From: Brugia malayi
Lineage: Eukaryota > Nematoda > Chromadorea > Rhabditida > Onchocercidae
Assembly (NCBI RefSeq): GCF_000002995.4
Contig: NW_025062477.1
Span: 12,754,696-12,818,695, forward strand
DNA: 64,000 nucleotides
Direction: 5' to 3'
The notes under the pieces are model-generated. The model worked only from the letters and a program-made list of their open reading frames with translations, searched no databases and was not told the origin of the DNA. Made by a program: the position numbers and the translations under genes. Positions within the stretch are counted from its first letter, which is position 1. Each line of letters begins with the position of its first letter. Positions 1 through 64,000 of this stretch are shown here, piece by piece.

Positions 1-1300
1 AAGATCGATGACAACACCAACTCACGACTATTCACCGAGATCTCAGTTATACTTGCAGCAAAAACGACCCCAAATTCAAAGATTTAAAAGAAGAAGAATT
101 CATAAATAGAGCTTTTTTTGGTTTTTTATGATTGAAAATATGTCAAAAAAGCTTACCTTCTAATCATTTGATGCAATTTGTTTAAAAAATTTGACCTGCA
201 AATTGAATGACATCAAAAGGTACTGAGTAGAAATAAAATTAAATTGCATGCAGAAAACAAATTAGCAAAGTGATACAACAAATTAATAACACTATTTAAT
301 AAAACACGATTATTTAATAAATAACAAAAAGGTATAAAACATGCAAAAATATGAAAAACTTTACTGTGGATTAAATGCAAGTCAGAAATGATAAGTTAAA
401 TAAAGATGCAGTAGTAAAAAACATGCAGTAAATATAAAAAAAAAAAGCATGCAATAAGTTAGAAATATTAGAAGAGATCACACAAAAAGTAAAATCAAAA
501 ACTGCACAGTTAATAAAATAAATACATCAATAGAACTAGTAGAAAAAATTTTGTATTAATTAAAATTAGCATAATATCAAGACAACAAGAAAAATTCGAA
601 AATCCAAGTTATATAAAATATTATCTAATAATGTAAATAAGTGAAATGAATAAAAACGCCATGCAATTAGTAGAATTACAAAATAGGCATGCATCAGCAG
701 AAAGAAGTAGTGCTATAAAAGCACGCAATAAGCTAGAAGCAACAAACGTAATAAATGCAAAACAATGCTAACAAAAAAGAGCTACCAATAGCAAGTGAAA
801 CCAACAAAAAAGGCGTGTAAGTAGACTACAAAAAACATGGATCAAAGAATCAAAAAAGGCATGCAATTAGTAAAGTTAACAATTAATAAAGAACATGCAG
901 TAAATTAAAAGTAATCAAAAGTGAGTGAAAAAATGCTAACAAAAAGAAATTCGAAAACTAGAACTGATCGTAAATACGAATCAGAGTAACAAAAAAAGCA
1001 TGCAGTTATTAAAGTTACAAACGACATGACTAATTAAAACATGCAGTAAATTAAGAGCAACCAAAAGTAATCTCCAATAATGAATGAGAATAATAAGAGA
1101 AATTGTTAACAAAAAAAGCATGCAATTGGTAAGGTTGTAAAAAAGATATTTGAACAATTAATAAAGGGCATGCAACAGTTTAAAAACAAACAAAAATGAT
1201 TGTTATCAAAAAAGAAAGATTTGAAAACTACAATTAATTTCTAACAGCAAGTGAGAGTGATAATAAAAAAAAAAAAACATACAATTGTTGAACTAAAAAA
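1..1300. repeat. Degenerate GCATGCA-centred tandem array
   Basis: About a dozen copies of CATGCA occur in the first 1.2 kb. Two alternating contexts recur: GCATGCAATTAGTAAAGTT-like (near 660, 859, 999, 1118) and AACATGCAGTAAATT-like (near 421, 893, 1040). Copies are separated by similar A-rich text containing TGCTAACAAAAA and ATTCGAAAACTA, with spacings of roughly 120-160 bp. This looks like an old, diverged satellite. No coding frame is supported. Confidence 0.6.
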
Positions 1301-2470
1301 TGAAATCAAAAAAATTGAAAAATCAAAAAATTGTAAACTAAAAACTATATCAAAAATCGAATAAAAAAAGATCAAAGAAAAAAATGAAGTCTAAGGAATA
1401 GCATAAATAAAATAAGATTAAATTAAGAGATTAGTCAAAAAAAAAATTAATGAATGATAAATGAATTAATCTAATGAATGAAAAAAAAAAACGAATAATT
1501 CGAGAAGTTACCAAAAATTTTTTAGAGTCCCAATATTTTATTGATTTAAAAGAATATTTCAAATATTGAGAAAAATGATCATAGATTTGGAAATTTATTC
1601 TAGATTACAGAAAATTCTCTCTCAGAATTTTATGAGCACACATTTTACCCATAAATTATAAGCAAATATAATTCTGTACCTTTCTTCGATCTTCCCCACC
1701 AAAAACGTAATTAAAAAGCTGGGTACCAACTCGTGATCAGCGCAAAAAATATTAAAATAAAAAATTAAGACATTATTAAATTGACCAATAATATCATAAA
1801 TTTCTCAACTCACTAACATTAAACCAAAAATCTGAACATAAGGAATAAGTTTTGAAAATTACTCAGTGCCTTAAAAAATATATTCAAATATGGAAATTTG
1901 CGCGTGTAACTATCTAACGGTTAAAAAACGAAAACATCTTATAACGGAGCATGAGTAAATGTAACTAATAAAACTAAAGAATCTACTGCAAGTTAAAAAT
2001 ACAAAATTAAATCGAAGCTGGTACCCAATACATATAGCATATAAGTTAAGCAATATTAAAGAAGCGAAAAAATCAGCAGTAAGAAAATAAATAATACAAA
2101 CAATAGTTGTGAGAAAATTAAGAAGCAAAAAAGATGAAAGTTGTTAGTAAAAAGTACAAAACCATTAGAAACACTAAATTAAACACAAATTACTACAAAA
2201 GAAATAAATAAATTGCAACAATAAATATTTAGTAAAATTGAAAAGCAAAGCTAGTAAAAAAATTGAAAAAAAAAAAAAAAAATGAAAAAGAAAAACAACC
2301 GAATTCGAAGAGTTAAGCTAACAATATTCAATTTTGTGATAGCAAAAAAATCCCTTTTTTTGACAGTGCCGCTAAAAACTGTAAATGTTGTATAAAAATA
2401 TAAAATGATTACAAAATCCCAAAATTTTCCATATTTTGAATTCAGTTGTTTTCACATCACAATTATTCTA
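1300..2470. other. AT-rich intergenic stretch, no gene seen
   Basis: Strongly A-rich on the plus strand. A 20-bp string at 1382-1401 (AAATGAAGTCTAAGGAATAG) recurs exactly near 5328-5347. No coding frame or RNA gene is supported. Confidence 0.5.
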
Positions 2471-2685
2471 ACAGCAAATTTTTTTTTTTAAATTTTTTTA
2501 GTTTTTTATTTTTTTGTTTTTTCTCAATTCTTATTCTTTTTCCTTTTTTTAATTTTTTTTTTTTGATTTTTTTTATTTTTTTGTTTTTTTTAATTTTTTT
2601 TATTTTTTTTGATTTTTTTGATGTTTTTGTTTTTTTTTTTTTGTTTTTTAATTTTTTTTGCTTTTTATTTTTTTTTTTTATTAAT
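2470..2685. repeat. Poly-T-rich low-complexity tract
   Basis: About 215 bases composed almost wholly of T runs broken by single A, C or G. It lies directly downstream of the zinc-finger gene on the minus strand. The long open frame over it is an artefact of TTT codons. Confidence 0.8.
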
Positions 2686-2699
2686 TCAATTCCAATAAC

Positions 2700-4299
2700 T
2701 CAACTTGCCGTATTTCGTGGAAGAGACTGGAGAGATGGGGCAGGCAGCGACAGGTTGGCCGCGTGGGAAAAGCCTGTTGTTATTATTGGCCTGAAAAAAA
2801 AGTTACTGATTAATGATTAGATAAACTATTTACCTTAGGAGTATTTTGTTTTTATAACATCTGGATCTTTTTCTCTTAAATTCTGCAATATTACTAATTT
2901 ATTACCTGGAATGAACAAATGATCCTCTTCTCTTCCCACAAGATCCAATCTGCGCTTCACCTGTCTTTCGCCAATTACGGCCGCACAAGCCCTCGGGCAC
3001 CCACCAATCAAGGGCATGAAGCTCCACCGCTGCCGTTCTCTGTGCGGCCGTAAATCCAGGTGGCAGCAAGAGGTTGTGCCCACAACGAGCACAAAAACCT
3101 GGAATATGCATATAAAATAATTTGTTGCTTCCTAGATGAATCAAATCCAGGTACATTTTTAAAAACTAAAATGAAAATTTCACTTCGAAATTCTTACCTT
3201 CTTGCCTGTGCATCCTAGAAGCGTGAATGCGCCACCCCTTCAGCGTATCGAACTGCCTACCGCAGAAGCCGCACACTGAAAATAGAAATGATTTAAAAAA
3301 TATCGTTGCAATAAATTATTGTTAAAACATCGATATGGAAATTTTGCAACTATTTTGGTGTATTATAAATATTATAAAGGATGAAGTGATTTCATTCGCA
3401 AGCATGATTATACTAGGATGAGGTCAAAATATGATTATATCCTTTCATAAATAACAGGTATATAGTCATTCTCAGTGTTATTGAAACAATAAATCATTAC
3501 CGATTTTGTTATTTCTTTCTCCTTGCGTCACCGTGTATGGTTCCGCCTGCGGCACTTGCAACTCCATTCGGAAGATCCCCTAAATCAGCGGGATTCTTCC
3601 GGTACTGCCGTAGCCATTTCTTCCTGCGTGGCAAGAACCGGGATGCGAATCGTCCTCGTGCGTCTGGAATAGGTTTAAAGTTGATGCAAATTACTTAAAA
3701 GATGATGCTAATAATTGTTCTATTGCTTTACTATATAGTTGCTTCAAAAATCATAACTTACAGGACGAGTTCTCGAACTGATTCAACCGATGCCACTCGT
3801 CTCCATTGGTGCCACCGGTGCCTCAGGTTCATTTTCTTCCTCTTCTTCATCATATGGCAGAGGCGTCCACTCTGCTTCGCATGGCCAATTCTCGGCCTCT
3901 TCACTACTTTCAGGCAGAGGAGTCCGCTCTGCTTCTTCTTCGTCAAATTCCGGCTCCTGAGGCACCGGATTCTCTTCCATTACTTCGTGGGCATTTTGCC
4001 CCACCAATCCCTCCAACCTCCGCCCTGCCTCCATCATACCTTCTATGAGCGAGCGCTCGAACTGAAAAGGCTGATTTTAACATTTCACGATTTAAATTTA
4101 AGCAATTAGAAGTTCTGCAGCTCTTACTTCATGCTGCCATCAATTCATAAAATAAACGAAAAAAAGAAAGAAGGGAAAAGAAAAACAAAATTAAAAATAC
4201 CTGAAGCGTCTCGCTCACAAATCGTTGCAAAATTCGATACATTTCTGGCTCCCGTTTCAAGTACTCAAAAACTATTTTGATATCTTCCATGGAAGCCAT
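2700..4299 (-). CDS. Acidic C2H2 zinc-finger protein, six exons
   Basis: Not recognised as a named gene. Exons: 4299-4201, 4061-3788, 3663-3532, 3275-3198, 3098-2906, 2790-2700 (867 nt, 288 aa); all phases join. Residues 1-33 begin MASMEDIKIVFEYLKREPEM. Residues 34-124 are acidic, with a repeated AE(R/W)TPLP motif. Residues 125-168 are basic. A classical C2H2 finger spans 170-191: C170-x2-C173-x12-H186-x4-H191, with F177 and W183. A second Cys pair (C197-x2-C200) follows. The last intron is inferred from a CAG|GTAATA donor and a TTTTTTTTCAG acceptor; without it the protein stops at 2902 (259 aa) on a TAA inside that donor. The donor at 3788 (GTTGAA) is weak but is the only one that avoids a stop. 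The exons are much richer in GC than the flanks. The finger resembles those at the N terminus of R2-like retrotransposon proteins, so a domesticated element is possible. Probably nuclear (inference). Confidence 0.6.
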
Positions 4300-4305
4300 A
4301 ATTCT
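4300..4305 (-). promoter_or_regulatory. Putative trans-splice acceptor of the zinc-finger gene
   Basis: On the minus strand TTTTATAG precedes a 4-nt leader (AATT) and the ATG. An acceptor this close to the start, with no upstream exon in sight, fits spliced-leader addition. Confidence 0.5.
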
Positions 4306-5240
4306 ATAAAATTAGCAAATTTACCAAATATCCCGCAAGTATAAAATACGTGACGTAACCATTATTTACTTTTTATGAAAAAATACCAAGTTCCAATGTA
4401 TGCACAGTCTAATACTAACTATGCTAATCATTAAACATCCCATACTTTCTTCTGTTATAATTCTGATTTAAGAAAGAAATGACAAGAAAAAAAAATGACG
4501 AAAATGAACATCCATGATAGTATTTCCGTGCATTCTCCCGCATTCATGAAGATATATACTTTTGAAGATATATACTTTTATTTCTGCGGAATTTTTTTCG
4601 ATTACTTGTTTTGTTATTCGATCGAGATTGCTATCATATATTAAGTGATAGATGTAGTGATCTCCAGTGATGATTTCAGATTTACTGTATGATGGTTTCC
4701 TTTTTCATTGAAAATTTTATTTCATCAATTGCTGATTTGTTTCTAATTTGTAAGCAAACCGAATGTTGATTCAAAACTTGCAAATATTTTCTTCCTTGAA
4801 TATTAAATATACATTTATACTTTTAATACTCATTCCTAATTAGTTCTTGCTGCTGAATTTTACTTTTAGTTTTCAATGTTTGTATACTGCTATCAAGTTC
4901 AAATTTTTATTATTTTTTGACTTCATACGTTTCTGTTACCAAATGAAATGAGTCTCACAGCAATTTGTTATCATTATTATGTTAAACTTTTCAAATATCC
5001 ATTGTAATAAATCAACCGATGAAGAATTTACATTAAAGCGTGTTTTCATTTCACAATTTGTGATCTTTCGTAAGCTATTTGAAATGAATTTGCATTCATT
5101 CGTACTATCTCCATTAAACGCTTAGATACAATAAGTCGTCCTTGGTATTTATCTAAAAGTCATTATTTTTTGTTTTTATTGTTGGAAAAAAAAAGGTTAA
5201 AATCTTTTCAACATTTATCACATCCTAACTGCAAACACAA

Positions 5241-5868
5241 TCTTATCTAATCTTATTAATGTATCACTGTATTGTATTTTGGTGTCTTCATGTAAGTTTT
5301 ATCAGTTTTAGATTATTATCGTTTAAAAAATGAAGTCTAAGGAATAGAGGTCAACCAATAGATATCGCGTATTTACAGGAGGGAATAGAAGTCATTTATT
5401 AAAAATGAAGAAAAAAACAAATGCAATTTTGTTGATTGCTGTCCTTCCTCATTTAATAAATCTAATAAAAAAAATTATTTTAGAATGTGTATAACTATAT
5501 TATATATATGTAATCATCTAACTAAAATATTTAAGAAAATAACTAAAGTAACTAAAACATATATTTTTCTAAAACCTTTTTAGAATAAATTTTTACTGTT
5601 TGAAAAAGACAATATAAAATTAATAGATTTTATATTGTCTTTTTCACAATGATGATAGCTTATAAATTATAAAAAAAAACTTAAAACTTAAATTATAACG
5701 ATGTGACTACGAAGATGTAACTTCTGCTTTTAAATCATTAAATGATGTAGCAATCTCGAATTACTCGAACAAATAATAGATTATCTTATCTAATCTTATT
5801 AATGTATCACTGTATTGTATTTTGGTGTCTTCATGTAAGTTTTATCAATTTTAGATTATCATCGCTTA
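5241..5868. repeat. Segment flanked by 85-bp direct repeats
   Basis: 5241-5325 and 5784-5868 are near-identical direct repeats (three mismatches by eye), both containing CACTGTATTGTATTTTGGTG. The roughly 460 bp between them hold a dispersed repeat (5347-5465) and a perfect hairpin (5601-5646). This looks like a small non-autonomous element or a tandem duplication with an insertion; no transposase is seen. Confidence 0.6.
5601..5646. repeat. Perfect 20-bp-stem inverted repeat, 6-nt loop
   Basis: Stem arms 5601-5620 and 5627-5646 are exact reverse complements; the left arm begins TGAAAAAGACAATATAAAAT. The loop is TAATAG at 5621-5626. There is no mismatch in the stem. Confidence 0.85.
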
Positions 5869-6117
5869 CACAACGGTCGTAATTCAGCTATAGCATTGCA
5901 TTACAAAAGAAAGTGTAAATTATATGAAATTTATTAAAATGTAATAATTCTGAATAAAATAAAATGTTCATTTAAAAATCAAACAAAACAACTTTGTATA
6001 TTGCACAAAGCATAAAGTAACAAGTGGAGTGACCAATGAATTTTCAAAAATAACGTACAGATGCTCAATATGCACAAAATACTAGATAAGCAAATCAATA
6101 TAAATATAGCATTTAAT

Positions 6118-7087
6118 TTAATTATTATTTAAATACATTTCGTCCTCAACCTCGATGCATTCCCTCTCTTCCAGGCCTATACCTTGCTTCATGAATTGGT
6201 CCATTGCACAGGATGAAATCGGTTCCACTTTCGTCCTATAAAATTTATCAATGATCTGAACAATCTTCATTAATTAATTCAAGCTGTCACGGAAAATAAC
6301 ATTAAAAACTATTATATTTGAATATAATCAAATAATTCCTACCACATTTGGATCAGGAACAAAAGCATAAGTTGGTGAATGTGAATTGCAACACTCTTCA
6401 TTGATAATTTCCTCAATCATCCGCAAAGCTTTGCGGATATTATGCTCATATCCGTTGATTGTGAACGTGGAACTCTGAAATCGGCGTGGTAACATGAATT
6501 CTGTTTCAGTTTGGAACGCTATTAGAAGCGCCCGTTGATCCTCCACTCCAAGCAATAAATCGATCAGTTCAGTGGGGATCCTAAATAATGGAAATAGATT
6601 CAAATGACTGAAATTTGATTTTGAAACACTGCAAAATAGATGAAATTAGACTAAAACTTTTATTCACCTGAAACTTACGGCAGCTAATGTTGAGCATTCT
6701 ATTTCCTGCTGCCGTTTTTGTTCCTCATAGCGAATCCGTTCCGCTATAAGGCGTGTTACTAAACTGGAATCCTCCTCCGATTGGAGTATCATTTCAATTT
6801 GTTGCGGAGAAGACTCAGTTTTCTGCTGCTAGAAAGATTAATATTACATTTGAATTTCATTGCCCGAGAAAACCAATAATGTAGCATACAATGAAATCTA
6901 AGTTTTAAAAACATTTTCATTCCAGAAATTCCAATGCATATGGATTTGTATATTGGTTAAGAAATTAATTTAGATGATAACAGTGGAATAAGTCGAAGAG
7001 AGAAAAAAAAATTTAATTCTATAAACTTACTCGGAGATGCTCCTCCATACTTTTTTGAAATTTTGAAAAATTGAGTGAAATACTCAT
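6118..7087 (-). CDS. Small KH-like domain protein, four exons
   Basis: Not recognised as a named gene. Exons: 7087-7031, 6828-6668, 6580-6343, 6255-6118 (594 nt, 197 aa); all phases join. It starts MSISLNFSKFQKSMEEHLR. Residues 20-70 are Gln/Glu-rich and probably helical. Residues 71-140 follow the type I KH pattern: IPTELIDLLLG, then FQTETEFMLP, TFTINGYEHNIRKAL and MIEEIINEE. The loop that should read GxxG with basic residues reads GVED (84-87), so nucleic-acid binding may be weak or lost. The acidic tail ends EVEDEMYLNNN. A different acceptor at 6236 for exon 4 gives a shorter end (stop at 6146) and is less convincing. An RNA-related role is inferred from the KH resemblance only. Confidence 0.6.
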
Positions 7088-7103
7088 TGTTTCCAACGGA
7101 CTG
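7088..7103 (-). promoter_or_regulatory. Putative trans-splice acceptor of the KH-like gene
   Basis: TATTTTTCAG on the minus strand is followed by a 13-nt leader and the ATG at 7087. No upstream coding exon fits, which suggests spliced-leader addition. Confidence 0.5.
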
Positions 7104-8199
7104 AAAAATAAAGTATATGATTCTTTTATGTTTTATTTCTAACTGAACAGAAAATAGTGATAAAAATAATTTGGGAAATAGGTCCTACAGATAATTTAAA
7201 GCGATCGCCATATTACTTCAGAGATTTCAAAAGAAAGCAATTTTTGGGCATAAATGGAGAGAGATTAAGACGATGTCGACTTTGTATGCAATCTTTTTGA
7301 CAATGACAAGTTGAAGAGTGAAAGTGCGTTTATATACTTCTAAATAGGCTCTGATTGACCTCATCAACACTGTGTTCTTTGTTGACTTCATCAGTTTTAT
7401 GGATTAACTGAGGTGTGGGCGGGTCTCTTTGAAGATACCTCTGCTTCGGTTACTTTCCTTCCCAAAAGTTTTTGTTTCGACAAAGAAAGAAAATCTAAAC
7501 ATTTTATAATTTGCGATTGCAAGAGATTGCACAAATTGATTGCAACTTAGAAGCAATCTTGTTGAGTCACTCAAAATTTACTACGCAAAAATTATTCAAA
7601 ATTTTAACGAATTTATCTTACATACTTATTTCAATGTCGCATACTCTGCGAATATTGCACTGTTTTCGATTCGTACAGAAATAATTTATGATCCATCTAT
7701 TGGCATATAATAAAAATTCCCCTGCACTCTTCATATATTTTTTTATAATTATCATCAGCATATAATGAAGCAAAATGACCACTATAAATAGTAAAAAGAA
7801 ATAAGAATGATGCAATTAAGTGATAATAAGAATCATTTGAATTTAAAAATTATACTTCTTAACCATTTAAATAAACCAATATTTGGTAATATTCTGTTGT
7901 TTGCAACTTAATTGTTCTTTATAATTTCATACCACAAAAAATTTATCTTTTAAAGTATATGAAATGCCTTCAAAAGAATGTACCGAAGTGTTTCATTTTT
8001 TTCTTTCACAGTAAAAGCATTCAATTTTATGTATAATCGATCGAATTGGCGCTCAATCATTAATTTGCGGTTACAATTAAAACTGTTGAAATAGATTCCC
8101 ACCACATATTTCGTAACTTCTATTTAAATTTAAATAGAATGAAGGGGTCAACCAACAACGTACTTTGTTATTCGGGGTCAATTACAACATATCTCTGAA
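7104..8199. other. Intergenic, nothing further seen
   Basis: AT-rich. It includes the likely promoter side of the KH-like gene (about 7200-7450). GGGGTCAACCAAC near 8145 is a diverged partial copy of the repeat at 8200. Confidence 0.4.
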
Positions 8200-8326
8200 G
8201 AGGTCAACCAATAGATATCGCGCATTTACAGGAGGGAATAGAAGTCATTTCATTTATTAAAAATGACAGAAAAAAACAAATGCAATTTTGTTGATTGCTG
8301 TCCTTCCTCATCTAATAAAAGTAAAC
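8200..8326 (+). repeat. Dispersed repeat, second copy of 5347-5465
   Basis: Starts GAGGTCAACCAATAGATATC and continues through TTGTTGATTGCTGTCCTTCC; about 120 bp match 5347-5465 with a few changes and small indels. A 13-nt start of the same motif recurs at 63938. The short frame over this copy is broken by an indel in the other copy, so it is not treated as a gene. Confidence 0.7.
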
Positions 8327-8552
8327 AGATTATATTGATAGGAAAAGTATATAGTGGTATAGCTAATATTATACTGATAAACTTATCCACCATAACTAGC
8401 ATATATTTATCATTATGTTTATCTGTTCAATATTTTCAAATTCAGCAGGCATTCATACTCGAACTTCAATATATTTAATGTATCCAATGATGGAAGCCAT
8501 TCTGCATTCAAAAATTTTTAAACGAACTCTGATGGTCAATACATCTCACAAT

Positions 8553-9598
8553 TGTATTGTTCGAAAGCATGACAAACAAAATTGGATTGATATTATCATC
8601 ACAAAAGCTAATTAATTACAAGGATAATATTAGAAAGCAAACAAAGATTTCTACCAATCTGAAATTTTAATTTGAAAGAATTAATAAGCTTAATTTCGAA
8701 TGATGCCAAAAAAGCGAAAATTTTATGAATAACTCTTTTGTTACATCTGGATTTCTTAAGCCTTAACAAGTGCTAATAAAACAGTTGGGATTAGCTCGGA
8801 TTGCTTGAATAAAACAGTTCTTTCAAATGAAGAAATATTTTTGGATTATAATGACAAGGTTTAAAAAAGTTATGAAAAAAGACTGAAAGTTTAGAGCATT
8901 ATAATGTGTAACCATGCAAGTTGGCAGTTAATTATTGTTAATTATTTTAAGAAGTGATTCAGTAGTAGGAAGACGGTGTAAGTGAGCCTTCACTACATGA
9001 AGAGAAGTGTGCTCAACAAATTAAAACTGAAGCGATTTAATGATAGCAAATCGACACCACATTAAAAAAATTCCCATTTAATCATTGTTTGTTTCGATGT
9101 GTTAATCAGTGTGTTTAAAAAAAAATTCCAGATGAAATCGAACTGATAATTAAAAGAGTAATTTTCACTGATAAAAAAATCAATAATCGTTTCACTTTGC
9201 TGTAAATTCTCTTGAAATAACGAATATTTAAGTAAAGAAACTACTCGCAGCAATTTTGTACGATAATAAACAATGATGAAAGTTAGTTTTTTTTGTGAAC
9301 AATAATATGATCATCCTTTAATGGTATTTTATTAATGAAATTTAGTGATGTGTATATTTTAATTAGATTAGAAGCGATGACATTGGTACGTTACGTAAAG
9401 CAGACAACTTCGTTCTCATTTCCTGTTGAGATGGAAACATTACTGAAATTTACCATAAAGTATACCAAACTGCGACGTACAAAGCGCTATTCCATTTCAC
9501 ATTTATTAAAATCTCACTAACACTTACGCAAAAATTTCCGAACTTTTTAGCACTTAAATGATTCTTAGAAAAAAAAATAAATAGTTGGATGAAATTTA
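8553..9598. repeat. Left arm of 1.05-kb inverted repeat
   Basis: This is the reverse complement of 13680-14735. Comparing line by line I found three substitutions and two homopolymer length differences (9 vs 10, and 9 vs 18). The outer edge begins TGTATTGTTCGAAAGCATGA. The inner edge coincides with the TAA stop codon of the neighbouring secreted-protein gene. No target-site duplication is visible at the outer ends. A 61-codon frame (9335-9520) is present in both arms. Confidence 0.9.
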
Positions 9599-10407
9599 TA
9601 GATATTGAAGAGGTGGACAATTCCAAAAAGCTCGCGGTGTACAGTATGCGTAGTTGCGGATTTTACTCGCTGGACCGAGATCAGTCATCCGCTCAATAAT
9701 GCATGCTCTCAGAACTGAATCACAATAACAGCCCTTTTCTCTGAATATTATTTCATTAAATTTCACAGCTTCTTCTATAATTCTTATCAGGAATTGAAGA
9801 AAATTTTAAATTTAATCTGTTTCTAACTTGTTTTTCATTGACTTTGAACTATTTATATACAAACAACTAACGTCCAATGCTGATTTCTTTTCAAGCGACA
9901 CCAATAAATAGGTTCCCGCATATCATAACAGTCAGCATGGGAGGTACACAGTTTCTGTCTAAAATGAATGCTCAAAAGTTTTCAGAAGTTTTGTCAAAGT
10001 TTCGAATAAAATGGAAAACTTTTACAATATATCTTAAATGAATAAATGATTTGGTAGTGACATGAAAAATGCTTACATCCCATCAGTGTTTATGAATGTT
10101 GCACCGTAATAATTTCTTGGCATTTTATTGTCAAGACTGTACGTATTGTCCTGAAAAACTTCATATAAATCGTTCAGGAAAAGGATCATTGATTGGAAAT
10201 TTTATTCTTTCTGTCTCTAAAAGATAAATCTTAAACGGCAATATCATATCAATGAATTGTCAAACAAAAAATACTCCTTTGATAAATTGCAGTTATAAAA
10301 ATCAATCAATATTGCTATATTTCAATACTCACCAAATTTAGTATTTGCAATTTTGTAACCTGAAAGGTTAAGCTGAACACAAGCAGAAGTTCGATTAAGA
10401 TTTTCAT
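9596..10407 (-). CDS. Secreted cysteine-rich protein, paralog 1
   Basis: Exons 10407-10333, 10150-10077, 9958-9872, 9740-9596 (75+74+87+145 = 381 nt, 126 aa). An N-terminal signal peptide (MKILIELLLVFSLTF) precedes a domain with eight Cys: CTSHADCY, then REPIYWCRL, EKGCYCDS, ACIIER, YAYC and WNCPP. Aromatic residues Y29 and Y39 occupy positions that are Cys in paralog 3. Exon lengths and phases are identical to paralog 2, and the proteins share about 63% of residues. The architecture recalls small secreted larval antigens of filariae such as the ALT family; I could not check this. Transcribed away from paralog 2 across a 2.3-kb spacer. Confidence 0.8.
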
Positions 10408-10415
10408 AGAAACTG
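10408..10415 (-). promoter_or_regulatory. Putative trans-splice acceptor, paralog 1
   Basis: AATTACAG then a 5-nt leader (TTTCT) precede the ATG. The arrangement is the same as at paralog 2. Confidence 0.5.
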
Positions 10416-12699
10416 TAATTTAAGAATTCGTATTCGTATTAATTTTCTTTCTAATAAATAAGACGTTCACATAATTAGCTCCATAATAAAGATATGATCC
10501 ATCGGAATACTTATCTATCTCATTTTTCACACTGCTGTGAAATGATGAACATTAAGAATTCTTTACCTTCAATTTTTCAATCTTAGTACTATTTTCACCA
10601 GATGGTACCAAAAATTGAATACATTATTTTGATACGACCAGTAAAATAAACCATTCAAACAATCATTTTTTCTAGTACCTCGAATAATCGATTCTAACAC
10701 ATACTGAAAACGTTTCTGATTGACAAACTGTATAAAATTTTAGCCGTTTTCACATTGCTATAATATTGCAAAATTTCTGTTTTATTACATTTTTTGAATT
10801 ATTATTTCGTATTCAAACCATTTTCATTTGCATAATATTAGCTGTAACTGTTAAGAGACAAGGGAATTTCAAATTTTTGTAAAATCAACAAATTTTAAAA
10901 TATATCAAACTATTTCTGAGTCACTTTTTTCAAGAAATTGTAATCTATTTAATAATATATCTTGTCACTGTCGTTAAAATAAGTTAAACCAGAACCAGAA
11001 ATTATTGAATCAACTGCTTACGGTTTTTTCATTCTATCCTTAGTGCATAAGTTTATTGCTTCTTGTGTATGTTTACCTTTAAAAAACAAAATTTGATGAA
11101 TTTAGATGAAATTCTGTTTAAGCTAACTTTTGACATATTCCGATATTAGTTTTCGGTCAATTCCTCAAGTCTTCAGCTTATAAATTTACATTAGTATTTG
11201 TCAGCAGATTTTCACGTTGAAAAAGCATTGGAATTCGAAATCAGAATTGAAGTTTACTTTTGCCCTTTTATTGTTGATTTTTCAATTTTTATTTATTACA
11301 GATCACTAGAGTGTAAAAACAAAAAAGGAAGAAAGCTTTCGAAGTTCAACGAAAAAGCCAACTTAATCAGTGTACATTTCAAGTCTTTTATCAGTCAGAT
11401 ATGACAATAACAATTTTATGAAATTAAGAAAGGTAATTTTTTCATGTCGTTGAAACGTTTAAGAAAATCCGAAAATATTAATTAAAATGATTGAAATCAA
11501 AAATATTAGCTATGTATCTGAAATAATGAAATATTTGAAAATTCATTGTGCCAAATATTCATCTTTGCTTAAAAGAATAGCAAATTTTGGGACAAATGTT
11601 AAAATGACTTATATATAGTTGATGAAGAAGATAACCAAGGATAGAAATATAGAAAGAAATCATTAGTAGGTTTATTTGATCCACCTCATTTTATTGGAAA
11701 GTAAAGAAATAAAAATAATGATATCAAATTTTTTAACAATCTCGAGATAAATATGAAAACGGTGAAATTTATTTTTTACATTCAGCATTTCGAAGATTTG
11801 TAACTTTGAATCAATTTATTCTTCAAAAACATAAAATTGAACATGCATGAATTTCAGTCTTTTCATTCTACATAAAATTTTTTTGTTTTATATGAATTTC
11901 AATTTGTTGATTTTACTTGCATGAAAGTTGTTGGTAAAATGATAAATAAGGATTGATAATTCATGCTTAAGACAAATTTAAAAAACTATCAATTTAAAAA
12001 GTTTTCAAAACGTAAATTTAGTTCTGGTTGATTTAGTTTTAGATGAATAATTTTCGTTGAAAAGATTTCAATCCATAAAAAGTCAGTAAAGTTTTTGAAA
12101 CACAAATAATCGCACACGATACCTGCACACAATTAAAGTTTTTGTTTTGTAGATACTTTTGACAAAAATTCAGCAATGGATTCCAGTATCCAAAAGAAAG
12201 AGAGTCAGGAATAGTCTTATTTGGAGTAAAATTTGTCATCTTTTGAAAGGTTTTACAATTTATTTATTTATTTGCTTATCCTCAGTTATATGTATGGCAC
12301 GTGAAGTTGACTGATATAATATAAAAGAATATTCCATAAATATAATAAAAGTGCTGCAATGTTATTGCAGTGTTGTTGTTGCATAAAAAAGATTTAAGGA
12401 GCCGTCAATCAGAAATGTTTTCAGTGACTGTTAGCAGAGATTGTCAAAGGTAAGTTATGTTACATTGATTGGTAAGCACAAATACCATTTATTCCGCTTT
12501 GTACTTAAAATAATTTATTCACAATTTCTGGTAATATAAGTTTTAAAGACTCGTCATTTCACAATCGTACAAAATAAAAAAAGATAAAAAGAAAAACAAA
12601 TAGTTCAAATATTTCGAATGTACACTATTGCTACACGAACTAACTAATTATGTGAATGAATATTTTCGTTAACAGAAAGAAAATTAACATAAATTCTCA
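10416..12699. other. Shared intergenic spacer between divergent paralogs
   Basis: The spacer must hold the promoters of both genes. About 150-200 bp next to each start is recognisably homologous in inverted orientation (CTAATTATGTGAA, then AGAAAGAAAATTAA and the acceptor), but far more diverged than the downstream arms. The middle shows no gene. Confidence 0.5.
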
Positions 12700-12707
12700 A
12701 ATTATAG
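12700..12707 (+). promoter_or_regulatory. Putative trans-splice acceptor, paralog 2
   Basis: AATTATAG plus the 5-nt leader GTTCT precede the ATG at 12713, matching paralog 1 in position. Confidence 0.5.
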
Positions 12708-12712
12708 GTTCT

Positions 12713-13682
12713 ATGAAAATTCTATTCCAATTTCTACTTGTCTTTAGCCTCTGTCTTCTCATTGCTGCATTGCGAAAAATCAATATGGTAAGTTACAATA
12801 GTTAATTTATCGATAAATATCATTAAAGAAGTATTGTTGGCTTGCTAATAAGTTTGAAACTTACATTTTAAAAGAAAAAGCGTAAAATTTTTAATTGATA
12901 TTTCTCATTCTCTCTCTCCCTCTTTCCCTCTGATTCTTCATATCGAATGAGACAGAAGCATTGTAGGCTGTCACATTCAGTCCTGATAATGAGATGCCAG
13001 CAAATTATTACGGTGCAACATTCATAAACACCGATGGAATGTAAGCATTTTTCATGCCACTGCCAAACATTTATGCTTACAGTTAAAGTATATAATAAAA
13101 GTTTTTCAAATTTTTAACGCTTTAAAAAATTTCAAACATTTATTTTAGATTAGAGTCGTGCACTTCCAATGCTGATTGTTACAATATGCGAGAGCCAATT
13201 TTTTGGTGTCGCTTGGCCGAAATTCAAGACTGGACGTTAGTTATTGCAATATTCAAATTTAAACAAAAATCAAAAAAAAAAAATTTACTTTAATTCAATA
13301 GATAAGATTTTTCCCATTTAGAAAAGTTGTAACACACTTTTTATCCTTCTTTCTTGTGCTATCAAAAAACGAATAATTTGAAATGTCTTTTGGGCTCAAA
13401 TTTCTTTAATAATTTTTCTTAACTGAATGTTTGATATGATTTGCCCATTTATCCATCTCAACAAATATTCCGTTTCCACTTCAAATTAAATAATAATTAT
13501 GTCAAATCAAATGAAAAATTAGTTAAATTTTATTTAGTGACAAAGGGTGCTATTGTGATTCGGTCGTGAAAGCATGCATCATTGAACGGATAACTAAACT
13601 CGGTCCGATAACTGTGATCCGGAACTATGCACTCTGTACCTGGAAAGAATTGTGGGAATGTCCACCTTTTAAAAATACATAA
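12713..13682 (+). CDS. Secreted cysteine-rich protein, paralog 2
   Basis: Exons 12713-12787, 12967-13040, 13149-13235, 13538-13682 (75+74+87+145 nt, 126 aa), with GT/AG ends and matching phases throughout. The signal peptide begins MKILFQFLLVFSLCLLIAA. The mature part has eight Cys: CTSNADCY, REPIFWCRL, DKGCYCDS, ACIIER, YALC, WECPP. F29 and Y39 stand where paralog 3 has Cys. It differs from paralog 1 mainly in the signal peptide, the acidic/basic loop before exon 4, and the last 15 residues. Secretion is predicted from the signal peptide; the biochemical role is unknown. Confidence 0.8.
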
Positions 13683-14735
13683 ATTTCATCCAACTATTTA
13701 TTTTTTTTTTTTTTTTTTCTAAGAATCATTTAAGTGCTAAAAAGTTCGGAAATTTTTGCGTAAGTGTTAGTGAGATTTTAATAAATGTGAAATGGAATAG
13801 CGCTTTGTACGTCGCAGTTTGGTATACTTTATGGTAAATTTCAGTAATGTTTCCATCTCAACAGGAAATGAGAACGAAGTTGTCTGCTTTACGTAACGTA
13901 CCAATGTCATCGCTTCTAATCTAATTAAAATATACACATAACTAAATTTCATTAATAAAATACCATTAAAGGATGATCATATTATTGTTCACAAAAAAAA
14001 CTAACTTTCATCATTGTTTATTATCGTACAAAATTGCTGCGAGTAGTTTCTTTACTTAAATATTCGTTATTTCAAGAGAATTTACAGCAAAGTGAAACGA
14101 TTATTGATTTTTTTATCAGTGAAAATTACTCTTTTAATTATCAGTTCGATTTCATCTGGAATTTTTTTTTTAAACACACTGATTAACACATCGAAACAAA
14201 CAATGATTAAATGGGAATTTTTTTAATGTGGTGTCGATTTGCTATCATTAAATCGCTTCAGTTTTAATTTGTTGAGCACACTTCTCTTCATGTAGTGAAG
14301 GCTCACTTACACCGTCTTCCTACTACTGAATCACTTCTTAAAATAATTAACAATAATTAACTGCCAACTTGCATGGTTACACATTATAATGCTCTAAACT
14401 TTCAGTCTTTTTTCATAACTTTTTTAAACCTTGTCATTATAATCCAAAAATATTTCTTCATTTGAAAGAACTGTTTTATTCAAGCAATCCGAGCTAATCC
14501 CAACTGTTTTATTAGCACTTGTTAAGGCTTAAGAAATCCAGATGTAACAAAAGAGCTATTCATAAAATTTTCGCTTTTTTGGCATCATTCGAAATTAAGC
14601 TTGTTAATTCTTTCAAATTAAAATTTCAGATTGGTAGAAATCTTTGTTTGCTTTCTAATATTATCCTTGTAATTAATTAGCTTTTGTGATGATAATATCA
14701 ATCCAATTTTGTTTGTCATGCTTTCGAACAATACA
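13680..14735. repeat. Right arm of 1.05-kb inverted repeat
   Basis: Partner of 8553-9598. It begins at the TAA stop of paralog 2, so both mRNAs should carry the same 3' sequence in the same sense. It contains a poly-T run of 18 near 13701 (9 in the partner) and an AATAAA about 270 nt after the stop. Confidence 0.9.
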
Positions 14736-15908
14736 TTTTATCCGGAATTATTAAATTGAATTTAGCATTTATATTAACCAATTTCATCCTATCTTCAACA
14801 CTTATTTTTGCTTTTTAATTTTTTAAACATTTCAAAAAACATTTTAACTTTATTCCTGCTGAATGTATGCAAAACTCTAAAACATATTGAAATTTAATTG
14901 AAAATAATATTAATACAATCAAATCATTTCGATCTTACAAATTTGATCATCATTTGATCATCGTTGCATTATTGTTAAGCATCTCTTTTATTGATTTTAC
15001 TAAATGATAATTTACTGATAATTTTTTCATTATTCGAGAAAAAAATCATTTTCATTTACTGATAAATAATCGCTGCTAAGTAAATCTAAGATGTATATGA
15101 CTGGAAATTAAATTGGAATAAAGTGAACATAGGATTCATGAAATACAATTATATTACTTGCAGTTTAATAAACCTTTTTACAACTTTATAGGGTTGGTTT
15201 TTTTTTTTTTTTTTTTTTTGTCAATTCAAAGCAACTGAATGTTATAATTAAAGAAAATGCTGAAATAGAAAGCTTAAAATGATTTACTTAACCAGTTTAA
15301 AAAAAAAAAAGTTTCATATTAATGTGTTTGATTCAGTCAAATGAGAAATGGCAAAAAAAATCATACTTATATATTTATTTCAAATAAATTTCTGTTGTCA
15401 TAATAAAAGTTCAAAGTATGCATGAATGAATAAAATTTGAATTTAATTGACTTATCAGTTGCAAAAAGTTCACACAATGCAACTACTATACTTCAATCTC
15501 GATATGAATGAATGTTCGATCTCGACTCAATCTCGATGTGAATGAATGAATGAATGAATCCTTCCTTGAATATTCAAAGGAAGGTGGAATGAATAATAGT
15601 GAAAACTTTGAATATTAAAAAAAAAAATGTTAAAATGTTTTTTTCTAGAAATTATGTTTAAATTTTAGAGAAATTATAAAATCTACATCAGAATTATGTC
15701 TTTGTTTGAAAGTATTTTTTCTCTATTTGCAAATTCATGAAATATTTATTACGAAATAAAGAAAGAAACAATGGAATAAATATTAAAATAATGGGAAATG
15801 GTATGAATAATTTGAATTTGAATACAATGACAATTGGAATAATTTAAAAAAGACTATTATTTGGCAGTATTTTTTGAGGTTTCATAGATGAAAAGATGAA
15901 ATAATTTA
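14736..15908. other. Intergenic, AT-rich, short GAAT repeats
   Basis: No gene seen. It contains a (T)n run near 15198 and a short GAAT tandem near 15540. Confidence 0.5.
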
Positions 15909-17568
15909 TTAAGGACAGTACCAATTGAACGCTGAACGACAATGAGTGTATTCCAAACGACCGTATGATTGACGATTAATTATGCATGAATGAAGTTTTA
16001 AATCACAATGACAACCATCTTTCCTGCAAACAAATTATTTATATAATTATTTGAATAATTATTAAATAACATAAATTCAAAAAAAAAAAAAAAAAAACAA
16101 AGTATATATATTATAATATTCAATTCAAATAACTGTTTGAATTAAAATATCACTTGATTATTTGTAAGCAAAAAAAAAAAAAACAAAATTTCAACTTTTA
16201 GAATAGAAAATTCTGAAATCTTTTAGAGCAATAGCTACTTTAAAGAATTATTTTGCTCATTATAATGCTTGCATACATTTTATATAAATGCTTACAAATA
16301 ATCAAAGATTTTAAAACAATTATTTGTTGATTCACCGAAGTAACAAAAAAAAAATTTATTTGCGTCATAATTTCATTTGAGGATCTATAAAAATTCACAT
16401 CCATTTTTGTTCAGGATTAGGTCGACACCAAAGTATTGGTTCCCGATAGTCATAGCAATCTTTATGCTCGATACATTGCTGTATTCTGGAACAATTTTTA
16501 GTCATACTGGAAGAAAACTCAATTCAAATGATTTTAAATTTCAATTTTTGTCCAGAAATGTAAAATACTCCCAATTTTTCCAAGAAAAAAAATTTTTAAA
16601 AACTTTAAAATTTTTCAAAATTCAAATTTTATAAGCAAAGACTTGAAGAAAAAAAAATATTAACTAAAATCTCAAATTTTTTTTCTATAAGCCTAAGCCA
16701 GCTAATGTGAACTATTGAAACCAAACAGTCTTGTCTATTTTATCAAGTCAGAATACATTCTAAAATTGATATATGATATATTATCGTTAATATTTGCACT
16801 GCTGTGTTAAGTTTTTATCAGAGAAAAGTCTAATTTCTTTACTTTATTTTCTTACAAATTTGAAATTTTTAATTCTTTTAGACAAAATTTGTTATGAACA
16901 GACTTTCCATCAGTTTGAACGAAATATGCTCCAATACAATCAGTGTTTGGATCATCACTTGATTTACAGTGTGATGTCTGAAAGTATTAAAATCTCATTT
17001 GCTCTTATCAAATGCCAATTCCTTTTGTTTTCATCATCCGATCAGTGTCATTTCAATGATTGATGTTGTTGATGGAAAAAACTTAGAAAAGATTTTGAAA
17101 ATAATATTTTGAAACCTACAAATCCGTAAAAATGCCTTTTACCCTCTTCAATTAATTTATTAAAATATAGCATTAGCACAAAGGAAGAAAAAAAAAACAA
17201 AAAACAAAGTGTAGTAGTAAAAATTATCACACCATTTATATTCTTAAAATTTTAATATATTTTATTGAAAAGTTTCAGTTTGTTATTGGAAATAAAATAA
17301 GACTTTGAAGAGTTATTTTTTGAAAATAGAATTTTTAAAGAATATTCAGCAGATTAGCAGCAAAATATTTCCTTCTGTTTCTTTTTGGATAAAATAATGA
17401 ATAAAATTTGTTTAAAATGCTTATGATAAAAAGAAAGAATGAAAAACGAAATCACCAAAAATAATAATTTGTTATATTTATCGTTAAAAAATTATAAAAA
17501 CTAACTGAACTGCCAAATGAAGAATGTGTGAAACACAAAGTAACAACTAATATGAGCAATGACCACAT
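15909..17568 (-). CDS. Secreted cysteine-rich protein, paralog 3 (10 Cys)
   Basis: Exons 17568-17506, 16977-16904, 16485-16399, 16023-15909 (63+74+87+115 = 339 nt, 112 aa). Exons 2 and 3 have exactly the lengths and phases of paralogs 1 and 2. The signal peptide is MWSLLILVVTLCFTHSSFG. Mature motifs are SHCKSSDDPNTDC, QQCIEHKDCYDYREPILWC, KDGCHCDLKLHSCIINR, YTHC and WYCP-stop. C25 and C35 are additional to the eight Cys of the other two. The C-terminal loop and tail are shorter. Exon 1 was chosen for its clean ATG, signal peptide and phase-0 GTTAGT donor; it lies 528 nt upstream of exon 2, further than in the paralogs, so it is the least certain part. Confidence 0.7.
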
Positions 17569-17624
17569 GGAGAAAAGAAAGATAAATTAATTGCTTTTGT
17601 AACAATTCGTTCTAAGGTTTCCTG
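17569..17624 (-). promoter_or_regulatory. Putative trans-splice acceptor and leader, paralog 3
   Basis: A poly-T run ending TTTTTTTCAG on the minus strand lies 53 nt upstream of the ATG. No upstream exon is apparent. Confidence 0.4.
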
Positions 17625-20600
17625 AAAAAAAAAAAAAAAAAAAAAAAAAAGAAATTTTGGATTTCAGTAGCAAACTGTAATTAATACCTGAAAAAATAAG
17701 GTTAAGTAGAAAAAAGTAACGTTACTCTCAGACCGGAAAAATTCGATCATATGATATTTATCCATGACAAAAATTGTCAGTACTTATTTCAAGTATTAGT
17801 ATAATTAATTGTTAAATTAATTAGAGAGTGAAAAATTAAGTTTGTAAAATTTTGTGATTGTTTGATGTTAAGTAAAACAAACCAATGATTGAAGAATTTT
17901 TTCATTGTGACCTTCAAATGCAAAATTATATCATGCATTTTCTAATTTAAATAAATCTAATTTACAAGTAAACAACTGTAATCTTTCGATTTGTTCAAGT
18001 CAAACTTCAAAAATTATCTACTGTTAATCAGCAAAGTGAACGATTTAACTTTCTCAGTGGCTTATCAGAAATGCTAGTATCTTCCATAATAAATAGATTC
18101 GAATACAAATTTATTCGTGAAATTCATAAATGTGACTGTCTGTCCAATAATATGATATCATTCCTTTCCTATTTGCTTTCTTTAAATTTGCAAAAATTAA
18201 TGTTAAATAAATTTGCATCTTTCTATTCTTTTTGCTATTCTTTTTTAGATTTAACAAAAATTTTCACATTGTTGAAACGATCTTAATTGAAAAAAATATA
18301 TTTAAAAAAATAATTTTTTTGGGATTTTAATTTTCCAACAGAGTTTTTATTTTTTCAGTTTTTTTCTGAACCATTATTTGTTGGAACTTGCGATAAAAAT
18401 TTAGCAAAAGAAAATGAGTAGAATTTTCTTGAATTTCAGAGTTTAATTCTTTGTTGAAAATTTGTTTGAAGAATAATATGCTTTGTGGTAATGATTGAAC
18501 TGAAATGTTTACATTATAAATTGTAAAAATGATAGAATAGAGAAGGATTTGTTTTACTAAATATTCAATTTGTTAAATAATTTATTAGCATTAACTTTGC
18601 TAGTCCATTCACCAAAAATTTGCTATGCTAATATTTGCATAAATAAAGTTCTATCATAACTTTGAGCAAAATCGCTTAATTTAAAGTGAATAAACAAATT
18701 GAAGTGATTATTATTTCAGTCTAATATGATAAACTAGTTTGCACTTACTTAAACTTCAACATGCTAAGGTTATTAAATTGTCAGTGCTAAAAGTCTTGTT
18801 AAAATAGCACAATTCGAAAAAAAAAAAACTTTATAAACCATGGAACATAAAATAAAGTTTTAATGAATTCCAATTCATAAATGATAACAAAGAAAATTTA
18901 TGATTAATCTTTCGAGTAGTTGTAATTTTTATTCCAAAGTTAATGCTTTTCTGTACGCTGCAAATTTTTAAATTTTAAAAACTTCTGAAACTGCTAATCA
19001 ATGTACAAATGGTGATCATTCATTTTTCTTTCCGTCTCTAATGTGAACTAAATAGGTGCTAAACTTAGAAATAACTAAATAGGTGCTAAACTTAGAAATA
19101 ATTAAAATGAGAGACTTCTAATGAACAAATGATTGATTGGTGTATTAATTTTGTAATTTGTAAAATTAAAAAAAAAAGTTTCTTATTTTTCTTTGATTTC
19201 AAAATCTGAAATTTCAAATTTACGTTTTGAAAAATGGTCTGATTTGTTGCATTTTTTTCTTCTTATAGACAATGCTTTTTGCAGCACAGCTGTTGATGAA
19301 TTAAATTCAAATAATTCTGAAATAAAAGCCATCTTTGAGTAAAGAAATAGTCGTTAAACTACTTTAATAACTAATTTTAACTGAACGTATCATTAAGTTA
19401 AAAAATTTCTAATTCCTTTCTATTTGCAAAAATATATTTCTTTATAATTTGTATATCTGCGATCAATTATTAATGTAGAATTACATCCATAATTTCACAT
19501 TTATAACTAATTTTTAACAATATAATATACTACTAGAAATAGAATTTAAGCAGAAATATTTGGATGAAAATTCATAAATCACAAATTTACAAAAGCAGTA
19601 ATTTGTTCTCATTAATAAAAACAACGATCACAAGAAAGAAACGCCAAAACTGTCCATTTATATTTCTTTTTAAATTTTCTCCTCGAGAAATTTGAAATAG
19701 ATGATATACACTTTGCTAGTGAAATGTGTTCTATGATTCTTTATTTCTTTCTTTTTTCACATTCACCTTGTTTTGCAAAAGTTGATTTTAAGTATTTGAT
19801 GTGCTGAATAAAAAGGAAAAAATGAAATTAAGTATGCACAAAGGTCTAAGAAAAGTTAGTATAAGTTTTTATAAAAGCACAATAAAATGATAATTTATGA
19901 AGAAAAGTCATTTTATCAGTTTTCCTTTTTTTCTTGTTTTCAGATCTAATTCTAATCATATCAGTTGCATTTCTAAAAATGAATGGACAATATAATTATA
20001 ATAAAAAATATTATTTCAATGTCATTTAAGCATTGCTTTTTTGTATCATCTTTTTTCAGCTTTATTCATTCTATCTGTGACTTAAATTGGACAGTTTGAA
20101 GTTCGATATTAGCAATTGTTACTTGAGAGGAACTGAACTTCATTACTCATTGTTATTTGATATAAATTGGACTTATTTCTTATACTTTTGTAAATTAATT
20201 CATCATCAAATCAAATTTTGAAAATGAAAAAGTCTCACTTTGCTTAAAATTTCAGTTATTTCTTTTTGATTTATTCATTTAAGGGATAATTTCAAGTCAA
20301 AACAAAATAAAAAAAAAAAAAAATTAAAGAAAATTAAGGGAGAAAGAATTTCTCTTTTATGCTTAAATAGCAATTTAAACAAAGCAAAGCAAAACTAATT
20401 TGTTATCAAATTTTCATTATTCTTATAAACCAAAACGAAATATTTCAAAACAGAAAATTTTCGTCTCTATCTTTCATATTTTTGCTTCGTTCATCTTTGT
20501 ATTCTCTAATGGAAGAGAATTGCAAAATTCAAAACATAGAAATAAATGGAATGACGATGAATTGTTTTGGTAGTACTATAAATTGTTAAAGGTGGAATTT

Positions 20601-23600
20601 TCTGCGCCTTTTTTTAGCTGAAATTATTAGCATGAAAAATTGAATGAATGAATGAATGAATTTTTCACTGCTTATATTTTCTTTTTAAATGCTTAAAAGC
20701 ATACTTTTTTATTTTTCTTTTTGCCAAATTAGAGGAAATTGAGAATTGAGAATTGGAATTCTCAAACATTTTGAAGAAAAAAAAAGTTATTCAACCACTT
20801 AGTATAAATCTCAAAATCATTCTTTGTTAATGTTATTTGCGATGAACATTTCTGGAAAAAGCAAATAATCATTCATTGAATATTTGATAGACTGGAACAA
20901 TCTATCAATTTAAAATGAATTTTTTATTGATAATTGAAATTCCATTGTCCAGTGAGGATAGAAAATTCAATATTATGATAGCTGGGTTAATTTCAAGATC
21001 TAGAAAAGATGAGAAATAAGATTATAGAGCAGTTAGAACATTGAATATTGATTAGGCTTTGTTAATTCTTCTTTTTTATTGCTAGTAAAGACTATTATTA
21101 AAAATAAATCTCTAAAAATTTTCAAAATTTTTTAAAACATAAATCTGAGTAATATTTTTGATTTTTGCTTTCTTTCTTCTGAAATTCGACATTAATTTGA
21201 GCTTGAATTTTGATATTTTGAAATTCAGTGTCAGTTTCATTTTCTTTTGGGGATTTCAGTATTATTTTTATTCAATACAACTTCTTGAATTAATATCAGA
21301 AGTTTCAAACAAAATTCAATAAAAAAAACTCAAAAGTATATTCAGTGTTCAATAAAAAAATTTAACTCATGCTAACCAAAAGTTCTTTGATAGCAAAATA
21401 ATTCTGCAAAAATGCATTTTCTAATTAAATAAAAATTCAAAATTTTGCTCAAACGAAAGAAAAAAAAAATGAAACCAATTTACAAAAGAATAACTATCAA
21501 AAATTGGTTTTCTTCATTTTTTTTCTATAATCAGAAAAAAGATAAACGAATGTAATTGAACTACTAAAACTTTTCAATAAAACGAAATTCTTTAAAAGAA
21601 AAATTACAGAGGAAAGATTAATATTCGGAGAAGCTATGAAAAATAAAGAGACTTCTGCTTAGAGACTATTAAAATTGTTATTGTTAAGACCTGAAATTTA
21701 TTTTTAGAATTTTTAGCTATTCGAGGGCTCACGAAAAATAAATAGATAGATTTAAAAGATAAATAAGTTAATTTGCAAAAACAGTAAATGAAATTCATTA
21801 ATTCACTGTATAATGAATATTTGTGTGAAACTTCAAATAAAGTTGAATATTTTTTGTACTGAAATTTAAAAAAGAGATAGCAAATAGAAATTAATTTAGA
21901 AGTTTTATAAGCTTTTTACAAAGTTTGAATTCGGCCAAGAAAAGATTATTTACAGTGATTCTTTTGTCTCGGCCAATTATCATTAAGTCTAATATGCTTA
22001 TCAATGGCGATCTTATTCTAATCTGGATAAAATAGAAAATTCTCATTTGTAAAACGTTCTTATCGCATAAATTTTCCCAAAAATTTGGCAGGAAAAATAA
22101 ATAAATAAATTGAGCAATTAATTAATAACGATGATAGTAATAATAGAAATAATAATAATAATAAATAATGATGGTAAATACTTATTTACTTTCTCATTTT
22201 TAAATAGTCATGCAAAATTAATAGAAATTTTTTTATTTTTCTCATCAAGACAAACTATTCTGCCGTTGTTCGCCAGTAGAGCTTACAATTTCTCGAAGTT
22301 CTCGAAACTTTAATTATCGCATTTTTTCTTAGCGTTATTTTCATTCTAGACTTACACTACACTCTTTCTGATAATTTCATTATTGCACTGAAACATTTAG
22401 TCTATTAATTATTGGAGTTCAATTTAATTTAATTTAATGCTTGTTCGTGCATAAATATTTTGTTTTCAAAATATTTTTAAAAAATTGAACAAATTATCGG
22501 CACCTGTGATAACAGTTAATCGAAAACATGAAATGTTTTGAGTATCAAAAAATACATATATACGACAATTAGCTAAGCAAATATTAGTTATATTAAATAT
22601 TCTATTGCAATAATAATCGATTATTTGTCACATTATTGATCAGTTATTGTAATATTCCGAGCAAATAAGTAAACCGATCGATCCAATAATGATAACAATA
22701 TCATAAATGATATAATATCCAAAAGTGCTCAAATATCTGATAACAATGCAAATTTCAAACAAGTTAAGATTTTTATAATTTTTAATAATCAATACCGTCA
22801 AAACTTCAAAACAAATTCCAGGCAAAATTCAGAAAATAATTCCAGGATTTGTAACAATTTGTAAAATTTTTTCATTCAGAAAAATATGCTAAATGGTGTT
22901 CAAATGAGATTAAATTTAAAGCAATATTGATTTTTTAATAATCATATTAAATTCAGTTATTAATTTTTAATACTGAATTTAGTGATTAATTTTCGTTTAG
23001 CAGTTTTTTTCTTATTAAATTATGCTAATCTTTCCTTTTGCTTTTGCCAAAAAAAAAAAACGCTCCAATACAAAAGGTAAAACATTACATTCGATTAAAA
23101 AAAAAGTCTTTTCAAAGTACACAAAGAAATGAGTTGAATGCAAATTATCGTATTTTTACATCAAAAAAAAAAAAAAAAAAGGAAGAAATAACATTTTGGA
23201 TAGATTAAATTTTTCTATCACTTTAAATAGTAGTGGTAAAGGGGTGGGCGAGAAAAAACAAAAATCATAAGTACATCTAAACATTTTAGCTAATTGTGCT
23301 TATTGCGCATCTAACAATTTATGAATAATAAAATAGCATTATGATATGTTTGCATAAAATAAAGACGATCTTAAAAGTGATTTCTTCTTTCTGTATGGAT
23401 ACTATAATGTTGAATTTATATAGAATACCGAGTTCTGTTCTTAACTTATTGGAGTTACATGTTAAATGCTTATATTCAATCATAATTTAGGTAGTTTAAA
23501 AGAGAGTTCCGAATTCATCTTAACATGCAGCTCTAATTGGGTACAATTCATAATGGCTTAGTTTTGGAGTAAATGATTATATTCATTTATATCTCCACAA

Positions 23601-24558
23601 TTTCAGTATGGTAATTTTTGAAAAAAAAAAAAAAAAGTAATTTGAAAAAAGAAAAAAGGTATAAACCATAGGTAATAATTCCAACATCTATCATTGCCAG
23701 ATAATACTAGCAATTTGAAATGGTGGCTTTTAGTTCTACTCTTTACACAATCTATTATTAATCGAAAAGAAAAAGGATAAAAGGATAGGATTATAAAAAT
23801 ATTTGGTTTTTTCTTCATCGTTTTCTCTCGCTATTAAATTTAAAGATTTCCCCAGATGATAAAAGAAGCTTCTAAAAAAAATTTTGCTTAGATTTTTTTC
23901 GTGCTGCTTTCGCTAGATTTCAAAGATTTCCCTAGATGATAAAAAAAAAAAATTAAGAAAATAAGAATTAAATACCATATGTGAAATAAACAATCATTAT
24001 CATTATCAGCATTATGTGCAACATTATTTGTTAATGCTAACATATTATGCTAATTCATAGTAAAAACTGTCACCGATATCACGGAAACCTCTGTGTTGCT
24101 TTACTAATGATTAGTTTGCACCCTGATTTCATGATACAAGTGATGATTATGTTAAAATTGTGATGTATAAAAAATTTATTTAAAAAAAAATGTTCAAAAG
24201 AGAGTGTTTATCACAGAATATAACAATTATAATATATTTATAACGAACGATTTAATAAACGAATAAATGCGGCTCAAAGAATCCATCACCAGTCATAAGA
24301 AACAATGGGAATGCACATGAAGTCTTTCTCAATTTCAAAATTTTTAATTTAAGAACTCCGAATGAAATGCAGTTCAAGTAAATCGACTATTTTACTGCTC
24401 CTTTTCTCATTTTACAAAGAAGAAGGAAGAAGATTTCGATCTTTTCTTTTATTCCTACTTCCTCAAAATCCTTCCATTAGCTTGTGATAGCAAAAACCTA
24501 AATATATGAAAGTATATTGTATTGCCTCAAAAGTCATAGATGAAAAATTGGGAAATTC
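17625..24558. other. About 7 kb without a supportable gene
   Basis: AT-rich with many A/T homopolymers. Simple runs include GAAT near 20641 and AAT near 22145; CTAAATAGGTGCTAAACTTAGAAATAA is nearly duplicated at 19047-19100. Scattered frames of 60-90 codons start without conserved motifs or consistent splice sites. Confidence 0.5.
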
Positions 24559-27500
24559 TTATCGGCCACTTTGAATAGTGCAAATTTTCAAACCAGTTGC
24601 ATCACGACCTACTTCAGCTACTTGACAAACATCACATATATCACCAGTAATATCAGGTGAGTATGATGCACCACAGAACGGACATTTTACCTGAAAGGAT
24701 AGGTAAATGAAAAAATAAAGGTAGACTTGCACCGAAACTTAATGATTTGACTTTCACATCAGCAAATAACAATATCGTATATTCAATGTACACCAATTCC
24801 TGCCCGCAGTCTACTGCTTACCCAATCCGAATTAAATATCCATCTTCCAAGGATGCTTATTAAATAACCGTTACTTCAATTTACATTACGAATTATATAA
24901 CCCATAAGATCTAAAATGTTGCACAGATAAAGTGTTGCATTACTATTTTTCTTTTACCATTTTCCCAAAAACTATTAAACGACTTCTACACAAAAAAAAA
25001 AAAAATTCCTAAAAGACAACCTGAGGCTTTCCACGATACAAAGGTTTGAATTTTCTCGAGCAAACAACAAATGGATTGTGTTCGTCGTATTGTAGCTGCA
25101 AACCATAAATGTATTAGGTATTAGTGCTTGTGAAAACATAATAATTATTTATATATATATGAGCATTAATTCTTGAAAAAACCTTAAATATATTGATCAA
25201 ACATAAAATATCATTACCCAGTACTTGAAAGAAAAAAGAAAAAAAAAAAAACTGTCCAATCAATTACTATGTATGCGTTCCACATTACCTTAGTCACAAA
25301 TTCCTTTACAAAAAGTCTTACCCGTAACAAACAGAAAATATAGTAAACTGAAACATAAATCACGTAACGTCAGCCGAGATGAAGCTCATATCAATTTTTG
25401 ACAAAGCTTTTTCTATAGAATTTATTCAATTTTGTACAAGAAAATTTATTCCAAACAAAGAAAAACCTCATGCGTGTCATTTGGTTCTTTTTCAGCAACT
25501 GCCAATACCTTCCGTATTTGTGCAGCAACTTCTGCTTTCGGTCCTACAAACGACAAAAAAAAAATACTGGAACAAAGTAAAGCTGAAAGAAATGAAACAA
25601 AACTTTCGTCTTTTTTTTAAAAAACTTTTGACAACTTACCTAATTCCAACAAACGTTTACAGAAGGATGCACAAGTTTTCATTTGCTTCAGCTTAAAAAA
25701 TAAATTCACCGCTGTTCGAAGCGTTAATATTTGATGTACCTGGAACAAAGCTGCATTCCACAAAGTTACAAAAAAAATCGCAATTTGAAAATAATCAAAA
25801 ATTTACGTGAGATAACACTGAGTACAGTGACTAATTTATCATTTAATGCCCTTTTTAGTCATTGAATGCGGAAAGACTTGCCTTCTATTCTGAAGCATCC
25901 CCACTCAAGCAATTCAAACTAAATCTTTTTTTAACTAGAAAAAGTCGATATAGCCCACATCTTATTTACTTAGTCAAGGTGTTACTCAGTTTTTGCGTCC
26001 GGAAACGCAGCTCCCATTTTCCAATTTATTCTACTACCCTCCATTTCTCATTCAATAATATTTTGCTTCTGAATATTTATTTTGCGGTATTTGGGTCGTG
26101 AAAAAATTGAACACTAAAGATTGAAACACAATTTATTTCGCATATTCTTCACCCACTATCATTAAGCTAATGTTATTTAATGAACAAACTGATAGCCATT
26201 CGAAAAAAATATACCGGCTGAAGTTGACAGTGTGTAAAATATGCAGCCATTTCAGCATTTCGTTTTGCATTTTCAACTACTTTTGGTAAATCTTTTCGTG
26301 CGATTTCCATCAATAAACCCACCAAATATTCACGGCAAATATCAACTAGTTGCTGAGCTTCTGCCATCTGCAAAACTCCAGAAAGACTTTTTTCTAAAAT
26401 ATTTGGAACTAAAATAAAAAGAGAAAAAACTCTCTACAAACACTATATGATCTAAAATATTTTATTTGCAAGTTCTTCAAAAATGAATAATTAAATTGTT
26501 ACAAACACAGATAAGATCATGTGAAGTGCAAAGAAAGGAATGGCAACCAACTTCTTGCTTTGAATCCACAACCAGTAACGGAACAGAGAGCAATAGCTGA
26601 CGTAACTTCTCAACAGCTTCACTGAATTTACCACTGGTTGTAAGATGATAGCACGTTTGAAGACGTGTAGCTAAATCGCTAAGTTGTAAGTTAACAGCTG
26701 GTAATCCACTTCGACCACCACCATCTTGCCAGTTACGCAACCGATAAACAAAGTTTGGACCAGCACTTGGTAGACCTTCATATGTGGCGCGTGATCTGGA
26801 ATAAAATTATCAACGCACATCATTCCTGAAAAGTTACTTTAACATTGCATATAATCGCCTCCATCATATTCGTTATTTGGAAATTAACTGCACCCTCTGA
26901 CAAAATAAATTTATATATGTTAGACTGCACAAAATAAACTGAACTTCAATGACATTTCAACAGAATAACCATCATATTGCTAACTAACCTTGCATAAGCC
27001 GTTAAAAAAAGTTGTTTGAACGGTTCAATGTGGGTAATACCAAGCTGATCACGTAACAACCGTGCAGCACTATCAAAAGCACCTGACGCAACGTGATCTG
27101 CAACCAACCTAAAACGCATTTAATGAGTGAAAACCTATCTCATTGCAAATACCAATAAATAATTAAAATAATAGTGAACTGTAGAAAATGGATAAAGAAA
27201 TGTGAAGCATTTAATGGTAAAAAGTGCCTGAGTCATGCAAATAGCAGATATTCATCATTCCACATATTACTGCAACTCTGAGACAAAACGAATCTGAGAG
27301 GAAAAGACTTATTCTTATCACCTGGAATTGTTTGGCCAATAAACTGACGGTGGCTGTCCACGTGATGGTGCCGTATAAAAATTGTCATTACCTCCTCCAG
27401 ATTTTATGTCAACATCGGCCGGGAGAGCTAGATCATCATCTACCTAGAATTGCAATAACAAAAAACTTAAACGCATCATAAAAACATCTGCTGCATTGAT

Positions 27501-30500
27501 AACGACAGTCTTATTGAAGCACTGCACAGCCTCAAGTCATCCCCTTTATGTCGGATTACCCGCTCCGACCAACTAATATAGTTAAATATATATTTAGATA
27601 TGCATGACATAATAAACAATTTCTAATAAAAAACGAAAACACAGCTTGATAATTATATGTCCGTTCCAACCTTAATTTGAATGTACACTGAGGGAAAACA
27701 AAATCAGCACTTACATCCCAGCCACTTTCTTTATCGTCTTTCTCACTTGCAACGCTGTGCATTTCATCTTCATCGATATCCGGATTACCTTCCTCATCCA
27801 ACATTATGTCATCACTGCCCCAAGCATCACCAGCCTGAAAACCCGATTAACTTTAAACATCAAGCAAAATTTGCCTTTTTTGAACAAAACAAAGAAAACT
27901 TCAGACCTATTTTAAAAAGTCACCTCCTCAATACAATTGGAAATTAAACCAGAATTTAGCAAATATTTCTCACCAAATCAACGTCATCATTGGCGTGTGC
28001 AAATGCAGCAGCTGCTCGAGATGCTTTATCACCAACACTTGCTAGATTTCCTGTGATAAGATGTGCATCAAACGGACCACGTAGCATCGTCAGCAACGGC
28101 CAGTTATCCTCCATCTCAAATAAGAATTATATTATGGTAAATGAAACATATATAACTAAAAAAAAACTAATTTCTCAAGTGGAAAAATGATACATTTAAT
28201 ATAGGAACAAGAAATTCTTTGAGAAATGAGTCAGATTAAACATGAAATATGATTTAAAAATTATCAGAAAACTCATAAACAAAAAAATCGGACACAAACC
28301 TGCTTGATTGGTGGTGGTGGAATCAACAAGCGAGCATTCGGATCAACTGGTGGTAAGTTTTGTCCTCTTGCTAAAAGTTCCTCTTCCAACTGTTTAGCTT
28401 CTTCGCTGAATCCATGTGTTGCCGCAGTCAGATATGCCAAAGAAATCTGTCCAACATCTTTCAAAACTAAAACCAGTCTTTGGAATTTAAAAATAATAAT
28501 AGTTTTGGCTTTCGAAAAGTTCATGAAATTCCCAAATATTTTCCCAACTATTCACCACTGGTGGAAATAATGAACCATACTTTTAATACGCTCGCCAACA
28601 TCACCAAGAAGAAGTGCGGTTTGATAATGTCCACTTATATCCTTAAAATATCATTTTCAATAAACTGGATGTGATAACAAGGTAAAAAAAGGTAATTAAA
28701 ATCTCAGATGCTAACCAAACAGAACTTGTTCAGCACTTATGCAAGATATTTTCTTATTAGATAGTCTAATCTTTAGACTTGTTCAGATTTTAAATAGTCA
28801 TATGAGACAGACCTACAGTTACGGTGATATTCAAATTATTTTTATAAATTATGTAAGGATGAGCAAAAATGACCGAGTAAAAATATCAATATGAAAAAAC
28901 AATTATAACTATGCAGTTATATAAAGCATGCGCTCTTTAGAATTACGAAATTCTAAATGTTTCTATGATAAAACCCAATTCTTGATGGTTGATTAAATCC
29001 ATGTAGGATCAATTTGCTTTCCATAATTTTATTTTGAAAATGATCCATACTTTGCGAATTTGCGCAATTTTCATCATTTTTTGCAGTTTCTCCATATTAC
29101 CAGTGATTAAGTACAGAAATGAAAGTTTTTCGAAATCTTTTGTGCGCTGATATGCCATTTCGACAATCTGTAAAAAATCGGAAATAATGAAAATTGCAAG
29201 TTTCCACAAAATTTGAGATTTCCAAAGCAACCGCATAATTTCTAGTAATACGCATATCTAGTTCTTGACACAAAAACTGTACCCTTTCAGATAAATATTA
29301 GAAATCTTTGTATTCAAAAAGAGATAAATTTAAGCTTTCAGTTACCTGATGATTACCCTGTATTAAGGCAGCTTCAGCAAGAGCCTGCCAAACTGCCTTA
29401 TCATCGAGTACTTTAGCTGATTCAAGAGCAACCTAAATTAGAAAATCATTAGGGCCAATCATTATCACAGCAATAGCTCACTTCTGTCTTATTTAACTTC
29501 ATCTCCTCTTAATCTTTTTTAGTACTTTATTTCCTAATTTCTTCGTCTTCTGTATATTTTCTAGAGATTTTCGTTGAAAGTCACTCTATTTTAAAATGCA
29601 CCTCAAGATTACCACATTCAAGCGCTAAGCCAAATCGAGTTTTTTCATCTTTCACAAAATGTAGGGCAACTTCCGGATAACCTTTCTTCTGCAAATATGC
29701 TATAATTGACTGACCAACTAGATTTGCCGAGCGCACCATATTTAATACCTGAAGTAAACATTTAGTGAAAAGCTCTAGTATAAATGTTATGTATAATTAT
29801 AAAGCTTATTTCGTAAGTACGCATTTCTCAACAGCAGTACCAAATTTTAAAACAAATAACTTTTTTTAATTCTTGGTCATCATTAATATTTAATTGAATT
29901 CTAGTAACCTCATCATAACGACGATTTATCAACGCTAATTTAAATCGGTACTCTGTTGGATCAATAGGTACTTCGACTGGTGCAGCTTCGCTGAAAATAT
30001 AAAAATTTCGAAATCTCCTGCATAAAATTTATGTAACATTTCTTGCTTTATCCTTCTCATTCCTTGTTCTGCTTTCAGCAAACCTTATATCTCTTAAACT
30101 AATTCAGTTTTTCCTTTCATCAACTTTTCCTTCAATCAAAATCTGCATTGACAACGCAAAAAAACTTTCATAAAAAAAAATGTCGAATATTTTTTGAAGA
30201 TTTCTAAAAATAAAGAAACAAAGACCTACCGATTCAAGCAATACAAATTTTCACCACGAACTGCAAGCACATATACCGGTACATCCAACGTTCTAATTAT
30301 GCCGTGATCACCTACTACTAATGCATATTTGATATGATTACTGGTAGTGTAGAGGAAAACACCTTCTTCTTCCCAAGCACCGCTTTTTAAACGAGTTGAC
30401 TCTTGCACTGTGCATAAAATCTGAAAGTCATATTGCGATATACTGCATAATACACATCAATCTAACTAAAAATGCTTAGAGTTATCTTTCAGTAGTATTG

Positions 30501-33500
30501 AATTTTTAAAAATTCTTACGAGCTTCAAGATAATTGCAAATTAATATATGAAAAAAAATAAATATGAAAAATAATTGAAAATTAATATAAGTTTCAAGGT
30601 AAAAAACGTCAGTAATTACTTGTAATTTACGTGACACCAAAGTTAAAGTATGCTTGCTAAGTAAAGCTGCATATTCCAAATTCTTCGACCAAATCACATA
30701 TTTCACCTATAATTTGAGTGTACATATACATTGCAAGCAATCAGAATCGAGCACTTCTAAATCGAGCAATAAATTCAGTTAATTGTAAAACATATGATTA
30801 GACTGAATTATTTATGATTAAAGAAACTGAGCTTACGACAAGACTTGCCTAATAATTTTTCATTAAAAAAACTTGAATAGTACTATCATTTTGCGACAGT
30901 CATTTCGGAATTAAGGAGGAATTTTTTCTTTGCAAATTTGAATTTCCCCATTGAATTGTGCAATTTCGTGCAGTTTTAGCAACCTTGACCAACCTTAGGA
31001 ACCTTTGCTGAAGCCAGAGTGCGCTTTTGTTGGATATCAAATAGCTGAATACCTTCGCTATTTTTCAGAAGCAAAAGTCCAGTTCCAGCATAGAAAATAT
31101 CATCAATTGGAACGCTCTGTTCAATCTTTCGATTTTCACGATTTGACAAATCTCTGATTGTAATCTGAAATGATAAACTTGATTCCAAAAATAGTAAATA
31201 TATGAAAGAAACACCTTTTAACTTTAATACTACAGATTAAATATATTGGTCGTTTAGACAAACTTGCTGATTTTTGTCCAGGACAGCAAAACGATTGCGT
31301 GCTACCCAGATCGCAGCCACACCCGGAGAACGCTTACCTTCCGAAGCCTCACCACTACTATCGGATGCATCTTTTGATACCTGTAGTAGGTTATTTTAAC
31401 TATTTTTTTTTTTTTTTTTGATTTTGCATGTCTGTAAAGATATAAGATGACATAAGGAAAAAAAATGCGTATAAGAAAGATTATGTTGTTGTATGTAATG
31501 GTGTTGAGTCCATGATAATAATATCACTAAAGATTTGATGCAAAAGCAATAATTACATTCAAGAAAGGAAGGGAAGAAAAATAAAGTTGATATTAACACT
31601 CACCTTATACATATCGTATGTACAATATTCAAGCATAGGCGAGCGTGTAATCAAAAGGAATGAATTTTCAGCCGGATTGTAATGCAATGAATAATACGGT
31701 TGCATAAGTTTACTGCCACGAAGTTGAACTAATGCTACATCTTTACTGAAAACTTCTCAGTATGAAACGAGTTATGGTCTCCAAAACTTTAGACTTTGAA
31801 CACTCTATTTAATTTTAATTTTGAATAAATATTCCTCAAATATAATTCCCGTGCAAATCTCTCCGCATATGTTCTTATTGTCTCTTCTATATTTTACCAG
31901 ACATAATATACGTACTACACATATGATATGTTTCCCACACATCTATGAAACTTTTTTTTTGAAAACCCACTTATTCGTTAAATCCAAACGTCTCAGCTGA
32001 CGATCCTTTACATAAAACACTAAATTTTCATGTACAGAATATGCTGGACGTTCACGTTCAATTTTGAACACCATCATTCCACTATCATGACCTGCTGCGA
32101 ACATATTCAGTGTTGGATGGGCAGCCAAAACCCAAAATCGATCGTTATCATGCCTGTAAATTATGCCATTAAAAATCAGTCACACTTTCAAAAACTGCTT
32201 CCTTTCAGAAATTTTCATAACTAGATTTCAATTCCCAGACCATGCATAAAATTATGCAAATTAAAGTTAATATAAGGCAAAACTGTTTTAAGCTTCATTT
32301 TTGAAAGTATACCTAAACGTATGTAAGCATGTGCGTTTTTGCATGTCCCAAACACGAATACTTTTGTCTTCGGAATTACTCAATATCAATTCTGCTTTTG
32401 CATGGAACAGTACTGATGATACGTTATTGTAATGCCCTCGGCATGAATCCACCTGTAGAAACATATCATGGATATAAAGATCAATTTTTTCCATCTTTGA
32501 TAAGCTTTACAAACCTAAAAAACCAATCAACCTAAAACTTAAAATATGAGAATAAGCTAACCTCCCAAGCTTTGCTTTCATTATAACGCCATAATTTTAC
32601 TTGACGATCGTCTGCACCGGATACCAAAAGTGGCATAGTTGGATGGAACGAAACCCAATTAACTCCTGAATCGATTTTTTTAAATTAAAAATGGTCAAAC
32701 CTAGAAGCAAACATTCTGCTTGTTGGACAGTGTAAATTATCTGCGGTATTGATGGATAGAAAAAATAAAGAACTTATGTAATTTAGTAATAATTATCCCA
32801 GTCATAATATTGGTTGCGTGAGTAAAAAAGACTTCCACCAAATGTTTCATGCAAAAAGAGATTCTAAATAATGAAAATAAGAAATGAAAACGTTTAGCTG
32901 CAAGAAATCGTTCCAGCATACCTCTGTCATGCCCTTCCAAAACATGTTTGACCACGACATCGGGTTGTCCAAACAAATCGCCACTAGCTACGCCACTCAT
33001 TGAACGTACACGTGATATGTCATTACCACTTCCTGGTGAAACATTCTTTTTTCGCAATCCAGATATGTCCCAAATTCGAACAGTTTGGTCTAGAGAAGCC
33101 GATGCCACTAGATCCTCCGTTGGATGAAACTGCGCACACATCACATAATGGTTATGACCTAGTAAAGTACGAATTTCGGTATAAAGGTACAAATGTTATC
33201 CATAGAAAAGAGATTGCAAATTGCTAATATAGTAAAATTACAATATGTCCCAATTTAATAACCAACTTTTTCTATTCTTATTACTTTAAACTGAGATCGA
33301 AATAGTAATATATACATTACCAGTCAAAATGGCAATACTGTGACGACTTTGCCAATTCCAAATTCGTACTGTTTGATCATCCGATGCACTAATAATCCAT
33401 GGATAGTTGCTGTGAAAAAATGTGGTACGGATATAGTCAAGATGACCGAGTAAAGTGAATATACAACGACGCTGCTTGTAATTCCAAACCTAAAATTCTA

Positions 33501-34321
33501 ATCTTCAAGTAAAATCCATATTACAATTAAAAACATATTCAAGATGCAAAAAAAAAGAAATTTGAAAAAAACTTCATTCCTAAATAAAGTCTGTCAAAAG
33601 AACAACGACTTCTGAAATTTCTGCTTCTCAAAAACAAAAAATATTAGTAACAAAAAATTATCACTTCTATAAAATCTACCTTAATTTTGTAATCATCACC
33701 GCCAGATACGAAAATCGGTTGCTGACTATGAAATGCAATACCACGTACAGGACCATCATGCTCGTCAAACTTATCCAACATAACACACATTCGATAATCC
33801 CATAACTGAATGATACCACTATGCAGTGATGCCAAAACCCATGGCCGAGTCGGATGGAATGAAATCCCTGAATAGATAAATTACAAACACACAATTCGGA
33901 ATTACAAATTCACAGTTTAAAAAAGTTACGTGTCAAATACAAAAAAAAAAAAAAAAAAAGATGGGAGAAAGAAATTTAACTTTGATATATAACATTGAAA
34001 GGGCAAGTAATAAAAAATAAAACTTAATAATAATAGGGAAAAAAATGATCAATGTTATTTTACTTTAAAGTCCAAATAAAAATTCAAATATTATTTTTAT
34101 TTTAAAGTTCAAATAAAAATGAGTAATTAAAATGGCTAAAATAGAATACATTCAGTAATGGTCATAATTTATTCATTTTAATTTAATACAAGAATGGGTA
34201 ATAATTTTGTCCATCTTTCTTCCGCTATCGCTTTCATGCTTTCAGGCATGGAAAATATTTTCTACCAAAAACTACCTTTCACTCGTGCCGAACTCGACTC
34301 GAACTTTTTCAAAATTGTCAT
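24559..34321 (-). CDS. copa: Coatomer subunit alpha (COPA), 28 exons
   Basis: Alpha subunit of the COPI coat, which mediates Golgi-to-ER retrieval. Exons: 34321-34276, 33867-33680, 33489-33321, 33158-32922, 32665-32562, 32452-32313, 32153-31971, 31745-31604, 31380-31264, 31164-30994, 30706-30620, 30420-30230, 29990-29909, 29748-29602, 29432-29346, 29167-29051, 28641-28581, 28466-28300, 28114-27974, 27834-27715, 27443-27322, 27108-26989, 26795-26552, 26367-26215, 25739-25640, 25543-25467, 25095-25021, 24690-24559. They total 3720 nt in one frame (1239 aa; human about 1224). WD40 propellers come first ([50 protein letters not shown]), then a second propeller and helical solenoid ([28 protein letters not shown]). 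An acidic linker (about exons 19-21) leads to the C-terminal domain ([34 protein letters not shown], ending KICTIQSGR). Start chosen for [16 protein letters not shown], matching the family N terminus. No broken exon was found. Confidence 0.95.
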
Positions 34322-34334
34322 CGTTTGAGAATCT
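34322..34334 (-). promoter_or_regulatory. Putative trans-splice acceptor of COPA
   Basis: ATTTTAG on the minus strand followed by an 11-nt leader and the COPA ATG. A housekeeping gene with an acceptor this close to its first codon is typical of spliced-leader addition. Confidence 0.6.
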
Positions 34335-37300
34335 AAAATGAATTTTAACTTTAGCTCTTGAACCATGGAGTATGCATTAAAACTCCTGAAATAAGCAATG
34401 GGACGCTTACTCCAATAACACTAAAAACCTTCCACGCTTCAATTACGTGGAATTTGCGACTGACTGAGCAATCCATCAAACCAAATTCACATATGAAAAG
34501 AATGATCCCAGAACAGGAAGTAAGAAAAAACGATAAAAATTTTCCCGAATTTTTTGAACAGTCAACTTTTCCAGGTTTTCTTTTAAAAGATTCTGTGGAA
34601 ATTTTTGTCCTTCGGATGGCTCTTCTCATCTCATATTTTTCCTTTTTAGAAAATTCAATAAAAAATTTTATTCTTCAGATAAGCAAATTTTCTGCATTCT
34701 GTCCTCCTTCAGAATATCTTTAAAGAAATTAGATTCTGCGAAACAATCAATTTTATGGGATTCACTTTTCTTTTCTGTTTCAGGAACTCAACTTGAGGTA
34801 TCGATTTTTTCTGCTATTGTTTTATCTGATTTTGTCATCAAAAATTTTCCGATATTCATAGCACGATATTGCTACCTTTTCTCAGGTAAAGAAAAAAAAT
34901 ATTTCTAGGAAGTTTACTTCTATTTTTTTATTTTTTGCAAATGTCTTAGAGAAGTAAGAGGATGAACTTAAATTTTTGTTGCCCTTCTTGAGCAGGGAGA
35001 GGGAAAGAGAGAAGAGAAAAAAGAAAATACATTATTCGAATTTGTCACTTAAAGTATATTAGAATGCTTGGATACATTTCACCCATAGGTTAAACATTCC
35101 TAATGAATGAAATTATATTTCTTGGGCAGAGTCATTTATTAATTACTTGAAGTTTAAAAAAGTGAAATGCATCCGTTATATCTGTCTGTAAGAAGCAATT
35201 TCGCAAAATCAGATTTAAAAGGATAATTATGTATTCTGTTCAAGTTAAAGCAGATTTGCTTTATTTAATTTGGGCCAACCAAAATGATTCTAATTAATAA
35301 TTTTTATTAAGTACCAAAGATGTGGTCGAGTGATATATCATAATTAATAATAATAATTGCAATTTATGACAGTCATGCACATTGCAGATGATAATTCAGT
35401 AGAAGTAATACTCACTATCGAATGAACTTGTCATATAGATTCAAAATAATAGCAATAGTTTGCCGCTCGTAATTATCATCCATATCACCAGACCTATCAC
35501 AACTGCTATCCATATCACCAGACCTATCACAACTGCTATCCATATCACCAGACCTATCACAACTGCTATCCATATCACCAGACCTATCACAACTGCTATC
35601 CATATCACCAGACCTATCACAACTGCTATCCATATCACCAGACCTATCACAACTGCTATCCATATCACCAGACCTATCACAACTGCTATCCATATCACCA
35701 GACCTATCACAACTGCTATCCATATTACTAGGCCCATCACAACTGTTACCCATATCACTAGGCCTATCACAACTGTCATATCAATTGGCATCCATTATCA
35801 TCTATGTAATTATCAATTAATAACAAGAATCGCAATTATCTATGCAAGCAACGTAATGCTATCAATATCCTATGGTATTGGAAATTAATTTCTTGATTCT
35901 TTAATATTTATTTCTTATAAGTTTATCTGAATATTTCTTTCAATGAATTATGAGACATACCTTCTTTTAGAAATGTATATATAGCCATATATGTATATTT
36001 CTTGTAAACAAAAGCGACAAAAAACATACTCTTGTAATTTCATACGTAAGGCGAAAATTAATTAGCAACACGAAAAAAATTGGAAAATAATTTAGCAGTA
36101 ATTGTATGATGGAGATTACAATGACAATCATTGTAATAATAGAGATTACTATTCTTTTATTTTTCTTATTTTTTTAAGCGATATTTTATGATCTATAGTG
36201 AAAGAAAAAAAAATTCCAGGAAGTTAAGCTTTTTTTGTTTCTTTGAATTTCTAATTTTATAAACTGTAAAGCAGAGAGAATAAAATAGAATTAATACAGA
36301 TAATTATGCTCTAATAATTCTTCGAATAATAAAAAAATTGAAAAATAACGATTGCAATGAACCAGTGATTCATAGAATTACTACAATAAGGTCAAGGAAT
36401 CAAATGGTCATAGCGATAACAAATAAATTAGAGTATAATTTATCCATATAAACACTTGCTAACACTTCACTTTCATTTTTAAAAATGTCATGAAAGCTAA
36501 CAATTATAAGTTTTATGGAATATCAAATGTAAAATAATTAACCTTATGCCTTCTTGTCTTGTCAAAATGATGATAATTTAACTGTTTCTTTTATACGGTC
36601 ATTAATAACCCAAAAGCTTGAGTTAGTTAAACAATTGAAAATAAAATAAAACAGAAAAAATTCCTTTGGCTCTTCATCTGAATTTTTCCCTATAATAAAA
36701 TTTGTGTACAAAATTCATTTGAAATTCGGAAAGAAGACGAAATGGAATTAGCAATTCTGATTTCTATCTCATTTTCATTGCCATTTTATTTCATCCAAAA
36801 GAACAGCATTTATCTATCATGAGATTCCAGGAAATGTCATAGAAAAAAATAAGCAACAATAATTCAAAAATTTAGCAAACAATAAAAATAATAAGCAATA
36901 ATTCAAAAATTTAGCAAAAAAAAAAAAATAAATAAATAAGCAATTAATGTAAGTAAAATTTAAAATTGTAAGTAAAATTACTGTAAATTGTACAAGATAA
37001 CGAGAAACAAAAGAGAAAAGAAAATAAATTCTGAATGAAAGAAGTGAATTTTATAAATGTAAAACGTGAAGACCATTTGATATACAAAGAAAACTTTCCT
37101 GAATACTTCTTTCTTCTGCAAAAAGGTAATTAATTGTTTTCATGGACAAAAATTTTTGCCAAATTTTATGAAATCAAAATATTGGAAATTCTTTCCTAAA
37201 TTGCCGTTATTCTTGTAGCAAAGACAACAGCTTGCATTAACTAGAAATAGCAGCAAGCTATTGTTTTTCTTTAATAAATTACTCCAAAAAAAAAGAATTC

Positions 37301-37626
37301 ATCTCTCTTTTTTCTAACAAAATTTGTTGTTAAGAAAAAAAGAATAAGAAAGTTTAATTTTGATGGAAAAAAAAAGTATATTCATATTAGAGAAATATAC
37401 AATCAAATCAACAAATGATTTATAGTTTAGACAAACATGACTGCAATTGATACTTTCAAGGATAGCAAATGAAAAGAAGCAAATCAGATAAAAATATAGC
37501 AGTGAATACTTGATTTCGAACTTTATTACTACAAAAGATTATTTCCTCTCAATAATATATATTTCTTGTGATTACCACAATATTTGGTATAGCACTCTTT
37601 ACATTCTTATATGTTCTAGCAATTAC
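34335..37626. other. Intergenic between COPA and the phosphatase-like gene
   Basis: It holds the 30-bp minisatellite listed separately. The rest is AT-rich, and the open frames at 34351-34723 on both strands have no splice or family support. At 3.3 kb the gap argues against an operon. Confidence 0.5.
35480..35779. repeat. 30-bp minisatellite, ten copies
   Basis: Unit: CCATATCACCAGACCTATCA plus CAACTGCTAT. Copies 1-8 (35480-35719) are identical; copies 9 and 10 (35720-35779) differ at a few positions (TTACTAGGCCC and CACTAGGCC variants). Because 30 is a multiple of 3 and the unit lacks stops, three frames stay open across the array; I do not call a gene. Confidence 0.95.
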
Positions 37627-39798
37627 TTAAACAAATTCAATAAGTGGCTCTAGAACTGGTTGAAATTTCTTTGTTACTGAAGACTTCCTTCGAGAAATAC
37701 GCGATTTTCGATTGGATATTAGCGAAGTACATAATCCGGTTGAGCTTCCGCTCGCTTCTTCAGCAACCGTATCAGTGATGCATTTAGCGCTTCCGGTGGT
37801 AATTGTCGCTGATCGATAAGTATTACTGTCTTGTTCATTGGTGAATTCATTATTGTTTCCATTAAGTAAAGACTGCTGTTGTAATGTTTCATTAAATTTT
37901 GACCCTTCCGTAATGCTTAACATATTAGCTTGCTGAAGTTGTAGATTCCTTTTACAACGTAAAAGATATTTCCGATAAACATCCGGCACCAAAATGGCTG
38001 GATTATTTTGATCTCGTACAATTTTTACCGAACTCATACGTTGCTTAACATCCTAAAAAAGTATTAATAGTAATAAATAAAGATTTAAAATTTCCAATTT
38101 TTCTTTTCTAATTTTTTTTTTTTTTTTTTTTTCAAAAAAACATTTAGTGTGATGTATTACCTGTTCAAATGAGATGAGCTGTCGCCAAAAACCAATATTT
38201 GGTTCCACTTTTGGTCGTACGGAAGCCAAATGCATGTAAGCATCACGCAATGTTTTAAATTTATATTTGGTAAGAAAAGCAAGGCAAATTGTTGCGCAAC
38301 GTGATACGCCTTGTACCGAATGAATGAGAACTTTACCACCTCTGGCTATCACTTTTAGCATCTCAAAAAATTATGACATTTTTATATGCTGCCTAGTTGA
38401 TGATTTTCATTTTTAATAATAAATGCTTGGGAAAATGCACAAAAAAATCCATTCATTTTCAACAATTTGAACTTCATATAAAATTTAGAATTGAATTTCT
38501 TAAAGGGAAGAAAAAAATTCTAAGTTCTGAAAATTCTTAGCAGTAATATATTAATAGCAAACCTTATCACATACAAAATCCAGATATGACAGAGCCCATG
38601 ATTCTTGAGTATCTTCCAACCAAAGTTTGATTCTTGGCAATGTACCTAATGAAGCTGAATTTGGCACCTATAAAACAGCAAAATGTTTTCATCAATATCT
38701 CAATTTTATTCACTCATCTTTTTTAAGAGGAAAAATTCTTAATTCGTCCACCAAAGGTTGGGAGATGTTAGGTTTCCATACTGTTCAACCTCCACGTGAT
38801 AAAATGAGCCTAGAAGGATAGGTGACCGGTAAACCAAACCCACAAAACAATTTGTTCCAATTTTCATTCAGTGTTTAGTTTTTTTTTTTTTTTTTTTTTT
38901 CTTTTTTCTTTTAAAAAAAAAAAAGATAAAAAAGCGAATTAAAAAAACCCTTTGGCCATGTGTAATTGTTCCTGTTTGAAAGTTGAATACTGGTACCATA
39001 AAATCAGGAACAAGAGGTGTGTTTCCATGAAATCAATCGTGTGGTACTCCTATTCGCAGAAGTAGCCATTATCAGGTGGGGGAAAGGCTCGTACGTGGAG
39101 AAATATACCACTGTAACCATTATCCTAATCAATTTATTAAATGAATTGAAACCAAAAAAGGAAAAGAAAGAGAGAGAGGGAGAGAGAGAGGGAGAGAAGG
39201 AGGGAGACAATCATAGTGAACAAGTCATTTTTTTTTTTTTTTCATTGTAAACCATATTAAGGGCAAAAAAGTAAGTGAAAAAAAAGCGAAAAAGTTAAAG
39301 TATACAAAAAAATTTTTTCTTTAGTCCAAATTTAAAAAAAAAAAAAAAAAAAATAAAATCAAACTTTGTTTGATTCATTTTCCATAATGTTTTCCCATGC
39401 GAAAACATAAAATAAACAAAGAAATTCTGAAAAGTTACCGCAGTATGGCTATTAAAAATTTCTTTCCTTTTTTCTTTTCATCTTATAATATTCCAAACTA
39501 AAAAAAAAAAAAAGAAATTTGTTTTTTTTTTTTTTTGGAAATCTAGATTTTGACAAATATGCCAATTTTAAATTATTGGAAATCCTTCCCCATACGTTTT
39601 TTTCTGTTTCCTTTTGCCATATCTTACCTCACTGGTAGCATTGACGATCATCGTAATGTTGTATTCCTGAATTGTTGATGCTTTCAGGGCGCAAACACCG
39701 CTGATATACAAACCCGGCAGAACTTCCGAAATTCCCGCATGATTGACGTTCAGGACACGGTAATATACTAAACGTCTGGATGATTCATTAGCGGCCAT
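37627..39798 (-). CDS. Dual-specificity phosphatase family, predicted pseudophosphatase
   Basis: Exons 39798-39628, 38667-38563, 38361-38161, 38052-37627 (171+105+201+426 nt, 300 aa). The N-terminal part follows the atypical DUSP fold: ISEVLPGLYISGVCALKAST, then ITMIVNAT and the WLEDT segment keeping the general-acid Asp (D76). The signature loop reads VLIHSVQGVSRCATICLAFL: the catalytic Cys of HCxxGxxR is Ser107, while H106, G110 and R113 remain. It continues ASVRPKVEPNIGFWRQLISF, as in the DUSP14/18/21 group. The C-terminal 140 residues are Asn/Gln/Ser-rich with a basic stretch (RKSRISRRKSSVTKK). The Ser codon is TCG, at least two changes from TGT/TGC, so a single read error is unlikely. 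It may bind phosphoproteins without hydrolysis, as STYX-type proteins do (inference). Confidence 0.85.
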
Positions 39799-39851
39799 AA
39801 TTTTTCGTTTTAAGGGAACGAATATAATTTAGTACGTCTCAATGTTTCCTG
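39799..39851 (-). promoter_or_regulatory. Candidate trans-splice acceptor, phosphatase-like gene
   Basis: AAATTTCAG on the minus strand lies about 50 nt before the ATG, with no upstream exon apparent. Confidence 0.35.
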
Positions 39852-42800
39852 AAATTTTTGAAATATAAATAAATTTGATTTATTCCTATTTTTAGCAACT
39901 TATGTGACACGTAGATACGCATATATATACGTGGAACTTTGAAACAAAAAGCAGAAAACGAAAGACAAGTGATTTTGCAGAATGACAAGGAATGAGTATG
40001 AGAGTGAGTGATATGTACTACGGGTTGTCCTTTTGGGTACATTCCGCAAGATGTGACAGAGAAAGATTAGAGCCGCCCGTTCGGGGACACTTCACTAGTT
40101 GTCGCCCATTTGGGGACATCTCATGGTGGACACGCCTTCAACGAGCTATTATTGAGTATTGTTGGCATAACTAAAAGCAATAACAATTATGACCATCACT
40201 GCAGAATGCACACTTAAGATGCGATGTGAAGTAATGTCGTACAGAGGGAGAGAGAGAGAGAGAGAGGGAGAGAGAGAGACAGGAAAGAGAAAAGAGGAAG
40301 TTATTATTACTATTGAAATCATCGCTCAAATTTCCTCTTATTCCTCCAAATAATAATGCAAAGGAAAGGAGGGAATTTGATGAAGTTGACAAATGATAAA
40401 AAGTGTGACGTGTGATAATAATGCTGATAACTGATGACTGATAATATCAGCAGCTGATAAACGATATCAGTAACTATCAGGTATCATATTGGTGATATTT
40501 GAAAAAAACGAAGATTTGTTCATTCTTTCTAAAATTTGCAAGCCATTTTCTTATGTAAGACAAAATCGACAAAAGGCTCACACAAAGGTAAATTATTCAA
40601 AAAGGTATTTGATTAAATATAAAATTATTCCTTCCCTCAATAAAAATTTTATGTTAGATTCATAGTCCTATCAAAATTATAATACTTATTTTAATGAATT
40701 TAAAAACTAAAAATAAAAAATAAAAGGACCACATTTACATTTATGTATGTATGTATGCATACATATATACACTACATATATGCAAATTTGTGTGTGTGTG
40801 TGTATGTGTGTTATGTATGTGTATGTATTATTATGTCCGTATGCGTATGTGTATGTCTGCATATGTGCATGTGAGTATGTATGCATATGTGTATGTATGT
40901 ATGCATGTGTGTATGTATGTATGTGTGCGTGTGTGTGTATGTGTATGTTTCCTGCAATTTTGAAAAAGATTGAATCTGTTAGTAAACAGAGAAGTAATAA
41001 AAGCAATAAAAAATTGAAAAGTGCTTTCCATTATATTTTAGCAGGAAGTAATCAGAGTTCATCAAGAAATTTAGAAAAAAAAAAAGTGCAATTTGAAATG
41101 ATCCATTAAATGAAACCATTAGTTTTTTGATTTTCAAATCTTTTCAAAATTCTTTTTACATTCCAAATCAAAAATCAGAATTTTTTTTTCAATTTGTTTA
41201 AGATGAAAACCATATATATACATATGATAAACAAATGAAAAATTGATAATTGTATTAGAAATGAGAAAAAAGTAGGCCAATAAGCTAATAAGATGGATGA
41301 TAATATTTAATGAACGAATTTGTTTAAAGAAAGGAATAAAAGTGACATCACTAGAACTGAACGAGAAATTATTTTTAACATTCAGATTTCAATGTTTATT
41401 CTTTTTCTTTTTTTTTTTCGCTAAAACAAAAACAAATAGAAAGGTAAAATCCAGAAGAAAAAAAAATTCTTTTTTAAATAATAACAAATGACTTTAGTTT
41501 TAGTAAGTATATAAGAAAAACAATGGTAACAAACAAAAATAATAATTTAGAATATTTTGCAAAAAAAAAAAAATCGAGAAAAAATTTGTATGATAAAGGA
41601 GTAATTAAAATTATTAACTCCGAACTGTAAGAAAGGAAAGAATTTTTTTTTTTCTATTTTTGAATTATTTCAATTGATCGATTATCGATTATATTTACAC
41701 TATAATAGTTAACGAACGAACGATCGATCGATTGATTGATTGATTGAATTCAGTGGACTACGCTGACCACTGACCGTTTAGTTTAGTGGAATAATCTCAT
41801 TTCAATAACTAATTTCACAACCACTTCTACAACTATTTCTCCCAATACTAATAGTTTCTATCCTTCGTTGCCCACTTTCTTTCCCGCTGCTTTCCCAACA
41901 TTTCCCCGTCCCACCCCATCTCACTCCCCGCGATCTCTTATTAATGGGATGCACTAATATGCAAAATTTTCTCTCCTTTTTTATTACTCAATTTTTTTCA
42001 ACAATTTTTTAAATTGCAAATTATGAAAAGAAAAATAAATGTAAGAAAAATCCAATAAATATTAATGAATAAAAATTCCACAAATTTACAAAAATTTATG
42101 CGAGAAAAAAAATCGTTTTTTGTGAATTTTTTGTGAATCAATTGGAAAAAATTTTTAACTACTCTTTTTATTTTTCCGCCAAGAGAAAAAAAAAAAAAAA
42201 AAACGCAAAAAAAAATTTTTGTTTTATGATTTGTGCACAAAATTTACAAAACTAAGATACAATTTGAAAATGGCTCAAATATGAAATATAAATTTCGTTT
42301 TTCTTTTTGACAACAGCTTTACAATGATTATAAATTGAGATGAAAGAATAGTAAGAGTTAAAATAGAGACAGAAATAGTTTTATATTTAAAGACGGTGAA
42401 AATATGCTTGAAAACCCCGCGATATATCAAAAAATTTTCATGGCACTTACTTTTTCAGGTAAAGTACATCTATTTATGCCTGTAAATTCTACGATATATT
42501 TACGTCTACGGGCAAAACTGGAAACTTTCCGGAAGAATTGAATACAATGGTCGAAGAAAAAGTAAAAAAGACATATTTTACTCATAAACATACATTTTTT
42601 TTTTTTTCTTTTTGGATAATTAAAAAATGGAAAAAAGGGACAAAAGTAATAATTATGGGTAATTTACTACTGCATTATTTGTAATTCAATTATTTCCAAC
42701 AGATATAATAATTTTGTGGAAAAATTTAATTTCGAAGTTTGGAAAGATAAAAAAAAAAGATAATTATGAATTGAAGTGATGAGAAAAATGTGATTCGATA

Positions 42801-44222
42801 ATAATTCTATGATATATTAAAAATGAATTCAACCGGAAAAAGCCGGAAAATGTTATTAAAGGCAAATGAATCGAATTGAGAATTTTTGAGAAAGATTAAA
42901 TAATAAAAACAGTCGCAATTTATAAAATTTAAAAATCTGTTATTTTAGAAAATGATTTAAATACGGATACTAGAGAAAATCTAAATTCCTCGATATTAAA
43001 TAAGATTTCATTACCGTTCTTACTACCTTAATTAATTAAATAATTTTTCTTATTATTACCTTTATTAATTATTATTATTGGCTGGCTAGGAAAAAATTTC
43101 ACTAAGAAATTTTATTTCTTTTTTTAGCAGTAGCAATATGTATATACGATGACAAATATTATTATTATTATTATTATCATACAATTCCTGAATAAACTAT
43201 GAATTAGTCAAAAATGCAGAAAAAATTAATAATCGAAATATTTTTTTGTTTTTTTTTTTTTTTTTTTTTTTCAGATATTTTGATAAAAAGAAAAAAATAA
43301 ATAAATAGGAAATTATGAAAAAAGAGAAAACCGTTTGATAAGAATGAAATAAAATAAAATGAATCAAATGTAACTTTAACAGAAAGTTTTCCCTAATTGA
43401 TTGAACAATAAAAGTGTGAAGGAGAGAAAGACAGAGAGAGACAGGGAAGGAAAGAGAGAGAGAGAGAGAGGGGGAGGGAAAGATGAAAGAAAAAAGGTAA
43501 AATTGAACAAATCTGATGTATTTGTGCATGTGAAATTCATACATTTTTTAGCAATAAAATGCAAAAAATTAAATGAAGAGAAACGATTCAAATTTTCTTT
43601 TATTTTATCATTTCTCTCTTTTTTTGCAGACTGACAATGATTTTTTCAATTTTTTAAATAATACGAAAACAAGAGGACAAAAAGAAAAAAAAAACAATGA
43701 GATGAAGACAAATAAAACTTTTTTCAAATAAATGAAATTTTTGTTTTTTTTTTTTTTTTTTTCTCTGAAAGAGGAATGAATTTAATTAAAAACAAATGTG
43801 ATAGAATGGATGAAAACTGAAATAATGTGCAAAATAATGTTCAAAAAAAAAAAAAAAAAAGGAGAATAAAAGGAAATTCTCTTTTTTCAATTCGACAATG
43901 TATGATATTGGTTTTAAAAGAGTATAAATCTGCCATTTTAAAATAATATTTTTGATACATATTAACATAATTGAATTAATGCTTAATTTTCATCACTCAT
44001 TGGTATCTTCAAAAATCCTTTGAAATTTACTAAACAACTTTACAATAGTTCAATTAGTCGTAAAATAATAGATAGCAATAAAGTTTAAAGCAGTAAATTT
44101 TCAAAGGATGCTAAAAAGTTTATCAAAGTCTTTTATGGAACGAAAAATAGTGAAAAAAAACTAAGACAAATGTTTAAAAATAAAATGAGTCACTCAAATA
44201 AAAATAAGAGAAGGTTTATTTT

Positions 44223-44260
<38 letters not shown>

Positions 44261-46320
44261 CCAATTATGATTCATTCGCAACAAATAAATTTATGAAATA
44301 TTACAAAAATTATTTTACATTTTAAATCAATAATTTGAGAAATTTTTTTAAACAGACAAATACAAAAGAGCAAAACGTATGCGAAATAACAAAAGAGAAA
44401 AAGAAAAGTTAACCAAACATTGCCAAATAAATTAAAAAGACTAGAAATCGTACTAAAAGTCTCAAACATTTCTATCAAAAATAATCAGTGCTATCAGTGC
44501 ATTCATAACAATGAAAACAAACTTTTATTCATAAATTTAATTTTTATGCAAATTTCACTATGGCAATGACTCTATTGTGTGATTTAGATAATGAAATTGA
44601 ATTTCAATCCAAATTTAAATATTAAATTTTGTAATTTAGATTAGAACTACATTCAATATATAATTAAATTGGATGTTTAGTAAAAATAACTTCTCTTTGT
44701 TTCTTTTTTTGTTAAAAAGTTTCAAAATTAAATTGGCAAAAATATGGTTAATCGCTTATTAGCAATAGCATTAATTTAATTAAACAATTATAGCACTTTT
44801 GAAATTTTCATCTCCAACCAAATATAATTAATTGTATCTCCACCAAATTTTTAGTCAGTGATAATGAAGGGATAATTTTGCAACTTTTTTCTTCTTCTTT
44901 GAATTATGATTCATTTTTTATGTTAAATTCAATTTCAGCAAAAGTTTCAAATGGAACTTCCTGTAAGCTTTCCCTCTACATTATTCTCTTTTTGTTGTTT
45001 ACTGTAACGAAATATCTTACTTACTTCATTTACTTACTTACTTTACTTACTATTTACTCCCTTACTTTTTCCTTTTGTCTTTCAAATAAAAACTTCCATA
45101 CTTAAAAAAAATATGAAAGAAACGAAGGAAAACAGTAAATAAAATGAGCGATTAGATGAACCAACGGAAAAACAATTGAAAAAATATTTGCCACCCACTT
45201 TTCCCTCTTTTTCTTTTCCCTCATTTCTCTGTCTCTCGCCCTTTTTCTCTTTTATCACCTTTTTTCCCTCTTTGTTCCTTTTTATATTGTGCTTAAAAAC
45301 AAAACAAAATAAGGAGGACATTTTCAAAACTCTCCTTCTCACCTCTCTCTCTCTCTCTCTCTTTCTTTCTCTCACTCTCTTTAAAGATGAATTGAATAGG
45401 ACATATCTAATCAATAGTTTGTCACAACAACAATCTTAACAGAATGTGAAGAAGAGAGAAAAAGGAAAGAGAAGAGAGGTAAGAAGAGAATTTTAGTTGT
45501 ACTTTCTTTCTTTCCCCCTCTCTCTCCCACTCTTTCCATCCTTTCCTCTTTGTCTCTCCCTGGAAAGAGATAATAGAAATATTTTGTTCAATTTGTCGTC
45601 ACCGACCGCAATACGATGAACGAATGCCCTTGCTGATAGAATTATTGATGTAAACATGTCATGAACAAAGGTACAGAGAGAGGGAGAGAGAGAGGAGACA
45701 AAGATGAATGATGTGAAATGTGAAGGTATTTTGAGAGGGACTGTGTCATCTGTCACCTGTCGATGAGATGCAAAATGATACGTTGAGGGGAAGAAATTTA
45801 GCATATATAAATTCTTTGTTGAATTACTGTATATGAAGACAGGGAGAAGAAAATTAGTAGTAAATAATTGGAAACATAGATTAACTAATAAGATATTATA
45901 TTATTTACTTAGCATAATTATTTTTCTTACAAATACAATTACTTCTTAACATACTACTCATTGTCTTATTGTTTATTGTTTAGCCAACGAATTATTTAAT
46001 TCTTTTTTATTCGTTTCCTTTTGAGCACTTAATTTGACTATAATTATTAAATAAAAAATTAATATTTTTTTTGTTAGTTGACAGATAAGTATAAACTATA
46101 ATAATTTTCCTTTATTAAACCATCATTTAAACTATCATTATCTATCATTATCTTGCTATTCTTAATTATTATAATCCATTTCAAAGTAGCATTCATTAAG
46201 TTATCGTTATAATGAAAGTTGGTTGCTTTATTATAAAAATAAACGAAGCCTAATGATACGATGAAAATTAAATCAATTTCGTTTAGAAAATAATCTGCGA
46301 GAAATATTATCAATATTACC

Positions 46321-46354
<34 letters not shown>

Positions 46355-46666
46355 GTATAACAGTAATAATAATAAATATGAAAAATGAAAAGTAATCATA
46401 TTGATAACAGAAATCTTTCGAAAAATTTGATACAATTTTGTAAAAATTTTGAGAGTGGGCAATCATACTTTTATCTTTTGTACATAATTTTAAGTTTTTA
46501 TTTGGAAAAGCACATTTTTCACCGGTAATGTTTAACCTGTGGGTAAAATCTGTGGGTAAGCGTTCCAATATACTTTTTATAGTTTTTTACTAATATTTTT
46601 TATTGAATATGTTAGTTACAAATTAATTTATTCTCTTCCTTTACTTCTTCATTTTTTTTTCCCTCT

Positions 46667-46703
<37 letters not shown>

Positions 46704-49429
46704 CAAATATGTTTTGATGATTTGAAAAATTGAATCATTAAAATGGTGAACTAAGTTAAACGAATTATTTGCTGCAGCATGCAAGAAATTTCAGAATTTA
46801 AACAATTCGGATTAGGTGACATTATCAGTATGTACCTGTGATACGAACCTTTTAAAACATTGGTATTTATGAACATTTATGGGAGTTACCCGGTAAGCAA
46901 TGCGATATACCCGCAATATAATAAATTTGAAAATATAAATATTCACTAGCATTTATGAATAATCAATTTGATGGATGTATCTAGAACTAACGAATTGGAT
47001 TAATGATTAAAATAACCACAAATTACTGAAAGTTGCTGAAATTACAGCATTTAAGGAAAATGAATCAAAGGTGATGGTAATTAATTTGTAATTTACAATA
47101 AATGGTCATCGCGGAATGCCATAAGAAAATTCGTAAGAGGAAATTTAACCAAGTATTTAATGTAATGTAATATGATAATTAATGTACATTAAAGTGATAA
47201 CATATTATATATGTGATAAAAATTCGTTTTTATCAATAATTTGCAATAATTGAAATAATAAGTTGTAGTACCAATTTTATGAACGATTTGGAATATTTTC
47301 GTTATGAATAAAAAATATTTAAAAGGATTTCTTGAAAAATACTTATATAACTAAATGATTAAAAAATTTGAAAGGAAATGGAGAAATAGGAATACAAATT
47401 TTCTGCATGATTAGTAAGATAAACAGTTATTGTATTACGAGAAAATAAAAGGAAAAATGAGAGAAAATACATCCGTTAATGTTTAACGTGGAACATTCCT
47501 GATCAGGAAAAATTTTCCATTATTTTAATTGAAATGACTTATTGATGACTAACTGACATCAAGAATTGACTATATCAATACGACCTAATCAGTGACTTTC
47601 CGACTCATTTGCAATCATAACAGTTAGGCATTTAAATATTGTGTAGAAAGATATTTAAATGATAGACAGTAAATTTTGAAAAATAATGGAAAAACAATTA
47701 TAACTAAATGGTCAAAATCCAAATTCATTTCACTACAATTTTTACTGTTCGCTTTTCAAAAATCATAGCTTATTATGCTTCCATTCAATTCCTGTTTTAT
47801 TTAATTTGAAATTAAATTTTAATTAATTTTAATTAATCAAATCTAATTAACTCCGAATAAATAAATACAAAAAAAAAAAACAAATACATACACGTGTTAT
47901 CTTTTATTATTTTATTACCTATACCTTTGCTAACTTCAATATCAATAATATTGTTATTATCGATATCATAATCATCAATCATCCTTAGCATCATTACCAT
48001 AACTTTTATTACTATTATTATTATGATTATCATAATAATCACAGAAATTTAAATATCATAATAGAATATAGAAAGTAGTCATAAAAATTTATTATTACTA
48101 TTGATAAAATGATGATAAATGAGAAATCATTTCAATACTAAAACAAACAACAATTATTTCATTAAAGAATTATCGTTTTCACAAGTTCTTCCATTTTTTT
48201 TTCCACGTTTTTCTTTTTTTGTGACAGAAAAGTACTTTATTTCACGTTAAACAGTATACGGAAAACGTTTCATACGTTAAACGTGAGCATCCTTTAAACT
48301 TTCATTTTCTTTTTTTTTTTTTCTTTTTTTTCTTGTTCATATTTGAACTCAACAAAAACGATTATAGCCAAAAAAATTACTGGAAGATAGCAGCGATACA
48401 CAAAAGCACAATTGAAAGAACTTTCAATTATTTCCCGGAGAAAATTAAATTTAAAAAAAAAACATTCATTTCTTGTTTTCTTCCCTTTTTTCCATTCTAC
48501 AGGAGAAACAAACTGTTACAAAAGCAATACTAAAATTAAATAAAACTAAAGTAATCATAATATTTGAATAATAAAAATTAGAAAAAAAAGGAAACTTTGA
48601 AACAATGGTTATGAATTGTGAATAGTTGAGGGAATAATAGTTAGCTGAAAGATTTAGCTGCAAATTTTACCGTCTTCTTTTGAAGAAAATTGAATTTTAT
48701 ATAGCCAAGAAATTATTGAAAAACTTTTTTATTTAAAAAAAAAAAATGTCACTTTATGGTAAATACAATTTAGATATTTGTAATTACGAAAAAGTTTTCT
48801 TGGAATCAATAAATTATATGATAAAGTTTGATTTTACAAATCAAATGACAATTCGATATTTGAAATTGGACAAGAATTGGCTAAACCGATTATTATGCTT
48901 CCGATCTGAGAATCATTCAGACTTAATACTTGGCGGGCAAGAATAATTCAAGTTTCATTTTAAATTTGAAAAACTTCAATCTATCAAAATCAAGCAATTC
49001 ATAATAAAATCAATTATAAAAATGTGAAAATAAATTTTAAAACAAACTTTTTTTTTCTTCTTCAGATGTTTAAAATACAAATATTGAAGAAATTTTGTTT
49101 CCCTTCTTTTTTCTTCAAAAATATAAATAAACAATATTATAATAATATGTTGCTCACAGATTAAAAAAAAAAAAAAAACGAATAATCCAGAATTTGAAAA
49201 GCAGAGAATCGATAATTTGGAACTTGAAAAACAACGATAAACAATTAATTAATGCATGTAATGAAAAAAAAAAAAAAAAAATTAGAAATAAAACGAAAAA
49301 CATTTAATACATATAGTGTAAAAATAAAAAAAAAAAAAAAAAAGGAAGAAAAATTGTACTTCAAATTAAAAATAAAAAAAAGGAAAAAGAGATGAAACAG
49401 AATTATTGTTGAATTCTTTCTTTTTTGTT
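39852..49429. other. Intergenic, about 9.6 kb, low-complexity rich
   Basis: No gene could be supported on either strand. It contains GA/CT tracts near 40228-40289, 43419-43492, 45339-45376 and 46663-46699, a C-rich pyrimidine stretch at 41830-41940, a GAACGAACGATCGATCGATT-type run at 41711-41748, (AAT)n at 46321-46352, and numerous A/T homopolymers. The GC-richer part at 40000-40150 may be promoter DNA for the phosphatase-like gene. Confidence 0.5.
40741..40949. repeat. TATG/TG microsatellite
   Basis: About 210 bp of alternating TATG, TG and CATG units. The long open frames here are produced by the repeat. Confidence 0.9.
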
Positions 49430-56325
<6,896 letters not shown>

Positions 56326-57321
56326 TGTTGCGTGTTGAAAGTTTTATTTATTCCAACAACAATTCCTTTCCTTTTCTTTTCGTTAAATCACTTCAAAATA
56401 AAAAAAAAAAAAAAAAGTTGGCACTTAAAGAAATTAATAAATTTTACATACATATCTATCAATGCATATTTAGCAAGAAAGAAAAGAAAGATGATAAGAA
56501 ATTAAATTTAAAAGCAGAAAAAATTTTGTTTAAATTAATTAACTGATCAACTGATCAAAAAACATGTAAGCTTTATCAGATCACTGACTGTTTTTTAATA
56601 TGCTTCTTCTTGCTAGTTTGAAGTAAAATTTGAAAAATGGATAAAATTTCGAGAACATATTTGAATATTTTACAACAAAAATGAAATGGTATATAAAAAA
56701 AAAAAAGATAGAAAATAAAATTTTGCTTTTTTTGAAAAAATTGCTAATAAAAATGTAATGAAAACTTTTAAAATATTACTAAATTTGAGGTGTTACTTGT
56801 GTTATAAGTTTGAATTGCTGAATACATTAAAAATGAGTTTCTTTTACATCTTATTTTTGCATTATTTATAATATAAAGAAATAGAAAAGTAAAGTAAACA
56901 ACTTATTACAGGAGTTGTTGTTTACAGTGCTTACGATATTTATAAAAAAGCATTTTTTATTTTTTCAGCTTTATAATTTTTAAAAGTTTCGAAAAACACG
57001 TGAAATAACTGATTCAAAAGTAAAAATGCCTTAATTATATAAACTTTCAGGTAATTCACAAATGTCCAAGTGATTATTTTGGGTAATAGTGAAACTTTTA
57101 ATTAAACACCATGAAAATCTCAGGTATATTTAACTTTCAATTTAATTGGACAGTTATGAATGTTTGAAAAGGTTAGGATAAATAATGTGGATTAGAATAC
57201 ATTTGTCAAAAAATTTTTCAAAAAAAGGACAATGAAATACTCTTTTAGAGTACTTTTTTTGGTAAATTTTATTTCTAAAATTAAATCCAATTTTCTTTTT
57301 TTTCAATTTACATAGAAATTA

Positions 57322-57326
<5 letters not shown>

Positions 57327-57393
<67 letters not shown>
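57327..57393. repeat. (TA)33 microsatellite
   Basis: Uninterrupted alternating TA for 67 bp. Confidence 0.95.
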
Positions 57394-57395
<2 letters not shown>

Positions 57396-57675
57396 TATTT
57401 TCAGTAAATCTTTTTTTTTTTTTCACAAATAAGAAAAAAAACAGAAACAAAAAAAAGTGAAACTTTAATTTATTTTTCTCTACTTTTAATCAATTGAAAT
57501 TGTCAAATATTTTATTGCAAAAAAAGTTATTATTTCGATCAATGATTATAATTTTTTTCTTTTCATTTTATAACAAAGAATAAAAGGATAAAAAGCAAAC
57601 AAAACAAAATTCCATTTATATCACTCAGTGAGAAATTAAATCGAAAGTAAATCAACTAAAAATTATAAATCAGTC

Positions 57676-57724
57676 TAAGCACTAAGCACTAAGCATTAAG
57701 CATTAAGCATTAAGCATTAAGCAT
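57676..57724. repeat. Seven-copy TAAGCA(C/T) heptamer tandem
   Basis: Two TAAGCAC followed by five TAAGCAT units, exact within each type. Confidence 0.9.
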
Positions 57725-60700
57725 TAGACCGAAACATTGTTGATACCATTTTTGCATTTCTTTCACTTCGTACCAAAGCAAACAAATAAGAAATGTGTTG
57801 TGCTGGGGAAATTCCCCAGATATTCCCATTTATGCTTTGCACTTGTCTTTTCCATTAAAATTTTTTACATAAGAAAGTTTTCAATAAGCTTAGGCTGTTT
57901 TTAAAGTTAATAAAAGAAAAGCTCAAAAAATGAGTTAATGTAAAAGAAAACAAAAAGTGTAAGAAGGGAGTAATTATATAAAATGATAATTTATATAAAT
58001 TAAATAATTTGATTTTATTTAGAAATGAAAAATATTGACAACCGGATTAATTGCTAGGAAAAATGAATGATAAATTTTTGAATTTTTAAAATAATTCGAG
58101 AATTATATAAATTTGAAGTATTTGATGGAAGATAATAATTTAATAAAGGTTGAAATTACAATGAACTGTATGTAGAAATAAATATTTTATTAAAAAATTC
58201 ATCGAAAATAATTTTATATGGGAAATATCAAGAAATAAAATTAATGTATGATGAAAATTATTTATAGTTTGTTAATTTTCTATCCAATTTTAAATAAAAT
58301 AATTATTGAAAATTTTTCTTAATTGCTAAGAAATTATTTTGAATACCTCATTAATTGAAAAGTAATTGTATTAGTTGAATGTATTATCTTAATTAACGTT
58401 AATAAATGTTCGAAATTTTAATATATATTTTATTTTCATGATTATTTAAAGAAAAGCTTACCAAACAAGTAAAACTGATATGTATAAATTATCGTTCCTC
58501 AATTCCACTCTTTCTTTCCTTCCGTCCCAAAAGATCGAATTTATTTGTCAACAACACAATAAAATAGGATGAAAGTACCAAATTTGTCAGGAATAAGCAG
58601 CTTTTTTTATTTTTTTTTTTTTTTTGTTTTGTATAATAGTATGAATATGAACGAATACAAATAGTAATTGTTACAGTATTTTCTTATTGTTATTGTTGTT
58701 GTTATTATAAGACAATTTCACTTTTAGTGTAAAATCTCGACAAAATTGTCGATGTTAGCTTCTGCAGTTGCAATAATTGTCCAAACAATAATATTATTTT
58801 TCCTCCCAGAATTGTGCTGAAATGAAAATTTAGTAAATATTAGAAAAAAATTTTTTTTTAAAAAAAAAAAAAAAAAAAAAACTCTTTCGAAGAATTGAAA
58901 ATTCTATTTTTACATGTTAAACATGCAAAATTATTTTCAATTTCAGCAAAAATAATGAATGACATCAGTAAATAATCAATGTTTGGTTACGCAAATATGC
59001 AATAAATTTATAAAACAACTAATTTATTTCTAAATTAACAAATTAATTTATTTATGAACAAGACAAGAAAGATGGAAAAAAAATTAAGTGAAATGAAATT
59101 TTTATTGAAATGAAATTATCTGAGATGAATTTTTAGAAGCAAAAATTTTAGTGTAATCAAAAAATTTTTTTAATTGCAGTTAAAAGAGTAATGAAATCGA
59201 AATTTACGAATTATATAGGAGCATAATGTAGGAATAAATAAATTAAACAATTAACAAATTTAACGAAAAGATAAACGGAAGCAATCATAAGTTCAATTCG
59301 TTTAATTTATTACATAATGGAAGGAATAAATTAATGAAGTAAAATTCAAAATTTGAAAAAATGAAGAAACAAATAAAAAGTATGAAATTTTTATGTAAAA
59401 AAAAAAAAAGGAAAAAAGGAGGATAACGTAATAAAGAGTATAAAAACAAAAATTAAAAAAAAAAAGTGATAAAAGATAACAGTAAGATAAAGATGAAAGA
59501 TAAAAAGATAAGAAATGAAATTAGAATTTACATTTTCCCAATCAGTGTGTGTATTAATAATACTTTTAATAACTTTTCATTTCCAAGGGATTAAGGAGAA
59601 AAAAATGGGGAAAAAGGAAAACAAAATAAATTTGACTTTTTCCGTTCCCGACATTTAGTAAATTTTTTCCGGATACAACGATTTAGTTACGTCTTAATAT
59701 GCATTTAAGACAAAGTATGAGATAATGATACTTTAATCATTTTCATAAACAACATTGTCACACTTGTTGTGTCACTTATCAGTTCATTTCTTTTAACTAA
59801 TCTCGCTTGCTGAATAATTATTTTTTTTTTTTTTAAATCGATTCAAATTTTGTTTATTTAAATATGATTAAATTAACATAACAACACGAAATGAAAAATC
59901 AAATCTAAAAAGAAAAATCGAATAATTATTTTAGAAATTAATATGTCACCTAAAATATAAGAAAAATCAGTGAAATTTCGTAAACAATATTTCTATCCTG
60001 AATATGCTGTAATATAAAATCAGTTATTGAAGTTTAACTTAATGAATGATTTGTGAAACAGGGGTAACATAGTGACAAGAAATGACAATTGATGATTGAC
60101 TTGTTTAAATAGACCTATCTAGTAGCATCACAAATGTTTTGGGCATTTCTGGCATATATTCACGATAATAAAAATCAAAGAAAGGTAAATGAGGAAATTA
60201 CTTCACTTACAAAAAACTCACTGCAATTACTGATAACTTCTCAGTTCAATCATCATCATTATCTCTATTATCAGCGTATGTGAATTTAACACATTTTTAT
60301 GATTATGCATCAAAAGTTGGTAATCCAAAAAAATATCACTAATATTATCATTACCTTATCAAAGAACATCCCCAATGACTTCCTAGTTTAATCATTATCA
60401 TTACTATTACTGCTATATTATTATTTTATCACTATTATCATTATTATTACTCCTATTCACCACTGTTATCATTATTACTATCATTATCATCGTCATTATC
60501 ATCAGTATCTTATCAGGCATATATTTATGAGAATATATCAACATTCGACATACTACGGTAAAAGAAGAACTTAACATAATTATAGTTTTTATTATTGTTA
60601 ATATTCTTGAATATTTCGCATTTATATATTTGTTATTTCTATCAAAAAGGGTGAGAATAAGAAATAGTCAATTTTATAATGAACAATAAATGCTTGGGAA

Positions 60701-63700
60701 AAGAAAGGAAAATGAATGAGAAGGAAGAAGAAGAAGAATGGATGAAGTGAAAAATTCATCTTTACAAATTGTTTTAGCCAACAATTCACTCTCGATCTCG
60801 TCTTCTTTTTCTCTCTCTCTCTCTCTCTTTCTTGGTTAAGCAATATGAATCAGTTAGATTAGTTTAAAATTGTATTACTTCATTTTATTATCAAAGAAGT
60901 ATGTGCACACATATATATATATACATTTATCATTCCACTTAAAATTACATTATTAAGTAATCTTCTGTCATCCACACATATATTTTGCTATTTTAGATGA
61001 AATTATTTAAATAAATTTGATATGCTATGCGAAAAATAGAAATAATTAGCTAAAAAATTTCTAAATTATCTTAAAACATTCAATACATGACGATTTTTAA
61101 TGATTGAAAGATAAGTTAAATTAGATTAAAATTTAATGATAAAGTCCAATTGAGCTGAATAATTTTAAGTGATAATAATTAATTATAAATTCTCATTGAT
61201 ATGTTATAATTGTTTAACAATATATACGGCAAATCTTTTTCCCTTTTCTTTTTTTTTTTGTTTGACTTCAAATTTTCAGCAATATATTCGCACTTGTAGA
61301 TTGATATATTGTAGAACAACGGAAGATGAAATGATCAAGTGGATTAAGAGATTGAATTGAAATAAATTTTTCTCATAAAATGACGTTTCCTATCAATGAG
61401 AGGAAAAAGAGAGAAACGAAAATGAATGAAATGAAATGAAATGAAATGACGAAAGAGAAATAAAATAATTTACCTTTATTTTATTCCAATTTCATCATTT
61501 CCTTTATTTATTTATTTTTTTTTTTTTCTTTAAAGAAAAAGAAAAGAAATAGGAAAAGAGAATTTGAAGTATAAATTAATGAAGTTTATTTGTTTATGAT
61601 AGGAAATGAAAAATAATTAAACAGAATGAGAAGTGCAAGAAATTCAATAAAAGATTAATGAAAAAGAAAAACAAAGAATTGTTACACGCTATGATGAATG
61701 CAATAGATTAAAAAGTGATGTGAATTTAAATTTTAGATGTAAATTAATTGCATTTTATTGATAAGTTTAATGCGAGAAACAAAGTTTTAACATTAAAATT
61801 TTGAAAATGTAAGCCAAAAGAGATAAAAACATATTGCATTGCGATAAAATTGCATTAATCTCTTGATAGTTTTAACGGAAACGGAATGAATGAATTCTAA
61901 AAGAAATACAATTATTTGATTACATATTATTACTGTCAACAGATTTTAATCATTTAAAATGATTCAAATTGAATTATTGATTTTTTTAAGGGAACATTTT
62001 AATTTCTTTCATATATTTAAGTTTTCTAATCTAACTAGAAAGCATTTTAAAAAAAAAAAATAAATAATTGCACAAGAAAAAAAGAACATTTTATAAAAGA
62101 TTTCATTTGATTAAATGAAATTTATTCAGTAATTCTTTAGCAATTCCTTCAATTATAAATATTCTTCAGGAAAGATAACGGAAGAGTTGAGATGTCGCAT
62201 TCTTTTATTAAAGCATTTGGCTATAACATAGGAAACAATTAGTTTAAGAGAACAGTGAAGGATTTGATGATGACGATGATTTCGGAATGAAACTAATCCG
62301 GAATGTTAAAATAAGTGAAACCGGGAAAGCATTTTTTTTTTTTTAAGAAATGATGTAAGTAAATCAATTTAATTGTATTGCTCAAACATTTTCAAACTTA
62401 TCTTCTTTTTTTCATATTATTTGCAAACTTAATTCAAAAAAAAAGAAAACTAATGGAACTCTAAACCTTATTTACTTTAATTTTCCACAATAAATGATCA
62501 AAATGGATGAGCAAAAAATAATAGAAAAAAAAAAAATCGGAAAAAATTCGCATTTTCTTTTCAGAACAAAATCTGTTCATCAAATTGTGCATTTAGGTAC
62601 AAACGAAATGAGGAAAATATAATAATGTATTTATTTCGTTTGCATGAAATATGAAAATGTCATTGAATATTTAACGTCAATTACGCTTCCAAGACATTAT
62701 CATACGTAACGTAGACGATTACTTTATTTTTCATCGTATATACTTAAAATATTTGACAAATAATAAAGTTTGTTACATATTTTATATGGATTAATAAAAT
62801 TAATAAAAATTCGCAAAAATTTTTTTATCTTAAAAAAGGGAAAAAAATTTTTGATTTCAAACAGAAAATTAAATAAAATTTCATTCAGTATAATAGGAAA
62901 TTTAAAAAATGAAAAAAAAAAAAAAAGATTAACAGTAAAAACAATTTAAGATTTATTATATTATTCTTAGCATGTTAAACACACATACACATACACACAC
63001 ACATGCATTCATATTTATAAATAAATTTTATATTAATATAAGTTTTTCTGGTCCAACTGCTTTATCAATTATAATATAAAAATATGAGTAAACGCATATA
63101 TACATATGAAATTTAAATATTTGTCTTTTAAATTTGATTATTATTACAAACTGTAATTTATTAATAATGGTAATTATAGCTAAAATGAATAAATTATTAT
63201 TAATAAGGTAAAAATATTCTCTTAAGTATGAATTGTATTCAAATTTCAATAAAACAAATGTGAAATTTTTCATTTTTTAAAAATTTTTTTTATCGCTTTT
63301 TTTTGAAGTAATATAAGAAAATGAAAAGAAAAAGCTTTGCTAATAGCGATAAGAAACAAGAAAAAATTTTTTTTTTTTTTTTTTTTTTTTGTTTGGACAA
63401 AAATATTAAAAATTAAAAAAGAAATATTAATTAGAATATTTTGGAAAAATTTAAAGCAATCTGACAAATAAATATATGTAATTTTGTAATGATAACTAAT
63501 ATTGTGAAATGATAAATAATTTGAAAAAATTTTTTTAATATTAATAATAAAAATTCGAGCAAAAATTTTTTGTGTTTAAATATTGATGGAAATCAGAATT
63601 AAATAGTAAATGAAACAAAATATCTGATATTTAATTAGGAATAATTGAAAATATCTCACTTTTGTTAAGGAAATAATTTTGAATTTTATTGAAAATTCGA

Positions 63701-64000
63701 GCGGAGAGAAATATTGCAAAATTCATGCGAAATTCATCCTTTTTTTTTTTGAAAAAAATATATTTCTGTTATAATTTTAATTCTGTGATTCAAATCTCAA
63801 AATTTCGATTTTTTTTCCTAAAAAAAAAAATGGTATATCGATGAAAAAATTTTGCTACTTATTTGCATTAGTTAAAATTATGGCAAGCAGTATAATATTG
63901 AACAAATAAAATAATTAATATGTTTTTGTTAATTAGAGAGGTCAACCAATCAAGTTATTAATTAATATGTTTTATTTGAAATAGAATTTGCTCGATAAAA

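What the first reader, a model, noticed from the sequence alone, without database searches (positions are those of the whole stretch)
8553..14735. Inverted repeat arms nearly identical, enclosed paralogs diverged
The 1.05-kb arms differ at three bases plus two homopolymer lengths, yet the two genes between them encode proteins only about 63% identical, and their upstream DNA is more diverged still. Non-coding DNA would normally diverge faster than exons. The arms begin exactly at both TAA codons. Recent gene conversion limited to the arms, or diversifying selection on the coding part, are the main explanations; an assembly duplication must be excluded.
Basis: seen in the sequence. Interest (0 to 1): 0.8.

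Follow-up and report, generated by a model that had tools for sequence, protein, structure and literature searches.

The report
Recently copied flanks beside old genes
In a filarial worm, two old, clearly different sister genes carry an almost identical kilobase of DNA just after each stop codon, most likely because one gene's downstream DNA was recently copied onto the other's, as is known for gene pairs in other animals.

Summary
Two head-to-head four-exon genes, A (+) and B (-), encode 126-aa Chromadorea ALT (PF05535) proteins, 79/126 identical. From one base before each TAA outward, 1,056 and 1,046 bp differ by 3 substitutions and 2 homopolymer lengths, while exon 4 is 71.7% identical. Between the genes dS is 1.03 and dN/dS 0.245: the genes are old and diversifying selection is not the cause. 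Loa loa has an A-like and a B-like protein; 9 aligned sites fit a duplication before the Brugia/Loa split, 2 fit a later one, but trees are weak. So the arms were made alike recently. Both edges are abrupt, and arm B's outer edge is the exact junction with repeat DNA whose relatives lie 650 kb away. I favour one recent templated copy of one gene's 3' flank onto the other; recurrent gene conversion stopped at the coding edge by selection is the main rival. Precedents exist in Caenorhabditis and primate opsins. Assembly error was not excluded: no reads or relatives' DNA were available.

The parts
12713..13682 (+). gene A, ALT-family protein, exons 12713-12787, 12967-13040, 13149-13235, 13538-13682 (stop 13680-13682)
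   Evidence: splice sites and translation; 100% identical over 126 aa to Brugia record P0001 'Bm1202', which is 145 aa with 19 more residues at its start; Pfam PF05535 E 2.7e-32
9596..10407 (-). gene B, ALT-family paralog, exons 10407-10333, 10150-10077, 9958-9872, 9740-9596
   Evidence: 99% identical to B. pahangi P0004; PF05535 E 3.4e-37
13680..14735 (+). arm A: stop codon and 3' flank of gene A, 1,056 nt
8553..9598 (-). arm B: stop codon and 3' flank of gene B, 1,046 nt, 3 substitutions and 2 homopolymer lengths from arm A
10408..12712 (.). spacer between the divergent genes with diverged 5' flanks; 10411-12700 found only itself in the genome search
8554..8555 (.). junction: repeat DNA to the left ends and arm homology begins
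4573..8554 (.). mosaic of repeat or segmentally duplicated DNA, parts of which have 91-99% relatives near C137:12.097-12.113 Mb
13951..14489 (+). part of the arm with one more relative in the genome, C137:2286436-2287065, about 76% identical; the ALT protein search had no hit there
15909..16986 (-). third ALT-like gene; stretches like exons 4, 3 and 2 seen in order

Best explanation
Two events of different age. An old inverted duplication, probably older than the Brugia/Loa split, made the head-to-head ALT genes A and B, which then diverged under purifying selection. Much later about 1.05 kb of 3' flank of one gene was copied in inverted orientation onto the end of the other. Most likely this was one ectopic repair or template-switch event between the inverted paralogs, replacing the old flank. 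Shown: the age contrast, the two abrupt edges, the junction with repeat DNA outside arm B. Inferred: copying as the mechanism, a single event; the direction is not known.
For: Arms about 0.3-0.4% diverged against dS 1.03 between the genes. Sites of the ortholog type 9, within-species 2, cross 0, from Brugia A/B and the two Loa proteins; Brugia A+B as one clade gives p-AU 0.040 with 12 rows. Edges abrupt: the last exon mismatch is 2 nt before TAA, then no substitution for 257 nt, though the 9-T length difference lies in that stretch. Arm B's outer edge is where the window departs from repeat copy L041, with 2 shared bases (TG) to arm A. A rough model that ignores indels gives P(no substitution in the first 257 nt) 0.37 for one copy and 0.06-0.22 for recurrent conversion.
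Against: The inner edge falling within 2 nt of the stop codon is a coincidence under a single random break. The edge model is rough and does not decide. With outgroups added (17 rows) the clade test weakens to p-AU 0.098 and most forks are weak; holding the two Loa proteins together is not rejected either (p-AU 0.131). The repeat left of arm B is 1.6% (last 254 bp) to about 9% diverged from its relative L041, more than the arms, so it need not belong to the same event. No DNA of a related species was available.
Confidence: 0.5

Rival explanations
1. The arms are as old as the genes and are homogenised again and again by gene conversion. Conversions that run into the coding exons are lost because the two proteins must stay different.
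For: Inverted paralogs with arms kept alike are described in Caenorhabditis, including a C. briggsae pair 100% identical for 297 nt and 59.6% overall (PMC1803023). Opsin exon 5 diverges between converted introns (PMC3924837 passages). It explains best why the edge is at the stop codon. In D. immitis the two relatives are 28/29 identical in exon 3 but 17/25 in exon 2 and 37/47 in exon 4, which may mean conversion in this family or an independent duplication (they form one clade at 95/90).
Against: No ragged zone of intermediate divergence at the inner edge; introns and 5' flank show no homogenisation; GC of the arms is not raised (27.9 and 28.1%; arm A at the 61st percentile of 1,050-bp windows).
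Confidence: 0.3
2. Assembly artefact: one real arm was placed twice, or B's true 3' flank was lost.
For: The DNA left of arm B is repetitive. The published assembly was built from PacBio contigs with manual grafting and automated gap filling, and chromosome 3 has the most gap bases in Table 1 (152,426) (PMC7181701 passages).
Against: The arms differ at 3 bases and 2 homopolymers. PacBio DNA was sheared to 20 kb, longer than the 6.2-kb locus. There are no N in the window, and the arm search found no further near-identical copy.
Confidence: 0.13
3. Recent duplication of the whole unit followed by diversifying selection on the proteins.
For: Would explain similar arms with different proteins; diversifying selection was reported for ALT-2 of Loa loa and Wuchereria, purifying selection for B. 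malayi and Onchocerca (PMC4758719 passages).
Against: dS 1.03, dN/dS 0.245, diverged introns and 5' flank; an A-like and a B-like protein in Loa.
Confidence: 0.03
4. The arms are functional non-coding sequence kept identical by purifying selection.
For: Both mRNAs would carry the same 3' end in sense; AATAAA at +98 and +272 (A), +89 and +263 (B).
Against: The one other relative found has diverged to 75.5% with 97 gap columns; no Rfam match in the window at gathering scores. A step from 28% divergence to none at one base is not how constraint usually behaves.
Confidence: 0.03

Closest known systems
Long inverted repeats of paralogous gene pairs in Caenorhabditis (Zhao et al. 2007, PMC1803023; parts 1 and 2 of 4 read)
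   Same: Nematode, inverted paralogs, arms up to 100% alike; in C. briggsae CBG13231/CBG13232 one part is kept alike while the rest diverged
   Different: There the arms lie between the genes or include coding DNA and the structure is often shared by species; here the arms lie outside, begin at the stop codons and hold no coding exon of the pair, and conservation of the structure is untested
Primate L/M opsin genes: converted introns beside diverged exon 5 (PMC3924837, passages read)
   Same: Non-coding parts more alike than the neighbouring coding part of a duplicate pair
   Different: There the gene pair as a whole is highly similar; here coding synonymous sites are strongly diverged and introns are diverged too
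Recent partial duplication, the caution of Katju and Bergthorsson (PMC3966223, passages read)
   Same: High identity that stops abruptly can mean a limited recent duplication rather than conversion
   Different: The cases in the passages are alike ORFs with diverged flanks; this is the reverse
ALT genes on B. malayi chromosome 2 (this genome)
   Same: Inverted copies of ALT loci with about 97-99% identity
   Different: In the three inverted pairs I saw, coding and flanks are alike together

Membership tests
Chromadorea ALT family (PF05535) | Score above the Pfam gathering cut-off over the domain | tested here: met
   A 111.3 bits, B 127 bits, cut-off 25
Actively maintained inverted repeats of nematode paralogs | Inverted paralogous genes with near-identical arms | tested here: met
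Actively maintained inverted repeats of nematode paralogs | Same structure in related species, arms more alike within than between species | not testable with these tools
   no DNA of other filariae held
Interlocus gene conversion with selection for coding difference (opsin type) | Duplication older than the similarity of the converted part | tested here: met
   dS 1.03 against 3 substitutions per 1,046 nt; 9 against 2 sites for the older split, clade tests weak
Interlocus gene conversion with selection for coding difference (opsin type) | Selection keeps the coding parts different | tested here: inconclusive
   dN/dS 0.245 over the whole gene; no branch or site test without relatives' DNA
Interlocus gene conversion with selection for coding difference (opsin type) | Residual divergence near tract edges | tested here: inconclusive
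   no substitution seen near the inner edge; P 0.06-0.22 under a rough model
Inverted-repeat transposable element | Many dispersed copies of arms with the same ends | tested here: not met
   13500-14700 found at its two places in the window and one partial 76% relative; the search skips very common words

The most novel reading that the evidence does not exclude
The stop codon is a selected barrier to gene conversion: across filarial evolution the shared 3' flanks are repeatedly homogenised to give both ALT mRNAs one common 3' end, while every conversion entering the coding exons is removed, leaving a one-base-sharp edge.
Probability: 0.12. Interest if true: 0.6.

Novelty: new member of a known kind. 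Interest (0 to 1): 0.35.

Why it matters
It is a compact natural case for separating recurrent gene conversion from a single templated copy, testable in sister filariae with near-complete genomes. It is practical too: the two ALT-like genes share a nearly indistinguishable kilobase downstream, so 3'-end reads or 3' probes may not tell their expression apart, and gene trees built from flanks would wrongly make them recent duplicates.

Tried and rejected
Diversifying selection: rejected on dS. Mobile inverted-repeat element: too few copies found. RNA gene in the arms: no Rfam match in the window at gathering scores. Coding gene in the arms: only short frames, the longest inside an arm 69 aa (only arm A's side was listed). 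GC-biased conversion: GC not raised. Old flank of gene B surviving elsewhere in the window: the arm finds only short matches of 22-31 bp outside. Polarising the three arm substitutions with the third relative failed: 13940, 14556 and 14603 lie outside the part it covers, 13951-14489. A base rate of such repeats from four 200-kb control blocks was planned and not obtained, so how common such arms are in this genome is not known. Papers: a search for Brugia malayi + abundant larval transcript + inverted repeat gave 0 papers. Brugia + gene conversion + paralogs gave 10, of which 8 were listed, none on these genes by title. Template switching + inverted duplication + microhomology + nematode gave 1, on centromeres. 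Gomez-Escobar 2002 on alt-1/alt-2 genomic environments is cited in PMC555940 (passages) but was not read; it may bear on this.

Full report
Where it is. The whole-genome search puts the window at C137:12754696-12818695 of an 86.8-Mb assembly in 139 contigs. C137 is 13,951,302 bp and C136 14,214,749 bp, exactly the sizes of chromosomes 3 and 2 of Brugia malayi in Table 1 of PMC7181701 (passages read). Gene A's protein is identical over its 126 residues to a Brugia record, P0001.

What is there. Gene A (+, 12713-13682) and gene B (-, 10407-9596) each have four exons of equal length (75, 74, 87, 145 nt) with GT/AG junctions and encode 126 residues. Of the Pfam families only Chromadorea ALT passes its cut-off. 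They are head to head with a 2.3-kb spacer that found only itself in the genome. The inverted repeat lies outside them, at their 3' ends.

The contrast. Exons are 65, 80, 70 and 72% identical. Over 78.7 synonymous and 299.3 nonsynonymous sites (Nei-Gojobori, own script), dS is 1.03, dN 0.252 and the ratio 0.245. Introns and 5' flank align poorly. The arms differ by 3 substitutions and two homopolymer lengths in 1,046-1,056 nt, plus one mismatch on the outer edge. In exon 4 the mismatches run to 2 nt before TAA (41 of 145); after the stop there is no substitution for 257 nt, though the 9-T length difference lies there.

Age of the genes. Protein searches found 9 and 11 proteins at E<=1 with queries A and B, and 18 at 1e-5 with an 11-row alignment, all listed with PF05535. 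Loa loa has two close ones, P0002 and P0006, both listed with a longest contig of 26,754 bases; that they share one contig is inferred from the equal length. P0006 lacks most of exon 1. Over aligned sites of the four Brugia and Loa proteins, 9 fit A=P0002 and B=P0006, 2 fit within-species pairs and 0 the cross. Trees group A with P0002 at 84/84, 82/84 and 87/86 and B with P0006 only weakly (48/38; unresolved). A single Brugia clade is disfavoured at p-AU 0.040 with 12 rows (P0001, identical to A, left out) and not rejected at 0.098 with 17 rows (five of the seven further proteins added, P0017 and P0018 left out). A clade of the two Loa proteins is not rejected either (p-AU 0.131). I read this as moderate support for a duplication before the Brugia/Loa split; the dS value stands without it.

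The edges. Inside, the edge is one base before the stop codon. Outside, the window to the left of 8555 is repeat DNA: 7923-8554 matches L041 (C137:12.098 Mb, 91% overall and 250/254 in the last stretch), and both sequences part exactly at 8554/8555, where arm homology begins. L041 is the only relative found that reaches this edge, so it cannot be told whether the edge belongs to the repeat or to the junction. 4573-5240 and 5804-8143 have relatives of 96 and 98.5% near there too. Arm A's outer neighbour, 14739-15880, found only itself. So the outer limit of homology is a rearrangement junction with two shared bases.

Choosing between mechanisms. Recurrent conversion within old arms should leave older differences near a boundary that tracts may not cross. 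My rough calculation, scaled to four substitutions and blind to indels, expects 1.5-2.8 substitutions in the first 257 nt under that model (P of none 0.06-0.22) and 0.98 (P 0.37) for a single even copy. This leans to one copy but does not decide. Recurrent conversion with loss of coding converts explains the stop-codon edge better. I give 0.5 to a single recent copy and 0.3 to recurrent conversion; together, recent copying between old inverted paralogs is about 0.8.

Comparison. Other ALT loci of this genome were fetched: 10 stretches on C136 and one on C117, plus the third arm relative on C137. The comparison's printout was cut. In what was shown, C136:7494000-7513999 holds an inverted pair alike at 98.8% over 6.5 kb with the ALT matches inside, and a further copy at 7.24 Mb is 99.9% alike over 8.6 kb to one of them. 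The pair at 13.85/13.97 Mb is 98.2% alike over 1.7 and 1.1 kb and the pair at 13.53/13.65 Mb 96.5% over 7.4 kb. In these three inverted pairs genes and flanks are alike together; the window's pair is not like them. Published precedents are the Caenorhabditis inverted pairs, opsins and the caution about partial duplication.

Verdict. A real and tidy case of a known kind; assembly error is unlikely but untested; no new mechanism is required.

Noticed in passing
window 15909-16986 (-): A third ALT-like gene (stretches like exons 4, 3 and 2; 43% identical to A in the exon-3 match) lies convergent to gene A, with arm A between them.
   Followed up: partly
window 4573-8554; C137:12097649-12112761: Mosaic repeat or segmental duplication with 91-99% relatives 650 kb away; the relative itself holds an inverted repeat of at least 1,290 bp at 99.9% with a 716-bp spacer (L039).
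   Followed up: partly
L003 1501-2130 (C137:2286436-2287065): Lone 75.5% relative of the middle of the arms with no ALT hit there; nature unknown.
   Followed up: partly
P0007 and P0010 (Dirofilaria immitis): The two relatives are 28/29 identical in exon 3 but 17/25 in exon 2 and 37/47 in exon 4, a possible coding conversion or an independent duplication.
   Followed up: partly
L034 (C117, 10,000 bases) and L028: The small contig C117 is 95% alike to the ALT cluster at C136:11.93 Mb over 5.2 kb, probably an unmerged haplotype.
   Followed up: no
P0010, P0006, P0009: ALT-family proteins named 'Nuclear pore complex protein' (one) and 'Phospholipase A(2)' (two) by their sources, likely annotation errors.
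   Followed up: no
window 6328-6645 (-): Open frame of 105 aa inside the duplicated block with a sub-threshold KH_Vigilin match (E 0.035).
   Followed up: partly
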